From assembly GCA_015069095.1 (NCBI GenBank), contig SVJH01000003.1, positions 1-64,000 on the forward strand: a stretch of DNA of 64,000 nucleotides, given 5' to 3'. The stretch comes from Oscillospiraceae bacterium (GTDB lineage: Bacteria > Bacillota > Clostridia > UMGS1810). Shown in pieces: positions 1 to 64,000 of this stretch. The notes below the pieces were generated by a model. The model saw only the letters and a list, made by a program, of their open reading frames with translations, made no database searches and had not been told where the DNA came from. Numbering within the stretch: position 1 is the stretch's first letter; every line of letters begins with the position of its first letter. A program made the translations under genes and the position numbers.

Positions 1-1
1 A

Positions 2-634
2 GAAAAAGTCGGCAAAAAAAGCGAATTTATAGACGGGCTTCGTGTTACTGACCAGGAAACTGTTGACCTTGTTCAAATGGTGCTTTCAGGAAAAATTAAC
101 AAAGGTCTTGTTAATTTAATACAGAGCATTGGCGGAAAGGCAATTGGTCTTTGCGGTGCTGACGGTCATATGATTAAAGCCGAAAAACTTGACGATGTTC
201 ACGGATTTGTTGGAAATATTACAGAAATAAATCCACAGCCGATTTTAGATGTTCTTGAAAAAGGTTATATTCCAGTTATTTCAACTGTCGGTTGCGATGA
301 TGAAGGAAATATCTACAACATAAATGCAGATACTGCTGCATCAAAAATTGCAGGAATACTTAAAGCAGAAAGTTTTATTTCTATGACTGACATAAGAGGA
401 CTACTTCGCGATAAAGACGATGAAGAATCACTCATCGGCGTTGTCAATGTAAGTGAAGCTCCGCAACTTGTAAGAGAAGGTATTATTTCTGGCGGTATGA
501 TTCCTAAGATTGAATGTTGCATTGAAGCAATAAGACAAGGGGTTAACAAAGTGTTTATTATTGACGGTCGTGTTCCCCACTCTATTTTAATTGAAGTTTT
601 AACCGACGAAGGTATTGGTACAATGTTTATTTGA
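2..634 (+). CDS. argB: acetylglutamate kinase, 3' part
   Basis: N-acetylglutamate kinase phosphorylates N-acetyl-L-glutamate in arginine biosynthesis. The reading frame is open from the first bases of the window, so the start codon and the N-terminal nucleotide-binding region lie outside. The visible part carries typical ArgB features: KSEFIDGLRVTD near the beginning, NADTAASKIA in the middle (the ATP-binding half of amino-acid kinases), and a C-terminal GGMIPK followed by SILIEVLTDEGIGTMF. The first internal ATG (position 77) is not the true start, because the family signature continues upstream of it. It is followed at once by argD and argF, so this is the tail of an arginine operon. Partial only because of the window edge. 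Confidence 0.95.
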   Translation, partial: EKVGKKSEFIDGLRVTDQETVDLVQMVLSGKINKGLVNLIQSIGGKAIGLCGADGHMIKAEKLDDVHGFVGNITEINPQPILDVLEKGYIPVISTVGCDDEGNIYNINADTAASKIAGILKAESFISMTDIRGLLRDKDDEESLIGVVNVSEAPQLVREGIISGGMIPKIECCIEAIRQGVNKVFIIDGRVPHSILIEVLTDEGIGTMFI

Positions 635-644
635 GGTGAAAAAA

Positions 645-1802
645 TTGACAGTTAAAGAACTTGATAATACATATGTAGCCCACACATACGGACGTGTTGA
701 TTTATGCATTGAAAAAGGATGCGGTGCAACTCTTTATTCCGACGACAACAAAAAGTACATAGATTTTGGAAGCGGTATTGCAGTTAATACATTTGGTGCG
801 TGCGATAAAGTATGGATAGATACAGTTACAAGTCAACTTTCAAAAATTCAGCACACATCTAACTACTACTACACTAAGCCGTGTGCATACCTTGCAAAGA
901 TGCTTTGCGAAAAAACAGGTATGAAAAAGGTGTTCTTTTCAAATTCAGGTGCTGAATCTAACGAATGTGCAATAAAATGCGCAAGAAAATACGGCACAGA
1001 TAAAAATGAAAACAAAAACGTTATTATTACACTTAAAAACAGTTTTCACGGAAGAACAATTACTACTCTTTCTGCTACGGGACAAGATAGTTTTCACACT
1101 AATTTTACTCCGTTTACAGAAGGTTTTATCCACGTTGAAGCGAACAACATAGACGAACTTAAAAGCACTTTAAACGAAAATGTATGTGCTATTATGATTG
1201 AAATCGTTCAGGGCGAAGGCGGAGTTAACGTACTTAATAAAGATTATCTTGACGAAATAGAAAAAATTACTACAGAAAATGATATTTTACTTATTGTTGA
1301 CGAAGTACAGACAGGTAACGGGAGATGTGGGAGTTTATATGCTTATATGCAATTTGGCTTAACTCCTGATATAGTAAGCACTGCAAAAGGGCTTGCAGGC
1401 GGACTTCCAATTGGGGCTACAATGTTTAACGAAAAAACTAAAGATGTACTTATAAAAGGTACACACGGCTCTACTTTTGGCGGAAATCCTATTTCATGCG
1501 CTGGTGCAATAAGTATAATTGAAAGACTTGATAAAAAATTCTTAAACGAAGTTAAAGAAAAAAGCGAATATATTAAGAATAAAGTTTCATCATTTAAAGG
1601 TGTTAAATCAATTTCAGGACTTGGTCTTATGATTGGTATTGAAACAGAAAAAGAAGCATCAGACATTTTACAAGAATGTTTAAATAACGGACTTTTGGTT
1701 TTGACAGCAAAAACAAAAGTAAGGCTACTTCCTCCTCTTAACATCACTTACGATGAAATAGATGAAGGATTAAAGATTCTTAAAGGAGTGATTGAAGGAT
1801 GA
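645..1802 (+). CDS. argD: acetylornithine aminotransferase
   Basis: PLP-dependent class III aminotransferase that converts N-acetylglutamate semialdehyde to N-acetylornithine. Visible motifs are FSNSGAESNECAIKCAR (cofactor phosphate region), SFHGRT, LLIVDEVQTGNGRCG (the Asp that contacts the PLP ring) and STAKGLAGGLPIGA with the Schiff-base Lys. The length of 385 residues is normal. I chose the TTG at 645 because an AGGTG ribosome binding site at 634-638 sits about six bases upstream. The earlier in-frame ATG at 615 lies inside argB with no suitable site. It lies ten bases after the argB stop, and its last bases overlap argF (ATGA), so the three genes are translationally coupled. Confidence 0.93.
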   Translation: MTVKELDNTYVAHTYGRVDLCIEKGCGATLYSDDNKKYIDFGSGIAVNTFGACDKVWIDTVTSQLSKIQHTSNYYYTKPCAYLAKMLCEKTGMKKVFFSNSGAESNECAIKCARKYGTDKNENKNVIITLKNSFHGRTITTLSATGQDSFHTNFTPFTEGFIHVEANNIDELKSTLNENVCAIMIEIVQGEGGVNVLNKDYLDEIEKITTENDILLIVDEVQTGNGRCGSLYAYMQFGLTPDIVSTAKGLAGGLPIGATMFNEKTKDVLIKGTHGSTFGGNPISCAGAISIIERLDKKFLNEVKEKSEYIKNKVSSFKGVKSISGLGLMIGIETEKEASDILQECLNNGLLVLTAKTKVRLLPPLNITYDEIDEGLKILKGVIEG

Positions 1803-2707
1803 ATCATTTACTAAAACTCTCAGACTTAACAAGTGAAGAAATTCTTGAAATACTAAACAGTGCTGATCAACTTAAATACGAAAAGAAAAACGGCATTGAA
1901 CACTATCATTTAAAAGGAAAAACTCTTGGAATGATTTTTGAAAAATCATCTACAAGAACACGTGTATCTTTTGAAGTTGGTATGTACGAACTTGGCGGAA
2001 ATGCCCTATTTTTAAGTTCAAACGACCTTCAGATTGGAAGAGGCGAACCTGTAGAAGATACTGCAAGAGTTCTTTCAAGATATCTTGATGGTATTATGAT
2101 TAGAACATTTGCTCAAAAAGAGGTTGAAGACCTTGCAAAATATGGTTCTATTCCAATTATAAATGGCCTTACAGACTATTGCCATCCATGTCAGGTACTT
2201 GCTGATCTTATGACAATAAGAGAATTTAAATCAAGTCTTCAAGGTCTTAAACTTTGCTACATTGGCGATGGCAACAACATGGCAAACTCACTTATTGTTG
2301 GATGCATAAAAATGGGTATGAAGGTTGCAATAGGATGTCCTAAAGGTTATGAGCCGGATGCAGAAATTATGAAATGGGCAAGTGAAAACGGCGAATTTTT
2401 ATGCACAGAAGATGTACTTGAAGCCGCAAAAGATGCCGATGTTGTTTACACAGACGTTTGGGCATCTATGGGTCAGGAAGCTGAAGCAAACGAAAGAAAG
2501 AAAATATTTAAAAACTATCAGGTTAATGATGCTCTTATGGCAGTTACAAACAAAGATTCACTTGTTATGCATTGCCTTCCTGCTCACAGAGAAGAAGAAA
2601 TTACTGCAAAAGTTTTTGAACAGCACGCAAACGAAATTTTTGAAGAAGCAGAAAACAGACTTCACGCTCAAAAAGCTGTACTTGTTAAACTTCTTGGAGA
2701 TAAGTAA
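1799..2707 (+). CDS. argF: ornithine carbamoyltransferase
   Basis: Condenses ornithine and carbamoyl phosphate to citrulline. The carbamoyl-phosphate-binding loop EKSSTRTRVSFE lies near residues 50-60, followed by the MIRTFAQ region, DYCHPCQVLADL in the middle and HCLPAHREEE near residue 260 (the Cys-Leu-Pro ornithine-side motif). The length of 302 residues is typical of anabolic enzymes. The start overlaps the argD stop by four bases. A perfect hairpin terminator shared with the convergent gene lies downstream, after one copy of a composite hairpin repeat. No ArgR box can be judged because the operon promoter is outside the window. Confidence 0.95.
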   Translation: MNHLLKLSDLTSEEILEILNSADQLKYEKKNGIEHYHLKGKTLGMIFEKSSTRTRVSFEVGMYELGGNALFLSSNDLQIGRGEPVEDTARVLSRYLDGIMIRTFAQKEVEDLAKYGSIPIINGLTDYCHPCQVLADLMTIREFKSSLQGLKLCYIGDGNNMANSLIVGCIKMGMKVAIGCPKGYEPDAEIMKWASENGEFLCTEDVLEAAKDADVVYTDVWASMGQEAEANERKKIFKNYQVNDALMAVTNKDSLVMHCLPAHREEEITAKVFEQHANEIFEEAENRLHAQKAVLVKLLGDK

Positions 2708-2716
2708 AATGCATTT

Positions 2717-2800
2717 GTGGGCATCTCCCACACCCACTTACTTTTTCTGAAGAAAAAGTAAGCAAAAAGACTTACATAAAGCAAAACATACGTTTTGCTT
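2717..2800 (+). repeat. composite hairpin repeat, copy A
   Basis: Three consecutive hairpins follow argF: GTGGG-catct-CCCAC (2717-2731), an A/T-rich stem CTTACTTTTTC/GAAAAAGTAAG (2737-2762), and AAGCAAAAC-atac-GTTTTGCTT (2779-2800). The last two are joined by a linker reading CAAAAAGACTTACATA. The same linker and third hairpin recur at 4454-4535, 45491-45622, 58050-58112 and 58173-58251. The first hairpin recurs only at 58237-58251. Function unknown. Confidence 0.75.
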
Positions 2801-2812
2801 GAAATTAAAAAC

Positions 2813-2841
2813 AAAATCCGGATGAAATTCATCCGGATTTT
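2813..2841. terminator. bidirectional rho-independent terminator
   Basis: Fourteen-base perfect stem AAAATCCGGATGAA / TTCATCCGGATTTT with a one-base centre, flanked by A and T runs on both sides. It separates the convergent argF and nitrilase-GDPD genes and can serve both. Confidence 0.85.
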
Positions 2842-4434
2842 TTATTTTACTATTTGTGAGATTATATTATAATCATTTGTAAGAATTGTATCAATTCCCA
2901 TATCAAGAAACTTTTTAGTTTCTTCTTTGTCGTCCGACCAGAAAACGTTACATCTAATTCCGTTTTCGTGCGCTTTATCAATCATTTCTTGATTAAAATA
3001 AGGCTTGAAAAGTTGAATTTTTTTGCAATCGTATTTTATTGCTCTTTCAACCATTTCCCACGGTGCATTTCCTGCTCCGCAACAACGGCATATATCAGGC
3101 GCTACTTCTTTTGCCAGTCTTAAAAAATTATCGTTGCCTGACATAAAATAAACGTATTTTCGTGCATCATATTTATCTATAAGTGCAACTATTTTTTCTA
3201 AAAGTCCTCTGTCATATTCGCAGTTATTATCTACTGTTTTTACATGAATATTCATTATACAGTGGCAGGCAAGTTTTTTAAGTATATCCTCAAACTTAAG
3301 TATTTTTAGTCCCTTGAATTTTTCACCAAATTTAATTCCGAAATCAAGTTTTGTAAGTTCTTCAAATGTATGTTCGAAAACCTTGCCAGTACCGTTGGAT
3401 ACACGATCTAAAGAGGCATCGTGAATTGATACTATTTCATTATCTTTTGTATACCAAAGGTCAAATTCAATTTCATCTGCACCCATTGCAACAGCACTAC
3501 CAAATGCAGGCATACTGTTTTCGGGAGCGACACTGTTAAAGCCACGATGAGCACAAACTCTTGGATATGGCATTTTTTCATCTGGCAAACATATTGCACT
3601 TCCTGAAGGTCTGTATTTCCACGGACGACGTCCTTTTTCGATATATTCATAATGTGCAGAAGGTGGATTTCCAAATCCTGCAGGTTTATAGTATTTTTTA
3701 TTTACATCAATTTCAATACATTCCATACCGACTCTGCTTTTCATATTTAAAAGCACGTCCCCATTTGGTGCAACAACCATACTTGCACCACCTATTTCAG
3801 AGTTTTCTCCCATAGACACTGATGAGCGAAGTACATATGTATTTGTGTTATATGCCAAAAATCTTGTTATAATTTCAAGAGCGCTGTGAGTATCACTTCT
3901 TTGATGCGAACATCCGATTATAACATCGAAATTCTGTCTTGCCATATTGGCAAAATTTTCGTAAAAATAAAAATCGTAACAAGTTAAAAATCCAAATTTT
4001 ATGCCTTCAATCTCAACTGAATACGGAGTTGTAAATTCAAAGGAATAATCTGTATCAAGTTCCGGGTATGAAACTTCGCCGTTTGTCGGATGTTCCTTAT
4101 AATAAACACCCTTTACCTCACCTTTTCTGTCAAATGCATATGTTGCATTTGCATACCCTTTTTCTGTTTTATGTCGGGCGTTTACAAAAACTATTGAATT
4201 ACATCTTTTGGCTGTTTCAGACACTTTATCAAGAAGCAACTTATTGTATTTTTGTACACTTTTTTCTCTTTGCTCATATGTTTTTGCAAGGCATGGAATA
4301 TCTGCCATTTCAGGCAAAACAATAATATCCATTGTATCGTCGCATTTATCTAAAAGATTTAATTCATATTCAAAATATTCATCCGATTTTTCATAATCAA
4401 CTGAATACGGTGGTTGCATAATACAAACTTTCAT
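2842..4434 (-). CDS. carbon-nitrogen hydrolase fused to glycerophosphodiester phosphodiesterase
   Basis: Two-enzyme fusion of 530 residues, probably cytoplasmic because no signal peptide is seen. Residues 1-270 form a nitrilase/amidase domain with the Glu-Lys-Cys triad: VLPEMAD (Glu42), YYKEHP (Lys113) and FLTCYDF (Cys152). Residues 290-530 form a GDPD TIM barrel with CAHRGFNSVAPENS (His296), the EIEFDLW metal-binding acids and SIHDASLDR (His338). The nitrilase half would hydrolyse an amide or nitrile, the GDPD half a glycerophosphodiester; a common substrate is not evident. The start at 4434 has an AGGAG site. An upstream in-frame ATG at 4503 would translate the hairpin repeat and is rejected. 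The gene is flanked by inverted repeat copies. Confidence 0.88.
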   Translation of the reverse strand: MKVCIMQPPYSVDYEKSDEYFEYELNLLDKCDDTMDIIVLPEMADIPCLAKTYEQREKSVQKYNKLLLDKVSETAKRCNSIVFVNARHKTEKGYANATYAFDRKGEVKGVYYKEHPTNGEVSYPELDTDYSFEFTTPYSVEIEGIKFGFLTCYDFYFYENFANMARQNFDVIIGCSHQRSDTHSALEIITRFLAYNTNTYVLRSSVSMGENSEIGGASMVVAPNGDVLLNMKSRVGMECIEIDVNKKYYKPAGFGNPPSAHYEYIEKGRRPWKYRPSGSAICLPDEKMPYPRVCAHRGFNSVAPENSMPAFGSAVAMGADEIEFDLWYTKDNEIVSIHDASLDRVSNGTGKVFEHTFEELTKLDFGIKFGEKFKGLKILKFEDILKKLACHCIMNIHVKTVDNNCEYDRGLLEKIVALIDKYDARKYVYFMSGNDNFLRLAKEVAPDICRCCGAGNAPWEMVERAIKYDCKKIQLFKPYFNQEMIDKAHENGIRCNVFWSDDKEETKKFLDMGIDTILTNDYNIISQIVK

Positions 4435-4453
4435 AATTTTTCTCCTATCCATT

Positions 4454-4535
4454 GCAAAAACGTATGTTTTTGCATATGTAAGTTTTTGTGCAACTTTTTT
4501 CAAAAGTTGCGATTTTGCTTCTTTTTAAAAAGAAG
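4454..4535 (-). repeat. composite hairpin repeat, copy B
   Basis: Inverted relative to copy A and placed just upstream of the nitrilase-GDPD start codon. Hairpins are a near-palindrome GCAAAAACGTATGTTTTTGC (4454-4473), GCAACTTTT / AAAAGTTGC (4490-4510) and CTTCTTTTT / AAAAAGAAG (4518-4535). The linker reads ACTTACATAT on the minus strand, as in the other copies. It would be part of the 5' untranslated region of the gene. Confidence 0.75.
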
Positions 4536-4542
4536 GTAAAAA

Positions 4543-5331
4543 TTATTTTATTATATCATACACTTTTCTTATGTTATCGATTATATACTTTGGCTTTGTA
4601 TCGCTTTCCTCAGCATCTTTTATGGTACCTTCGCCACTAAGCACAAGAATTGTATCAACACCTGCATTAACACCGCTTGCGATATCTGTATACACCCTAT
4701 CGCCTATAACAACAGTTTCTTCCTTGTTAAAACCGCATTTTTCCATAGAGAGATAAACCATTTCGGGATGCGGTTTTCCGATAAAGCGAGGATTACGTTT
4801 TGTAGCATTATAAAGCATAGATGCAACACTTCCGCAATCAGGAACAGAACCGTACCATGTAGGACAAACCCAGTCGGGATTTGTTGCGATATAATCAACA
4901 CCTCGATTTAACAAAATACACGCATCTTCAAGTTTCTGGAAAGTAAGTTCTGTATCAAAACCCATAACCAAACAATCAATGTCATCTTCTAATTTTTCTG
5001 TAATGTTAAGTCCGTTTTCTTTAAGTTGTTCTTTAAAAGACTTAGTACCGAATGCATAAAGTTTTTTATAATTCTTTTCTTTTAAATAAATTACTGTTGC
5101 GTTAACTGATGTAACAAAATCATCGCTTGTGGCAACAATTCCCATACCTGCAAGTTTTTCTATGTATTTATCAACACTTTTAGACGAATTGTTTGTCATA
5201 AAAATGTATCGTCCGCCTTTTTCTTTAACTTTATTTAAAAAGTCAATTGTACCATCAAAAAGATCGTTATCAAGATAGATTGTTCCATCCATATCAAGTA
5301 AGAACAATTTTTTATTTTTTAAGTTTTCCAT
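4543..5331 (-). CDS. HAD-IIA family phosphatase (NagD/PGP-like)
   Basis: Haloacid-dehalogenase-superfamily sugar or nucleotide phosphatase of 262 residues. HAD motif I is LFLLDMDGTIYLD with the nucleophilic Asp, motif II is FMTNNSS, and motifs III/IV are GKPHPE and VIGDRVYTDIASG, the arrangement of subfamily IIA (C2 cap). The true substrate cannot be read from sequence; relatives act on p-nitrophenyl phosphate, UMP or 2-phosphoglycolate. The ATG at 5331 is preferred over the in-frame GTG at 5337 because the AGGAG site lies eight bases from the ATG. It stands alone between the repeat and the NSS transporter gene. Confidence 0.87.
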   Translation of the reverse strand: MENLKNKKLFLLDMDGTIYLDNDLFDGTIDFLNKVKEKGGRYIFMTNNSSKSVDKYIEKLAGMGIVATSDDFVTSVNATVIYLKEKNYKKLYAFGTKSFKEQLKENGLNITEKLEDDIDCLVMGFDTELTFQKLEDACILLNRGVDYIATNPDWVCPTWYGSVPDCGSVASMLYNATKRNPRFIGKPHPEMVYLSMEKCGFNKEETVVIGDRVYTDIASGVNAGVDTILVLSGEGTIKDAEESDTKPKYIIDNIRKVYDIIK

Positions 5332-5382
5332 AATCACTACTCCTTTTTGGTAATTATACCAAATTCCAACTCATATTGCAAC

Positions 5383-5409
5383 AAAAAAGACTGCAAAAGC
5401 AGCCTTTTT
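5383..5409 (-). terminator. terminator of the NSS transporter gene
   Basis: Stem AAAAAG-a-CTGC / GCAG-c-CTTTTT with an AAAA loop and a U-rich tail on the minus strand, just after the transporter stop codon. Confidence 0.65.
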
Positions 5410-5414
5410 ATTTC

Positions 5415-6800
5415 TTACATAAATATTGTTATAAGACCATAAATCCAAAGAACTAAAAGGATAATTGGAAGTATATATTTTGCATAAAATTTAAGTTTAT
5501 AAGGAAGGCGAGCACCTTTTCCTGCATTTGCTTCCTCAATAAAGTTATCCCAACCCCAGCCAAATTTTTTCATTGTACAGAAAAGTACATATACAATTGA
5601 GCCAAGTGGAAGTATATTATTTGAAATAATAAAATCTTCAAGGTCAAGTATAACTTTGTCTTTTCCAAGCCAACTAAGGTCAACTATAGGTGCTAAAACG
5701 TTAAATCCAAGCGCACAAGGAAGTGAAAGAACAATTACAAGGAATGTGTTTATAAGGCACGCTTTTTTTCTTGACCATCCCCAAAGGTCCATACCAAATG
5801 AAATGATGTTTTCAAATACTGCTGTTACTGTACTCATAGCAGCAAATATCATAAATACAAAGAAAAGTGTACCCCAAATTCTTCCGCCAGGCATTGCATT
5901 AAACAGGTTTGGAAGTGTTGTAAATATAAGTCCTGGTCCCTGCCCCGGTTCAAGATTAAACGCAAAGCATGAAGGGATAATGATAAGCCCTGCTACAAAA
6001 GCAACAAATGTATCAAGCGCCGCAATTGAGATTGTTTCTCCAAAAAGTCGTCTTTCTTTTGGAATGTAACTTCCAAATATTGCCATTGAGCCCATACCGA
6101 TTGAAAGTGTAAAGAATGCCTGACCAAGTGCTGCAAATAATACTTCGCCTATTCCTGCTTCCATCATACGATTAAAATCAGGAACAAGATAGTATTTAAG
6201 ACCTTCTGATGCACCAGGAAGTGTTATTGCTCTTACAGCAAGAACTGCGATAATTGCAAGAAGTGCAAGCATCATTACTTTGTTTACTTTTTCAACACCG
6301 TTTTTTAAACCTTTTGAACAGATAAAAAATCCTAAAACAACAGCAAGTATCATAAATCCTACAACCGGGTAAGGATTACCGGTAAATGCGTTAAACTCAT
6401 TTATTACCTGTTCTTGATTTAACCCTACAAAATCGCCTTTTGCCATTTTTATAAAATAAGCAAACATCCAGCCTGTGATTGTTGTATAAAACATCATAAG
6501 AAGGTAATTTCCAATAGCGCCAACGTATCCCCATAAGTGCCATTTTGTACCTTTTGGCTGAAGTTCTTTAAAAGAACCTGCTATACTTTTTCTGCTTGCT
6601 CTGCCAACAGAAAATTCCATTGTCATAATTGGAAGTCCAAAAACAATGAGGAACAACAAATAAATAAGTATAAATGCCGCGCCGCCATACTGACCTACAA
6701 TATACGGGAAACGCCATACATTACCAAGCCCTATTGCGCATCCGGCAGAGATTAAGATAAAACCTAATCTTGATCCAAAACTTTCTCTTTCGTTTTGCAT
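5415..6800 (-). CDS. sodium-dependent neurotransmitter:sodium symporter family transporter
   Basis: Integral membrane Na+-coupled symporter of the SLC6/LeuT fold, usually for amino acids. The N-terminus carries the hallmark GSRLGFILISAGCAIGLGNVWRFPY split over TM1, with the unwound Gly-rich stretch and the NVWRFP signature. TM6 contains a QAFFTLSIGMGSM stretch of the kind that lines the substrate site. I count eleven hydrophobic segments in 461 residues, as in MhsT-type bacterial members rather than the twelve of LeuT. It has its own promoter and terminator, so it is monocistronic. Substrate not determinable. Confidence 0.92.
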   Translation of the reverse strand: MQNERESFGSRLGFILISAGCAIGLGNVWRFPYIVGQYGGAAFILIYLLFLIVFGLPIMTMEFSVGRASRKSIAGSFKELQPKGTKWHLWGYVGAIGNYLLMMFYTTITGWMFAYFIKMAKGDFVGLNQEQVINEFNAFTGNPYPVVGFMILAVVLGFFICSKGLKNGVEKVNKVMMLALLAIIAVLAVRAITLPGASEGLKYYLVPDFNRMMEAGIGEVLFAALGQAFFTLSIGMGSMAIFGSYIPKERRLFGETISIAALDTFVAFVAGLIIIPSCFAFNLEPGQGPGLIFTTLPNLFNAMPGGRIWGTLFFVFMIFAAMSTVTAVFENIISFGMDLWGWSRKKACLINTFLVIVLSLPCALGFNVLAPIVDLSWLGKDKVILDLEDFIISNNILPLGSIVYVLFCTMKKFGWGWDNFIEEANAGKGARLPYKLKFYAKYILPIILLVLWIYGLITIFM

Positions 6801-6836
6801 AACATAAAATCCTTTCTTATATAACTAACTTACTCG

Positions 6837-6865
6837 ATTATAACACAACATGTTAATTTTTTCAA
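6837..6865 (-). promoter_or_regulatory. sigma-A promoter of the NSS gene
   Basis: On the minus strand TTGAAA (6860-6865) and TATAAT (6837-6842) are separated by 17 bases, about 40 bases upstream of the transporter start. Confidence 0.75.
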
Positions 6866-6884
6866 GGATTTTATTATTTATACT

Positions 6885-7937
6885 TTAATAGAAAAGCATA
6901 GGATCGCAATATCGACCATTTATTTTTATTTCATAATGAAGATGTGGTCCGGTTGACATTCCTGTGCTTCCTACTTGACCAACAACATCTTTTCGATTTA
7001 CCAAATCGCCTTTATTAACATTTATACTTTTAAGATGTGCATATAAAACAGAAATATTATTCTCGCCTGTTATAACAACAAAGTTTCCTTTTTCGCTATC
7101 GTATCCTGCATCTTCAACAATACCGCTTATTACGCTTATTACATTACTACCTTCATCTGCAACAATATCAATACCATTGTGTTCTTTTATTTCATTAGTT
7201 ATAGGATGCGTACGATTTCCGAATTTATTTGTTACCTTTTCACTTTCTGTCGGCCATAGAATATGTGGAGTTAAAAACACATTGGGATTATCTTCGCCGA
7301 CAATACAAATAATATTATATTTTTTGCCCAATTGATCTGTTCTGTTAAGCATCAAATTTACAAATTCATACGGAATAAATGTTACTCCGTCTTTTAACAC
7401 CGGTGCATATTTTGATATGTGTCTAATTGAAAGATGAGCCTTATCATCTGGAAGTGTACCTTCGGGATTTAATACTATTTGAGGTATACCAATTTCAAAT
7501 CCGTAATTAGATATAAATAACCTTTCGCTTTCACCACCATTTTCATAATCAGGTAGCAAAATAGTTTCTGCAATACACAGTTTTATTTTTCCGTTATCCC
7601 AGTTTATGTAACTGTTTTCATTATCCATAATACCCAAACTTTCAAAAAGTTCTCTAAGTGGCAAATAGACTGTACCATTTTCCACAAACGGTTTATTCTC
7701 AAAATCTATTTGCTTACCATTTGACATAAAACTTATTTTTTGTGTGTCCGTACTTTCTAATCCATCAATACCTGCTATAACAAACGTAGCAAATGATATT
7801 ATCATAATCAAAGACAAACACATAAAAACTGATACTATTTTTGATATTTTTCCGTGTTTTCTACGAATTTTTTCAAATCTGAGTTGTATGTTTTTCGCCT
7901 GAGAACTCATATTAGTTGAATATAAATCTTTAATCAT
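6885..7937 (-). CDS. membrane-anchored M23 (LytM-type) peptidase with stalk domain
   Basis: Predicted cell-wall endopeptidase, 350 residues. A basic cytoplasmic N-terminus of about 33 residues precedes one membrane segment (about 34-55). Residues 66-235 contain copper-amine-oxidase-type stalk sequence (GTVYLPLRELFESLGI). The C-terminus is an M23 domain with HNGIDIVAD (zinc His and Asp), a central AHL and GPHLHYE, so all zinc ligands are present. It would cut peptidoglycan cross-bridges outside the membrane. It is the last gene of the blaI-M56-M23 operon and overlaps the M56 gene by eight bases. The stalk might act as the sensor part, but that is inference. Confidence 0.87.
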   Translation of the reverse strand: MIKDLYSTNMSSQAKNIQLRFEKIRRKHGKISKIVSVFMCLSLIMIISFATFVIAGIDGLESTDTQKISFMSNGKQIDFENKPFVENGTVYLPLRELFESLGIMDNENSYINWDNGKIKLCIAETILLPDYENGGESERLFISNYGFEIGIPQIVLNPEGTLPDDKAHLSIRHISKYAPVLKDGVTFIPYEFVNLMLNRTDQLGKKYNIICIVGEDNPNVFLTPHILWPTESEKVTNKFGNRTHPITNEIKEHNGIDIVADEGSNVISVISGIVEDAGYDSEKGNFVVITGENNISVLYAHLKSINVNKGDLVNRKDVVGQVGSTGMSTGPHLHYEIKINGRYCDPMLFY

Positions 7938-8772
7938 TTTTTATACGCCTCTTTTCATTTTCAATTAAATCTAAAATTGTGTTCATATAAAATGTTTTTT
8001 CGTCATCACTAAGTTTTTTAACAACTGCCATATCACAAGAAACCTCGAGCGACTGACTAATATTTGAAAGCATTAAATATACAAATGGATTAAACCAATG
8101 AATTGCACTTACAAAAATAAATAACCATTTTATTAAAAGCGCTTTTTGCTTATAATGAGTAAGTTCGTGCATAAATATCATTTTTTCGGTTTTATTTTCT
8201 ATATTGCCATGTGGCGAATAAACGATGGGAAATATGCATCCAACAAGACATGGAGAAAATACACTTTTGCTTATTTTTAAACGTATATTCCTTTTTATAT
8301 GCAAAAGTTTTTTTACTTCATCAAACACTAAAGATTGAGCGTTTTCGCTATTTTTACGTTTATCCAAAACAAAACGTACATAACTTATAACAATTATCAT
8401 CAAAAAAATGCAAATTCCAAATAGCCATACATTCAATAATAGTTTCGCTACGTTTATTCTTGTATCGTTAATGATGGGAAAACTTACATCTTCAAACGAA
8501 TTATCTTCTGCAAAAAAGTCCTTAATATTATCGTCAATAAATTTTGTATCAGTTTGCGATAAATTATATTTTGGAGTGATTTTTTTTGCATCATCTTTAG
8601 GAATCATTTTCCAAAACGGAATACACATACTTATCGCAATTAAAATCCACATTATAACCTGTATTTTTGCAGGAAAGTTTTTTACAAAAACAGGTTTTAA
8701 AACAAGCATTAAAATAATTAAAAAAGTCCCTAAAAAAGATAATAACAAAACCGTTTTAAATATTTGAAGCAT
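7930..8772 (-). CDS. M56 family (BlaR1/MecR1-type) membrane metallopeptidase lacking sensor domain
   Basis: BlaR1-like intramembrane zinc protease, 280 residues. Hydrophobic segments lie near residues 7-28, 36-55, 108-133 and 211-235. The cytosolic protease motif is MHELTHYKQ (His202, Glu203, His206), with LEVSCDMAVVKKL downstream supplying the further zinc-ligand acid. Family members such as BlaR1 are about 590 residues and end in an extracellular penicillin-binding domain; here the protein stops after the protease, so it has no beta-lactam sensor of its own. It lies between blaI (one-base gap) and the M23 gene (eight-base overlap). It probably inactivates the BlaI repressor on a signal from the cell wall. 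Confidence 0.88.
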   Translation of the reverse strand: MLQIFKTVLLLSFLGTFLIILMLVLKPVFVKNFPAKIQVIMWILIAISMCIPFWKMIPKDDAKKITPKYNLSQTDTKFIDDNIKDFFAEDNSFEDVSFPIINDTRINVAKLLLNVWLFGICIFLMIIVISYVRFVLDKRKNSENAQSLVFDEVKKLLHIKRNIRLKISKSVFSPCLVGCIFPIVYSPHGNIENKTEKMIFMHELTHYKQKALLIKWLFIFVSAIHWFNPFVYLMLSNISQSLEVSCDMAVVKKLSDDEKTFYMNTILDLIENEKRRIKND

Positions 8773-8773
8773 A

Positions 8774-9145
8774 CTATTTCTCCGAATTTTCGTTTATAAA
8801 TTTTCTAAGCCTATCTATTTCGTCATTTGATATTTCTTTATTCTCATAAAGTGATGCTATCATGTTACCTATAGAACCGTTATATAACTTAGATAAAAAG
8901 GACTTTGTTTCATCGATATTGTAATCATTTTCTTTTAAAACCGCGTAATATAAATATGATTTTCCTTTTACATTATATGAAACTACATTTTTTTCACACA
9001 ATCTTACAAGCATTGTGCCAACTGTATTCCTTGCCCATTTTCCTCCAAGTTTCGCAAGAATTTCTCCGAGCGAAAGTGGCCCATTTTCGCTCCAGAGAAT
9101 TTTCATAATTTCATATTCTGATTCTGTAATTACTTGTTTTGCCAT
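8774..9145 (-). CDS. BlaI/MecI/CopY family winged-helix repressor
   Basis: Small dimeric repressor of 123 residues with the family pattern: SEYEIMKILWSENGPLSLGEI at the start, a recognition-helix region with WARNTVGTMLVRLCEKN, a wing KGKSYLYYA, and an acidic helical C-terminus for dimerisation and proteolytic control. First gene of the operon with M56 and M23 peptidases. Two near-perfect BlaI-type dyads overlap its own promoter, so it is very likely autoregulated and released when M56 becomes active. Confidence 0.93.
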   Translation of the reverse strand: MAKQVITESEYEIMKILWSENGPLSLGEILAKLGGKWARNTVGTMLVRLCEKNVVSYNVKGKSYLYYAVLKENDYNIDETKSFLSKLYNGSIGNMIASLYENKEISNDEIDRLRKFINENSEK

Positions 9146-9161
9146 TTTAATGCCTCCTTAA

Positions 9162-9213
9162 GACTACAATTGTGGTCATTGTTATTATATACCTACATTT
9201 GTAGTCTTGTCAA
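9162..9213 (-). promoter_or_regulatory. blaI promoter with two BlaI-type operators
   Basis: Minus-strand promoter TTGACA (9208-9213) - 18 bases - TATAAT (9184-9189). A 16-base dyad at 9191-9206 (half-sites GACTACA and TGTAGGT) fills the spacer. A second dyad at 9162-9177 (GACTACA / TGTGGTC) covers the expected transcription start. Centres are 29 bases apart. Both match the TACA-n2-TGTA type bound by BlaI/MecI. Confidence 0.88.
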
Positions 9214-9229
9214 GTATTTTTACAAAAAA

Positions 9230-9262
9230 AATAACCGCTACTTTATGAAAGTAACGGTTATT
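9230..9262 (-). terminator. terminator of the putP-like gene
   Basis: Stem AATAACCG-c-TACTTT / AAAGTA-a-CGGTTATT with a three-base loop, followed on the minus strand by a run of T. It isolates the symporter gene from the downstream blaI promoter. Confidence 0.85.
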
Positions 9263-9275
9263 ATGATTAAAGTTT

Positions 9276-10808
9276 TTAGTTGTCTATTGAATTGTCTGTT
9301 GCTAATTCATAGATTTTTTCTATTTCTGCAGACGGTTTTTCGTCAATTAAAGAAACAACTACTGATGCAATAAATCCAACTATAAATCCAGGAAGGATTT
9401 CGTAAATTCCTGTTGACGATAAGAACATAAGCCAGCAAATATCTACTATAGCACCTGCAACAATACCTGCAATTGCGCCCTTATAAGTAAATCTTTTCCA
9501 GAAAAGTGAAAGAAGAATTACCGGACCAAAGGCTGCACCAAAAAGACCCCATGCATTTTCTACCATATCCATTATAGCAGATGCAGCATCGCCTTTGCTA
9601 CTCGCAATAAAGTATGCAATTACAGCAACGATTAAAACAACAATTCTTCCAACCCAAAGAAGTTCTTTTTCAGATGCATTCTTTTTAATTAAAGGTTTGT
9701 AAATATCACTTGTAAATGAAGAAGATGCAACTAAAAGCTGAGAATCTGCTGTTGACATCGATGCTGCTATAATTGCCGCAAGTAAAATTCCTGCAATAAA
9801 TTTAGGGAACAATGTTCTTGTAAGTATAATAAATATCTGTTCCTGATCAGCAATTTTTCCAACTAAAAGTTCTTTTGCAAACGATGTGCCATCAGATAGA
9901 ATAAATATTCTGCCAAAATATGCAATAAGGATTGTTGCCACAAGAGAAATTACTACCCAAACAATAGCAACAGTTGCACTTTTTTTAACCATCGAAGGTT
10001 TTTCAATTGACATAAATCTTACAATAATATGTGGCATACCAAAATATCCAAGTCCCCACGCAAGACCTGAAACAATATCTTGCCAACTGGCATTAAAGAA
10101 GCTTGTTACAAACTTGTATTCTACTGTTTTTCCGCCTTCAGTAGCCATTGTTAAAGTTTCGTTTAATAGTTCTGGTTTTAAATTACCAACTGACACAAGA
10201 ACAATTGGAACTGCCATAAGAGCTATAAGCATAAGTAATCCCTGGAAAAAGTCTGTCCAGCATACTGCTTTAAACCCACCTAGGAAGGTATAAACCAAAA
10301 TAATAAGTGCAAATATAATCATTGCGACCGATGGATCAAGCGATGGGAATATTGCAGTAAACACTTTTGTGCCCGCACTGAATGCAGATGCAACATAAAT
10401 TGTAAAACTGATTAAAAATACAACTGCACAAATAATTTTAAGTGCACTGCTTTTTGCCATAAATCTGTTTGTTAAGTACTGTGGCACTGTAATTGCATCA
10501 CCTGATGCACTTGAAAATTTTCTAAGTCTTTTTGCAACTAAAATCCAGTTAAGTGCTGTACCTATTGCAAGACCTATACCAATCCATGCCTTACCAAATC
10601 CAAATGCTATAATAGAACCCGGAAGGCCCATTAAAAGCCAGGCACTCATATCTGACGCCTGAGCACTCATTGCAGTAACCCAAGGTCCCATATTTCTTCC
10701 ACCGAGGAAGTAATCTTTTTCTCCGTTGCCCTTTGAATGTACAAAAAACCAGATGCCAATTCCAAGCATCAAGGCAAAGTAAAGGACAAATGCTATAATC
10801 TCACCCAT
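9276..10808 (-). CDS. putP: sodium:proline symporter (PutP type, SSS family)
   Basis: Na+/solute symporter of 510 residues with about 13 membrane spans. The start GEIIAFVLYFALMLGIGIWF, the cytoplasmic DYFLGGRNMGPWVTAMSAQASDMSAWLLMG motif and SASGDAITVPQYLTNRF closely follow PutP. The later SMSTADSQLLVASSSFTSDIY carries the Ser/Thr pair used for sodium binding. The substrate is most likely proline, though other SSS substrates cannot be excluded. It lies downstream of tetR, has its own promoter overlapping a long inverted repeat, and ends in a strong terminator. The start has an AAGGAG site. Confidence 0.9.
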   Translation of the reverse strand: MGEIIAFVLYFALMLGIGIWFFVHSKGNGEKDYFLGGRNMGPWVTAMSAQASDMSAWLLMGLPGSIIAFGFGKAWIGIGLAIGTALNWILVAKRLRKFSSASGDAITVPQYLTNRFMAKSSALKIICAVVFLISFTIYVASAFSAGTKVFTAIFPSLDPSVAMIIFALIILVYTFLGGFKAVCWTDFFQGLLMLIALMAVPIVLVSVGNLKPELLNETLTMATEGGKTVEYKFVTSFFNASWQDIVSGLAWGLGYFGMPHIIVRFMSIEKPSMVKKSATVAIVWVVISLVATILIAYFGRIFILSDGTSFAKELLVGKIADQEQIFIILTRTLFPKFIAGILLAAIIAASMSTADSQLLVASSSFTSDIYKPLIKKNASEKELLWVGRIVVLIVAVIAYFIASSKGDAASAIMDMVENAWGLFGAAFGPVILLSLFWKRFTYKGAIAGIVAGAIVDICWLMFLSSTGIYEILPGFIVGFIASVVVSLIDEKPSAEIEKIYELATDNSIDN

Positions 10809-10849
10809 AATAATTCTCCTTTTTTATGTAAAATTTACTAACGTATGTT

Positions 10850-10921
10850 ATTGTATCACACTTTTTATAAAAAATCAATACAGAACGTAGTATAGACTTT
10901 ATTCTGTACTGCGTTCTGTAT
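10850..10921 (-). promoter_or_regulatory. putP-like promoter with TetR-type operator
   Basis: Minus-strand promoter TTGATT (10873-10878), 17 bases, TACAAT (10850-10855). Immediately upstream and touching the -35 box is an inverted repeat: ATACAGAACGTAGT (10878-10891) against ACTGCGTTCTGTAT (10908-10921), one mismatch in 14. A tetR gene sits just upstream. That TetR binds here is inference from position and symmetry. Confidence 0.75.
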
Positions 10922-10969
10922 AAAAGTTAAATTTATTTGATAGTATCAAGGTTTTAAAACAATACAATT

Positions 10970-11551
10970 TTATAAACGTATTTTAGCCAAAAACATAGGC
11001 ATAAGTCGCATAGCGTAGTTAGTGAGTGAATACTCGCCGTTGCACAAACACCAGTCGTACATCATTGAGCGCTCAAGCAGTGCATACATCTTTACAATTT
11101 CATTTGCTGCCATATCTTTTGTAATTTCGCCTTTTGCCTGACCATTTGAAACTATTTGTTTAAGTAGTTTATAATATACTCTATTTCTATCCAGAAGATG
11201 TTTTTCGCCTTTTGTAACAAGTTGAGTTGACAAAAGGCGTGATAATAAAGATATCGAGATGCTGTCTTCTATCATTGCAAAAAGTTCCTGATTAAGTTTT
11301 ATTAAAACATCGAACGAATTATCGTCATCGCCAATTGTTTCTTTAAGTTCTTCGTATTTTTCATCAAACAGGTACGAAAGAGAACCAAGCAGTGCATCTT
11401 TTCCTTCGAAATAGTGATAAAAAGAACCTTTTGACGTTTTTGATTCATATATTATTTCTTCTACTGTTGTATCGTCATAGCCTTGTTCATAAAACAGTTT
11501 CCATGCCGCATTTATAATTTTACCTTTTGTATTTTTTGAAGTTTTTTTCAT
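10970..11551 (-). CDS. TetR/AcrR family transcriptional regulator
   Basis: One-component regulator of 193 residues. The N-terminal TetR helix-turn-helix is clear: KGKIINAAWKLFYEQGYDDTTVEEIIYES, then SKGSFYHYFEGKDALLGSL. Residues 60-193 form a poorly conserved all-helical ligand-binding and dimerisation domain; the ligand is unknown. Its start overlaps the stop of the CE15-like esterase gene by four bases, so the two are co-translated. The symporter gene follows. It probably controls the symporter through the inverted repeat at 10878-10921 and perhaps its own operon. Confidence 0.92.
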   Translation of the reverse strand: MKKTSKNTKGKIINAAWKLFYEQGYDDTTVEEIIYESKTSKGSFYHYFEGKDALLGSLSYLFDEKYEELKETIGDDDNSFDVLIKLNQELFAMIEDSISISLLSRLLSTQLVTKGEKHLLDRNRVYYKLLKQIVSNGQAKGEITKDMAANEIVKMYALLERSMMYDWCLCNGEYSLTNYAMRLMPMFLAKIRL

Positions 11552-12594
11552 TTCAAACCTCTTTTTTTATTTATAAATTTAATAAGTTTAATCCAGTCTT
11601 CTCTGCTAAAATAGTGAGATCCGCCTCTTAAATGATAACCGATATTACCTTCGTGATATTCTACGCCAACACAAGGAAGACGATTTTCGCATATAAATCC
11701 TTTAAGCCCCATATCTTCGTACATTTTACTTGCCGCAACGCATGATAGCATTTCAGAATCGGGGTCTGCCCATGTATCTAAAACAGCACTTGCAACGTTT
11801 ACATATCGTGGTGCTATTGATGCAAGAAGGTAATGCTGGTCAAACGGCATTTTGTCTTCATTATTCGCATACTTTTTAAAGTTATCACAAAACCAATATT
11901 CAAAAACTTTGATAATTTTTTCAACGCTCTCTCCTACTTTACCTCTCGAAATTGCCGCACCGCAGCATCCGGAGTTGTTTGAGTGAACAAATTTAAATCT
12001 TTCATCTAAAGCACCTGTTAAAAGTGCAGTTTTCCCAAGACGGGAATGACCGCAAACTATTGCGCAATTCTTATCTAAATTATCCTGAGTGCAGGCCCAG
12101 TCCATAACGCGCATTGCCGTCCATGCCCACATTGCAATTTTACCCGGATTTGAGCCCTCACGTTTTTTGTTTTTATAAAACACGCCTGCAAGACCGTTTG
12201 TAAAATTGTTATCGTCGCTTGTTATATCTTTATAGCAGAAAGAAAGTACAGCAAAGCCGTTGTCGATAATTTCTTCAACTCCCATATATAAGTCAGGAAT
12301 CTGGTCTCTGAAATTTATATGTACAAAAAACGGATGTTTTCCTTCTCCGGTTGGAATTGACGCCATAAACGGAAATGTAAACGTTTCTTCCCCTATTTTT
12401 ACAGTTGCTTTTATTTCATTTAATACTGCTTTTGATGCACAAAAGTTTTTTCTGATATTTTCTTTCACTTCAAAACTTATCTCATCAGGTTTTTCGGGTA
12501 AATATCCGTAAACTTCTTTTTGAAGAATATTTATCATTTCGTCTCTCGTTTTTAAAGGCGGTAAGTTTTTTTCTGCAAGAATTTTACTTAGCAT
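11548..12594 (-). CDS. CE15-like glucuronoyl esterase (alpha/beta hydrolase), no signal peptide
   Basis: Predicted serine esterase of 348 residues. The nucleophile elbow is CGHSRLGKTA (Ser184), which follows the CE15 pattern G-x-S-R-x-G-K. The preceding WAWTAMRVMDW helix and the catalytic His in GGSHYFSREDW (His327) also match CE15. NNSGCCGAAISRGKVGE after the Ser resembles the substrate-pocket segment of that family. CE15 enzymes cleave ester links between 4-O-methylglucuronic acid and lignin alcohols. Those are usually secreted, but this protein begins without a signal peptide and probably works in the cytoplasm on imported oligosaccharide esters. It is co-transcribed with tetR. Other alpha/beta esterase activity is possible. 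Confidence 0.72.
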   Translation of the reverse strand: MLSKILAEKNLPPLKTRDEMINILQKEVYGYLPEKPDEISFEVKENIRKNFCASKAVLNEIKATVKIGEETFTFPFMASIPTGEGKHPFFVHINFRDQIPDLYMGVEEIIDNGFAVLSFCYKDITSDDNNFTNGLAGVFYKNKKREGSNPGKIAMWAWTAMRVMDWACTQDNLDKNCAIVCGHSRLGKTALLTGALDERFKFVHSNNSGCCGAAISRGKVGESVEKIIKVFEYWFCDNFKKYANNEDKMPFDQHYLLASIAPRYVNVASAVLDTWADPDSEMLSCVAASKMYEDMGLKGFICENRLPCVGVEYHEGNIGYHLRGGSHYFSREDWIKLIKFINKKRGLK

Positions 12595-12629
12595 AGTTTT
12601 CTCCTTAAATATTTTGAACTATTGCAAAA

Positions 12630-12650
12630 TTCCCGCTATTAAAGCGGGAA
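12630..12650 (-). terminator. hairpin downstream of trpB
   Basis: Stem TTCCCGC / GCGGGAA with a seven-base loop just after the trpB stop and followed on the minus strand by a short T run. Moderate terminator; it may allow read-through into the esterase gene, which has no obvious promoter of its own. Confidence 0.55.
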
Positions 12651-12658
12651 TAATACTA

Positions 12659-13903
12659 TTAGTCTATTTTATAATCAAGTTTAAACTGTTCGCCACAACC
12701 GTATTTTTCGTAAACGTAGTCTATGTCTTTGTCTCCACGACCTGATAGGCAACCTAAAATTGAGCCTGTTTTATGCTCTTTAGCATATCTTAGAGCAAAT
12801 GCAACAGCATGAGCACTTTCAATTGCAGGAATAATACCTTCGTATCTTGAAAGAAGGAAAAATGCTTCCATTGCTTCTTCGTCAGATACAGTTTCATAAT
12901 GAATTCTTCCGCAATCTCTAAGGTAAGCGTGTTCAGGACCTACACCCGGATAGTCAAGTCCACTTGCGATAGAATATACAGGAAGCGGCTCTCCCTTATC
13001 ATCCTGAAGAACATAACTTTGATATCCGTGGATAATACCTTTTGTACCGTATGCCATTGTTGCTGCGTGGTCGCCAACATTTGCTCCTCTTCCAAGAGGT
13101 TCAACGCCGTATATTTCAACAGGATCAGCCAAAAACGGAGTAAACATACCAAGCGAGTTTGAACCGCCACCAACACAAGCAGTAACTGCATCAGGCATAA
13201 TACCTGTCATTTCAATATACTGGTCTCTTGCTTCATAGCCGATTACAGACTGAAAATCTCTTACAACTTTTGGGAACGGATGCGGGCCTGCAGCAGTACC
13301 TATACAGTAAATTGCATCTTTATATTCGTTAAGATATGCTTCAAATGCAGCATCACACGCTTCTTTAAGTGTTTTTAAACCTTTTGAAACAGGAATAACA
13401 TTAGCACCAAGCATTTTCATTCTTATAACGTTCGGATGTTGTTTTACAATATCAACTTCGCCCATATATACGTCGCATTCCATACCAAAATATGCCGCTG
13501 CAGTTGCTATTGCAACGCCATGCTGACCTGCACCTGTTTCAGCAATAATTTTCTTTTTGCCAAGATATTTTGCAAGCAGACCTTCCCCCATACAGTGATT
13601 TAATTTGTGCGCGCCTGTATGGTTTAAATCTTCTCTTTTTAAATAAATCTGACAATTGCCAAATATTTTTGAAAGTCTTTCACAATGGTAAACCGGTGTA
13701 GGTCTTCCCTGAAATTCTTTTCTTATTCTTCTAAGTTCGTTTATAAACTTTGCTGAATGGCAGATTGATTCATATGCTCCGTCAATTTCTTTAAATGCTT
13801 CGATAAGTTCTGACGCCTGATAAGATCCGCCATATTCTCCAAAATAACCTTCGTTGTTTGGAAATTCTTTTAAATAATTATCAAAATCTCTATATTTATT
13901 CAT
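12659..13903 (-). CDS. trpB: tryptophan synthase beta chain, stand-alone
   Basis: PLP enzyme that joins indole and serine to tryptophan, 414 residues. The N-terminus [18 protein letters not shown] is typical, as is [15 protein letters not shown] with the Schiff-base Lys100. Also present are [13 protein letters not shown] (catalytic Glu), the phosphate loop [11 protein letters not shown], and [13 protein letters not shown] near the C-terminus. All key residues are present. No trpA or other trp gene lies beside it, so it may use free indole or partner with a TrpA encoded elsewhere. A ribosome binding site AAAGGAG precedes the ATG. No T-box or trp attenuator was recognised in the 63-base upstream gap. 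Confidence 0.93.
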
Positions 13904-13966
13904 TTTTAAACTCCTTTAAAACTATATAGCGATATTTTAACACAAAAATATCAAAAAGTCTATATT

Positions 13967-15775
13967 TTATTCAAATAACATATTGTACTGAATTGTTTTA
14001 TATTCTTCTAAAAGTTTTTTATCAACTACATTGGTATCAATTTTATTTCCGTTTTGGTCATACGCAAATCCATATTGATAAACTGTGTATTTTTTGTAGA
14101 ATTCATCAAAGAATTTGTATTGCCAGGGAACATCACCAATACCGGCAAGTTTTAACGTATTAAGTCCAAGATACTGAGGACCAACAATACTTTCGATATT
14201 TACAGATGAAATATCATAATTTGCCCATATTACATAAGGTGTTTCAAAAACATTTGGATTGTCTTTTAGTGTTGTGTTTTTCATAAAACCAAGTTTTGTG
14301 TAAACACTGCTATCATCTCCTAAAAACGGAAGATGGTCGCCATACATTACGATAATAACTTTTTCATCTTTGTTTTCAAAATATTTTGTCAAATATTCAA
14401 AAGATTTATCTGCATCATATACACCTTGTGTTGTAATCTTTAGTTCTCTTAATTCATCATCATTTAATGTTGGTGCTTTAAGCGTTATATCATAATTGTT
14501 ATAACGTTCTTTTTTATAATCTCCGTGATTTTGCATACTTATTGCATATATAAAAGCAGGACTTTTCTTTTCTTCAAATTTTTTTATAATCTCATCTGCC
14601 ATATACATATCGGAAATATAACTACCTTTTATCACAGGCTTTTCGAAATCGACATCACCTAAAATTTCATCAAAACCCATCATAGGATACGCTGTTGTTC
14701 TTCCGTAGTACTCTTTATCATAAGTATGAATTGCCGTTGTTTCGTATCCGTTATCTTTAAATACTTTTGCAAGTGATGTTACAGGCTTTTTCAAAAACTG
14801 CGAATATGGATATCCGCCCTCGGGTAAAAATACAGTTGACACACTTGTTAAAAACTCAAATTCGGGAATACAAGTGTTACATCCGAATGAAGGAGTAATA
14901 AATTTACCAAAATGTCCGTTTTTGCCTTCTATATTACGAATATAACTTAAAGGATCAACTGAGTATTCTACATTTTTAAGACGCATCGGATCCCATAAAC
15001 TCTCTGACTGAATTGCAATTACATTAACACCATCAAGATTTTCTAACGCGCCAAATTCTTTATTTTCCCAGTTTGACTTTATTTTATTTAAATTATCCGC
15101 ACTGTAATTTTTTGGAACTTCAACATTCATATCTCCAAGACGCGGAAAAAACGAAAGTATAAGTCCGTTTTTCTTATAATCTGTTGCGGAATCTGAAACT
15201 GTTATATTACAATCGATAAGTGGAAAAACACATTTTTTTACAAATGTATTAAAACACATTAAATAAAATACAAGATAAAAAACAACAAAAGACTTTAAAA
15301 ATGAAATCCCGTATTTTTTTGCGTTAAATTTTACCTTTTCATGCTTTGTTATCCATAAAAATGTGTAAATTGCTATATTTAAAGCAATAATTACACATCC
15401 CAAAACAAATGAAAAACTCCAAGGTATTCTTATAAACTCAGAAATTCTGCCAAGTTGCGAAGCAAGTGAAAAACTGCTTGGAAGAAGCGGTAAAGATGTC
15501 TGAAACATTTTGATATATGATGCAACACCAAGTACCAATAGTAATATATTTGTTATATAAACACCAACAAGCTTGTTATTAAAAAGCGATGAAACAAACA
15601 TTTGCAGCGATACAACAAAACCAACTGTTATTAAAAGTTTTACTAATGAGAAAAATATATTTCCTACGTTAAAATATTTAATCTGAAGTATATTAAGTGC
15701 CATAACGAGAATAAATGCTGACATAAAATAATATGTTTTTTCATAATTTAAAGTTTTAAAATCTATCTTTTTCAT
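13967..15775 (-). CDS. LTA synthase family sulfatase-fold phosphotransferase
   Basis: Membrane enzyme of the lipoteichoic acid synthase type, 602 residues. Five hydrophobic segments fill residues 13-180. The extracellular alkaline-phosphatase/sulfatase domain follows: NVIAIQSESLWD (metal-binding Glu258), FGCNTCIPEFEFLTS with the nucleophilic Thr301, ISMQNHGDY and MYGDHLPFLGDD with metal-binding Asp and His. The family transfers glycerol phosphate from phosphatidylglycerol to a growing polymer on the outer membrane face. Whether this one makes type I LTA or modifies another surface glycan is not decidable. Preceded by a consensus promoter. Confidence 0.88.
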   Translation of the reverse strand: MKKIDFKTLNYEKTYYFMSAFILVMALNILQIKYFNVGNIFFSLVKLLITVGFVVSLQMFVSSLFNNKLVGVYITNILLLVLGVASYIKMFQTSLPLLPSSFSLASQLGRISEFIRIPWSFSFVLGCVIIALNIAIYTFLWITKHEKVKFNAKKYGISFLKSFVVFYLVFYLMCFNTFVKKCVFPLIDCNITVSDSATDYKKNGLILSFFPRLGDMNVEVPKNYSADNLNKIKSNWENKEFGALENLDGVNVIAIQSESLWDPMRLKNVEYSVDPLSYIRNIEGKNGHFGKFITPSFGCNTCIPEFEFLTSVSTVFLPEGGYPYSQFLKKPVTSLAKVFKDNGYETTAIHTYDKEYYGRTTAYPMMGFDEILGDVDFEKPVIKGSYISDMYMADEIIKKFEEKKSPAFIYAISMQNHGDYKKERYNNYDITLKAPTLNDDELRELKITTQGVYDADKSFEYLTKYFENKDEKVIIVMYGDHLPFLGDDSSVYTKLGFMKNTTLKDNPNVFETPYVIWANYDISSVNIESIVGPQYLGLNTLKLAGIGDVPWQYKFFDEFYKKYTVYQYGFAYDQNGNKIDTNVVDKKLLEEYKTIQYNMLFE

Positions 15776-15810
15776 ATGGCACCTCCTTAAAACTATTTGT
15801 TAATTACGAA

Positions 15811-15839
15811 ATTATATCATAATTTGCGATATATGTCAA
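15811..15839 (-). promoter_or_regulatory. sigma-A promoter of the LTA-synthase-like gene
   Basis: Perfect consensus on the minus strand: TTGACA (15834-15839), 17 bases, TATAAT (15811-15816). Confidence 0.88.
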
Positions 15840-15856
15840 TAAATCGCAGATAATAA

Positions 15857-15888
15857 AAAAGAAACAGAATAGGTATTCTGTTTCTTTT
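15857..15888 (-). terminator. terminator after Cof-type phosphatase gene
   Basis: Perfect 14-base stem AAAAGAAACAGAAT / ATTCTGTTTCTTTT with a four-base loop and U-rich tail, five bases beyond the phosphatase stop codon. Confidence 0.85.
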
Positions 15889-15892
15889 ATTT

Positions 15893-16705
15893 TTATTTAA
15901 ATATTTCTTTTAAAAATCTTGCTACTCCGTCGTCATCGCACGATGCTATTACACCTGTTGCAATATTTTTAATCTCATCTTTTGCATTTTTTACTGCATA
16001 AGATTCATCTGATACTTCAAACATATTTATATCATTTACTCCGTCGCCAAAACACACAACTCTATCGCAGTTTAAAAGTTCTTTGAGTTTTAATATTGAA
16101 GCACCTTTTGTTATATTTTTAGGAAGTATTTCAAGCCACATTTTTTTAGAATACATATCTTCATAATAGATGCATTGAAAATCATTTTTAAACATATCAT
16201 ACATTCTTTTAAGTTTAGTTTCATCGTCTATACATGTAAAATGAAACACATCTCCGTCGCACATATTATCAATACTGCATTTTCTAAGGCGTTTATCATT
16301 TTTCCTTTCTTGCACAAAATCTTTTGTATGAGAGTTAATATACTCTATTACATAAGATATTTTTTCCTCTCCATCTATAATTGAATGAGAAAAAGGATAA
16401 ACCTTATTTGAATAAAGTGTTTTTAAAATACTTTTTGCATTATCATTGTTTAAATATGAACCATACTCAATGTTTGAAGTTTTTGGGTCCATTATAAAAA
16501 TTCCGTTATGGACAATTACCGGCACATTAAGGCATAAATCTTTTACAATTTTTCCCGCACTTACTATTGAGCGTGCAGTAGCATATGAAAAAATCATACC
16601 TTTTTTAATAAGAGCGTTTATTGTACTTGCACTAAAGTGGGAAAGTTCCCCCTTTGAGTTTAGAAATGTGCCATCAAGGTCTGTTATATAAAGCGTTTTT
16701 TTCAT
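15893..16705 (-). CDS. Cof-type HAD-IIB family phosphatase
   Basis: Cytoplasmic HAD phosphatase with C2B cap, 270 residues. The first motif is LYITDLDGTFLNSKGELS (nucleophile and acid Asp pair), motif II lies at FSYATARS, and the C-terminus has VVCFGDGVNDINMFEVSDESYAVKNA, the diagnostic IIB end. Relatives dephosphorylate sugar phosphates, FMN or PLP; the substrate is unknown here. It is seven bases downstream of the MATE gene and probably in the same transcript. The start has AGGTGA at good spacing. Confidence 0.88.
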   Translation of the reverse strand: MKKTLYITDLDGTFLNSKGELSHFSASTINALIKKGMIFSYATARSIVSAGKIVKDLCLNVPVIVHNGIFIMDPKTSNIEYGSYLNNDNAKSILKTLYSNKVYPFSHSIIDGEEKISYVIEYINSHTKDFVQERKNDKRLRKCSIDNMCDGDVFHFTCIDDETKLKRMYDMFKNDFQCIYYEDMYSKKMWLEILPKNITKGASILKLKELLNCDRVVCFGDGVNDINMFEVSDESYAVKNAKDEIKNIATGVIASCDDDGVARFLKEIFK

Positions 16706-16712
16706 AATTCAC

Positions 16713-18086
16713 CTACTTGATTGCTTTGGTTTTCCATTTGCCAATCTTATAGAAAACATATGACAGAACCGCTCCTAAAACCCACGTTATAAGGAGTGAA
16801 ATCTGGATACATTCATTTCTTCCGTATGGTAGGTCAGGTGTTCTTGTAAGGAATGAAATTCCGTATGCAATCGGCACACGCGCCGCAACAGTTGTTAAAA
16901 GTGATATCCACATTGGTGTCATTGTATCGCCTGCTCCTCGCATAATTCCCTGAAGGCTTTGCGATATTGAAACAGCGATATATCCTGCTGCAAGAATTTT
17001 CATTAGATAGTAACTCATATCAACAAGTTCTTTTGTATCTGTAAATACACCCATAAGTTGCTTTCCAAAAATGAGAATTATAACTGTGATTACTGTTGAA
17101 CACCCAATAGCAATAAGTGTACCCTGTTTTGCACCTTTTACAACTCTGTCGTAAAGTCCTGCACCAACGTTTTGTCCTGCATATGTAGTAAGTGCCATAC
17201 CAAAAGATAAGTTTGGCATCATAGCAAATCCGTCAACACGCATTATTACAATATTTGCTGCTATAAAAAGTTCGCCAAAACTATTTGTAAGCGACTGAAC
17301 AACTATCATAGCAGAAGAGAAAATTGCTTGTGTTAACCCCGACGGTAGTCCAAGTTTTATAATTGTTTTTACATATTTTTTTACAGGTTTTAAATATGTA
17401 AACTTTAAATCAAAAAACTCTTTCATTTTGCAAAGTTTAATAATACAAAGAATTGATGATATAAACTGCGCTATAACAGTTGCAAGTGCAACACCGCCAA
17501 CACCCATATTTAAATATGCAACAAATAATATATCAAGTACAATGTTTATAACCGTTGCAACAAGAAGGTAAATAAGTGTTGAAACCGAATCTCCAAGTCC
17601 TCTTATAATACCGCTTAAAATGTTATAAAATGCAAGTCCTGCAATACCTACAAGTGATATTGTAAGATAATTTGTACACTCGTTTAATATCGAATCAGGA
17701 GTGTTTAAAAGTTTTAAGACGGGCTTTATAAATGGTGTTGCGCATATTATAAGAAATATACTCGCAATAAGTGTAACGGTAATTGAGTTTCCTATTGTAA
17801 GCGAAAGACTTTTTCTTTCTTTTGCTCCAAAATACTGCGATACCATTATTGTTGCGCCGGCACTTATACCTATAAAAAGCACAAGAAGCATATTAAGTAA
17901 AGGTCCTGCACTTCCAACAGCAGCAAGCGCATTATCGCCTATACATTTACCTACAACTATACTGTCGACTGTATTATAAAGTTGTTGAGCAATATTTCCA
18001 ATAAGCATTGGAAGTGTAAATGATACAATACTTTTCCACGGAGCACCTTTTGTCATATCCGTAGGTGCAAATAAATCTTTAATCAT
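16713..18086 (-). CDS. MATE family efflux transporter
   Basis: Cation-coupled multidrug/toxin exporter of 457 residues with 12 hydrophobic segments in two related halves. Typical sequence includes IGNIAQQLYNTVDSIVVGKCIG in TM2, GISAGATIMVSQYFGAKE after TM3, GLPSGLTQAIFSSAMIVVQ at the start of the second half and SLQGIMRGAGDTMTP near TM11. Substrates are not predictable. A GGAGGAA site precedes the ATG. It lies immediately upstream of the Cof phosphatase gene. Confidence 0.93.
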   Translation of the reverse strand: MIKDLFAPTDMTKGAPWKSIVSFTLPMLIGNIAQQLYNTVDSIVVGKCIGDNALAAVGSAGPLLNMLLVLFIGISAGATIMVSQYFGAKERKSLSLTIGNSITVTLIASIFLIICATPFIKPVLKLLNTPDSILNECTNYLTISLVGIAGLAFYNILSGIIRGLGDSVSTLIYLLVATVINIVLDILFVAYLNMGVGGVALATVIAQFISSILCIIKLCKMKEFFDLKFTYLKPVKKYVKTIIKLGLPSGLTQAIFSSAMIVVQSLTNSFGELFIAANIVIMRVDGFAMMPNLSFGMALTTYAGQNVGAGLYDRVVKGAKQGTLIAIGCSTVITVIILIFGKQLMGVFTDTKELVDMSYYLMKILAAGYIAVSISQSLQGIMRGAGDTMTPMWISLLTTVAARVPIAYGISFLTRTPDLPYGRNECIQISLLITWVLGAVLSYVFYKIGKWKTKAIK

Positions 18087-18106
18087 ACTATTCCTCCGTT
18101 TTAATT

Positions 18107-18136
18107 AAAAATAAACCTCATTTTGAGGTTTATTTT
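18107..18136 (-). terminator. terminator after the GH13 gene
   Basis: Stem AAAATAAACCTC / GAGGTTTATTTT overlapping the last codons of the GH13 gene, with A/T runs on both sides. Confidence 0.75.
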
Positions 18137-19437
18137 ACTTTTACATATTTTACGCTGTACGGCTCAAGTCTGCTTCCCGCGCCAAAATCAAAATGCGTAT
18201 TTGTAATAAGTTCTTCGCCGCATCCGGCAGAAGCATTGTAATGCGCTGTATATTCATTTTCGTCAGCGTTTATCATTACAATTATACGTTCTTCTTCAAA
18301 TGAGCGCTCATATATAATTTGTCTGTTTGTCATATGAAGTATTTCAAATGAGCCATAACACAAACTTTTGTTTTCTCTATGGATTTTTACAAGTTTTGAT
18401 ACAAAAGAAGAAAGTTCATTTTCTACCGGATTTTCAACACACGGTCTTAATGCATCGTCGCCCTCTTCTTTTCTTCCTTCTATTCCCCACTCACTTCCAT
18501 AGTAAATACAAGGAATTGACGGCATTGACATTAAAATTCCATACGCTAATTTTAAATGATTTTTATTTGTAAGATTTGATGCAATTCTTGTTACATCGTG
18601 GTTATCAACAAACGAAATAAGTTTTAAATTACGGTACTGACACCATTCTTCTTTTCCAAACCTGTTTCTTAACGAATGTCCTATTTCAAACATATTCATA
18701 CTGTTAAAAGACGAATAGATACCTTTAAAACATTCATAATTTGTTGCACTGTGAAGCATATCGTTATTTACTATCTGCGAATAATCTCCATGAATCATCT
18801 CTCCCGCCAAGAAAAAGTCAGGTTTTTTAGATGTACAAAAACCTCTAAGTTCACGCATAAAATTTCTGTTTAGCATATACGCAACATCAAGTCTAAGTCC
18901 GTCTATATCAAATTCACTTATCCATTTTTCAATTGCATCAAATAAGTATTTTTTCACTTCATAGTTATCAAGATTAAGTTTTACAAGTTCGTAGTGCCCT
19001 TCCCATCCTTCATACCAGAAACCGTCATTATACGGACTGTTTCCGTCAAAACTTATGTTAAACCAATCTTTATATATGCTGTCATATCTTTTTTCTTTCA
19101 CATCACAAAATGCAAAAAAATCTCTGCCCACGTGATTAAATACACCGTCTAATATAATTTTAATACCATTTTCATGAAGTTTCTTGCAAACAAGTTTAAA
19201 ATCTTCGTTCGTTCCAAGGCGTGAATCGATTTTTGTATAATCACTTGTATCATAACCGTGTTGACTGCTTTCAAATACGGGACAAAAATAGAACGCATTT
19301 ATATTTAGTTTAACAAGATGAGGAATATAATCAATAACCTTCAAAATTCTACTTGTAACAATTTTATCGTTTGTTTTTGGACATCCACAAAATCCCAAAG
19401 GATATATCTGATATATAACGCTTTGCTCAAACCACAT
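18130..19437 (-). CDS. GH13 family alpha-glucan-active enzyme, intracellular
   Basis: Alpha-amylase-superfamily enzyme of 435 residues without signal peptide, so it acts on internal maltodextrins or glycogen. Conserved regions are all present: DGVFNHVGRD, GLRLDVAYML with nucleophile Asp184, AGEMIHGD with acid/base Glu213 and SFVDNHDVTR with the transition-state Asp281. The start WFEQSVIYQIYPLGFCG is like cyclomaltodextrinase-type intracellular members, but it lacks their N-terminal extra domain. The exact specificity (neopullulanase, alpha-glucosidase or alpha-amylase) cannot be fixed. It sits 23 bases after the acyl-CoA ligase gene on the same strand. Confidence 0.88.
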   Translation of the reverse strand: MWFEQSVIYQIYPLGFCGCPKTNDKIVTSRILKVIDYIPHLVKLNINAFYFCPVFESSQHGYDTSDYTKIDSRLGTNEDFKLVCKKLHENGIKIILDGVFNHVGRDFFAFCDVKEKRYDSIYKDWFNISFDGNSPYNDGFWYEGWEGHYELVKLNLDNYEVKKYLFDAIEKWISEFDIDGLRLDVAYMLNRNFMRELRGFCTSKKPDFFLAGEMIHGDYSQIVNNDMLHSATNYECFKGIYSSFNSMNMFEIGHSLRNRFGKEEWCQYRNLKLISFVDNHDVTRIASNLTNKNHLKLAYGILMSMPSIPCIYYGSEWGIEGRKEEGDDALRPCVENPVENELSSFVSKLVKIHRENKSLCYGSFEILHMTNRQIIYERSFEEERIIVMINADENEYTAHYNASAGCGEELITNTHFDFGAGSRLEPYSVKYVKVK

Positions 19438-19460
19438 TTTTTATACCTCGTTGTTTTTTA

Positions 19461-21164
19461 TTATTTTGCAAGTATCTTTTCTTCTTCCTCACGTTCGAGT
19501 TCTCTGTATGCAACTTTACCAACTAAAGTTTTTGGAAGACTATCGCGGTACTCGTATTCTTTTGGAAGTGCATATTTTGCAATATTTTTTTCGCAATGTG
19601 CTTTTATTGATGCTTTTATTTCTTCTGTTGGAGTAAATCCCGGTTTTAACACAATAAATGCTTTTACTTTATGCATTCTTATTTCATCTTTTACACCAAT
19701 AACTGTACTGAACATAACTGCTTCGTGAGAATCGATAACATTTTCAATCTGCGATGGATATACGTTATATCCGTTAGTTACAATCATACGTTTTAATCTT
19801 TGAACAAAGTAGATAAATCCGTCTTCGTCCATATATCCCAAATCCCCTGTATGAAGGTAAGTTTTACCGTCGTCGTGCACTCTTAGTGTCTGACTTGTTT
19901 CTTTAGGATTATTGATGTATTCTTTCATAAGTGTAGGACCTGTCAAACAAATTTCACCCATTGTACCTGTTTCACATTCTTCATTTGTACTCGGAACTAC
20001 TATTTTGTAGAAAGTATCAGGATAAGGAATACCAATACTACCCTCACGATAATATGTTGAAGGTGTAAGACAACTTGCAGTTACACATTCTGTTGTACCA
20101 TAGCCTTCTCTCACCTGTATTTTTGCACCGCGGTCCTTTAAAAATGCATCTATTTTCCTTTTAAGTTCAATAGATAATGAATCCCCACCGCTAAACATTC
20201 CTTTAAGACAAGAAAGGTCCGCATTTTTCATATCTTCGTTACGCATAATTGCTTCAAATAAAGTTGGCACACCTGCCATATAGTTTGGACGGTACTTTTT
20301 AAAATATCCAGGAAATTCTGCTACGTTAAGCCTTGGAATAAGCACGCATCTTCCACCATACGCAAGTACAGTATGTATGCCTATGCCAAGTCCGAATCCG
20401 TGAAATATCGGCATTACAGAAAGCATTGTATCACCTTCGCAAAGGCACTCGGATGCAGCAGCAGTTTGCATTGCAAGTGCATTAAAGTTTAAATTTGTAA
20501 GAAGTATACCTTTTGCTGTACCTGTTGTGCCACCGCTAAATAAAATTACAGCAGCGTCGTCGCCATATCCTTTATGTTTGATTTGTTCTTTGTAATCATC
20601 AGCTTTTTCTAAAAAGTCAGACCACGAAATAACCCATGGGTCATCTTTTACTTTTGGCTCGTGCCCGATAAATTTATAGAAAAATCCCTTTACCATAGGA
20701 AGTGCTTCGCCTATTTTTGCAACAATAACTTTTTCTACACAAGTTTTTCCTTTTATTGCATCAAATTTATCGTAAAACTGACTTAGAGTAATTGCTATTT
20801 TACTGTTACTTTCATTTAAATAAAAAAGAATTTCATTTTCTGCAGATAACGGATGTACCATACTTGCAATTGCACCAATTCTGTTTATAGCATAAAACAT
20901 AATTACAGCCTGAGGAACGTTAGGAAGACAAATTGTTACTGTATCGCCTTTTTTTATTCCCTGAGCACAAAGCGCTTTTGCACAAGTTTCAATCTGCTCT
21001 AAAAAATCATTGTAATTTACTGATTTTCCCATAAAATCGTATGCTGTATACGATTCGTATTTATCTTTTGCATTTTTAATCATCTGATACATAGAAATAT
21101 CAGGATAATCAATCGTGCGCGGAACATCTCCATAAAATTTATACCATTTAGCCTCAGAATTCAA
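19461..21164 (-). CDS. long-chain acyl-CoA synthetase / AMP-forming ligase
   Basis: Adenylate-forming enzyme of 567 residues that activates a carboxylic acid as acyl-AMP and acyl-CoA. Motifs are the P-loop-like ILFSGGTTGTAKGILLT, the YGTTECVTA adenine motif, the hinge HTGDLGYMDEDGFIYFVQRLKRM with the conserved Asp and Arg, and the catalytic Lys in LPKTLVGKVAYREL. Fatty-acyl substrates are likely; aromatic acids are possible. Its start overlaps the end of the E2-fold acyltransferase gene by 11 bases, so the two are coupled and may pass an acyl-CoA on. Confidence 0.9.
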   Translation of the reverse strand: MNSEAKWYKFYGDVPRTIDYPDISMYQMIKNAKDKYESYTAYDFMGKSVNYNDFLEQIETCAKALCAQGIKKGDTVTICLPNVPQAVIMFYAINRIGAIASMVHPLSAENEILFYLNESNSKIAITLSQFYDKFDAIKGKTCVEKVIVAKIGEALPMVKGFFYKFIGHEPKVKDDPWVISWSDFLEKADDYKEQIKHKGYGDDAAVILFSGGTTGTAKGILLTNLNFNALAMQTAAASECLCEGDTMLSVMPIFHGFGLGIGIHTVLAYGGRCVLIPRLNVAEFPGYFKKYRPNYMAGVPTLFEAIMRNEDMKNADLSCLKGMFSGGDSLSIELKRKIDAFLKDRGAKIQVREGYGTTECVTASCLTPSTYYREGSIGIPYPDTFYKIVVPSTNEECETGTMGEICLTGPTLMKEYINNPKETSQTLRVHDDGKTYLHTGDLGYMDEDGFIYFVQRLKRMIVTNGYNVYPSQIENVIDSHEAVMFSTVIGVKDEIRMHKVKAFIVLKPGFTPTEEIKASIKAHCEKNIAKYALPKEYEYRDSLPKTLVGKVAYRELEREEEEKILAK

Positions 21165-22023
21165 AATCGATTTCCTCCCCTAATGTTTTATCAAGTAAAA
21201 TAGGATTTTCAAATAGATGTTTTACAAGTTTTAACGAACGTGCAAAATAAAATCCATCTGCTATTCTTTCGTCAAGTGTAACACCAATTCCTACTACATC
21301 ACGAACTTTAACTTCGCCATTTTCATCAACAATAGGTTCTTTATGCATCTGTCCGATTGTAATAACTATTCCGTTTGTGCCAAAATTATTAAGATGATGA
21401 TACACTGCATCACATTTTATACTGCCAAGATTTGAAAGAAGCACTGTACAGTAGTTTGTATCAACACTGCTAAAAGACTTTGGCATAAGACCGTGGTTGT
21501 CTAAAAATCTTAAAATTGCCATAAACATATTCATTACAAATTTAGGCAACTTTTTAACTATATTCAAAAGGTCGTCAACACTTTGACCATTATCTTTTTC
21601 TTTTTTCGCTTCAGTAATTTTTGGAGTAAGTCTGTCGCAAATTGCACAGACATTTTCATTATCTTTTGGATGATAAATCATAAGTGTTTCTTCTGCGTGG
21701 TCGATAAATTTCTTTTTAATTGTAAATCCCATTGAAATATCATTTCGCATATAATAGCGTTTGCCAGAAATGTATCTGTTAAGTAACGGACGCATTTTAA
21801 TAGTTCTTGCAACTGCCGCTATCATACAGTGAAAAAGTGTAACTTTTCTTTCACCACTTGCATTTTTTTCCTTTATATATTCCAAAAGGTTTGTGATATC
21901 TATTTTTTCATTGATGTAAACTTCAGCATCTGTACGTTTAGGCATTAAATATGCCATATAAAAATGCAATCCGTCAATATCACGAACACGTTTTGCATCA
22001 TATCTGTCGCCCCACTTTTTCAT
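21154..22023 (-). CDS. lipoyl-less E2-fold acyltransferase with Glu in place of catalytic His
   Basis: 290-residue protein with the catalytic-domain fold of 2-oxoacid dehydrogenase E2 and chloramphenicol acetyltransferase. It has no lipoyl or subunit-binding domain. The C-terminal VVGIGVTLDERIADGFYFARSLK aligns with the E2 signature D-H-R-x-x-D-G, but Glu stands where the catalytic His is expected. The true start at 22023 has AAGGGGG; upstream in-frame codons are non-coding. Preceded by TTGCTT-17-TATAAT. Coupled to the acyl-CoA ligase gene. It may bind rather than transfer acyl groups, or use a different base. Confidence 0.8.
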   Translation of the reverse strand: MKKWGDRYDAKRVRDIDGLHFYMAYLMPKRTDAEVYINEKIDITNLLEYIKEKNASGERKVTLFHCMIAAVARTIKMRPLLNRYISGKRYYMRNDISMGFTIKKKFIDHAEETLMIYHPKDNENVCAICDRLTPKITEAKKEKDNGQSVDDLLNIVKKLPKFVMNMFMAILRFLDNHGLMPKSFSSVDTNYCTVLLSNLGSIKCDAVYHHLNNFGTNGIVITIGQMHKEPIVDENGEVKVRDVVGIGVTLDERIADGFYFARSLKLVKHLFENPILLDKTLGEEIDFEF

Positions 22024-22106
22024 GGTATCCCCCTTAAAAACACAATATAGCATAATTATATCATATTTATTATATAAAAGCAAACAATTTGTCGAAAAAT
22101 AAAAAA

Positions 22107-22132
22107 GATAATTTTGCCAAAGCAAAATCATC
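22107..22132 (-). terminator. terminator after the zinc-ribbon/lectin gene
   Basis: Stem GAT-a-ATTTTGC / GCAAAAT-c-ATC with a four-base loop, followed on the minus strand by a T-rich run. It ends the operon that runs from about 26.2 kb down to 22.1 kb. Confidence 0.8.
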
Positions 22133-22141
22133 TATTTTATT

Positions 22142-23083
22142 TTATTCTTCTATTTCTTCTTCTTTTTCAATAATGCACCCTATTCTTCCGGCGTAATAAT
22201 TAGAAACATCGTTTTCGGCATCGTTAAAATACCAATCTTCGCCGACTTTAAATGCCATTAAATATGTTTCGGGTTCACCTTCTTCAGAATAATATGTAGG
22301 TTCCTCGACATCATCTGTTTTAAACCATTTTGTGTATTTTATTTTTGTTCCGTCGCTCCACTTTGCATCATCCCAGCTATCGCCTAAACGAATTTTTGAG
22401 CCAAGCCAGAAAACTTTTATTCCCTCGTCGTCTGCTATATCACACACTAAATCGAACTCTTTTTTTGAGTTAATACTAACTATGTATCCGCCTTCATCTT
22501 TGGCAAGGTCATTTGCTTCCCGCCATGTTAAGTCTTCTTTATAACAACTATAAGTTGACTCTACTTTTTTAGGAGTTTCATCATCTGATTTTTCATCTTC
22601 ATCATCTGGGTTTGTTTCTCCATTTTCTTCTTTGTTTTCTTCATCTTCTTTTGATTTATCATCATTTGTATCACTTTGCGACGTAGAAGTATCATCGTCA
22701 GATGAATCATCATTGTTGTTCATAAGAGAATACACAACAAGTCCTGCACATATACCTACAACCAAGCATAAAATGACAATTAAAGTTACGATTAAGCCGT
22801 TATTTTTCTTTTTTGGTTTTTTAGGTGTTATAGTTGGGGTAGCACTCGGTGCCGCAACCGGTGCTTTTACCTCAGTATTCTCAACTATTTTTTCAACTTC
22901 TTGTTCTTTTATAACTTTTTCTCCGCATCCACCGCAAAAAACAGCGTTTTCTTTAAGTGATTTTCCGCATTTTTTACAATATAACCCATTTGAACGTTCA
23001 CTTTTTTTAACAACTTTACTTCCGCAGTTTTTACAAAATTTTGTTGTTTCGCTTATTTTGGCTCCGCATACATTACAATTCAT
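22142..23083 (-). CDS. zinc-ribbon/TM protein with extracellular C-type-lectin-like domain
   Basis: 313-residue modular membrane protein. Residues 1-55 hold two short zinc ribbons (CNVCGAKI...CKNCG and CKKCGK...CGGCG). A Pro/Thr/Lys linker precedes one membrane segment at about 98-120, then a strongly acidic linker to about residue 175. The C-terminus is like a C-type-lectin fold: LTWREANDLAKDEGGYIVSI, WLGSKI, WDDAKWSDGTKI and a late WYFNDAE. With positive residues before the TM, the ribbons should be inside and the lectin domain outside. The first 120 residues are nearly identical in DNA to the gene at 24042-25325, so the module was copied between genes. Ligand unknown. Confidence 0.8.
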   Translation of the reverse strand: MNCNVCGAKISETTKFCKNCGSKVVKKSERSNGLYCKKCGKSLKENAVFCGGCGEKVIKEQEVEKIVENTEVKAPVAAPSATPTITPKKPKKKNNGLIVTLIVILCLVVGICAGLVVYSLMNNNDDSSDDDTSTSQSDTNDDKSKEDEENKEENGETNPDDEDEKSDDETPKKVESTYSCYKEDLTWREANDLAKDEGGYIVSINSKKEFDLVCDIADDEGIKVFWLGSKIRLGDSWDDAKWSDGTKIKYTKWFKTDDVEEPTYYSEEGEPETYLMAFKVGEDWYFNDAENDVSNYYAGRIGCIIEKEEEIEE

Positions 23084-23098
23084 AACATCCTCCGCATT

Positions 23099-24055
23099 TT
23101 ATAACGATTCATTAAAGAACTCATAAACATTTTTTGAAATATTTGTAATATTTTCTCTTGCCTTAGCTGTATTTGTTACATTATTTGACATTATACATAT
23201 TACATAATCTGCGCCCTGAGAAAACACAATCGCAACATCATTTTCTACGTTACTAAGTTCGCCGGTCTTATTTGCACAAACAGTACCTTCTGGCAAACCA
23301 CGCGGAATTTTCGATGTTCGTGTTTGCTGTTTTAACAAATTAAGCATCTTTTCGTCAAAAGTCTCTGATACCAATTCTTTATGATATAATTTACTTAAAA
23401 ATTTTCCGCAGTCGGAAACTGATGTATAATTCTGCTCAGGAATCGGTGTTGGTCTTGAGTTTTTCATATCCCTCTGTTGTTCTGTGTTTTTAAAGTCTAA
23501 ACTACTTACATACGAATTAACTTCTTTTAAACCTTTTTTAAAAGTTTCACTATACATATCTGTATATTTGCCACCGCCAATAGCAGCAACAAGTACATTT
23601 GATGCTTCATTATCACTTATGGTAATCATTGATTTTAGACTTTCTTCTACAGCATCCTCCTGCATATTTCCTTTTTCTATCTCTTCATAGGTTTTACCCA
23701 TGATAAACAGTTTTATAAGACTTGCAGAAACCATTTTTTTGTTATTTATTTCTATATAATCACCATTTGATAAATCCTCTACATAAACAGCCCATTCTCC
23801 ATCATAGTTTTCTATTTCTTTTTGAATTTCTTCCTTTAATCCTTCAAGAGAATTTGTTTTATTTTCGGTCTCTTTTGGATTATCTCCATTTATATTCGCT
23901 TTTGCTGCTTCTTTTTTTGTTTCAGATTTATTTACTGTTTCAATTTCTTTTGTTTGTTTATAATTATTCTTTATACAAATATATATGGCAGTTATAGCGA
24001 TACATATCACAAGCAAAAAGACAATTATTTTTATTAAGTTTTTATTCATTTTCAA
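23099..24055 (-). CDS. class A beta-lactamase-like serine hydrolase, membrane anchored
   Basis: 318 residues with an N-terminal membrane anchor (about 8-28), a Lys/Glu/Asn-rich linker and a penicillin-recognising domain from residue 70. The catalytic motifs are intact: S-L-I-K (Ser112, Lys115), SDN (147-149) and KTG (263-265). I could not place a clear omega-loop Glu equivalent to that of true class A beta-lactamases, so hydrolysis of beta-lactams is uncertain and a peptidoglycan or peptide substrate is possible. Its start overlaps the upstream pseudo-beta-lactamase gene by 14 bases, and the zinc-ribbon/lectin gene follows after 15 bases. Confidence 0.82.
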   Translation of the reverse strand: MKMNKNLIKIIVFLLVICIAITAIYICIKNNYKQTKEIETVNKSETKKEAAKANINGDNPKETENKTNSLEGLKEEIQKEIENYDGEWAVYVEDLSNGDYIEINNKKMVSASLIKLFIMGKTYEEIEKGNMQEDAVEESLKSMITISDNEASNVLVAAIGGGKYTDMYSETFKKGLKEVNSYVSSLDFKNTEQQRDMKNSRPTPIPEQNYTSVSDCGKFLSKLYHKELVSETFDEKMLNLLKQQTRTSKIPRGLPEGTVCANKTGELSNVENDVAIVFSQGADYVICIMSNNVTNTAKARENITNISKNVYEFFNESL

Positions 24056-25325
24056 CGTCCTTATTCTGATTTAGTGCATCAAATACATATTCAGAAATAT
24101 ATGACGCCGTTTTTTGCGATGACTCGGCCTTACCATCGTTGCACAATATAGTAATAATGTACTCTGCATCATCTGAAATAATTATTGCTGTTTCATTATA
24201 AACCGAGTCTGTTACAGCATTATGATTTAAAAATGTAATATCTTGAGGTAACTTTTTACCAACACCATTACGGCTTATGCTATCTGTTATAATAAAATAA
24301 TCTTTCAAGAACTCTTTATTTATAAAATCACTTGATGATGTATACATTTTAGCTAACATGAGCGTAGCATCTTGTGCACTTATATAGTTATCTTTATTTT
24401 TATTAGATTCTCCAAGGTATCTTTGGATATCAACAGAATCAAATGAATCATCGCTGCAAATGTCGTTTATATTGCCTCTGCCAAAATAATCAATCAATGA
24501 ATTTGTGGCATTGTTATCGCTATACCCAAGCATTTGTTTTACTAAATATCCAAGTTCAAGTGCTTCTCCGTCCTGTTCCTGCGTAATTGTTCCTCTACCG
24601 GCATATCGGTACTTAAAATCTACCTCTGTCTCCCACGAGCAATTATCATCTTCCATATTTTTTGCAGCAGTATATAAAATTGGAATGTTTACAAGTGCCG
24701 AAGATGACATTTTACTACTTGCATTATCAGTTTGATATGTAACATCATTTTTAACATCATAAACGCATACACTTATATCTGCATTATTTGAGTCTTTTTT
24801 TATCATTGAATCAATTACTTCAATATCAATTAAATCATCTTTTACTTCAGCTTCTTTTTCATCGTCATCTAAATTTTCTTCAGTTTTTTTATCTTCTTTT
24901 TTATCTTTTTTATCGCCTTGTGATGTAGAAATATCATCGTCAGATGAATCATCATTATTATTCATAAGAGAATACACAACAACTCCTGCGCATACACCTA
25001 CAACTAAACACAAAATAACAATTAAAGTTACAATTACCCCTTTGTTTTTCTTTTTTGGTTTTTTAGGTGTTATAGTTGGGGTAGCACTCGGTGCCGCAAC
25101 CGGTACTTTTACCTCAGTATTTTCAACTGTTTTTTCTACCTCTTGTTCTTTTACAACTTTTTCTCCGCATCCAACGCAAAAAACAGCGTTTTCTTTAAGT
25201 GATTTTCCGCATTTTTTACAATACAACCCATTTGAACGTTGACTTTTTTGAGTTACTTTACTTCCGCAGTTTTTACAAAATTTTGTTGTTTCGCTTATTT
25301 CTGATCCGCATACATTACAATTCAT
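24042..25325 (-). CDS. zinc-ribbon/TM protein with inactivated beta-lactamase-fold domain
   Basis: 427 residues: two zinc ribbons (1-55), linker, membrane segment about 97-120, acidic linker, then a beta-lactamase-fold domain from about 165. Aligned with the neighbouring intact enzyme (KM-V-S-A-S-L-I-K), this one reads KM-S-S-S-A-L-V-N: the nucleophilic Ser becomes Ala210 and the Lys becomes Asn213. The SDN motif is kept (269-271), but KTG is replaced by N-A-V (369-371). It should therefore bind or scaffold rather than hydrolyse. The start at 25325 follows GGAGG. Next to an active paralogue in the same operon. Confidence 0.82.
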   Translation of the reverse strand: MNCNVCGSEISETTKFCKNCGSKVTQKSQRSNGLYCKKCGKSLKENAVFCVGCGEKVVKEQEVEKTVENTEVKVPVAAPSATPTITPKKPKKKNKGVIVTLIVILCLVVGVCAGVVVYSLMNNNDDSSDDDISTSQGDKKDKKEDKKTEENLDDDEKEAEVKDDLIDIEVIDSMIKKDSNNADISVCVYDVKNDVTYQTDNASSKMSSSALVNIPILYTAAKNMEDDNCSWETEVDFKYRYAGRGTITQEQDGEALELGYLVKQMLGYSDNNATNSLIDYFGRGNINDICSDDSFDSVDIQRYLGESNKNKDNYISAQDATLMLAKMYTSSSDFINKEFLKDYFIITDSISRNGVGKKLPQDITFLNHNAVTDSVYNETAIIISDDAEYIITILCNDGKAESSQKTASYISEYVFDALNQNKDVENE

Positions 25326-25338
25326 AACATCCTCCAAT

Positions 25339-25752
25339 TTATATCTCTATATTTTTTATTCTCATCATTTCTAACATTCGTTTTTTAATACCGTTGGAAA
25401 TATTTTCATCCGCATTCATATCTGACCAGATGCTTTTTATTGTTTTTTTATCAGAATCATTAAATTTCAAATTTCCGGTTCTTAAAAAATCAAGAAGCGA
25501 AGAAATTGTATCTTCACTAAAATTATTAACTACATCGCCCAGTGCCTTTTGTTTTTCTTTATTTACATAGTAATATCGCATCACTACATAAGGAAGTATA
25601 AAGGTTACAATAAACAGTACAATATGCAAAATACTTGGCATATTATCAAAATAACTAAATACAGGTTTTATGTAAAACTTGTACGATAAAATCATTATTA
25701 AAAAACCTAAGCCTATCGATAGGATAAGCAATAAATATGTCATATAATTCAA
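25339..25752 (-). CDS. small membrane protein, unknown function
   Basis: 137 residues that I do not recognise. Two hydrophobic segments lie at about 5-25 and 40-62, followed by a soluble C-terminal region of 70 residues that is rich in Asp, Lys and Ser. The TTG start has an AGGTGA site five bases away; an ATG three codons later is the alternative. It lies between the DUF4430 lipoprotein gene and the pseudo-beta-lactamase gene (13-base gap), so it is probably part of this surface-protein operon. Confidence 0.65.
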   Translation of the reverse strand: MNYMTYLLLILSIGLGFLIMILSYKFYIKPVFSYFDNMPSILHIVLFIVTFILPYVVMRYYYVNKEKQKALGDVVNNFSEDTISSLLDFLRTGNLKFNDSDKKTIKSIWSDMNADENISNGIKKRMLEMMRIKNIEI

Positions 25753-25776
25753 TTAAATCACCTACTGATTAAAATA

Positions 25777-26205
25777 TCACTGTTTTGTATATACAAGTTC
25801 ATATCTGTCATTATTTTTAAACTCTTCCCCATCAACACCCGTTGTGAGATTTTCGCCATTTTTTGTAAATGCCCAATAACTTTTTGTTTTGTTATAATCT
25901 GCAAAAATGCCGTTTACAGTTTTTACATAAAGTCCGTATGCACCTTTTTCGCCGGATACAAGATTATGCTCTAAAAGTGCTTCTCCAACTGTTTTGGCGT
26001 TTGTTTTTATTTTGAAAGTAACATTTTTATCTTCTGCTACAACTTTAACATAAAGTGTTTTTTCGCCACTACCGAATTCTTTGTCTTCTTTATATGTTGC
26101 GTCTGACCACAAATCGTTCTTATTACTTGAAGGCGCGCAAGATGAAAAAAGTGTAACTAAACAAAATATAACTAATATAAGACTAATAAATCTTTTTAAT
26201 TTCAT
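25777..26205 (-). CDS. DUF4430-type lipoprotein
   Basis: 142-residue exported lipoprotein. The signal peptide ends in the lipobox LFSSC, so the Cys is lipidated and the protein sits on the outer face of the membrane. The mature part resembles the DUF4430 / transcobalamin C-terminal-like fold (TVGEALLEHNLVSGEKGAYGLYVKTVNGI then SYWAFTKNGENLTTGVD). Members are found with surface or cobalamin-related proteins; the ligand is not known here. The ATG at 26205 has AAGGTG six bases upstream, better than the in-frame GTG three codons earlier. It is eleven bases downstream of the DSD1-type gene, so the whole 27.3-22.1 kb stretch may be one transcript. Confidence 0.8.
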   Translation of the reverse strand: MKLKRFISLILVIFCLVTLFSSCAPSSNKNDLWSDATYKEDKEFGSGEKTLYVKVVAEDKNVTFKIKTNAKTVGEALLEHNLVSGEKGAYGLYVKTVNGIFADYNKTKSYWAFTKNGENLTTGVDGEEFKNNDRYELVYTKQ

Positions 26206-26215
26206 ATGTAGCACC

Positions 26216-27277
26216 TTACTTTCCAGATGTTCTTGCAGTAACTAAAATTCTATCTACAACTTTTTCATTATCAACTACATAGATTTTATCGTGTAAATTA
26301 ACTGTTGAACAACAATGTGCAGGTATAAGAAGTATTTTATCACCGATATTTACACTATTTCTAAGGTTGTGAAGTTGAAAATGCTCTTCACTGGCAACAA
26401 TTGATTGTGCTTCATTATCAAGCACTATTGGCATTCCCTGGTCAACTCCGCACGTTTTTACGCCTGCATCAACAACTGTAATATTTTCATTTTTACTTAC
26501 AACAGTTGTCAAAATATAAAGCGAGTTTTTAAACGGCAAATCAAGGTTTTTGTATGTTGAATCCATAAATATGTAACTTCCTGCTTGAAGTTCGTTATAA
26601 AGCCCAGTTTTTGATTTAATAGTTGATGTTCCCGTGCTTCCGCCAGAAATAATTTTTGTTTCTATTTTCTTTTCTTTTAAAAATGCAACGAGTTTTTTAA
26701 TTTTTTCTTCGCTTTCTGTTGTATATTTTATTCTTTCTTCTTCACTTTCCATATGTGAAACGTGTCCTGCATACGCCTGCAAACCATCAAATTCAAGATT
26801 AGATGACTCGCCTATAAATTTTGCAAGTTCATAAATTTTATTTTCGTCAGTAAGACCACATCTTTGCATACCGATTTCATATTCAATAAGACAATGAACT
26901 ATGCTGCCTGAATTTTTTGCAGCAATCTCAAGTTTTTTTGCATTTTCCAAATCATCAACACAAACTGTTAATCTGCAGTCAAGTGCTAAATCAGCAAGTC
27001 TTCTTATTTTTTTATCATCTGTAATCTGATTTGCAATCAAAATATCTTCTATTCCAGAATCTGCAAGGTCAATCGCCTCGCTAAGTTTTGCGCAAGTCAT
27101 ACCTTTTGCACCATTTTGTATTTGCAAATGCGCAATAGCTGCACACTTATGTGATTTATAATGCGGACGAAGGCAAAGTGATGAATCTTTTAAGATTTTG
27201 TCCATTTCATTTATATTGTTTTTAAATATTTTTTCATCTAAAATAAGCGCAGGAGTTTCGATATTTTTTATATTCAT
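26216..27277 (-). CDS. DSD1-type PLP enzyme (D-threonine aldolase / D-serine dehydratase-like)
   Basis: 353-residue enzyme with an alanine-racemase-like N-terminal PLP barrel and a C-terminal metal-binding domain. The start NIETPALILDEKIFKNNI and RPHYKSHKCAAIA with the Schiff-base Lys are typical. IISGGSTGT contributes the phosphate site, and PAHCCSTVN near the C-terminus supplies the metal-binding His and Cys. Such enzymes cleave D-threonine-type 3-hydroxy amino acids or dehydrate D-serine; which one cannot be told. The ATG at 27277 is preferred over an upstream in-frame start that lies within the promoter region. Preceded by a consensus promoter. Confidence 0.87.
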   Translation of the reverse strand: MNIKNIETPALILDEKIFKNNINEMDKILKDSSLCLRPHYKSHKCAAIAHLQIQNGAKGMTCAKLSEAIDLADSGIEDILIANQITDDKKIRRLADLALDCRLTVCVDDLENAKKLEIAAKNSGSIVHCLIEYEIGMQRCGLTDENKIYELAKFIGESSNLEFDGLQAYAGHVSHMESEEERIKYTTESEEKIKKLVAFLKEKKIETKIISGGSTGTSTIKSKTGLYNELQAGSYIFMDSTYKNLDLPFKNSLYILTTVVSKNENITVVDAGVKTCGVDQGMPIVLDNEAQSIVASEEHFQLHNLRNSVNIGDKILLIPAHCCSTVNLHDKIYVVDNEKVVDRILVTARTSGK

Positions 27278-27311
27278 AAACTTACCACCCTTTTTACAAT
27301 TTAACGCGTAT

Positions 27312-27340
27312 ATTATACCACTTTTAAAATGAAATATCAA
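27312..27340 (-). promoter_or_regulatory. sigma-A promoter of the DSD1-type gene
   Basis: Minus-strand TTGATA (27335-27340), 17 bases, TATAAT (27312-27317). Confidence 0.8.
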
Positions 27341-27365
27341 CTGTTAAATATAAAGATAAAACAAA

Positions 27366-27397
27366 AAAACGATACCGATATATGCCGGTATCGTTTT
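27366..27397 (-). terminator. terminator of the signal-less GH10 gene
   Basis: Twelve-base perfect stem AAAACGATACCG / CGGTATCGTTTT with an eight-base loop and T-rich tail, just after the GH10 stop codon. Confidence 0.88.
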
Positions 27398-27406
27398 ATT
27401 AAATCA

Positions 27407-29257
27407 TTAGTCAAGTATAATTGTAACTGTATTGTCATTTCCCTTGCGGCAAATTGCATTAACTGTTTTTGTTTTTCCACCTTTTGACGCTGTTATTTCG
27501 TAGTCGCCATAAAAACCTCTTAAACTATACTGTCCGTCTGAATTTGTTTTGCCATTTTCACGCGTCCAGAATTTATTATAGAATAGGTCTATAAACTGCT
27601 CACCACTTGGTTTTATATTCCAATTTTCATCGTATACAGGCGAAATTTTCTGCCAGTGTGTGCCATCGTAGCATCCCCACATATATATTCCTTCTACTAA
27701 TTCATGACTAAACATTGTAATAAGAATATCACGGGTAAAACTTGCATTTAGTTCTTCATCTTTAATGTTCACATCAAATTCTGTGATTTTAAGTTTTTTG
27801 CCAAATGTTGCAAGTCTTTCAAGGTCTGCATAAAATCTTGTAGGATCACAAGTTGTTCCAAAATGGCCCTGAACACCAATACCATCAATTTTTGCACCAT
27901 TACTTATTGTTTCTTCAATAATTTTGCTATAATACTCAACAGTATTGCTATCGCCAGTTATTGCAGTTTCGTTGATAAAACGTCCTGTATTTGGAACGGC
28001 TTGTTCTGCCCACTTAAACCAATCAGCTATAAATTCTTTCCCATATCTTGATATGTAAATTCCGATTTGTTTCTGATAAAGTATAGTAAGTTCGTTTGTA
28101 ACATCCCAGTCAATAAAATCGTTTTCGTATTCTTTTGCAATTTTAAAAACATGATCTTTCATTCTCTTTGAAAGTTTCTCTTTATCATCAATAATATCAG
28201 GCAAATCATCAGGAATAGACGCATTGCCACGCACAAGATTTAGTTTGTCCCATACTAAAACGTGTCCACGAAGATTAACAACACCATTTTGTTTGAGCCA
28301 TTCCACTGTGCTTCTTATCTTATCTTTATCTGCTCTTTCCCAAGCACCCCATTTTGTATCACTTTCAAATACTGCACCATTAAATAAACTTACAACTGCT
28401 TTTCGCATATTTTTGTTGTGATCATTATCATCTACAAGTGTCGATGAAACAATGGTTCCAAGTTGAAACTCACTTTCTGTCATATTGATTTTTACATCAG
28501 CATCATCAACTTTATTTCCGTTTTTATCTTTAACAATAACGTTTATATCGCCTTTTCTTATTTTTTCAATTCTCTCAAACGCTTCTTTTCTCCATGCAGC
28601 GCCTCTTTCCATTCCCTTATATCCAACAGATGCAGGCATATCTTCTGTTTTTATATCTTTGCCGTAATTTTTAACAGAAAATCCGCCAATTTCTACAACC
28701 TGCTCATAAAAACCAAGGCGTACAGGTGCCCAGCAAATTTTTCCTTCAAAGCCCTCTCCTACTTCAATAGGAAAATATGCCACTTGCCATTTTGGTCCTG
28801 CACTAACATTCCCCTGCAGAAGTTTTCCACCGGGTTTGCTTTCAAAAACAACTTGAATTTGTCCTGATTTTGTTTCAGGTACACCACCTGAAATAGTTCT
28901 TAAGTAAACTGTAAGTAAAAGTTTATCTCCTACTTCAATAGGATTTGTAAGTTCATTTAAAAGTTGAATTTTGTATGTATTTGAAGGAACTTCGCTAACT
29001 GTTGCCCTTATTGCTTTATTAAACGGCATACCTTCTACATCTACTACTTCAATCTTTCCATATTCCTCGCCTAAAAGGTTGCATTTTAAAAAATCATCTT
29101 CCGAAATCACTATTTCGCCTTCTCCAAGATTTTTTAAAAGTTCCTCAGGCGGTGTAATGTCTTTATAAAAGATTAAATCATCAAAACTGTTTGATTTTGC
29201 AAATGAAGTCGGAACTGGTCTTTTAGAAGGAGCACCTAAAATTTCAATATTTTTCAT
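27407..29257 (-). CDS. GH10 xylanase without signal peptide
   Basis: 616 residues. Residues 20-225 form a beta-rich carbohydrate-binding-like region and residues 235-265 a linker. The GH10 barrel follows with RGHVLVWDK, the acid/base Glu in DWDVTNEL and the nucleophile Glu in KITEFDVN. The C-terminus is a small beta-sandwich of the carboxypeptidase-regulatory type. It is a paralogue of the secreted enzyme at 58270-61224 but lacks that protein's first 360 residues (signal peptide, stalk and first binding module). It begins MKNIEILG with no export signal, so it probably cleaves imported xylo-oligosaccharides inside the cell. It has its own terminator; no clear promoter was found upstream. Confidence 0.88.
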   Translation of the reverse strand: MKNIEILGAPSKRPVPTSFAKSNSFDDLIFYKDITPPEELLKNLGEGEIVISEDDFLKCNLLGEEYGKIEVVDVEGMPFNKAIRATVSEVPSNTYKIQLLNELTNPIEVGDKLLLTVYLRTISGGVPETKSGQIQVVFESKPGGKLLQGNVSAGPKWQVAYFPIEVGEGFEGKICWAPVRLGFYEQVVEIGGFSVKNYGKDIKTEDMPASVGYKGMERGAAWRKEAFERIEKIRKGDINVIVKDKNGNKVDDADVKINMTESEFQLGTIVSSTLVDDNDHNKNMRKAVVSLFNGAVFESDTKWGAWERADKDKIRSTVEWLKQNGVVNLRGHVLVWDKLNLVRGNASIPDDLPDIIDDKEKLSKRMKDHVFKIAKEYENDFIDWDVTNELTILYQKQIGIYISRYGKEFIADWFKWAEQAVPNTGRFINETAITGDSNTVEYYSKIIEETISNGAKIDGIGVQGHFGTTCDPTRFYADLERLATFGKKLKITEFDVNIKDEELNASFTRDILITMFSHELVEGIYMWGCYDGTHWQKISPVYDENWNIKPSGEQFIDLFYNKFWTRENGKTNSDGQYSLRGFYGDYEITASKGGKTKTVNAICRKGNDNTVTIILD

Positions 29258-29555
29258 TTCCTTTTCCCCTTTTTTATATCTTGCCTATATGACATCTATA
29301 CTTAAATTTTCGATACAAGACTATATTATTCCTTCTTTAATTTTACAACTTTGTGTACTACGTGTGTCCAACCGCATGAAATACAACCCAAAAAAACACA
29401 AAAACTATCATTCTCTGTGAAAGCAGAAGCATAAAGATATTTTATAAAGTTCGTTTTGCGAAGTAAAAATACTTTTTTATTCTCTATTATCTCTTAGCTG
29501 GAAACGACAATTTTTAGAGAATAGCGAAGAGTGAAAAGTGAATAGGTAAGAATAC
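29258..29555. other. non-coding gap between GH10 and tRNA cluster
   Basis: About 300 bases with no credible gene. A weak dyad ATTCTCTA / TAGAGAAT lies near 29475-29525, and a fragment GAAACGACAATTTT near 29505 repeats part of the tRNA terminator. The upstream region of the GH10 gene must be here, but I see no convincing -35/-10 pair. Confidence 0.5.
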
Positions 29556-29601
29556 AAAAAGAAACGACAACTTTCGCATACGAAAATTGTCGTTTCTTTT
29601 T
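29556..29601 (-). terminator. terminator of the tRNA cluster
   Basis: Stem AAAAAGAAACGACAA / TTGTCGTTTCTTTTT with an internal TTTCG/CGAAA extension, ending where tRNA-Lys ends. Confidence 0.85.
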
Positions 29602-29676
29602 GGTGAGCCATCCGCGATTCGAACGCGGGACACCTTGATTAAAAGTCAAGTGCTCTGCCGGCTGAGCTAATGGCCC
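29601..29676 (-). tRNA. tRNA-Lys (anticodon UUU)
   Basis: Minus-strand cloverleaf beginning GGGCCATTAGCTCAG. The anticodon loop is CTTTTAA, the T-loop GTTCGAATC, and the 3' CCA is encoded. 76 bases. Last of five tRNA genes in the transcript. Confidence 0.95.
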
Positions 29677-29698
29677 GTATTAAATTTTTAAAAAAAGT

Positions 29699-29776
29699 TG
29701 GCTGGGCTGGCTGGACTCGAACCAACGAAAATGCCAGAATCAAAATCTGGTGCCTTACCGACTTGGCTACAGCCCA
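29699..29776 (-). tRNA. tRNA-Gln (anticodon UUG)
   Basis: Begins TGGGCTGTAGCCAAG, the typical Gln 5' end with a weak first pair. The anticodon loop is TTTTGAT, the T-loop GTTCGAGTC, and CCA is encoded. Confidence 0.94.
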
Positions 29777-29789
29777 ATACTAAACCAAA

Positions 29790-29867
29790 TGGGGTGGATA
29801 ATCGGATTCGAACCGATGGCCTCTAGAGCCACAATCTAGCGCTCTAACCAACTGAGCTATACCCACC
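29790..29867 (-). tRNA. tRNA-His (anticodon GUG)
   Basis: The anticodon loop is TTGTGGC. The acceptor stem has eight pairs with an encoded G(-1) opposite C73, the identity element of tRNA-His. CCA is encoded. Confidence 0.95.
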
Positions 29868-29886
29868 ATGTAAGTATAAACAAAAG

Positions 29887-29963
<77 letters not shown>

Positions 29964-29996
29964 ATATAAACCCTTTAAACTACATTAAAAATATAG

Positions 29997-30071
29997 TGGA
30001 GCGGGTGATGGGAATCGAACCCACACAATCAGCTTGGAAGGCTGAGATTCTAGCCATTGAACTACACCCGC
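29997..30071 (-). tRNA. tRNA-Gly (anticodon UCC)
   Basis: Begins GCGGGTGTAGTTCAATGG. The anticodon loop is CTTCCAA, the T-loop GTTCGATTC, and CCA is encoded. First tRNA after the promoters. Confidence 0.95.
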
Positions 30072-30106
30072 ATAATATGTTTCGTAGTCATTCAGCCGAC
30101 TTAAAT

Positions 30107-30135
30107 ATTGTAGCAAATCTTTTTTGATTTGTCAA
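30107..30135 (-). promoter_or_regulatory. tRNA operon promoter P2 (proximal)
   Basis: TTGACA (30130-30135), 17 bases, TACAAT (30107-30112) on the minus strand. Transcription would start about 30 bases before tRNA-Gly. Confidence 0.85.
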
Positions 30136-30204
30136 TACTTTTTTTCATATTTTTAAGTATTTTTTTGATTTAGTCTTTTTAGCTCTCGCCAACCGACTTT
30201 TAGT

Positions 30205-30233
30205 ATTATACACGTTTTATACTACTTTGTCAA
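30205..30233 (-). promoter_or_regulatory. tRNA operon promoter P1 (distal)
   Basis: Perfect TTGACA (30228-30233), 17 bases, TATAAT (30205-30210) on the minus strand, followed by a G+C-richer stretch reading GTCGGTTGGCGAG near the start site. Tandem with P2, as is usual for stable-RNA operons. Confidence 0.85.
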
Positions 30234-30340
30234 CACTTTTATTTAAATTTTTTCATTTTTTTCTATATTTTTCTTTTTTTATAAAATTATACTTTATTTT
30301 GTGCATAATTTATTGTTTTATACATTATTTTGAAATATAA

Positions 30341-30375
30341 ATAAAGCAAGACAAATTTATTTTGCCCTGCTTTAT
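30341..30375 (-). terminator. terminator of the stalk-CE2 gene
   Basis: Fifteen-pair stem (ATAAAGCA on one side, TGCTTTAT on the other) with two G-U pairs when transcribed from the minus strand. The A/T-rich stretch 30236-30340 holds nothing recognisable. Confidence 0.7.
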
Positions 30376-30384
30376 ATTTTTATG

Positions 30385-32856
30385 TTAGTTCCAAATTCCA
30401 GGGATTGAGTTTATTTTTGCTACAAGTTCCTCAGCCATTTCGATATCGGTTGTATAATATGGATGCTTATTTACGCCAGTACTATCAAATTTAGTAAATG
30501 TAAAATGAATGATTTTTTTGTCATTTAAACTTTCAATAACTTCTTTTGCTTCATTCTGATAACATCCTGATGGTTTTGAACATCCTATAATTGTAGCATT
30601 TGGATAATAACCTCTAAGTTCAAGTAAAAAGTCTTTATATCCTGCTTTAAAGTACTCAGGATCACTTCCCTTTACAGGAGTACCGCTGTAATCGTTTGTT
30701 CCAAGAAATACAACAACTATCTGCGGAATAAATTTTGAATAATCCCATGGCGTGGTTTCGCTCATTGTGCTTGTAACAAGTGTAGAATTTTTAATTCTTA
30801 GCGGCATTGTATTTTTTATACTTTTTGTAGCACTGTCTGTATTGTTCATTGTTGCTCCGGCACCTGATGCAGATTCAATATTTGCATCAGCATCAAGAAG
30901 TTGTGATGCAATGTAAGCATAACTTAAACAACCGTCTGTGTTTTCTGGAGTTTTCTTATTTCCGCCAAGCTCCAAATTTCCATATCCTGAAGTATACGAA
31001 TCTCCGATAAATTCAATTTTTCTTACCTTTGCTTCTGTCGGTTTTACATTATCTGCTTTAACGTATTTAAGCATTATGCCATCGTCTGCATTGTTTCCTT
31101 CAGAAGAACGGATAAATCTTACTGTATGCTGTTTATCGGCTAAATCTTCTTCAAAAAGTTTATACCAACCTTTTTTTGTAATCTTAAGTCTTTTATGTTC
31201 TTTAGAACCGTCTAAAAACACACCAAAATATTTGTTCTGATTTTCATTTGATACTTTTGAAACATAAACATAAGCGTTTTTGCCTGTAAATTTAAACTCT
31301 ATTCCGCTTGCACTCCAGTTAAACGGATAACCATCTTTAAATTTATCTGTTCTTCCGATAAATTTTACTGTGTCTTCGCTGATTTCTATTGCATCTTCTC
31401 CTACAATTGCATTTTCATCAATAGTTGTATCTTCAACAACTGTTATATCATCAAAATACAATACTTTTGCGATTTCTTTTGTATTCTGGTCAAAACCTAT
31501 CTGATTAAGCCCCTGTTTTGTATACTCATAAGGCAAAACAATTTGTGTCCATTCGCCTTTTTTGATTGCTTTCGATGTTACTGCAACAGGGCTAAATGCA
31601 TTTTCTGTACCTGTTGTGCTGTAAATACCCATTCTTACTCCCGTATCGCAATTTGGAGAAAGCACCCATACAGATATTTTGAATTTTTTACCCATATCAG
31701 CATCAGAAAGCATATTTAAAACTTTTACTCTGTTTGAAGAAATTTTTATATCTCCCATTTTAAGAGATTTGCCTTTTTTTGATGTATGGTCGTATTCATT
31801 TGATACAACAACTGCACTTACAATCTGCTCACCGCCGGCAATAAAATCTTTATTGTGAACAAACTCTGTCATATTATCAAATGTCATATTTCTGCCATCT
31901 GTTAGTACAGGTGCATTTTCATTTTTTTCTTCAGAAGATGTGCCTGTAGATGTATCTCCATAAATTTTAACATCATCAACAACTATTGTTTTTACTACAT
32001 CCACACCTGTTGGCTGACCAAAACCAAGTTGTGTTATTATTTCGTTTGTATGTGTATATGTAAATTTAACGTTTTTCCATACATTCTGAGTTGTAGTTAC
32101 AGTGTTAGACATAAGTGGTACCATTGCATACTGTGTATTTACATCTGAATACATACCCACTAAAACTTCACCGGAATTATCAGGTGTAAGAATTTTAGCC
32201 TCAATAGTAAATGTTTTACCTAAATCTGCTTTTGTAAAGACATCTTTTAATTTTAGTCTGTGGCTCTGTGCAGTTCTTTGCGCAAGAACAAGTGCTTTGC
32301 CACTTCCGTTTGCATCATATTTATCTAAAACCGATACACAACTTGAACTGTATGCTCCGCCAAGAATATAATCTGTGCCATTACTAAAAGAACCGCTATT
32401 GAAATTCCATTCTTTGAATACATCTAATTTGACGTTGTTTTCAATTATAACTGTTTTTGTAGCATCGTCCCAGTCTACTTTGCATCCTAATGATTCAGAA
32501 ATAAATCTAACAGGAACAAGTGTACGGCTATTTACAATTTGTGCAGGAACATCAAGAATAGTATCTTTTCCGTTTACTTTTGCAGTAGTATTGTTAATTT
32601 GAAGTGAAACTACTGTAGAATCTAAAGTTCCTGTTGCACATTTTGTAGCGTCATCCCACTCTACTTTCGCACCAAGACCTTCAAATATTGCACGAAGCGG
32701 AACAAGTGTTCTCCCTTCTACAATAATCGGAGCCTGATCCATTTTAAGTTTAGTTCCGTTCAATATAATTTTTATTTCATTTTCCGCAAATGATACACAA
32801 GAAAAACATGAAATAATCATTATAATTGAAAGAATAGTTGATAACAATTTTTTCAT
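30385..32856 (-). CDS. secreted stalk-domain protein with CE2-like acetyl (xylan) esterase
   Basis: 823 residues. A signal peptide (1-24, ending SFAEN) is followed by a copper-amine-oxidase-type stalk domain at 27-145, with two repeats of GRTLVPLRAIFEGLGAKVEWDD and RTLVPVRFISESLG. Two carbohydrate-binding-like beta-sandwiches follow (about 150-300 and 325-480). Residues 490-600 are the CE2 jelly-roll, and a C-terminal SGNH hydrolase has FIGDSYTSGYGN (nucleophile Ser), FLGTNDYSG and NKHPYYTT (catalytic His). CE2 enzymes remove acetyl groups from xylan or mannan. The stalk probably holds the enzyme at the cell surface, and the same stalk is found on the GH10 enzyme at 58270-61224. Confidence 0.88.
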   Translation of the reverse strand: MKKLLSTILSIIMIISCFSCVSFAENEIKIILNGTKLKMDQAPIIVEGRTLVPLRAIFEGLGAKVEWDDATKCATGTLDSTVVSLQINNTTAKVNGKDTILDVPAQIVNSRTLVPVRFISESLGCKVDWDDATKTVIIENNVKLDVFKEWNFNSGSFSNGTDYILGGAYSSSCVSVLDKYDANGSGKALVLAQRTAQSHRLKLKDVFTKADLGKTFTIEAKILTPDNSGEVLVGMYSDVNTQYAMVPLMSNTVTTTQNVWKNVKFTYTHTNEIITQLGFGQPTGVDVVKTIVVDDVKIYGDTSTGTSSEEKNENAPVLTDGRNMTFDNMTEFVHNKDFIAGGEQIVSAVVVSNEYDHTSKKGKSLKMGDIKISSNRVKVLNMLSDADMGKKFKISVWVLSPNCDTGVRMGIYSTTGTENAFSPVAVTSKAIKKGEWTQIVLPYEYTKQGLNQIGFDQNTKEIAKVLYFDDITVVEDTTIDENAIVGEDAIEISEDTVKFIGRTDKFKDGYPFNWSASGIEFKFTGKNAYVYVSKVSNENQNKYFGVFLDGSKEHKRLKITKKGWYKLFEEDLADKQHTVRFIRSSEGNNADDGIMLKYVKADNVKPTEAKVRKIEFIGDSYTSGYGNLELGGNKKTPENTDGCLSYAYIASQLLDADANIESASGAGATMNNTDSATKSIKNTMPLRIKNSTLVTSTMSETTPWDYSKFIPQIVVVFLGTNDYSGTPVKGSDPEYFKAGYKDFLLELRGYYPNATIIGCSKPSGCYQNEAKEVIESLNDKKIIHFTFTKFDSTGVNKHPYYTTDIEMAEELVAKINSIPGIWN

Positions 32857-32887
32857 TTTTATTTCTCCTTTTTAGTTTTATACTTTA

Positions 32888-32916
32888 ATTTTAATATTTT
32901 CAAAAAATAATGTCAA
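32888..32916 (-). promoter_or_regulatory. promoter of the stalk-CE2 gene
   Basis: Minus-strand TTGACA (32911-32916), 17 bases, TAAAAT (32888-32893). Confidence 0.75.
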
Positions 32917-32985
32917 TAAAATTTAATTAACAATAAAGAATTTTGATATTTTTTAAAATAATTATAAAGAATTTTTATATAAAAC

Positions 32986-33018
32986 AAAAAGTCTGCCTTA
33001 AAATCGGCAGACTTTTTT
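32986..33018 (-). terminator. terminator of the ClpE-like gene
   Basis: Stem AAAAAGTCTGCC / GGCAGACTTTTTT with an eight-base loop directly after the stop codon. Confidence 0.88.
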
Positions 33019-33022
33019 GCTG

Positions 33023-35287
33023 TTATTTTAGTGATACTTCTATTTCGTCTTTTTTGACATCAACAACAAGTTTTTGCTTTCCGTCTGTTTCTTCTTTTAA
33101 AAGAATTTCAGCAATTTTATCTTCTATTCTGTTTTGAATTTCACGTCGGAGTGGTCTTGCTCCGTATTTTGGATAGTAACCTTTTTCGATTATAAAATCT
33201 TTAGCCTTATCCTTTATTTCAAGTTTAAGTCCCATTTTTTCGATTTCAAGATGTAAATCTTTGAGCATTAAATCAAGAATTTTTACAAGTTCTTCTTTTT
33301 TTAGTTCTTTAAATTCAATAATCGCATCTATTCTGTTTAAAAATTCAGGGCGGAATGTTTCTTTAAGTGCTTTTTCAATTTTTACATTAAGTTTTCCGCC
33401 ATCTTCTGTGTTGAATCCCATATTGTTTGCACCAACACTTGTGCCTGCATTTGATGTCATTATAATAATGGTATTTTCAAAATTTACACATCTTCCCTGA
33501 CTGTCTGTTACTCTGCCATCATCTAAAATCTGAAGAAGAATGTTAAACACGTCCTGATGCGCTTTTTCTATTTCATCAAGAAGTATTACAGAATAAGGTT
33601 TTCTTCGCACCTTTTCAGTAAGCTGACCTGCATCGTCATATCCGACATATCCCGGAGGTGCGCCAATAATTTTAGACACAGCGTGTTTTTCCATATATTC
33701 ACTCATATCAATTCTTATAAGTGAAGATTCATCGTCAAAAAGCGACTCGGCAAGTGCTTTTACAAGTTCAGTCTTACCAACACCTGTAGGTCCGATAAAT
33801 ATAAATGATACAGGACGTTTTTTAAGCATTTTAAGAACTCTGTTTCGTCTTACCGCTTTTGATACAGCTTTTACTGCTTCATCCTGCCCTATTACTCTTT
33901 TATGAAGTCTTTCTTCTAAATTCAAAAGTTTTTCTTTATCTGTTTCTGTAATATTTTTAACAGGAATTCCTGTCCATAATTCTATAACGGCTGCAACATC
34001 GGAAAGTGTAATTTTTTCTTCTTTTTGAAGCTTTTTAAATCCTTCAAGTTCGCCTTCAAGTTTGCATTTTTCACTTTTTAGTGTTGCAATCTTTTCATAT
34101 TCTGTATTTTCAGTATCCGCCTCAAGTGCTTCAATATCAAGTGTAATTTCTTTTAGTTTCTGACTTGTTTCTATTACATTTTTTGAATACGGATTTTTAA
34201 TGTTTATTTTTGATGCTGCTTCATCGACAATATCTATCGCTTTATCAGGCAAAAATCTGTTTGAGATGTATTTACATGATAAATCAATTATTTCACGAAG
34301 AAGTGAGTCGTCAATTGTTACATTGTGATAACTTTCATAATAATTTTTTATACCGCAAAGAATATCAAATGTTTCTTCTCTTGTAGGCTCTTCAATATTT
34401 ACAGACTGAAAACGTCTTTCAAGAGCAGCATCTTTTTCTATATGCTTTCTGTATTCAGTAGGTGTAGTTGCACCGATAATTTGAATATCGCCTTTTGTAA
34501 GCGCAGGTTTTAAGATGTTTCCTGCATTCATTGCACCGTCTGCATCGCCTGCAGATGCAATAGAATGGATTTCATCTATCACAAGAATAACATTATCATC
34601 TTTAGCTTCTTCAATAATGCTTTTCATTCTGCTTTCAAACTGGCCCCTGTACTGAGTTCCTGCAACAATAGATGACATATCAAGAAGATAAACCTGCGCA
34701 TCAATTAAACGCTCTGGAACATCTCTTGACACTATTTTTTGTGCAATACCTTCTGCAATTGCAGTTTTACCTACACCAGGTGCACCAAGAAGCACTGGAT
34801 TATTTTTAGATCTTCTGTTAAGTATTTGAATAACTCTTTCGATTTCTTTTTCTCTTCCTATTACTTTATCCAAAAGGTCGTGCTTTGCTTTTTCAGTTAA
34901 ATTTATTCCAAAATTATTAAGCGCTTTTTTCTTTTTCTTTTCGTTTTTTATATTCTGCTTTGTTTTTTTATCACTTATCGGAATTTTTGATTCGCTTACT
35001 TCACTATTTTCAGGTTCAAGTTCCATTAAATTCGACTCTCCGCCAAACATTTCACTAAAACTTTCCATTATGCTTTGCGGATCAAATGTTTCATCATCTA
35101 AGTTTTCTATCATACTATCGAGCATATCAGATGGTATTCCCGTTTGCTCTGCTAACTGTTCTTTATTTGTTATGCCCATTTTAAATGCGCATGGAAGACA
35201 GTATCCTTCGTTTACCCTATTTGTTCCTTCTATTTTAGACACAAACACTACTGCCGGTCTTTCGTTACAAACAGAACACATTTTCAT
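33023..35287 (-). CDS. ClpE-like AAA+ unfoldase with N-terminal zinc finger
   Basis: Hsp100-type ATPase of 754 residues that would feed proteins to ClpP. The N-terminus carries a four-Cys zinc finger (CSVC ... CLPC) in place of the Clp-N repeat, as in ClpE. The first AAA module has [15 protein letters not shown] and LVIDEIHS; a short middle coiled coil (about 380-440) follows. The second module has [16 protein letters not shown] and [10 protein letters not shown]. The ATG at 35287 lies behind GGGGTGAT; the in-frame GTG at 35296 is rejected because it forms part of that site. No ctsR or mcsAB partners are adjacent. Confidence 0.9.
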
Positions 35288-35355
35288 TTTTATCACCCCA
35301 ACTTCGCTGATTGAGGCATAGAAGAAATCTTCTATGCCCCATTTTGTGTTTGTTA

Positions 35356-36708
35356 TTATCCGAGTCTTTCTTCAAGCAGTTTTGCAACTCTTTGTGCACA
35401 TGCTGTAATTTCTTCTATATCTTCGCCTTCAATCATAACCCTTACAAGCGGTTCTGTACCTGAAGGTCTTATAAGTATTCTTCCGTTATCTTTAAACATT
35501 TCGCTTGTTTTGTTGATTTCTTCAGCAACAACTTCATCTTCCATATATGTTGTTTTATACTCGTTTTTGATTTTTGCATTAACAAGCACCTGTGGAAGAA
35601 CTTTTACAACAGTTGCAAGTTCACTAAGTTTTTTACCTGTATGTTTTACAACGTCTGCCATTTTAAGCGCAGTAACAAGACCATCTCCTGTTGTATTATG
35701 TTCTAAAAGTATTACATGACCTGACTGTTCGCCACCGATTACATGACCGTTTTCAAGCATATTTTTAAGAACATATCTGTCGCCAACCTGAGTTTGTTCA
35801 TAATTTATTCCAATTTTTTCAAGTGCTTTGAAAAATCCTAAATTACTCATTACTGTTGCTACAACAGTGTTATTGTTTAGTTTTCCCTGTTCTTTTAAAT
35901 ACTGAGCGCAAATTACAAGACATTTATCGCCGTCTACAAGTTCACCGTTTTCGTCAACACTAAGTACTCTGTCGGCATCGCCGTCAAACGCAAATCCCAT
36001 ATCACATTTGTTTTCTACAACAAATTTCTGTAAATTTTCAATGTGAGTAGAACCGCAATTATCGTTGATATTTATTCCGTCAGGAACATTGCTTATAAGA
36101 AGTGTATTTGCACCAAGTTCTTTAAATGCAAGTTTTGCACATTCGTATGATGCACCGTTTGCACAGTCAAGAGCAATTTTTAGTCCGTCATATCTGTATT
36201 TTGCAGTACTTTTTACATAGTCTACATAATCGCGAAGTGCTGATTCTCTGTATATTCTTTTTCCGACATCTTTTCCTTCAGGAAGGTCGCCGATGCTCTT
36301 TCCATCAAGAATATATTCTTCAATTTCGGCTTCAAGTTCATCGCTTAATTTATAGCCTTCGCCACTGAAAAACTTAATTCCGTTAAATTCAACACTGTTG
36401 TGTGATGCACTTATTACAACACCTGCATCCATTTCGTACTTTCTTGTAAGATATGCAACAGCAGGAGTAGGTATTACACCAACACATACTGCAACAGCAC
36501 CTACAGAACAAAATCCTGCTACAAGTGCACTTTCAAGCATATCACCAGATATTCTTGTGTCTTTTCCAACTAAAATTTTTGGTCTTTTGTTATTATTTGC
36601 TTTTGTAAGAACTTTTGCGCCTGCCTGACCAAGTTTAAATGCTAAATCTGCAGTAAGTTCTGTATTTGCAATTCCTCTGACTCCATCTGTTCCAAATAAT
36701 CTTCCCAT
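35356..36708 (-). CDS. glmM: phosphoglucosamine mutase
   Basis: Interconverts glucosamine-6-P and glucosamine-1-P for peptidoglycan precursor synthesis. The start [14 protein letters not shown], the phosphoserine loop [12 protein letters not shown] (Ser102), the metal loop FDGDADRV, the sugar loop GGEQSGH and the phosphate loop [12 protein letters not shown] are all present in 450 residues. It lies 18 bases after cdaR in the conserved cdaA-cdaR-glmM order, which links c-di-AMP to cell-wall synthesis. Confidence 0.96.
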
Positions 36709-36726
36709 TTTTTTCTCTCCTATTAT

Positions 36727-37653
36727 TCAATTTTCGTATACTATTTTTACAGTTATTTTGTTATCATTACCGCTAATAAGTTCTACACCTTCCGGAAGGT
36801 CAAGTTCTATTTCAATCTCTTTTCTTCCATTAAGGCGCGATGCATCTATTATCTTAGTATTAACAGACGTGATTTTTTCTAAAGTTTTTGAATTACCTTT
36901 GATTAAAACTTTAGGTGATGAAAATTTCACATTTTCAGATCTGTTTATATTCTTTATATTGACTTCTACTTCTTTTTGGTCGCAAACCTCAACTTTAACA
37001 TCAGCATACTCTATATTTTTTGTAACCGACTTATCTGAAAACTCTTTTTTTCCACTATAAAGTTTTACATAACAACTTTCTGTAAAATCATTTGATTTAT
37101 CAGAAAGATCAACAGTTATGACAGCCCTGTCAATTGTAGATACAACATTTTCCGGGCCTGTAAGTTTAATATATTCCGGCTCTACATTGACGCTTTCAAG
37201 TATGCGTCCTTCTTTTAGAGCACCTGAATACTCAATCGTTATTTTCTTTTCTACAGATACTACTTCATCTACTTTTAGTGTATAGTTATACGGTTGCTTT
37301 TGAACAATTTCAATACCGTTCACAGGAAAAAATACGTTTGTATCAAGTACATATTCCCCTTTTGATACCACACCGAAAAGGTCAACATTTACGCGAATGT
37401 TCTTGTTGTTAAGTTTTGCAACTGTTTTTCTTGAACCTTTTACTTTTATATCGATTTTATCCATACTGCTATCTGATATATAAAGTTTACCGCTTTCAAA
37501 TTCACTTGATGAATTTGTTTTTACAATAGGAATATCTCTTATCCATCTTTCATATTCAGGATTCTGAAAATACGCAACATATATCCATAGCATTATAGAA
37601 ACAAGGATTGATACTACTTTTAAAAACCAGTCTGTTTTATAAAACTTTTTCAT
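36727..37653 (-). CDS. cdaR: YbbR-domain regulator of c-di-AMP synthase
   Basis: 308-residue membrane-anchored protein with one N-terminal helix (WFLKVVSILVSIMLWIYVAY) and three to four extracellular YbbR repeats, each ending in a segment such as LTGPENVVSTIDRAVITVDLS. CdaR proteins bind CdaA and modulate its activity. Its start overlaps cdaA by four bases, and glmM follows. Confidence 0.93.
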   Translation of the reverse strand: MKKFYKTDWFLKVVSILVSIMLWIYVAYFQNPEYERWIRDIPIVKTNSSSEFESGKLYISDSSMDKIDIKVKGSRKTVAKLNNKNIRVNVDLFGVVSKGEYVLDTNVFFPVNGIEIVQKQPYNYTLKVDEVVSVEKKITIEYSGALKEGRILESVNVEPEYIKLTGPENVVSTIDRAVITVDLSDKSNDFTESCYVKLYSGKKEFSDKSVTKNIEYADVKVEVCDQKEVEVNIKNINRSENVKFSSPKVLIKGNSKTLEKITSVNTKIIDASRLNGRKEIEIELDLPEGVELISGNDNKITVKIVYEN

Positions 37654-38480
37654 TTTTTCCTCACCACCAAATCTTTCAATAAATCTTTTGGATTTTTGAT
37701 TTCATTTTCAGGTGTAATAAGCACATCTTTAAGTTTTGTTTCAAGGTCAGTTAAAGATATATTTCTATGAAGCATACCATCCTGACAAACAGACACTCTT
37801 CCTGTTTCTTCCGATACAACAATAGATAAACAGTCAGCTATTTCTGTAACACCTATCGCTGCTCTGTGTCTTGTACCAAGCTCCTGACTGATATTTGTCG
37901 CCTGAGTAAGAGGTAAAAAGCATGCAGCTGCTTTTATTTTATTTTCTCCGATAATAACAGCACCATCATGAAGCGGTGTGTTAGGAACAAAAATATTAAC
38001 TAAAAGTTCGCTTGTTATTTCTGAATTAAGAGCAACACCTGTTTTAATTATATCACCAAGTTTTGTTTGTCTTTCAATTATTATTAAAGCACCTGTTTTT
38101 GTTGATCTTAAATTTGATACAGCCTGTACAATTTCGATAATCGCACTGTCATAATTTGTATCTTGTGGGACAAGAATACGTTTAAACGTACTTCGTCCTA
38201 CTTTTTCAAGTGCCTTTCTAAGTTCAGGCTGGAAAACAACTAAAAGTGCAACAAGTCCGACTTCCATTGTATTTACAAGTATAAAATTTATTGCATTAAG
38301 TTTAAACCATCCGGAAAGTTGAGTTGCAACAATAAGAACACAAATACCTGTAATAATTTGTACAGCTCTTGTTTCTCTAACAAGTTTTACACCCTTATAT
38401 ATTAAAAATGCAACCACCGCAATATCGATTATATCTCGTATTCGTATCATTGCTAAGTTTTGCATAATATACTCAAACAT
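37650..38480 (-). CDS. cdaA: diadenylate cyclase
   Basis: Membrane c-di-AMP synthase of 276 residues. Three N-terminal membrane helices (about 10-85) precede the DisA_N/DAC domain with PLHDGAVIIG (DGA motif) and GTRHRAAIG (RHR motif), the ATP- and metal-binding residues. It makes c-di-AMP from two ATP to control potassium and osmolyte balance and wall stress. The ATG follows AAGGGGTGAT. First gene of cdaA-cdaR-glmM with its own promoter. Confidence 0.95.
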   Translation of the reverse strand: MFEYIMQNLAMIRIRDIIDIAVVAFLIYKGVKLVRETRAVQIITGICVLIVATQLSGWFKLNAINFILVNTMEVGLVALLVVFQPELRKALEKVGRSTFKRILVPQDTNYDSAIIEIVQAVSNLRSTKTGALIIIERQTKLGDIIKTGVALNSEITSELLVNIFVPNTPLHDGAVIIGENKIKAAACFLPLTQATNISQELGTRHRAAIGVTEIADCLSIVVSEETGRVSVCQDGMLHRNISLTDLETKLKDVLITPENEIKNPKDLLKDLVVRKK

Positions 38481-38532
38481 CTTATCACCCCTTGTAATAT
38501 CTTGTTTGCAGGTACAAAATTATTCAAAATAT

Positions 38533-38561
38533 ATTATACTATAAACATTGTATTTTTGCAA
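38533..38561 (-). promoter_or_regulatory. promoter of the cdaA operon
   Basis: Minus-strand TTGCAA (38556-38561), 17 bases, TATAAT (38533-38538). Confidence 0.75.
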
Positions 38562-38570
38562 TGTATTTTT

Positions 38571-39707
38571 TTATTTTATTATTTTATTTATTGCATATAC
38601 GGCAGTTTTTATGTCGTTTTTTGTATTAAAAGCACCAATACTGAGTCTTAATGTACCTTCTTTTTCACTTCCTATTGTTTTATGCGCCATATATGCACAG
38701 TGGTATCCTGCCCTTACACATATTCCGTAATCTTTGTCTAAAATATCTGCTACACTAAGCACATCATTATTTAGAAAATTTATCGAAACTACGCCTATTC
38801 TTCTTACGGTTGTAAGATATCCGAAAATTCTTACATTTTTGATTACCGACAAATCATCAAGAAGCATTCTTGTAAGATTTGTTTCGTGCATATTTATAGT
38901 ATCTAATCCAACTTTTCTAATGAATTTCACACCTTCTAAAAGTCCTGCAATTCCGACTGTGTTAAGCGTACCGCTTTCAAATTTATCAGGCATATAGTCA
39001 GGCATTGACGTAATCGATGACATGCTTCCTGTTCCGCCCTCTTTTATTGTTTCTAAAAAATTTGCGTCTTTAACATACAAAACGCCCACACCTTGCGGCC
39101 CCATAAGTGCTTTATGACCTGTAAGTGCCAAAAAATCAATATTGCATTTTTCTACATCAATATCTATTATACCTCCGCTTTGAGAAGCATCAACCAAAAA
39201 CTTTATGTTTTTTTCTTTGAGCATTTTTCCTATTTCATAAATATCGTTTACTGTTCCGCAAACATTAGATGCATGTGTAATACACACAAGACGAGTATTG
39301 GGTTTTATTTCTTTTAAAATGGCTTCACAATTTACATAACCGAATTTATCTGCATATGCAATCGAAAAATCGATGTTTTTATTTTTAAGGGCATAGAAAG
39401 GACGCACTACAGAATTATGTTCCATTGACGAAAAAACCGCATGATCTCCTTCTTTTAAAAATCCTTTGATTACCATATTAAGACTGTCGGTAGCGTTTAG
39501 AGTAAATACAATATTTTCAGCATTTTCAATTCCGAACATTTTTGCAATTTCGCATCGGCACATATAAACAGTTTCGGCTGATTTAAGCGACAGTCTGTGT
39601 CCGCCTCTTCCCGGATTTGCACATTCGTTTCTCATATAATTTGTCATTGCATATATTACACTTTCCGGCTTTTTGTGAGTAGTTGCACTGTTATCCAAAT
39701 AAATCAT
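38571..39707 (-). CDS. aminotransferase class V, cysteine desulfurase family
   Basis: PLP enzyme of 378 residues that releases sulfur (or selenium) from cysteine or selenocysteine. It starts MIYLDNSATTHKKP; the cofactor Lys is in LTGHKALMGPQGVGVLYV, and the persulfide Cys is in RAGYHCAYMAHKTIG near residue 340. This is the CsdB/SufS-like type with the GxHC end rather than IscS. The adjacent upstream gene encodes a DUF3343 Se/S-carrier-like protein (11-base gap), a common pair in Clostridia, so transfer of the sulfane atom between them is likely. Confidence 0.9.
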   Translation of the reverse strand: MIYLDNSATTHKKPESVIYAMTNYMRNECANPGRGGHRLSLKSAETVYMCRCEIAKMFGIENAENIVFTLNATDSLNMVIKGFLKEGDHAVFSSMEHNSVVRPFYALKNKNIDFSIAYADKFGYVNCEAILKEIKPNTRLVCITHASNVCGTVNDIYEIGKMLKEKNIKFLVDASQSGGIIDIDVEKCNIDFLALTGHKALMGPQGVGVLYVKDANFLETIKEGGTGSMSSITSMPDYMPDKFESGTLNTVGIAGLLEGVKFIRKVGLDTINMHETNLTRMLLDDLSVIKNVRIFGYLTTVRRIGVVSINFLNNDVLSVADILDKDYGICVRAGYHCAYMAHKTIGSEKEGTLRLSIGAFNTKNDIKTAVYAINKIIK

Positions 39708-39718
39708 TTAACTTCTCC

Positions 39719-39958
39719 TTAATCATATTTTTTAAAAGTTGTTGCATCAAATACGCCTTTTGTATGGACTTTTAATACTTTTACTGCTTCATACACTAAA
39801 TTTATATTTTCTTTTTCAGTTTTTATTGCAAAACCGCATCCTGATACTTCAAGTTGCTTTGGTGTCTGCATTATTTGTACATCTTTGTTATAATTCATTT
39901 TTAAATATTGTTTAACACGGTTTGCCGTGGTTATAGATGATAAAACTGCTATTATCAA
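39719..39958 (-). CDS. DUF3343 putative Se/S carrier protein
   Basis: 79 residues. Matches the small family annotated as a putative Se/S carrier: IIAVLSSITTANRVKQYL, then QTPKQLEVSGCGFAIK with a single conserved Cys in a Gly-Cys-Gly context, ending with an acidic/basic tail. It probably accepts a sulfane or selenium atom from the downstream desulfurase on that Cys. Start follows AGGAGG-like sequence. Confidence 0.85.
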   Translation of the reverse strand: MIIAVLSSITTANRVKQYLKMNYNKDVQIMQTPKQLEVSGCGFAIKTEKENINLVYEAVKVLKVHTKGVFDATTFKKYD

Positions 39959-40034
39959 TCAAATTCCTCCTTTTGTAGTTATATTATATTTTATTCATAT
40001 GTTTCGTTTTTGTTATCTTTTATTTACTTTGGTA

Positions 40035-40063
40035 TTGATTTTTTATATAAAAATCTTTATAAT
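40035..40063 (+). promoter_or_regulatory. promoter of the mreB-like gene
   Basis: TTGATT (40035-40040), 17 bases, TATAAT (40058-40063), in the divergent region between the DUF3343 and mreB-like genes. Confidence 0.75.
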
Positions 40064-40094
40064 ATATGTATGAAAATTTGAAAGGATGTTAATT

Positions 40095-41102
40095 TTGTCT
40101 TTTTGGAAAACATATGAACTGGCGGTCGACTTTGGCTCGTCAAATCTTAGAGCAAGCATTAAAGGAAAAGGCGTTGTATACAACGAGCCTTCCGTTATTG
40201 CCATAAATAAAAAAACAAAAAAAGTTGTTGCCATAGGTTATAAAGCAAAAAATATAATTGGCAGAGAAAACAGTGATATTACAGTTATTTCTCCGGTTGA
40301 AAAAGGCAGAATAGTAGACCACAAAGCAGCAAGGCTTATGCTTCATCATATTATTTCAAATTACTGCAAAGGTACTATTTTGAAACCTGTGGTAACTGCA
40401 ACAGTTCCTAAAAATCTTACCGAAGTAGAAAGAAAGTCTGTTATTACTGATTTTACACTTGCAGGTGCAAAAAAAGTCCATCTTGTTTCATCACCAGTTT
40501 CGACATCATTAGGTAACGGGCTTAATGTTACAAATCCATCAGGAAGACTTATTGTTGATTTTGGCGGAGGTATATGTGAAATTTCAGTTGTATCACTCGG
40601 AACAGTTATTGCCCACTCTGAACTTAATATCGGAAGTAATGATTTTGATTTAAGAATTATTGATTACATAAGAAATACTCATAAAATTTTAATTGGTAAA
40701 AACACCGCTGAAAAAGTAAAAATTGCTATTGGTTGTGTGCAAAGACAAACTGATGATGAATACTTTACAGTTAAAGGAAAAGACCTTTTAACAGGTTTTC
40801 CTGTTTCTAAAAACATTTCAGCAAGTGAACTTGTACATATTTTTTATGATGATGTTAAAAAAATTGCCGAGGAAATAACGAGTATTATTATGAGCGTGCC
40901 TTTTGAACTTACAGTTGATATTGAAAGTTACGGAATTATTATAAGCGGTAATGCAAGTCTTTTAAAAGGTTTTAAAGACCTTATTGATGCTGTGTGCTCA
41001 ATTAAATCATATATGAGCGAAGAAACACATTTATCAAGTGTAAACGGAACTTTAAAAGCATGTGAGCAGAGAAAAACTCTTATAAAAACAGGAATTATGT
41101 AA
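40095..41102 (+). CDS. MreB-like rod-shape actin
   Basis: Bacterial actin of the MreB/Mbl/MreBH group, 335 residues, which polymerises under the membrane to guide wall synthesis. Phosphate-1 AVDFGSSNLRASI, the ATP-binding IVDFGGGICEISVVSLG and the adenosine region YGIIISGNASLLKGF are visible. The TTG at 40095 is preferred: AAAGGA lies nine bases upstream, whereas the ATG at 40086 overlaps that site. It is not beside mreC/mreD or minCD, so it is probably an extra paralogue. A terminator separates it from the topoisomerase genes. Confidence 0.87.
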   Translation: MSFWKTYELAVDFGSSNLRASIKGKGVVYNEPSVIAINKKTKKVVAIGYKAKNIIGRENSDITVISPVEKGRIVDHKAARLMLHHIISNYCKGTILKPVVTATVPKNLTEVERKSVITDFTLAGAKKVHLVSSPVSTSLGNGLNVTNPSGRLIVDFGGGICEISVVSLGTVIAHSELNIGSNDFDLRIIDYIRNTHKILIGKNTAEKVKIAIGCVQRQTDDEYFTVKGKDLLTGFPVSKNISASELVHIFYDDVKKIAEEITSIIMSVPFELTVDIESYGIIISGNASLLKGFKDLIDAVCSIKSYMSEETHLSSVNGTLKACEQRKTLIKTGIM

Positions 41103-41130
41103 AGATGCCCTTTGGCATCTTTTTTCTTTT
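41101..41130 (+). terminator. terminator of the mreB-like gene
   Basis: Stem AAAGATGCC / GGCATCTTT with a four-base loop and a T-rich tail, starting within the stop codon. Confidence 0.85.
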
Positions 41131-41144
41131 GAAAATGTTTTTAC

Positions 41145-41174
41145 TTGACAACAACATCTTGTATATAGTAAAAT
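41145..41174 (+). promoter_or_regulatory. promoter of the topoisomerase IV operon
   Basis: TTGACA (41145-41150), 18 bases, TAAAAT (41169-41174), about 40 bases before the parE-like start. Confidence 0.7.
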
Positions 41175-41213
41175 ATATAATATATATATTTAGTGCTGAA
41201 AGGTGATATTTTA

Positions 41214-43199
41214 ATGGCAAAAAAGAAATATGATAACGACAGTATTTCGATGCTCAAGGGTGCCGACAGGGTTAGACTAAGACCTGCCGTTATTTTTGGT
41301 TCGGACGGACTTGAAGGGTGCGAACACGCTGTTTTTGAAATCGTATCAAATGCAATTGACGAAGCAAGAGAAGGATACGGAACAGTTATCGAAGTTAAAA
41401 AATATTATGATAAATCTATTGAGGTTATTGACTACGGACGCGGTCTTCCTCTTGATTTTAATACAAACGAAAACCGCTACAACTGGGAACTTGTATTTTG
41501 TGAAATGTATGCAGGCGGTAAATACAAAAACAACTCAGGCGAAAACTATGAGTTCAGTTTAGGTCTTAACGGTCTTGGTGCGTGTGCAACGCAGTATGCA
41601 TCAGAGTATATGGATGTTTGTGTTTACAGAGATGGATTTAAATATGACCTTCACTTTGAAAAAGGCGAAAACATTGGCGGACTAAAAAAAGAAGTATACA
41701 ACTACAAACATACAAAAACACAAATTAAATGGAAACCTGATATAGACGTATTTACAGATATCGACATCAGTGCCGAATATTTTATGAATATGTTAAAAAA
41801 GCAGGCTATTGTTAATAAAGGTATTCTTTTTAAATTCAGAAATGAAGTTGAACCGAGAAAATTTGAAGACCACGAATTTATTTACAACGAAGGTATTGTT
41901 GATTACGTTAACGAAATTGCAGGCGAAACTGCTCTTACAGTTCCAAAATATATTGAATGTGAAAGACGCGGTAAAGACAGAGAGGACAAGCCTGAATACA
42001 AAGTTAAACTTTCTGTTGCATTTGCTTTTTCAAATCAGAATCCACTTATTGAATACTACCACAATTCAAGTTTCTTAGAGCATGGTGGTTCTCCTGAAAA
42101 AGCCGTTACAAATGCATTTGTATATGCCATAGACAAATACCTTAAATCAGCAGGAAAATACACTAAAAACGAATCTAAAATCAATTTTAATGACGTTAAA
42201 GACTGTTTGATACTTGTGTCAAACTCATTCTCAACAGTTACAAGTTATGCAAACCAGACTAAAAAGGCGATTACAAATGTATTTATTGCCGAGGCAATGA
42301 CAGAATTTTTACGTCATGAACTTGAAGTTTATTTTATAGAAAACAAAGTGGAAGCCGATAAAATTGCAAATCAGGTACTTGTTAACAAACGAAGCAGAGA
42401 ACATGCCGAAAAAGCAAGAGTTAACATTGCTAAAAAACTTTCGGGAACAATTGACGTTACAAACAGAGTTCAAAAATTTGTTGACTGTCGTACAAAAGAT
42501 GTATCACGTCGAGAACTTTACATCGTGGAAGGCGACTCGGCACTCGGTTCTTGTAAACTTGCACGTGATTCAGAATTTCAGGCAATAATGCCGATACGTG
42601 GTAAAATTCTTAACTGCTTAAAAGCAGATATAGATAAAATTTTCAAAAGTGAAATTATTACCGACCTTTTAAAAGTTATGGGATGCGGTGTTGAGATTTC
42701 TTCAAAAGGTGCAAAAAATGTTTCATCGTTTGATATAAACAATTTAAGATGGGACAAAATTATAATCTGTACTGATGCTGATGTTGACGGATTTCAGATA
42801 CGAACACTTGTTCTTGCGATGATTTACCGCCTAACCCCTACCCTTATTGATGAAGGCAAAGTTTACATTGCAGAATCTCCGCTTTTTGAAATAAGACATA
42901 AAAACGAAACTTATTTTGCGTACAGCGAAAAAGAAAAAAATGATATACTTTCAGAACTTGACAAAAAAGGCGGAAAACCTGATATTCAGCGCTCAAAAGG
43001 TCTTGGCGAAAACGAGCCTGAAATGATGAGTAAAACAACTATGAAACCTGAAAGCAGACGTCTTATAAAAGTTACAAGCGAGGAGGCAAATCTTACATCT
43101 AAGATGTTTGATATACTTCTTGGCGATGACCTTCAGGGAAGAAAAGATTACATCACCGAAAACGGTCATAATTATCTTGAAATGCTTGATATCAGTTAA
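41214..43199 (+). CDS. parE: type IIA topoisomerase subunit B (ParE/GyrB-like)
   Basis: ATPase subunit of 661 residues. The GHKL domain has EIVSNAIDEAREG and DYGRGLPLD; the TOPRIM domain has YIVEGDSALGSCKLARDSEF and IICTDADVDGFQIRTL with the metal-binding acids. The segment EGDSALGSC differs from the AGGSA of ordinary GyrB, as in the second clostridial enzyme. The ATG at 41214 follows AAAGGTG; an upstream in-frame ATG at 41193 is rejected. With the next gene it forms a decatenase-type topoisomerase IV. Assignment to ParE rather than GyrB rests on this sequence divergence and on gene pairing. Confidence 0.85.
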   Translation: MAKKKYDNDSISMLKGADRVRLRPAVIFGSDGLEGCEHAVFEIVSNAIDEAREGYGTVIEVKKYYDKSIEVIDYGRGLPLDFNTNENRYNWELVFCEMYAGGKYKNNSGENYEFSLGLNGLGACATQYASEYMDVCVYRDGFKYDLHFEKGENIGGLKKEVYNYKHTKTQIKWKPDIDVFTDIDISAEYFMNMLKKQAIVNKGILFKFRNEVEPRKFEDHEFIYNEGIVDYVNEIAGETALTVPKYIECERRGKDREDKPEYKVKLSVAFAFSNQNPLIEYYHNSSFLEHGGSPEKAVTNAFVYAIDKYLKSAGKYTKNESKINFNDVKDCLILVSNSFSTVTSYANQTKKAITNVFIAEAMTEFLRHELEVYFIENKVEADKIANQVLVNKRSREHAEKARVNIAKKLSGTIDVTNRVQKFVDCRTKDVSRRELYIVEGDSALGSCKLARDSEFQAIMPIRGKILNCLKADIDKIFKSEIITDLLKVMGCGVEISSKGAKNVSSFDINNLRWDKIIICTDADVDGFQIRTLVLAMIYRLTPTLIDEGKVYIAESPLFEIRHKNETYFAYSEKEKNDILSELDKKGGKPDIQRSKGLGENEPEMMSKTTMKPESRRLIKVTSEEANLTSKMFDILLGDDLQGRKDYITENGHNYLEMLDIS

Positions 43200-43222
43200 A
43201 TAACCGAAAGGAACGAAAATTT

Positions 43223-45397
43223 GTGTCTAACTTTACAGAACAAAGAATTACAAATACTTTAAAAGAAAACTATATGCCTTATGCCATGAGCGTAATTATT
43301 TCCAGGGCAATTCCGGAAATAGACGGTTTTAAACCTTCGCACAGAAAACTTTTATACTCTATGTATAAAACAGGGCTACTTGAAGGCAAACTTAAAAAAA
43401 GTGCCAGTGTTGTTGGGGATGCTATGAAACTTAACCCTCACGGCGATGCATCTATCTACGAAACAATGGTGCGTTTAACACGCGGTAACGAAGCACTGCT
43501 TCATCCTCTTGTTGAATCAAAAGGTAACTTTGCAAAACAATATTCAAGAGACATGGCATATGCTGCATCTCGTTATACAGAAGTTAAACTTGCAAAAATT
43601 TGCGAAGAAATATTTAAAGATATAAACAAAAATACTGTTGATTTTGTCGACAACTACGACGGAACAATGAAAGAACCAACACTTCTCCCTGTTACTTTTC
43701 CTAACATTCTTGTAAATCCAAATCAGGGTATTGCGGTTGGTATGGCAAGTTGTATTCCGAGTTTTAACTTAAAAGAAGTTTGCGAAACAACAATTGCATA
43801 TTTGAAAAACGAAAAATGCAATATTTCAGATACACTTATCGCACCTGATTTTTCAACCGGCGGCGACCTTGTTTATGACAAAGAACAACTTGAATCGATA
43901 TATGAAACAGGCAGAGGAAGTTTTAAAGTAAGAAGTAAATACCGTTATGACAAGAAAAACTCCCTTGTTGAGATTTACGAAATCCCTTATTCTACAACAT
44001 CTGAAGCAATTATTGATAAAATAGTTGAACTTATAAAAGCAGGAAAAATCAAAGAAATAACTGACCTTCGCGATGAAACTGATCTTGACGGTCTTAAAAT
44101 TACACTTGATGTAAGAAAAAGCGCAAATGTAGAAATGCTTATGCAAAAACTCTACAAAATGACACCTCTTGAAGATACATTCAGTTGTAATCTTAACATA
44201 CTTGACAAAACAACTCCAAAGGTTATGGGTATACGCGAAGTATTAAAACACTGGACAGATTTCCGAATTGAATGTATTACACGAAAAACAAAATTTGACC
44301 TAAATAAAATTACTCACAGACTTCATCTTCTTGAAGGTTTAAAACAGATTCTTCTTGATATAGACAAGGCAATTAAAATTATTCGTGATACAGAAAATGA
44401 CGAAATGGTTATACCAAACCTTATGAGAGGGTTTGACATCGACGAAATTCAGGCAGATTACATTGCAGAAATCAAACTTCGTAATTTGAATAAACAATAC
44501 ATTATAAACCGTCTTAACGATATTGAAGATTTAAACAAACAAATTGACGAATTAAACGAACTTTTAGGTAGTGAAAAACTTATCAAAAAACTAATTATAT
44601 CCGAACTTAAAGATATAATTAAAAAATACGGAATTGATAGAAAAACAACAATCATTTACTCAGATGAAATTGAAGAAATTAAACAGGATGAAATGGTTGA
44701 AGATTATAACCTTAAAATATTCCTTACAAAAGATGGTTATCTTAAAAAGATTGCTGCTACAAGTTTAAGGGCAAATCCACCGCAAAAAGTTAAAGATGGC
44801 GACTATATTGTGCTCGAGCAGGAATCTACAAACAAATGCGATGTCGTGCTTATCAGCGATATGTGCAATGCTTACAAATTAAAATTAAACGATATTCCTG
44901 ACTGTAAGGCAAGTGATTGGGGTCATTATGTTCCTAACATTACTGAAATGCTGCCTGGCGAAAAAATCGTTTTTGCAGTTGCAACAAGCGACTATAAAGG
45001 TAACCTTATTTACTTCTTTGAAAACGGAAAAGGTGCAAAAGTTCCGCTAAACGCTTACGAAACAAAAACTAACAGAAAGAAACTAAACAACGCGTACAGC
45101 GATAAATCAAAACTTATAGCAACAAAGTTTATTACTGAAGATATTGACCTTGTAGTATACAGTTCTATTGAAAAAATACTTGTATTTAACACATCGCACA
45201 TTCCGCTTAAAACAACAAGAAATACTCAGGGTATTACAATACTTAATCTTAAAAAGAAAAGTACTGTTACAGATGTTAAACTACTTAGCGAGTCTAATCT
45301 TTCTGATCCGGAATATTATCGCAGTAAAAACATTCCGGCAACGGGATATTATTTAAACAACGACGATACTCCTACAAAACAAATGAGTTTATTTTAA
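43223..45397 (+). CDS. parC: type IIA topoisomerase subunit A (ParC-like)
   Basis: DNA-breakage subunit of 724 residues. The CAP region has VIISRAIPEIDGFKPSHRKLLY and NPHGDASIYE; the active-site Tyr118 is in AASRYTEVKL. A coiled coil at about 360-450 and a short beta-propeller-like C-terminus follow, shorter than in GyrA. At the quinolone-determining positions it reads HGDA-SIYE rather than HGDS-AVYD. The GTG start follows AAAGGA. Together with parE it makes the heterotetramer that separates daughter chromosomes. Confidence 0.87.
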   Translation: MSNFTEQRITNTLKENYMPYAMSVIISRAIPEIDGFKPSHRKLLYSMYKTGLLEGKLKKSASVVGDAMKLNPHGDASIYETMVRLTRGNEALLHPLVESKGNFAKQYSRDMAYAASRYTEVKLAKICEEIFKDINKNTVDFVDNYDGTMKEPTLLPVTFPNILVNPNQGIAVGMASCIPSFNLKEVCETTIAYLKNEKCNISDTLIAPDFSTGGDLVYDKEQLESIYETGRGSFKVRSKYRYDKKNSLVEIYEIPYSTTSEAIIDKIVELIKAGKIKEITDLRDETDLDGLKITLDVRKSANVEMLMQKLYKMTPLEDTFSCNLNILDKTTPKVMGIREVLKHWTDFRIECITRKTKFDLNKITHRLHLLEGLKQILLDIDKAIKIIRDTENDEMVIPNLMRGFDIDEIQADYIAEIKLRNLNKQYIINRLNDIEDLNKQIDELNELLGSEKLIKKLIISELKDIIKKYGIDRKTTIIYSDEIEEIKQDEMVEDYNLKIFLTKDGYLKKIAATSLRANPPQKVKDGDYIVLEQESTNKCDVVLISDMCNAYKLKLNDIPDCKASDWGHYVPNITEMLPGEKIVFAVATSDYKGNLIYFFENGKGAKVPLNAYETKTNRKKLNNAYSDKSKLIATKFITEDIDLVVYSSIEKILVFNTSHIPLKTTRNTQGITILNLKKKSTVTDVKLLSESNLSDPEYYRSKNIPATGYYLNNDDTPTKQMSLF

Positions 45398-45425
45398 AAT
45401 ATGCTACTTTTAAAAAAGTAATACG

Positions 45426-45459
45426 AAAAACGGATAGATTTTAAAATCTATCCGTTTTT
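45426..45459 (+). terminator. terminator of the topoisomerase operon
   Basis: Perfect 34-base palindrome with stem AAAAACGGATAGATTTT, ending in a T run. The same stem type and the following AATTCCA..CATCTTTTATTTT tail occur after the second metallophosphoesterase gene at 48872-48904. Confidence 0.85.
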
Positions 45460-45490
45460 TAATTCCATCCATCTTTTATTTTTATTTATT

Positions 45491-45622
45491 ATACTTTTTC
45501 GGGAAAAAGTATCAAAAAGCCATTACTTTTTGAAAAAAGTAATACAAAAACTTTTCGTTGCAAAAACGTACGTTTTTGCATATGTAAGTTTTTTTGCATA
45601 CTTTTTTTACAAAAAAAGTATG
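45491..45622. repeat. composite hairpin repeat cluster, copy C (head-to-head)
   Basis: Four hairpins: ATACTTTTTC/GAAAAAGTAT (45491-45512), ATTACTTTT/AAAAGTAAT (45522-45543), a 20-base perfect palindrome with half GCAAAAACGT (45560-45579) and CATACTTTTTTT/AAAAAAAGTATG (45597-45622). Two copies appear to share the central palindrome in inverted orientation. The cluster ends exactly at the stop codon of the first metallophosphoesterase gene. Confidence 0.75.
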
Positions 45623-48600
45623 TTATTTCTTGGTTAATGCAAACTGGTCATAAAGAACTCCGCCTGCTTCAGGGTTATCAAGATCAAAAATATACACACT
45701 TATTATAATGTCGTCCCCTACTTTTTCTGCAATTGCATACATTGATGCACCATTTAAATCAGTAGAATCAAAATCGTCTATTTCAAGATGAAGAACATCG
45801 TATGATGGAATAAGTGATACTTCAGGATCCATACATGTTGCATCGTATCCACCCGAATTTGTTGCAACAGAATGTAATGTTACATATGTTACACCTTCAG
45901 ATGCATCAAAGAATTTTGTTTCTTTGCCGTTAATTGTTTCTGTTTTAACAACTTTAGGATTTGGATTTCCAAGTTCAGTTTTACCTTCAAATGGTACTAC
46001 TTTACCTGTTTCTGAATCAAGATCTCCACCAAGTCCTACAATTGGATATGTTCTTGAGTAGCAGTGTGTATCTCCGCCAAGAACAAGGTCTATTCCAAGT
46101 TCTGAAAATACAGGCATTAGTGATTTCTTTCTTCTGTATGATGCACCTGTCAATGAACTACTTACAAGTGTGTTAGACTGTGGCTGTTCATGAGTTATAA
46201 CAACTTTCCATTTTTTATCTGATGCATTCATATCGGCTCTGAGCCAATCAAGTTGTTCATATGTACTGTTACCCAAGTCTTTACCATCATATGTAATCAT
46301 TGTAGTATCAATTACTGCTATGTGCATATCTTTATAATCAAATGAGTAATATGTTATACCTTTTGATGCACCTTCAGGTACAGGATAGTTAAAGTGTTTA
46401 GAATATGGTTGTTCTTTAAACGCTTCGCCGTCTTTTCTTCCTGCTGTATCGTGGTCACCAGGTGTACCGTTAAATGTTACATTAGGATTTGCAAAAGAAC
46501 CTGCTTTAAATATGTCTATCCACTGTTGTTCAAGATTATATGTTATAACGTTATCGCCCGCACTTAAAATAAAATCTCCGCCAGGATATGTTTCGTAGAT
46601 ATAATCCATCATTACACCCTTAGGTTTTGCAACAGTATATGAACTTGACTGTGGGTCTGCTAAAAGATAAATAAGTCCGTCTGTTGTAGAATTATCTACT
46701 GTTTTAAATGTGTATGTATCTGACCATACATTAAATTCCCTGTTACCTACTTTGTAGTAATATTCTGTATTAGGTTTTAAGTTTTTAACTACTGCTCTGT
46801 GTCTTATGCTGCTGTAATTATTAAAATCGCCATGACGTTCGTTATTTGAAACTGCCGTCTGATAAGTTGCATTTGTAAAGTCAGGAGTATCGCTTGTTTT
46901 TTCAACATAAGCAATTTCGCTTGTATAAATTCCTGTTGTATACCAGTTAAAACCTTTTTGTGTATATACATCACCATTAAATGACTGTGCTATTCTATCG
47001 ATTGTAATCTCTTTTTTAAGGTCTGCTACTGCAGGAATATCACTTATTGAACGTTCTGCATAAGGAACTAAACTTGCGCCGTCCCACAAATACATTTTTA
47101 ATACAATATCTGATGCGTAAGGACATTTAAGCTGACAAGATACAGTTTCTCCTGTAACATCTGCTACTGCTTTTGCATCGATAAGATCTTGTGTTTTGCT
47201 ATCATAAATACCTGCAATAAGCATTTGATTTTTTGTAGAATCAATCATTGAGTCAGGAACAAGCACGTCAAGTGCTACTTCACTGTTTGATACCAAAGAA
47301 AAACTTGGAATTACACCATTTATTTCTTTAACTTTTATATCATCTACATAATATGTACAAGGGTAATAGTCGCCTTCTACTGTATTAACACCAATTGCGT
47401 TAACAAGTGTGTTCTTACTTTGAGAATCTAATGCATAGATAGTATCGGCTGTTACTTCATAGTAAACTTTAAATTCTGTCCACTCGTTCCATTTAACTGT
47501 TTTTGTTACTGCACTTTTTGGATTTCCGCCGTACTTATATGACTGGTTATCATTTTTTGTGTCTGAACCAGGGCCGTTAAATCCAACAGAAAGTGAAGGA
47601 TAAGTTGCTTCGTTATTTACATTTAGTTTGTCTCCGCTAATATATCCGTCTACCGCTGCCTGAGTGCCGCCTGTAGGATATGCTCCGTATGTAGAATCGG
47701 CATAAACCCAAAGGGTAATTTCAAACGTTCTGCCAATGTCATCTTCTGTAAACATTTCCCAACCTTGTGTCCAGGTTATATCTGTACCGTTAAGAGGTGT
47801 TCTTGTTTTTTGATTAAATAAGTTATAGAATTTTAATCTGTACGATGTTCCTGCACTTATAGAACCATCTGCTTTTACACCGGTGCTCTTTCCGATAAGT
47901 GCTGCAACGTGAGATCCGCTTTTTGCATTTGCAAATTCAATAACTCCCGTATTAGGTTTTGTGAATGAGTTGCCGCCAACACCTATAATCTGGCTTGAAT
48001 TTGCGCTTGCTGAGTATAAAGGATTGCTTTCAAAGTCTTCAAAACTTAGCCAAGGAACTTCAATCTTTTCTTTTTCTTCATCGTTGTAAGTATATCTTAC
48101 ATTGTCGATATAGAATATATCTCCAGGGTTATTTCCTAAAACCTGAAAACGAATACGAGGGCTGATTTGATTGCCATCTGCGTCAATAAAAGCATCTGCA
48201 TCATATGTATATTCTAAAGATACAGTTGTCCACTTAAATGTTGGAATTGCATTGTCATCATAAAAATCCTTAGTAGCCGGATTTTTTGATTTTGTTCCGT
48301 CGCCTTTAGAAAACCAAAGTTCACAATTTCTTGATGTAACAGTTGTATCTACAGTTACTAAATAAACATCTGCACTTACAGTATATGTAACACCATCAAC
48401 AAACCCCTCTGCTTTATTTTCCGATGTATAAAGTCCTGTATATACATGGCAGGCATTTGTTTTGCCTTCTCTTTCTGCGCTTGTGCTGAAAGGTTGCTTT
48501 GCAACAAGATTATTTTCATCTAAAGGGTCTTTTGCAAGTTTCGGTTGTGTTCCATACTGTGTTTCACGCAAAATTTCATCAGGAATATCCTTGTTAACCT

Positions 48601-48757
48601 GTATTCCTGTGTTTTCAAAATCTTGCATAAAAAGTGTTTTTGTTACCACTTGTGATGCTTCGCCATCGATATAGCCGTTTTCACTATATTCCATAGCAAA
48701 AGCAAAACTTGAAAAGATAAGTGTAAATATTAGTAATAAAGTAATACTTCTTTTCAT
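45623..48757 (-). CDS. secreted calcineurin-like metallophosphoesterase with FN3/PAP-N and binding modules, copy 1
   Basis: 1044 residues. A signal peptide (1-21, SSFAFA) is followed by two CenC-like carbohydrate-binding-type modules (about 35-215 and 230-480), a linker, an FN3/purple-acid-phosphatase-N domain near 620-715 and a metallophosphoesterase from 725. Metal motifs are LLADPQS, LSAGDNV, TPGDHDTAG, VITHEQPQ and LVLGGDTHCYSRT. Compared with the purple acid phosphatase pattern, the GNH Asn and the first His of GHxH are both Asp, and the GDxxY Tyr is missing. Substrate unknown; extracellular phosphate ester or polymer cleavage is possible. Tandem paralogue of the next gene. Confidence 0.85.
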   Translation of the reverse strand: MKRSITLLLIFTLIFSSFAFAMEYSENGYIDGEASQVVTKTLFMQDFENTGIQVNKDIPDEILRETQYGTQPKLAKDPLDENNLVAKQPFSTSAEREGKTNACHVYTGLYTSENKAEGFVDGVTYTVSADVYLVTVDTTVTSRNCELWFSKGDGTKSKNPATKDFYDDNAIPTFKWTTVSLEYTYDADAFIDADGNQISPRIRFQVLGNNPGDIFYIDNVRYTYNDEEKEKIEVPWLSFEDFESNPLYSASANSSQIIGVGGNSFTKPNTGVIEFANAKSGSHVAALIGKSTGVKADGSISAGTSYRLKFYNLFNQKTRTPLNGTDITWTQGWEMFTEDDIGRTFEITLWVYADSTYGAYPTGGTQAAVDGYISGDKLNVNNEATYPSLSVGFNGPGSDTKNDNQSYKYGGNPKSAVTKTVKWNEWTEFKVYYEVTADTIYALDSQSKNTLVNAIGVNTVEGDYYPCTYYVDDIKVKEINGVIPSFSLVSNSEVALDVLVPDSMIDSTKNQMLIAGIYDSKTQDLIDAKAVADVTGETVSCQLKCPYASDIVLKMYLWDGASLVPYAERSISDIPAVADLKKEITIDRIAQSFNGDVYTQKGFNWYTTGIYTSEIAYVEKTSDTPDFTNATYQTAVSNNERHGDFNNYSSIRHRAVVKNLKPNTEYYYKVGNREFNVWSDTYTFKTVDNSTTDGLIYLLADPQSSSYTVAKPKGVMMDYIYETYPGGDFILSAGDNVITYNLEQQWIDIFKAGSFANPNVTFNGTPGDHDTAGRKDGEAFKEQPYSKHFNYPVPEGASKGITYYSFDYKDMHIAVIDTTMITYDGKDLGNSTYEQLDWLRADMNASDKKWKVVITHEQPQSNTLVSSSLTGASYRRKKSLMPVFSELGIDLVLGGDTHCYSRTYPIVGLGGDLDSETGKVVPFEGKTELGNPNPKVVKTETINGKETKFFDASEGVTYVTLHSVATNSGGYDATCMDPEVSLIPSYDVLHLEIDDFDSTDLNGASMYAIAEKVGDDIIISVYIFDLDNPEAGGVLYDQFALTKK

Positions 48758-48871
48758 TCTATCATCTCCTTACTATATATGATATCACAACTTTTTTAAA
48801 AAAGATATTCTTTTTTTGCGCAAAAGCAGTGTAAAAATATTCATTTTTTGCTTTTTTCTGATTTTTATAAC

Positions 48872-48904
48872 AAAAAACGGACAGATAAATTCTGTCCGTT
48901 TTTT
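48872..48904 (-). terminator. terminator of metallophosphoesterase copy 2
   Basis: Stem AAAAAACGGACAGA / TCTGTCCGTTTTTT with a five-base loop, 37 bases after the stop codon. Confidence 0.85.
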
Positions 48905-48940
48905 AATTCCACTCATCTTTTATTTTGTTATTTTATTATT

Positions 48941-51900
48941 TTATTTTGTTAGTGCAAACTGGTCGAACAATGTTCCGCCGTTTTGCGGATTAGCATAATC
49001 GTAATGGTAAATACTTATAATAATTTCGCCATCTACATAATCTAATACTGAATATGTTCCGATGTTTCTAATCGAACCTGATGTAACACCTGTTTCTTTA
49101 CCTACTATGTCATAAGATGGAATAAATGATACTTCAGGATTTAAAGCATTTGCACTCCATGATACTGATGATTTATTAACACTACCAAGTGTTACATATG
49201 TAACACCTTCTTTGGCATCAAAAAATTTTGTTTCTTTGCCGTTGATTGTTTCTGTTTTAACAATTGTAGGATTTGGATTTCCAAGTTCTGTTTTACCTTC
49301 AAAAGGTTCTACTTTGTTCGTTTCTGTATTCAAATCTCCGCCATAGCCATAAATAGGATATGTTCTTGAATAACGGTGTGTATCTCCACCAAGAACAAGG
49401 TCTATTCCAAGTTCTGTAAATACAGGCATAAGTGCTACTTTTCTTCTGTATGATGTACCAGTTAGTTTGTTACTTACAAGTGTACCTGCCTGTGGCTGTT
49501 CGTGAGTTATAACAACTTTCCATTTTTTGTCAGATGCTTTCATATCTTTTTCTAACCAGTCAAGCTGTTCTCTTGTTTTTGCGCCAATATCTTTACCGTC
49601 ATTTGTAAGCATTGTTGTATCTAAAATTGCAATATGAAAATCTTTGTAATCAAAAGAGTAATATGTTATACCTTTTGATGCACCTTCAGGCAATGGATAG
49701 TTAAAGTGTTTTGAATACTGCTGTTCTCTTTGCGCTTCGGCACTGCTTTCTCTTCCTGCTGTATCGTGGTCCCCAGGTGCTCCGTTAAATGTAATGTTAG
49801 GGTTTGTGAAAGACTGGGCATTAAATGTATCTATCCATTCCTGCTCTATGTTATGTGTAATAACAAGGTCGCCGGCACTTAAAATAAATTCGCCACCATA
49901 TTCGTCTATCATGTAATTTAGCATTTCTCCTTTTGGAAGTGCGCCAGGATAACTGCTTGACTGCGGGTCAGCCATAAGGAAGAATCTTCCGTCATCTGTT
50001 GTGTTATCTGATGTTTTAAATGTATAAGTATCGCTCCATACATCAAATTCTTTATTACCAACTTTGTAGTAATACTCTGTATTTGGTGTTAAACCTGTTA
50101 CAAGTGCTTTGTGTCTTACAGCACTGTATTCAAGGAAATTGAATAATCTTTCTATACTTGGCTCAGATTCCACGTAAGAAGCTTTTGACCAGTCTGGTGT
50201 ATCACCTGTTTTTTCAACATAAGCGATATCGCCTGAAGAAATTTTTGTTGAATACCAGTTAAACGCTTTTTGTGTGTAAACATCACCGTGGAACGACTGT
50301 GCAATTCTGTCTATTCTGTTTTGTGCTTTAAATTCTTCAATTGTAGGAACTTCCCAGTTAACGTGGTTCATATATGGAACAAGAGATGCGCCATCCCACA
50401 AGTAAAGTTTCATAAATAAATCTGCTGCAAAGTTTACATCAAATTCACATGTAACAGTTGCATCGCTAAGAGCAGTTAAAGCTTTTGCGTCTACAAGATT
50501 ATTTCCGTCATAGATACCTGCAATAACCATTGCATTATCTTTTCCATCAATCATTCCTGCAGGAACATAGATATCTGCTTTTACTTTATCTTCTGATTCA
50601 AGATACAAGTTAGGTGTAACTGTTAATTCTTTTACCATAATGTTATCAACATAGAATGTTGAAGGATAGTACAAAGAAACACCGCCACCTGATGAGTCAA
50701 TACCAATTGCATTAACAAGTGGGTTGTCTGTTGTTGCACTTGTGAAAATTGTATCTTCTGTTACTGTATATATAAATTTAAACTCTGTCCATTCGTTCCA
50801 TTCAATCGCTTTTGATGCAGCAACGTACATATTAGAGCCGTATTTCCATGTGGTGTTGACATTTTTTAAATCTTTACCCGGTCCCATAAGACCAACTCTT
50901 ATTGTTGGTTTTGTGTCGTCGTTGTCAAGGTCAATTTCATCGCCGCTTATAAATCCGTATGTACGTGTTGTATCGGCTGTGCCTTTTACGTTACCTTCTT
51001 CATCGTATTCAGTTGGCAATGTATATGGCCATGCACCATCAGAAGATGGACAGTATACAGATAGAGATACTTCAAATTCTCTTCCTATATCATCTTCTGT
51101 AAACATATCCCAACCTGTTGACCACGTTGGTGCTGTTCCGTTTAGCGGTGTCTTTTGTTCTGTATTAAATATGTTCCAAATTTTAAGTCTTCTTGATGTA
51201 CCCTGAACAATTTTACTACTGCTTGAACTGTATTTAACACCTCTGCCTATCATACCAAAAGCAGTTGTATCGCCAACAGTAACGGCTTCTTGTGTTGTTT
51301 TTGTACCTGATTCGCCACCGTAACCCATTGTGTTTTCCGGAGAAGCAGTTGTGCTGAATGCATATGAAGTTGGATCTTCAAAATCTTCGTAACTTACCCA
51401 GTCAACAGCAACTTTTTCTTTTTCACTTTCAGCGTATGTCCATTTTACGTTATCAACATACATATAGTCGCCATTTGTACTACCCGGAACTGTTATACGT
51501 GCCCATGTTGGGTTTTCGCTAAGAACACTTGCTTTGTATTGACAAGTTAATTTAAGTGTTGTCCATTCGCCTGGAACAATTGAATATGTTTGTTTTGCCA
51601 TTACTTTACTGCTTGCAGTAAGTCCGGTTGTATTCCACCAGATGTATGGTTCAGCCGAAGTTCTTCCTGTACTTGAATAGTAATACAAATCAACAGTGAT
51701 TGTATAAGTCTGACCATCTACAAACCCTAAAGTTTTATCAGTAGATGTGTATTTGTCTGTTTTAACTGTAATAGCAGGGTTGGATTTGCCGGAATAACAC
51801 CCTACTCTGAAAACATTATTTGTACCACCTGCAGGGTCTTTTGTAAGTGTAGCACCAATACCGCTGTTTGATGCAGTTGCATATGTTGACACAGTCGATG

Positions 51901-52054
51901 AGGTAACACTTTCAAAATCCTGTTCATAAACTATTTTATCTACACTTACAGTTGCTTCGCCATCTGTCATTCCGTTTTCGCTGTATTTTATTGCGAAAGC
52001 ACAATTTGAAAAGACAAGTGTAAATATTAGAAGCATTGTTAAAATTCTTTTCAT
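48941..52054 (-). CDS. secreted calcineurin-like metallophosphoesterase with FN3/PAP-N and binding modules, copy 2
   Basis: 1037 residues with the same plan as copy 1: signal peptide (1-21), two binding-type modules, FN3/PAP-N domain and a metallophosphoesterase carrying LMADPQS, LSAGDLV, APGDHDTAG, VITHEQPQ and LVLGGDTHRYSRT. Long stretches of the catalytic half are identical to copy 1, while the first module and the last 50 residues differ, so it is a tandem duplication followed by divergence at the ends. The upstream sequences of both copies also match (TTGTGATAT...AGGAGATGAT region), so they are probably regulated alike. The same two Asp substitutions occur in the metal site. Confidence 0.85.
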   Translation of the reverse strand: MKRILTMLLIFTLVFSNCAFAIKYSENGMTDGEATVSVDKIVYEQDFESVTSSTVSTYATASNSGIGATLTKDPAGGTNNVFRVGCYSGKSNPAITVKTDKYTSTDKTLGFVDGQTYTITVDLYYYSSTGRTSAEPYIWWNTTGLTASSKVMAKQTYSIVPGEWTTLKLTCQYKASVLSENPTWARITVPGSTNGDYMYVDNVKWTYAESEKEKVAVDWVSYEDFEDPTSYAFSTTASPENTMGYGGESGTKTTQEAVTVGDTTAFGMIGRGVKYSSSSSKIVQGTSRRLKIWNIFNTEQKTPLNGTAPTWSTGWDMFTEDDIGREFEVSLSVYCPSSDGAWPYTLPTEYDEEGNVKGTADTTRTYGFISGDEIDLDNDDTKPTIRVGLMGPGKDLKNVNTTWKYGSNMYVAASKAIEWNEWTEFKFIYTVTEDTIFTSATTDNPLVNAIGIDSSGGGVSLYYPSTFYVDNIMVKELTVTPNLYLESEDKVKADIYVPAGMIDGKDNAMVIAGIYDGNNLVDAKALTALSDATVTCEFDVNFAADLFMKLYLWDGASLVPYMNHVNWEVPTIEEFKAQNRIDRIAQSFHGDVYTQKAFNWYSTKISSGDIAYVEKTGDTPDWSKASYVESEPSIERLFNFLEYSAVRHKALVTGLTPNTEYYYKVGNKEFDVWSDTYTFKTSDNTTDDGRFFLMADPQSSSYPGALPKGEMLNYMIDEYGGEFILSAGDLVITHNIEQEWIDTFNAQSFTNPNITFNGAPGDHDTAGRESSAEAQREQQYSKHFNYPLPEGASKGITYYSFDYKDFHIAILDTTMLTNDGKDIGAKTREQLDWLEKDMKASDKKWKVVITHEQPQAGTLVSNKLTGTSYRRKVALMPVFTELGIDLVLGGDTHRYSRTYPIYGYGGDLNTETNKVEPFEGKTELGNPNPTIVKTETINGKETKFFDAKEGVTYVTLGSVNKSSVSWSANALNPEVSFIPSYDIVGKETGVTSGSIRNIGTYSVLDYVDGEIIISIYHYDYANPQNGGTLFDQFALTK

Positions 52055-52189
52055 TAAGTAATCATCTCCCTTGATAATATCATATCACAACAAAAATAAA
52101 AAAGATACTTGTTTTTTGCTCAAAAAAAGTATGATTTTTATTCATATTTTGCACTTTGTGTTGTGTTTGCAAAAAAACATCTTTTATGA

Positions 52190-52195
52190 TATAAT
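52190..52195 (+). promoter_or_regulatory. extended -10 promoter of the TetM-NYN gene
   Basis: TGATATAAT, an extended -10 element, with only a weak -35 (TTTGCA) 18 bases upstream; about 30 bases before the start codon. Confidence 0.6.
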
Positions 52196-52226
52196 TAAAT
52201 ATATAATTTTTTATAAGGAAGATACA

Positions 52227-54758
52227 ATGAAAAAAGAAGTTATTGGAATTTTTGCTCATGTTGACTCTGGCAAAACAACACTTTGCGAGGCGATACTTTA
52301 CAGCACCGGAAAAATAAGGAAAATCGGCAGAGTAGACCACAAAGATGCTTATCTTGACAACCACAAAATAGAAAAAATGCGCGGTATTACAATTTTTTCA
52401 AAGCAGGCACAAATTGATCTTGAAAATACGTCTTTTACACTGCTTGATACTCCAGGCCACGTTGATTTTAGCGCTGAAGCCGAAAGATGTATGCACATAC
52501 TCGACTATGCTATACTTGTTATAAGTGCATCGGAAGGCGTGGAATCTCATACAGAAACGCTTTGGAATTTACTTAAACTTTATAACGTACCTGTATTTAT
52601 TTTTGTTAATAAATCAGATATTGCAAAATGCGAAAAAGAAGAACTTTTAGCGGAATTAAAATCAAAATTAAGCGATGGTTGTATAAATTTTTCATCCGAA
52701 GACAAATTCTCTATTTATGAAGAAATTGCATATGCAAAAGAATCTCTTATGGATGAGTTTTTAAACGAAGAAAGTATTTGCGATAAAAGCATTTCCAAGG
52801 CGATAAGGACAAGGAACGTTTTTCCTGTATTTTTTGGCTCTGCCCTAAAACTTACGGGGATTGCCGATTTTTTAAACGGAATTGATAAATACACTTTAGA
52901 AAATAACTACTATGATGATTTTGGCGCAAGAGTATTTAAAATTACAGAAGATGAAGCACAGGGAAAACTTACTCATCTTAAAATTACAGGCGGAACTTTA
53001 AAAGTAAAAGATATAATAAACGACGAAAAAGTAAACCAAATAAGAATTTACTCAGGCGAAAAATACGAAGCAGTAAATGAGGTAAAAGCCGGCGATGTAT
53101 GTGCAGTTTTAGGTCTTACAAAAACATATCCGGGACTTGGGATTGGAAAAGAGGAAACGTTAAAGAAAACTCATCTTGAGCCATATATGAATTACAGAAT
53201 AATTCTAAATTCCGATATCGACCCGTATATAGCATATGAGAATTTTAAAAAACTTGAAGATGAAGACCCCAAACTTAAAGTTATGTGGAATGAATTATCA
53301 AAACAAATCCATATTCAGATTATGGGGAAAATTCAACTTGAAATTATAAAGCAAATTGCACTTGACAGATTTGGTATGAATATTGATTTTTCAAAAGGAA
53401 ATATATCATACAAAGAAACGATAGTTTCTTCTTGCTACGGAATAGGCCACTACGAACCGCTAAGACACTATGCAGAAGTGCATGTTTTAATTGAACCGTT
53501 AAAACGAGGAAGTGGACTAAAATTTGCTTCAAATTTAAGCGAAGATGTACTTTCAAGAAACTGGCAAAGGCTTATACTTACGCATCTTGAAGAAAAAAGT
53601 CATATTGGCATACTTACAGGCTCACCTATTTGCGATGTTAAAATTACTCTTGTAAACGGAAAAGCTCATCTTAAACACACAGAAGGCGGAGATTTCAGGC
53701 AGGCAACATACAGAGCGGTAAGAAATGCCTTAATGAAATCAGAAAGCATTTTACTTGAACCATGGTACGACTTTAAAATTGAAGTCCCTACTGAATGTAT
53801 AGGAAAAGTTATGACTGATCTTCAAAATATAAACGCTACTTTTGGTCAGCCAAAACTAAAAGATGATATGTCATCTCTTTCAGGAACAGCGCCTGTTAAA
53901 CATTTGCAGGATTATAATATAAGTGCATTTACCGGCGGAAGAGGAAAACTTACTCTTATGCCAAAAGGATACGATAAATGTGTTGATGAAGAAAGCATTA
54001 TAAATGAGTTTGACTATAGCGCCGAAAGTGATGTCGAAAACACGGCAGATTCTGTATTTTGTGCTCACGGCTCAGGTTTTAATGTAAAATGGGACGAAGT
54101 TGAAAAATATGCACATCTTGATATTATTTCATCATCAAAAGACGAAGAGATTATTGCAAATGAAGAAATTGAAAGACATATATCTCGCGTAGCATCCGAC
54201 GAAGAACTTTTAAGAATTTTTGAAATGACTTACGGAAAAATAAAAACAACTCCCGCATCAATGCGACGTGATAAAAAAATCGAAAACAACTTAAAACCTA
54301 TAAAAGTTAAACCGCAAAAAACAGGCGATAATTATCTTTTAGTTGATGGATATAACATTATCTTTGCATGGGATGATTTAAAAAAATACGCCGAAAAATC
54401 GCTCGATCTTGCAAGAGAAAAACTGATAAACCGTATGTGTAACTATCAGGCATTTAAAAAATGTAATATTATTTTAGTTTTTGATGCTTACAAAGTAAGT
54501 GGAAATATCGGAGAAGTTGAAAAAGTTAACAATATTGATATTGTATATACAAAAGAAGCCGAAACTGCCGATATGTATATTGAAAAAGTATCAAAAGAAC
54601 TTTCTAAAAACAATAATGTGCGAGTTGCAACATCGGATAATTTAGAACAACTTATAATCATAGGAAACGGTGCATTCAAAATAAATGCAGACGATTTTTA
54701 CAAAGATGTTATAAGCGTTGAAAATGCAATAAAAGAATATTTAAGCAAAAGAGAATAA
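52227..54758 (+). CDS. TetM-like ribosomal-protection GTPase fused to YacP/Rae1-like NYN ribonuclease domain
   Basis: 843 residues. Residues 1-690 follow the EF-G/TetM plan: AHVDSGKTTL (G1), MRGITIFS (switch), DTPGHVDF (G3), NKSD (G4), GSAL (G5), then domains II-V with SVFCAHGSGF near the end. Residues 702-843 are a NYN domain of YacP type: LLVDGYNII (Asp707), VFDA (Asp753), TADMYI (Asp782) and TSDN (Asp804), the conserved metal-binding acids. Bacillus YacP (Rae1) is a ribosome-dependent mRNA endonuclease that works in the A site, so the fusion would place the nuclease where TetM-like factors bind. Start chosen for AAGGAAGA; the longer frame upstream is untranslated leader. Confidence 0.87.
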   Translation: MKKEVIGIFAHVDSGKTTLCEAILYSTGKIRKIGRVDHKDAYLDNHKIEKMRGITIFSKQAQIDLENTSFTLLDTPGHVDFSAEAERCMHILDYAILVISASEGVESHTETLWNLLKLYNVPVFIFVNKSDIAKCEKEELLAELKSKLSDGCINFSSEDKFSIYEEIAYAKESLMDEFLNEESICDKSISKAIRTRNVFPVFFGSALKLTGIADFLNGIDKYTLENNYYDDFGARVFKITEDEAQGKLTHLKITGGTLKVKDIINDEKVNQIRIYSGEKYEAVNEVKAGDVCAVLGLTKTYPGLGIGKEETLKKTHLEPYMNYRIILNSDIDPYIAYENFKKLEDEDPKLKVMWNELSKQIHIQIMGKIQLEIIKQIALDRFGMNIDFSKGNISYKETIVSSCYGIGHYEPLRHYAEVHVLIEPLKRGSGLKFASNLSEDVLSRNWQRLILTHLEEKSHIGILTGSPICDVKITLVNGKAHLKHTEGGDFRQATYRAVRNALMKSESILLEPWYDFKIEVPTECIGKVMTDLQNINATFGQPKLKDDMSSLSGTAPVKHLQDYNISAFTGGRGKLTLMPKGYDKCVDEESIINEFDYSAESDVENTADSVFCAHGSGFNVKWDEVEKYAHLDIISSSKDEEIIANEEIERHISRVASDEELLRIFEMTYGKIKTTPASMRRDKKIENNLKPIKVKPQKTGDNYLLVDGYNIIFAWDDLKKYAEKSLDLAREKLINRMCNYQAFKKCNIILVFDAYKVSGNIGEVEKVNNIDIVYTKEAETADMYIEKVSKELSKNNNVRVATSDNLEQLIIIGNGAFKINADDFYKDVISVENAIKEYLSKRE

Positions 54759-54778
54759 GCATACCGTTTGGTATGCTT
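54757..54778. terminator. bidirectional terminator
   Basis: Stem AAGCATACC / GGTATGCTT with a GTTT loop and U-rich flanks on both strands, between the convergent TetM-NYN and FliB-family genes. Confidence 0.82.
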
Positions 54779-54783
54779 ATTCT

Positions 54784-55686
54784 TTATGAAAATTGAATTT
54801 CAAACATTAAATCTTCGGTATTTTGCGGTGAATATTCTATTTCTGCCGAATACATTCTTACAATGTTTTTAAATGAGTCAAAACTTAAATCGTTGCTTTT
54901 TTTAAATATTTCAAGTATTAAATTAAAATTTACAATACAAAATGCAAGATAATGCGAAACTGACAAATCATATGGCTTAACGTACCTATATACAAAGTAA
55001 ACAATAAGTTGCTCAAGTGCAATCTGCCATTTTTCTTCCGATAAAAAAGAAAAGTTTTCGTTTTCTTTCAAATTTTCAAGTAAATTTTTCCAATCATCAG
55101 AAAGTATTTCAAGCGATAGCAAAAACTCTGCCCACTCATCTGTGCTTTTCTCAGGAATAGTTACATCAAATTCTTTTATAAGAGTTTTTATTCTATTTTG
55201 GACTGTTTCACGTCTGTTTTGAAGAATATCAAATATTTTTTGCCTTAAAGTAAAAAATTCATTTTCTACTTGTTCATTTTTGGGTTCAATTTTTGGTTCA
55301 AATTTTGTTTTTTCTTTTTCTTCTAAAATTATATCAACACATGCTTCGCACGAAAGTCCAAGACCAATCTCTTCCCTATCTTCAAACACGTTTGTAAATC
55401 TTGGATGATCTGAGCAAATCTGACATAGCGCATCTTTTCCTAAGTTTATATAAATATCACATAAATTATTTTTATTTAAAAATGGGCATCTTTTATTTTC
55501 ATCCATCAAAAAATGTCCGTTTTCGATTTCTTTTTTTAGTTTCTTCCCAAATTCACCACTGACATTTTTATATTTTTCTTTTGTTTTATCATCTATGTCT
55601 ATTTCCCAGTCAATACAGCATGAATGAGCACAACCGCCCTTTTTACATTCAAATTTATTATAATAACTTGGTGTATAAACTTTCAT
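54784..55686 (-). CDS. fliB: FliB-family (flagellin lysine-N-methylase-like) Cys-rich protein
   Basis: 300 residues with the family's Cys pattern: CKKGGCAHSCCIDWEIDID at the N-terminus, CPFLNKNNLCDIY and LCQICSDHPRF around 65-95, and LSCEACVDIIL near 115. These Cys residues could bind an iron-sulfur or zinc centre. FliB methylates lysines of flagellin in enterobacteria; in Clostridia the family is widespread and the substrate is usually unknown. No flagellar genes are in this window, so the role here is open. The second half is helical and variable. Confidence 0.82.
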   Translation of the reverse strand: MKVYTPSYYNKFECKKGGCAHSCCIDWEIDIDDKTKEKYKNVSGEFGKKLKKEIENGHFLMDENKRCPFLNKNNLCDIYINLGKDALCQICSDHPRFTNVFEDREEIGLGLSCEACVDIILEEKEKTKFEPKIEPKNEQVENEFFTLRQKIFDILQNRRETVQNRIKTLIKEFDVTIPEKSTDEWAEFLLSLEILSDDWKNLLENLKENENFSFLSEEKWQIALEQLIVYFVYRYVKPYDLSVSHYLAFCIVNFNLILEIFKKSNDLSFDSFKNIVRMYSAEIEYSPQNTEDLMFEIQFS

Positions 55687-55747
55687 TTTTTTGCCTTTCG
55701 TTTTTCTTTTTTAAAATTTTAGCATTTTACATACAAAAAGTCAAACA

Positions 55748-55778
55748 AAAAAGACACTCCATAATGGAATGTCTTTTT
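55748..55778 (-). terminator. terminator of the GH4 gene
   Basis: Stem AAAAAGACA-c-TCCAT / ATGGA-a-TGTCTTTTT next to the GH4 stop codon, with a U-rich tail on the minus strand. Confidence 0.82.
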
Positions 55779-55781
55779 ATT

Positions 55782-57104
55782 TTAGTTGTATTTTGGAAGC
55801 CAGTCGCCGTGTGCTTCAATTAAATCATCGCACATTGCAACAATATCGTCAATTGAAAGTTCAGCCGCTGTATGTGGGTCCATCATTGCTGCCTGATAGA
55901 TTTTTTCTTTCTTTTTAGTAACTGCCGCTTCAACTGTCAAAAGTTGCGGGAAAATATTTGAACTGTTCATTGCTGCAAGTTGAGTTGGAAGATTTCCTAT
56001 TACTGTAGGATGTATACCGCATCCGTCAACCATACAAGGAACTTCAACTGTTGCCTCACGCGGAAGATTTGTAATAAGGTTATCATTTAATACGTTTCCG
56101 CCAATTTTATAAGGTGTATTTGTAACCATTGCTTCAAATATTCTTGATGCATACTCCTCACTTCTTGTGTGCTCAAGTTCACCTGAAAGTGCAGAATTTT
56201 TTCTATCTTCCCATTTTTTAATCTGGTCTATACATCTTCTTGGATATTCATCAAGAGGAATATTGTATTTTTCAATAAGTTCTGGGTATTTACTTTTTAT
56301 AAAGAACGGATTATACTCTGCGTTGTGTTCACTGCTTTCTGTGCAGTAGTATCCAAGACGGTTCATATATTCGTATCTTACCATATCGTTATGTATTACT
56401 GATTCATTTTTTTCTTTTGCAAGTTTTTTTGCAAGTGGATACAAATCGTTTCCGTCTTTGTCTTTTGTTTCAAGTAACCATGCCATATGATTTATACCTG
56501 CAATAAGGTCAACACTGTTTCCATCATACTCTGAAAGTCCTAATTTACCAAATAACTGTCTAGAGCAAACCTGAACACTGTGGCAAAGACCTATTGTTTT
56601 TACACCTGTAAATCTTTGCATATAGTTTGAAATCATAGCCATTGGGTTTGTATAGTTTAAAAACCATGCATCAGGACAAACTTCTTCTATATCATGTGCA
56701 AAATCTTCAAGAACAGGAATAGTTCTTAGTGCTCTGAAAATTCCGCCTATACCAAGTGTGTCGCCTATTGTCTGACGAAGACCGTATTTTTTAGGTACTT
56801 CAAAATCTGTAATTGTGCAAGGATCATACCTGCCAACCTGAATTGCATTTACAACAAAACGTGCATTTTTAAGTGCTGCTTTTCTATTTTCAACACCACA
56901 GTATACTGTTATTTTGGCTTTTGAATTATTGTATTTTTTGTTAAGTGCTTCAATAACACATCTTGATTCTTCAAGTCGCTGTGCATCAATATCATAAAGA
57001 GCAATATCAAGATCGTCTTTTAATGAATCACAAAGCATACAGTCGCCAAGTACATTTTTTGCAAATACGGTGCTTCCAGCACCCATAAAAGTAATTTTAG
57101 GCAT
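55782..57104 (-). CDS. GH4 family alpha-glycosidase (MelA/AglA-like)
   Basis: NAD- and metal-dependent glycosidase of 440 residues. The Rossmann start KITFMGAGSTVFAKNVLGD, the NYTNPMAM motif and the metal/specificity motif GLCHSVQ are typical. The CHS type is seen in alpha-galactosidases and alpha-glucosidases that act on non-phosphorylated substrates; GH4 also contains alpha-glucuronidases and galacturonidases, which would suit a xylan degrader, so the sugar is not settled. No signal peptide. The ATG at 57104 follows GGAGGAA. Divergent AraC-type regulator upstream. Confidence 0.88.
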   Translation of the reverse strand: MPKITFMGAGSTVFAKNVLGDCMLCDSLKDDLDIALYDIDAQRLEESRCVIEALNKKYNNSKAKITVYCGVENRKAALKNARFVVNAIQVGRYDPCTITDFEVPKKYGLRQTIGDTLGIGGIFRALRTIPVLEDFAHDIEEVCPDAWFLNYTNPMAMISNYMQRFTGVKTIGLCHSVQVCSRQLFGKLGLSEYDGNSVDLIAGINHMAWLLETKDKDGNDLYPLAKKLAKEKNESVIHNDMVRYEYMNRLGYYCTESSEHNAEYNPFFIKSKYPELIEKYNIPLDEYPRRCIDQIKKWEDRKNSALSGELEHTRSEEYASRIFEAMVTNTPYKIGGNVLNDNLITNLPREATVEVPCMVDGCGIHPTVIGNLPTQLAAMNSSNIFPQLLTVEAAVTKKKEKIYQAAMMDPHTAAELSIDDIVAMCDDLIEAHGDWLPKYN

Positions 57105-57157
57105 AATCAATTCCTCCAACTAATTTGTTATTTAGTGGTTTTATCATAACACAAAAG

Positions 57158-57187
57158 TTGCATAAAATCTATAGATTTATGTTGCAA
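57158..57187. promoter_or_regulatory. palindromic operator candidate between GH4 and araC-type genes
   Basis: Dyad with TTGCATAAA on the left and TTTATGTTGCAA on the right around a perfect 12-base core AATCTATAGATT (57166-57177). It touches the -35 box of the AraC-type gene and lies upstream of the GH4 start. Binding by the AraC-type protein is inference. Confidence 0.55.
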
Positions 57188-57211
57188 TAATTTGTATTTA
57201 TGTGGTATAAT
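57182..57211 (+). promoter_or_regulatory. promoter of the araC-type gene
   Basis: TTGCAA (57182-57187), 18 bases, extended -10 TGGTATAAT (TATAAT 57206-57211). Confidence 0.75.
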
Positions 57212-57228
57212 TCAGTTAGGTGATTTTT

Positions 57229-58032
57229 ATGTATTTTTATAACGTTGATGAAAAAATATTTTCGGATTTATGGCTTTATCACTGCGGAACTCAAAAATGC
57301 AAACCATCTCACAGTTTTGGACCTGCAGTACGTAAACATTATCTTATTCACTTTATCCACTCAGGATGTGGAAAATTTGAATGTAAAGGAAAAACATATA
57401 ATTTAAAACAAGGTCAGGCTTTTCTTATATCACCCGGTGAAGTTACATATTACGAGGCAGATAAAAAAAATCCGTGGCACTATTCGTGGATAGAATTTGG
57501 CGGAATATATGCGCAAAAAGTACTTGAAGAATGTGGACTTAGTCAAATGCCGATTTACACCGCAAAAAGCACAGAAAAACTCGAAGAAAGTTTAAACAGT
57601 TTAGTAAATGTGTGTAACGAAAAAATGGAGCAGCTTGAAATTTCAGGGCTATTACATCTGTTTTTGAATAATCTCATAAAATCATCATCTAATGCTCAAA
57701 AAAACAGATCATCACACTCAAGTGGCGAGTATGTAAAAAAAGCAATAGAATTTATACGACTTAACTACCACAGAAAAGTTACTATTACAGAAATATGCAC
57801 TATTGTTGGTATTGAGCGCTCATATTTGTGTAAAATTTTTAAAGCCCATTACGGAAAAAGTCCGCAAGCATATATTGTTGAATATAAAATGAAAAAAGCT
57901 GCAGATTTAATTAGTGAAATGAATTTAACTGTATCACAAGCCGCACGTTCTGTCGGGTATGAAGACCAAGCGGCGTTTTCAAAGCTTTTTAAAATGTATT
58001 TTGGATACAGCCCAAGTAAAATAAAAAAATAA
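57229..58032 (+). CDS. AraC family transcriptional regulator
   Basis: 267 residues. The N-terminal cupin-type sugar-sensing domain has HFIHSGCGKFECKGKTYNLKQGQAFLISPGEVTYYEAD; the C-terminus has two helix-turn-helix units (VTITEICTIVGIERSYLCKIFKAHYGKSPQAYI and VSQAARSVGYEDQAAFSKLFKMYFGYSPSK). The start at 57229 follows AGGTGA. It is divergent from the GH4 glycosidase gene and probably activates it when the sugar is present. Confidence 0.92.
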   Translation: MYFYNVDEKIFSDLWLYHCGTQKCKPSHSFGPAVRKHYLIHFIHSGCGKFECKGKTYNLKQGQAFLISPGEVTYYEADKKNPWHYSWIEFGGIYAQKVLEECGLSQMPIYTAKSTEKLEESLNSLVNVCNEKMEQLEISGLLHLFLNNLIKSSSNAQKNRSSHSSGEYVKKAIEFIRLNYHRKVTITEICTIVGIERSYLCKIFKAHYGKSPQAYIVEYKMKKAADLISEMNLTVSQAARSVGYEDQAAFSKLFKMYFGYSPSKIKK

Positions 58033-58049
58033 AACATTTAGTAAAAAAT

Positions 58050-58112
58050 CCTACTTTTTTTGTAAAAAAAGTAGGCAAAAAAACTTATATATGCAAAAGC
58101 ATACGCTTTTGC
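58050..58112 (+). repeat. composite hairpin repeat, copy D
   Basis: CCTACTTTTTTT / AAAAAAAGTAGG hairpin (58050-58075), linker CAAAAAAACTTATATAT, then GCAAAAGC-atac-GCTTTTGC (58093-58112). Same orientation as copy A. Confidence 0.75.
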
Positions 58113-58127
58113 AAAAATTAAAAAAAC

Positions 58128-58158
58128 AAGGTATCTTCACTAAAATTGAAGATACCTT
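58128..58158 (+). terminator. terminator of the araC-type gene
   Basis: Stem AAGGTATCTTC / GAAGATACCTT with a nine-base loop and a T-rich tail. Confidence 0.82.
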
Positions 58159-58172
58159 TATTTTTATCTTTG

Positions 58173-58251
58173 GCAAAACGATAGTTTTGCTATTGTCAGT
58201 TTTTCGCTCAGCCTTTTTTCAAAAAGGCTGACGGGTGTGGGCGGCGCCCAC
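58173..58251 (-). repeat. composite hairpin repeat, copy E
   Basis: Inverted relative to copy D. Hairpins GCAAAAC-gata-GTTTTGC (58173-58190), CAGCCTTTTT / AAAAAGGCTG (58209-58230) and GTGGGC-ggc-GCCCAC (58237-58251). The last one matches the first hairpin of copy A, including the following ACCC when read on the minus strand. It lies just after the xylanase stop codon. Confidence 0.75.
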
Positions 58252-58269
58252 TTTTATAATACTTCTAAC

Positions 58270-61224
58270 TTACTTAACAACAATTTCAATTGTGTTGTTG
58301 TTTCCTTTGTAGCAAGGAACATCTACTGATACAGTTTTGCCGTTTGCTGTTGCAGTTACTGTGTAATCGCCAAAATAACCTTTTACATTAAATTCGCCGT
58401 TTGCATCAGTTTTACCAGCTTCTTTTGTCCACCATTTATTGTAGAATAAATCCTGGAATACTTTTCCTGATGGTTTAATTGTCCAGTCATATTCATACAT
58501 AATTCTGTCTGTTTTTGTTTTTGAACTCCAGTCGCGGTGTCCCCAAAGCTGAATATATTCAACATTTTCACAAGCAAAGTAAGCGATAAGAGCATCTCTT
58601 ACAAGGTTACCCTGATAGTTCTGGTCTTCCCCTATTGTACCTGTGTCAAATTCTGTAATGTGAATTGGTTTTCCTGCTTTTGAAAGTTCATCAAGACGTT
58701 TTACTATATTTTCAGGTGTTGTTGTATAACCTGTGTGTCCCTGGTCGCCTATGATATCAAAATCAAGGTTTTCTACTGCCCACCAGAAGAAAGGTCCTTG
58801 TGTTTCTTCCCAAAGTACGCTTCCCGGTGTTGTCCAACCATCTGTTAGAAGAAGTTTTGCATGAGGAAGTGCTTCTCTTGCATATTTATACCAGTTAACA
58901 AGCACTTCTTTACCATGAACATTTTTAATTGTCTGATTAGAAGGTGTAGCAAGTCTTCCACCGTCTTCGTTTGATACATCCCAGTAGTTAATTATAGGAA
59001 GGTTTTTACCAATCCATTCAAAATGTGCTTTTACTTCAGCATCAAGCGCATCTTTGTCGTTTAATACATCAAGATATGTACCAATTTTTGTATTTTTATA
59101 TTCAGGAAGATTTGGTACGTTTTCGCCTGGGTCTGTATCCCAGATAAGTGCGTGGCCTTTTAAAGCTTTATTCATACCGTTTGCTTTAGCCCATTCGTAA
59201 ATTTTAGGAACTTCTGTGTATGTGATCTGCTGAGTTTGGTCTTCAAACATTCTGTGAAGTCCGCCTTCTGTACCTAATGAGTTAAAGTTTTCAACAACGC
59301 TTTTTCTGTACTGTTCGTTGTCCATATATGTTTTTGTATCTGTAGCACCTGCCATAGAAAGCATAATTTCGTGTTCATACATTTCTACTTTAACATCTGC
59401 ATTTGGAATGATATTTCCGTTTTCGTCTTTAACGATAACTTTAATATCTCCCCTTCTTACCTGTTCAATGCGTGCAAGAGCGTCTTTTCTCCACTGAGCA
59501 TCTTCCTCGCAACCTTCGTAAGAACCATAAGAGTTAGGCATATCATTTAATGTATATTTTTTGCCGTAGTTAATAACTTCAAATCCACCGATTTCAACAA
59601 CCTGATTGTAAATGCCAGGGTTAAATCCGATGTCTATTCCTTCTCCGCAATATGCATGAGTTGTCTGAAGCGGAAGATAAAGTGTGCTCCAACCGTCTGA
59701 ACACATAGCTTTTGTTCTTGCCCCGCCACTTCTGTTCTTTGTATTTATAAACGACATCTCAAATGCGCCCATTTTTGTATCGATATCGCCGCCTGATACT
59801 CTTCTGATATATGCTTTAATTAAAAATACATCATCATCTTCATATTTATCACTTACAAAGTATTCAGGATAAATTCTGAAGTTCATTTTCCATGTTGCAG
59901 ATGGAACTTTATTTACTGTAAATCTTAATACTTTTGTAAAACCAATACCGTCTGTAACTTCTGCCATTTCGTACGCGCCGTACTCTTCAATGCCTTCTGT
60001 TGTAAATTTAGAATCAAATACTGCTTCTTCGCCAAGTACTTTAACGCCGCCTTCAAGTTTTGAATAAACTACATCGGCTGCTTCAGGCATTGGGAAGTAT
60101 AAAAGATCATCAATTCTGTTTGATTTTTCAAATTTTGTAGGAACAGGTCTTTTATCTGTTGGATTTGCAAGTACGTTTGGAATACCTGCTGTTGAAGTTG
60201 TAACTTTAACTTCTTCTTTAATCTCTGTTTTTCCTAACTGTTCAACCAAAATGTCATCAATATATAGAACATCGATTGCTTCATTTACTTCAATTGAAAG
60301 CATACCAATTTGGAAATCTGATGCGTTTAGCGCATCAATAGTATAATCAAACTCTACTTTTGTCCATTCATTTGCATTAAGATCTGCGCCAATTACTGCT
60401 TTACCGCCAATTACGCCTTCTTTATAATACTGTGTTTCGTAGCTTTTATCCATTGCATCTGTATGAGCAGCTGCAAGCATACCAACCATAATATGACCTG
60501 CTGTTTTTGCTTTTAAGTACAATGTAATTTTGTACTGGTTGCCAATCATATCTTCTGTTATAGGACCATTGCCGAAAGTATTGAAAAATTTAACTCTTGA
60601 CTGTTTAAGGGCAACATTTTCCATTTTTAGTGATTTACCACTACCTGAAGTGTGGTCTTCTTCAGACGAAATTGAAAGCGCAAGCTTTGAGCCACCGCCA
60701 CCACCTACTCTGCCGTCGAACTTGTCAGAGTATGTAACATTTTCGTTGTCTTTTGTAATTAGAAACTCTGCTTCATCGTCAAAAGTTCTAACGTTATTTT
60801 TTGCCAAATCAACTGTAACAGTTTTTGTAGCGTCTTCCCAACCAACATTTGCACCAAGAGATTCAGAAATAAATCTTACAGGAACAAGTGTTCTTGAGTT
60901 AACAATCTGAGCAGGAACATCAAGTGTAACGTCTTTTCCGTTTACTTTTGCAACTGTGTTGTTAATCTGAAGTGATACTGTTTTTTCGCTAAGTTTTCCA
61001 CTTGCTGTTTTTGTGGCATCATCCCATTCTACAGTTGCACCAAGTGCTTCAAAAATTGCACGAAGCGGAACAAGTGTTCTGCCTTCTACTATAATTGGAT
61101 TTTGGTCCATCGTAAGTGTGTTTCCATTTACTATCACTTTAATTTCAGTTTCTGCAAACACGTTAAATGAAAAACACGAAACTACCATTAAAATTGATAG
61201 TACCAGACATAAAAGTTTTTTCAT
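58270..61224 (-). CDS. secreted stalk-domain GH10 endo-xylanase
   Basis: 984 residues. A signal peptide (1-25, ending NVFAE) precedes a copper-amine-oxidase-type stalk at 27-150 with GRTLVPLRAIFEALGATVEWDD and RTLVPVRFISESLGANVGWED. Then come a carbohydrate-binding-like module (about 160-335), a second beta-rich module (about 365-590) and the GH10 barrel with GHALIWD, acid/base Glu in YWDVSNED and nucleophile Glu in HITEFDTG. A C-terminal beta-sandwich starts ANGEFNVKGYFGDYTVTA. It would cut xylan at the cell surface. Its last 620 residues parallel the signal-less enzyme at 27407-29257. Confidence 0.9.
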   Translation of the reverse strand: MKKLLCLVLSILMVVSCFSFNVFAETEIKVIVNGNTLTMDQNPIIVEGRTLVPLRAIFEALGATVEWDDATKTASGKLSEKTVSLQINNTVAKVNGKDVTLDVPAQIVNSRTLVPVRFISESLGANVGWEDATKTVTVDLAKNNVRTFDDEAEFLITKDNENVTYSDKFDGRVGGGGGSKLALSISSEEDHTSGSGKSLKMENVALKQSRVKFFNTFGNGPITEDMIGNQYKITLYLKAKTAGHIMVGMLAAAHTDAMDKSYETQYYKEGVIGGKAVIGADLNANEWTKVEFDYTIDALNASDFQIGMLSIEVNEAIDVLYIDDILVEQLGKTEIKEEVKVTTSTAGIPNVLANPTDKRPVPTKFEKSNRIDDLLYFPMPEAADVVYSKLEGGVKVLGEEAVFDSKFTTEGIEEYGAYEMAEVTDGIGFTKVLRFTVNKVPSATWKMNFRIYPEYFVSDKYEDDDVFLIKAYIRRVSGGDIDTKMGAFEMSFINTKNRSGGARTKAMCSDGWSTLYLPLQTTHAYCGEGIDIGFNPGIYNQVVEIGGFEVINYGKKYTLNDMPNSYGSYEGCEEDAQWRKDALARIEQVRRGDIKVIVKDENGNIIPNADVKVEMYEHEIMLSMAGATDTKTYMDNEQYRKSVVENFNSLGTEGGLHRMFEDQTQQITYTEVPKIYEWAKANGMNKALKGHALIWDTDPGENVPNLPEYKNTKIGTYLDVLNDKDALDAEVKAHFEWIGKNLPIINYWDVSNEDGGRLATPSNQTIKNVHGKEVLVNWYKYAREALPHAKLLLTDGWTTPGSVLWEETQGPFFWWAVENLDFDIIGDQGHTGYTTTPENIVKRLDELSKAGKPIHITEFDTGTIGEDQNYQGNLVRDALIAYFACENVEYIQLWGHRDWSSKTKTDRIMYEYDWTIKPSGKVFQDLFYNKWWTKEAGKTDANGEFNVKGYFGDYTVTATANGKTVSVDVPCYKGNNNTIEIVVK

Positions 61225-61276
61225 AATTTTCTCCTTTTCTTATTTATGTATTTATTGTATAAAACAACACACATAT

Positions 61277-61282
61277 ATTATA
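61277..61282 (-). promoter_or_regulatory. extended -10 promoter of the stalk-GH10 gene
   Basis: TGTTATAAT on the minus strand, an extended -10 element with no good -35; about 50 bases upstream of the start. Confidence 0.55.
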
Positions 61283-61335
61283 ACATACAAATATGTCGTG
61301 ATTCTACTCTTTTTTTGTCTAATTTAATACTTTTT

Positions 61336-62037
61336 TTATTCTTTTTTTGCACTCTTTGACTGTTTTTTCTCCCTTTTTTTCCAACTTATAAATCCGTAAA
61401 TATCGTTTACAAAAAACATCAAAAAGCACATTATCATAGGAAGATATGTTATATTTTCAATACTTGCAAGTATCCAAAGTACAATAAGAACAATGTCATT
61501 TAATGAATATGCAATTGCATAGTATGAATTTCTGTAAAGCATTAAATATGATGCTAAAAAACTTGTTGTAATAGATATTGTACTGAAAAATAAATTTGGT
61601 GTATCAAGTATTTTTAATATATAGTAAAAAATCCACGTTACAATAAAACTTAAAACTACCATCATTATTTTTTGCTTTTTTGTAAGGTAATGGATTTTTA
61701 CTTCGTCCTTCCCTTTTTCATATGGATTTTTAATCCATGTAACTATGCTCATTATTGCGATTGGCATTGTCATTCCAAGATATGTTATCATTTCGCCATA
61801 ATATTTAAATTCATACGAAGTTATAGCATATAAGATACTGAAAACAACAGTAAGGATTTGTCCCCATACATTTCCTTTTGCCAAAAATATGAGTGCCGTA
61901 ACACCAATCAGTGTCCCTAAAAGTGTTGATGGAAGTACACTCCCCGCAAGTATGTTTGATATTCCTACTATTAAAAGAGATATTATCCATAATGTCCATT
62001 CCCTTTTTTTGAGTGTTGAAAACGGATTGCTTATCAT
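61336..62037 (-). CDS. pnuC: PnuC-type nicotinamide riboside / vitamin transporter
   Basis: 233-residue membrane protein with seven hydrophobic segments. KGNVWGQILTVVFSILYAITSYEFKYYGEMITYLGMTMPIAI is the core PnuC signature, and later YRNSYYAIAYSLNDIVLIVLW supplies the conserved Asn-Asp. PnuC members carry nicotinamide riboside by facilitated diffusion; relatives carry thiamine (PnuT) or riboflavin (PnuX), so the vitamin is not certain. A strong AGGAGG precedes the ATG, and the gene is transcribed through a leader of about 370 bases with long-range pairing, implying RNA-level control. Confidence 0.88.
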   Translation of the reverse strand: MISNPFSTLKKREWTLWIISLLIVGISNILAGSVLPSTLLGTLIGVTALIFLAKGNVWGQILTVVFSILYAITSYEFKYYGEMITYLGMTMPIAIMSIVTWIKNPYEKGKDEVKIHYLTKKQKIMMVVLSFIVTWIFYYILKILDTPNLFFSTISITTSFLASYLMLYRNSYYAIAYSLNDIVLIVLWILASIENITYLPMIMCFLMFFVNDIYGFISWKKREKKQSKSAKKE

Positions 62038-62049
62038 ATTTTCCTCCTT

Positions 62050-62415
62050 AAAAAAACACTCGCAAACATATCTTCTAAGACTTAGCCTTACAGTAATTAT
62101 CTGAATCTGCCTTAAAATGCGTAATTTCGGTATCTTTGCGTTTGTCGTCCTCGACAGGCAAATAAAGCCTGCCCACGTCCTCCGCGCTCAAATCTACTCA
62201 AAATTACATCATTTTTAGGTCTATGAATTTTAGATGAGATGATTTTTGTCAGAACAAGGAAAAAGCAGAACTAATCCTTTGCGGATTTGTGAGCATTTTG
62301 ACGCTGTTATGACGCAAATCATCCACATAAAATCAGGTTCATATAGTTACTTTAAGGCTAACGATATGTTCACGAGTGCCAGTGCACTATTCTACCCGGT
62401 GGCAGTTAAATATTC
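62050..62415 (-). ncRNA. structured leader RNA of pnuC, class unknown
   Basis: On the minus strand, transcription from the promoter at 62423-62451 gives a leader of about 370 bases. The segment 62334-62377 pairs with 62058-62110 (28 positions with four mismatches, then an asymmetric bulge, then about 15 more pairs), closing a domain of some 320 bases. Inside are a stem near 62155-62175 (GGCAGGC / GCCTGTC), a stem GTAATTTTG / CGAAATTAC and a small hairpin ATCC-gcaa-AGGAT. A TGCCA/TGGCA hairpin (62377-62404) precedes the domain. The domain is followed by seven U and then the Shine-Dalgarno sequence. It matches no riboswitch class I can name. Confidence 0.6.
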
Positions 62416-62422
62416 TTTCTCA

Positions 62423-62451
62423 ATTATATATACTTATATAGAATTTGTCAA
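62423..62451 (-). promoter_or_regulatory. sigma-A promoter of the pnuC leader
   Basis: Perfect consensus TTGACA (62446-62451), 17 bases, TATAAT (62423-62428) on the minus strand. The remaining 62452-62561 region before the oxidoreductase gene shows no clear element. Confidence 0.88.
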
Positions 62452-62561
62452 TACATTTTATTTTGTTTCATTTGTGTAATTAAATGATTTCTTTTGTGCA
62501 AGTATTCCTAACCTTTTTGTGATAAACTATATTTAACAAGATTTTTTGGAGGCGTTACTTA

Positions 62562-63824
62562 ATGAAAAGAAAAACGAATTATGACTTAATTGTTGTTGGC
62601 GGCGGACTTGCCGGCGTTGGTGCTGCAATTGGTGCTGCAAAAGAAGGACTTAGTGTTCTTTTAATTGAAAAAGGCGGATTTTTGGGTGGCGCAATTTCAA
62701 ACTGCTCTATAAATCCATTTATGAAACACGCTGTTTTTAATGAAAAAGATGAAAGAATTGTAATAAACAGAGGTATTTTTATTGAACTCATTGAAAAATT
62801 AAAAGAAATGGATGGAATAGTAAATAATTCTTGTTTTAATGAAGAATATGTTAAACTTTTACTTGACAAAATGACAACCGATGCAGGGGTTGATGTTCTT
62901 TTCCATACATATTTTATTGATGTTATAAAAGATGGCGACACCATTAAAGCCATTGATGTTGATACAAGAAACGGAAGAATGACATTTAGTGCAAAATACT
63001 TTATTGACGCTTCCGGCGATGCTGCGCTTGCATTTAAAGCAGGATGCCCATATAAAATAGGTCGAGAAGAAGATAATCTTTGTCAGCCAATGACACTATG
63101 CTTTAGAATGGCAAATGTTGATATGGAAAAAGTAATGAATAGCAGAGCACAGATTAACGAAATGTATAACAAAGCACAAGCAGAGGGGAAAATTAAAAAT
63201 CCAAGAGAAAATGTTCTTCTATTTTGGCACACATCTGAGGGCGTTCTTCATCTTAACTCAACAAGAATTGTAAAACGCTCGCCGCTTGACGCGTATGACC
63301 TTTCTATTGCCGAAAGAGATGCAAGAGAACAAGAATACGAACTATTTAAGTTTATGAAAGAAAACTGTCCTGGATGCGAAAATGCAACTCTTCTTATTTC
63401 TGCTCCTGAAATTGGTGTGAGAGAAAGCAGAATGATTGAAGGCGAATATACAATAAATGAAGATGACATAGTATCGTGCAGAAAATTTGACGACACTATC
63501 GCAGTTGGTGCATATTCAATAGATATTCACTCTCCTGACGGAAGCGGAACTAAAATAGTAAAAATTGAACAGGGCAAATACTATTCAATTCCATATAAAA
63601 GCCTTATTCCAAAAGGTGTGAAAAATATGCTTGTTGCAGGAAGATGTATTTCGTCAACACATACAGCACAATCGGCATACAGAGTCCTCCCTATTGTTGC
63701 TTGTATCGGTCAGGGGGCCGGTATTGCAATTGCTGTTGCAAATAACGATAACACAGACACAAGAAATGTTGATATAAATAAAGTACATAAAATAATGGAA
63801 AAACAGGATTTAATTTATAAATAA
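62562..63824 (+). CDS. FAD-dependent oxidoreductase
   Basis: 420 residues. The N-terminal dinucleotide fold is YDLIVVGGGLAGVGAAIGAAKEGLSVLLIEK with the GxGxxG motif and acidic end. GGFLGGAISNCSINPF follows, and YFIDASGDAALAFKAG is the second FAD contact. MLVAGRCISSTHTAQSAYRV near the C-terminus is typical of FAD_oxidored-type proteins (PF12831) found in anaerobes. The electron partner and substrate are unknown. The start has a TTGGAGG site. An unknown gene follows eleven bases later, with its ribosome binding site overlapping this stop codon, so they form an operon. Confidence 0.87.
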   Translation: MKRKTNYDLIVVGGGLAGVGAAIGAAKEGLSVLLIEKGGFLGGAISNCSINPFMKHAVFNEKDERIVINRGIFIELIEKLKEMDGIVNNSCFNEEYVKLLLDKMTTDAGVDVLFHTYFIDVIKDGDTIKAIDVDTRNGRMTFSAKYFIDASGDAALAFKAGCPYKIGREEDNLCQPMTLCFRMANVDMEKVMNSRAQINEMYNKAQAEGKIKNPRENVLLFWHTSEGVLHLNSTRIVKRSPLDAYDLSIAERDAREQEYELFKFMKENCPGCENATLLISAPEIGVRESRMIEGEYTINEDDIVSCRKFDDTIAVGAYSIDIHSPDGSGTKIVKIEQGKYYSIPYKSLIPKGVKNMLVAGRCISSTHTAQSAYRVLPIVACIGQGAGIAIAVANNDNTDTRNVDINKVHKIMEKQDLIYK

Positions 63825-63835
63825 GGAGTTAAAAA

Positions 63836-64000
63836 ATGAAACGACTAAAAAACAATGAGCTTGACATTATAATTCCTGTTACAAGTGAAATTGATTGGCC
63901 TTCGGAAGAGAGCATTATTGAAACTATTTTAAAAGAACATAATGATTATGGATTTAAACGTTTTGCCCTTGCATGTCCTGCTGGTGGTCACAGAAGAAGT
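63836..64000 (+). CDS. unidentified protein, 5' part only
   Basis: The first 55 codons of a gene that runs off the window, starting MKRLKNNELDIIIPVT behind AAGGAG. The visible part ends FALACPAGGHRRS. I do not recognise it. It is in an operon with the FAD-dependent oxidoreductase, which suggests a related metabolic role. Confidence 0.6.
   Translation, partial: MKRLKNNELDIIIPVTSEIDWPSEESIIETILKEHNDYGFKRFALACPAGGHRRS

Follow-up and report, generated by a model that had tools for sequence, protein, structure and literature searches.

What does a protein do that carries, in one chain, a GTPase resembling the tetracycline ribosomal protection proteins and a nuclease resembling Rae1? Rae1 is an enzyme that cuts mRNA inside the ribosome, and the C-terminal extension of TetM contacts the decoding centre. 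A gene for such a protein lies in the window, by which we mean the whole 64,000-nucleotide stretch of Oscillospiraceae contig SVJH01000003.1 analysed here. A sequence-only reading of this stretch had proposed a GTP-driven factor that recognises stalled or drug-bound ribosomes and cuts their mRNA. TetM and TetO bind the ribosomal A site (PMC7456112) and Rae1 destabilises mRNA in a translation-dependent manner (PMC10100781).

The architecture itself was already known. Atkinson 2015 (BMC Genomics 16:78, PMC4342817) reports the fusion in ten clostridial species and suggests RNase-based tetracycline resistance. The proteins described there likewise join a Tet-type trGTPase to a C-terminal YacP-like NYN domain, come from Clostridiales and very probably belong to the same family as the fusion in the window. 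They differ in having been assigned to Tet, in a paper that predates the discovery of Rae1 function. Its main text mentions no Rae1 replacement, single NYN clade, tail loss or unfused members. Our search of the literature, which was not exhaustive, found no work on the fusion after Atkinson 2015 and no biochemical work on the GTPase subfamily. Four findings described here are new as far as the literature searched shows: that the fusion replaces stand-alone Rae1, that the fused NYN domains form a single clade, that they have lost the tail and that the GTPase is a separate subfamily.

Domain structure of the fusion protein

The open reading frame (52227-54758, forward strand) runs from an ATG at 52227 to a stop codon at 54756-54758 with no interruption between them. 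It encodes five EF-G-like Pfam domains in order and then an NYN_YacP domain (Table 1); the fusion of a trGTPase with a Rae1-type NYN domain in one polypeptide is real. It is no accident of sequencing or assembly: when named genomes were scanned, 75 of the 80 NYN loci that matched best proved to be in-frame fusions. The EF-G/TetM domain order previously assigned to residues 1-690 stands, with Pfam matches from 6 to 585, but the extent was overstated: the GTPase domains stop at 585, a conserved element continues to 630 and residues 631-701 are linker. In the full-length model pLDDT falls below 50 at 635-660 and 672-694 of this linker, which is approximately 70-120 residues long across fused proteins.

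Table 1. Features of the fusion gene and its flanks in the window
Feature	Position	Strand	Basis
Promoter-like site, extended -10: TTTGCA-18-TATAAT or TTGCAA-17-TATAAT, TG before -10	52166..52195	+	Consensus match
Ribosome binding site AAGGAAG, ATG 5 nt on	52215..52221	+	Read from sequence
trGTPase-NYN fusion gene, 843 aa + stop	52227..54758	+	ORF, Pfam
G domain, residues 1-223; G1-G5, switch I T55, catalytic H78	52227..52895	+	Pfam GTP_EFTU
EF-G-like domain II, residues 232-299	52920..53123	+	Pfam EF-G D2
EF-G-like domain III, residues 338-389	53238..53393	+	Pfam EFG_III
EF-G-like domain IV, residues 392-505	53400..53741	+	Pfam EFG_IV
Domain V, residues 509-585	53751..53981	+	Pfam EFG_C
Subfamily-specific element, residues 586-630, signature SVFCxHGxGxxVxWxEVxxxMH	53982..54116	+	Conservation, structural alignment
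Linker, residues 631-701, mostly disordered; conserved helix DEELLRIFEMTYG at ~658-670	54117..54329	+	pLDDT, conservation
NYN_YacP (Rae1-type) endoribonuclease domain, residues 702-843; D707, N710, D753, E779, D782, D804	54330..54755	+	Pfam, PDB match, structure
14-bp hairpin directly past stop; may terminate the converging gene, perhaps both genes	54752..54783	.	Scored on - strand

The Pfam GTP_EFTU match covers residues 6-223 (E 1e-49). Its G-motif residues K16, T17, T55, D74, H78, N128, K129, D131 and A206 are present in 69/69 fused proteins; S205 of G5 is found in 63 of the 69, and the other G-motif residues tested are invariant. All five G motifs reported from the sequence are there, and their residues are strongly constrained. 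The full-length model (pLDDT 84) has EF-G chains as its best structural matches. Judged by sequence and model, the EF-G-like GTPase is complete, with its GTP-binding and hydrolysis motifs intact. It is not the host's translocase, because the host genome encodes separate EF-G genes.

The nuclease half matches NYN_YacP at residues 704-841 (E 6e-46; 157 bits, cut-off 24.6), and in a sequence search of the PDB its sole strong match is Bacillus subtilis YacP/Rae1 (5mq8/5mq9, E 1e-24). Since a structural search with the whole model leaves the NYN part untouched, residues 698-843 were modelled and searched alone (pLDDT 88). The model superposes on Rae1 5mq9 with Z 20.7 and 1.7 Å rmsd over 133 residues, and on 5mq8 with Z 18.4; PIN/FEN-type nucleases come after these at Z ~9. 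The objection that the C-terminal domain might not superpose on NYN nucleases, which the sequence-only reading had raised against itself, therefore falls away. Its YacP-type acids are likewise confirmed: D7, D53, D81 and D104 of Rae1 correspond to D707, D753, D782 and D804, of which the first three are each present in 69/69 fused proteins and the last in 68/69. The acidic active site of a Rae1-type nuclease is, on this sequence and model comparison, intact.

The fold and the four acids are shared with B. subtilis Rae1 (5mq8, 5mq9; Leroy 2017, as cited in PMC6613710). Rae1, however, stands alone in an rlmB-sigH cluster, has a basic C-terminal tail and lacks a GTPase, whereas the protein in the window is fused and tail-less.

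Fused and stand-alone nucleases in Clostridia

The host genome has one YacP domain in all, that of the fusion. Is this peculiar to the host? We searched 137 Clostridia genomes of at least 95% completeness for the GTPase subfamily and for NYN_YacP. The fusion was found in 51, a stand-alone YacP in 42, neither in 44 and both in none; chance would place the two together in 15.6 genomes (n=137), an expectation that ignores kinship. Fused and stand-alone forms both occur within each of three families (f20, f21 and f25), so replacement is not merely one deep split. The chromosomal location differs as well. Stand-alone yacP has rlmB directly before it and sigH after it in B. subtilis and at three Clostridia loci (L156, L159 and L160). 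In the host, a P-type ATPase-like gene comes after rlmB, no rae1 adjoins it, and the fusion is at another locus. Judging from these genome comparisons, the fusion seems to have taken the place of stand-alone Rae1 in many Clostridia.

In a tree of NYN domains, all 42 of the fused domains sampled are in one clade (support 100/99). The sole other member of that clade is a stand-alone copy in genome G226 (L157 4290-4859), which has a basic tail; an unfused GTPase is found elsewhere in the same genome. A stand-alone NYN from Candidatus Lachnoclostridium avicola (L108 118-747), which was outside the tree, is also of the fused type by sequence and also has the tail. These two may have been freed again from a fusion or may be relics of the state before fusion.

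The C-terminus of stand-alone Rae1 is a conserved basic helix, in which the R165 equivalent is arginine in 29 of 30 sequences. The window protein stops short of this helix. Among 106 rows counted as fused, the equivalent residue is arginine in two, one of which (L108) is really the stand-alone protein above. The tail goes with being stand-alone, because both stand-alone copies of the fused type have kept it. In B. subtilis, the R166P change in rae1 is a loss-of-function suppressor allele (PMC6613710). We infer from the sequences that the tail may assist the docking of free Rae1, a task that may fall to the GTPase in the fusion. Loss of the tail may also merely follow from fusion, with no hand-over of docking required.

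Beyond these genomes, members of both fused and unfused length occur among 299 genomes sampled more broadly from the phylum, most of them from outside Clostridia. A phage or plasmid origin was considered and rejected. A search of viral contigs returned no relative; the NYN domain does match phage-labelled records, which have no annotation. Two fused copies were found in a plasmid collection, one in a Monoglobus record of 518 kb and the other in an Agathobacter record of 252 kb.

A proposed function at the ribosomal A site

How might the two halves work together? Because one chain holds both, joined by the linker, the simplest reading is delivery of the nuclease to the A site by the GTPase. A long linker does not by itself put a nuclease at the A site. 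The protein is probably the Rae1 of its host bacterium with the delivery system, ribosome docking by the GTPase, built in. More tentatively, it might be a self-delivering, GTP-driven cutter of ribosomal mRNA in which an EF-G-type GTPase docks and controls the timing of cleavage by the nuclease, and which replaces free Rae1 in many Clostridia; it would then be a translation factor that has an mRNase of its own. The most economical reading is a GTP-driven A-site factor that cuts mRNA, and the replacement of stand-alone Rae1 agrees with it.

Under this proposal the GTPase part would bind ribosomes with an open A site, as EF-G and TetM do, and domain IV would reach the decoding centre. On paused ribosomes the mRNA in the A site would then be cut by the tethered NYN domain, and the factor would be released for turnover by GTP hydrolysis. 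Cutting would create a non-stop ribosome that needs rescue by tmRNA, the gene for which is present in the host genome. The process would be one of translation-dependent mRNA decay or quality control, and not primarily one of drug resistance.

Alternatively, the chain may hold two functions, with the GTPase serving as an EF-G-like or rescue factor and the NYN domain being an ordinary Rae1 that is tethered for co-expression and is not delivered. The disordered linker would suit such an arrangement, as would the two stand-alone nucleases of the fused type (L053 and L108) and the unfused GTPase that G226 keeps elsewhere. Unfused GTPases also occur both with and without YacP: four genomes have one together with a separate Rae1 and four (G043, G048, G074 and G088) have one and no YacP at all. 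Because these last copies are in YacP-free genomes, the GTPase has a role of its own without the nuclease, and its function need not involve RNA cutting. Against this alternative, stand-alone Rae1 is wholly absent from the sampled fusion genomes and the tail is lost specifically in fused copies, which together suggest that fusion has changed how the nuclease is used. We regard two independent functions as unlikely.

The unfused GTPase of Ligilactobacillus salivarius pMP118 (LSL_RS10690, WP_164920261.1; L137 2986-4920) is 48.7% identical to the fusion over 632 residues, with the SVFC element included. Unlike the fusion, it has 644 amino acids and no NYN domain, and it is annotated as tetracycline resistance. 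It is only ~28% identical to Tet(M) and adjoins rpsN. In G088 the GTPase is unfused (L158 1799-3781) and there is no YacP, and in the other sampled genomes of its family (f17) that have this GTPase it is fused. It is possible that the G088 protein has lost its nuclease half.

If delivery by the GTPase is right, many gut and rumen Clostridia run translation-coupled mRNA decay by means of a GTP-controlled enzyme. The enzyme would also be one that is labelled tetracycline resistance in at least some records, which affects resistance gene counts in gut data. Rae1 itself could be studied by way of the fusion, with its defined docking module. The tail, present in stand-alone Rae1 and lost from the fusion, is a direct candidate for Rae1's own ribosome contact.

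Relation to tetracycline resistance proteins and the setting of the gene

Could the fusion instead protect ribosomes from tetracycline, with the RNase as an added activity, as Atkinson 2015 suggested? The domain order I-V is shared with Tet(M) and Tet(O) (3j9y, 4v6v), and the model aligns along all of TetM with Z ~31 (VIA alignment, residues 1-624 to TetM 1-639). The differences are the tip of domain IV, the extra SVFCxHGxG element, the added NYN domain and an identity of 26-27% (26.2% to Tet(M), 26.5% to Tet(O)). The NCBIfam tet_protect score is 380.8 bits, below the curated cut-off of 775. In a tree the subfamily GTPase splits off from TetM/TetO with 100% support; this tree is unrooted, rooting being impossible because the TetM/TetO branch is very long, and fused versus unfused ancestry is not readable from it. 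On these sequence comparisons the GTPase, its unfused relatives included, forms a subfamily separate from Tet(M)/Tet(O). The earlier description as TetM-like consequently holds for domain order and fold and fails for class membership; it is a loose label, because the GTPase belongs to a distinct subfamily.

At the tip of domain IV, H481-x-K483-H484-T485 is invariant where Tet(M) has S508-P509-V510. K483-H484 stands in the place of P509-V510, P509 aligning with K483 in 69/69 fused proteins, and H481 aligns with the domain IV residue H573 of Thermus thermophilus EF-G. In the structure of TetM, the position of Pro509 overlaps that of bound tetracycline (PMC7456112), and replacement of this proline by an invariant lysine speaks against drug protection. 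Even so, protection may survive the loss of the tip residues, because TetM keeps its activity when it carries the three changes S508A/P509A/V510A (PMC4750697) and the length of loop III is the same as in TetM. Against a resistance protein there are also the low identity and score, the commonness of the gene across Clostridia, its lack of conserved neighbours and the absence of a nearby Rfam family. Protection with an added RNase seems to us very unlikely, and score, identity and loop residues all argue against canonical tetracycline resistance as judged from the protein sequence. Annotation as tetracycline resistance does miss the architecture, as had been predicted: one relative is labelled 'TetM/TetW/TetO/TetS family tetracycline resistance'. 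Another relative is labelled 'translation factor GTPase family protein'.

The subfamily element has no aligned counterpart in TetM/TetO sequences, and in structure it overlies the C-terminal part of TetM. Its C612 and W622 are present in 69/69 fused proteins and H614 and H630 in 68/69. Unfused GTPases of Clostridia (L161-L168) mostly end in ...MHC, and fused ones mostly have ...MHL at that spot; together with C612 and H614, the ...MHC ending might form a metal or thiol site that was lost on fusion.

Least likely of all is an rRNA or tRNA maturation factor in which the GTPase carries the nuclease to pre-ribosomes. Maturation of rRNA and tRNA was the first role proposed for YacP-type NYN domains (Anantharaman and Aravind 2006, cited in PMC4342817), and it is in keeping with the position of stand-alone yacP beside two rRNA-maturation genes, rlmB and mrnC. 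This reading is at odds with the translation-dependent mRNA destabilisation by the characterised member Rae1 (PMC10100781) and with the action of EF-G-like factors on translating 70S ribosomes.

A functional gene cluster was looked for and rejected, the commonest neighbour family occurring at no more than 5 of 81 loci. In the window both neighbours of the fusion gene are on the opposite strand and the gene looks monocistronic. Matches to the consensus like that of the promoter-like site at 52166-52195 arise as often when the region is shuffled. An Rfam search upstream of the gene and nearby matched no RNA families. Before the fusion gene, 45623-48757 and 48941-52054 (reverse strand) encode adjoining proteins of ~1040 amino acids, in each of which a purple acid phosphatase N-terminal domain accompanies a calcineurin-like phosphoesterase domain; the pair is probably a tandem duplication, and the second has a signal-peptide-like stretch at its start. 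Beyond it, also on the reverse strand, are a family 4 glycosyl hydrolase adjoining an AraC-type regulator (55782-57119) and a family 10 glycosyl hydrolase that also has a copper amine oxidase N-terminal domain (58270-61224), and these two hydrolases point to the use of plant polysaccharides.
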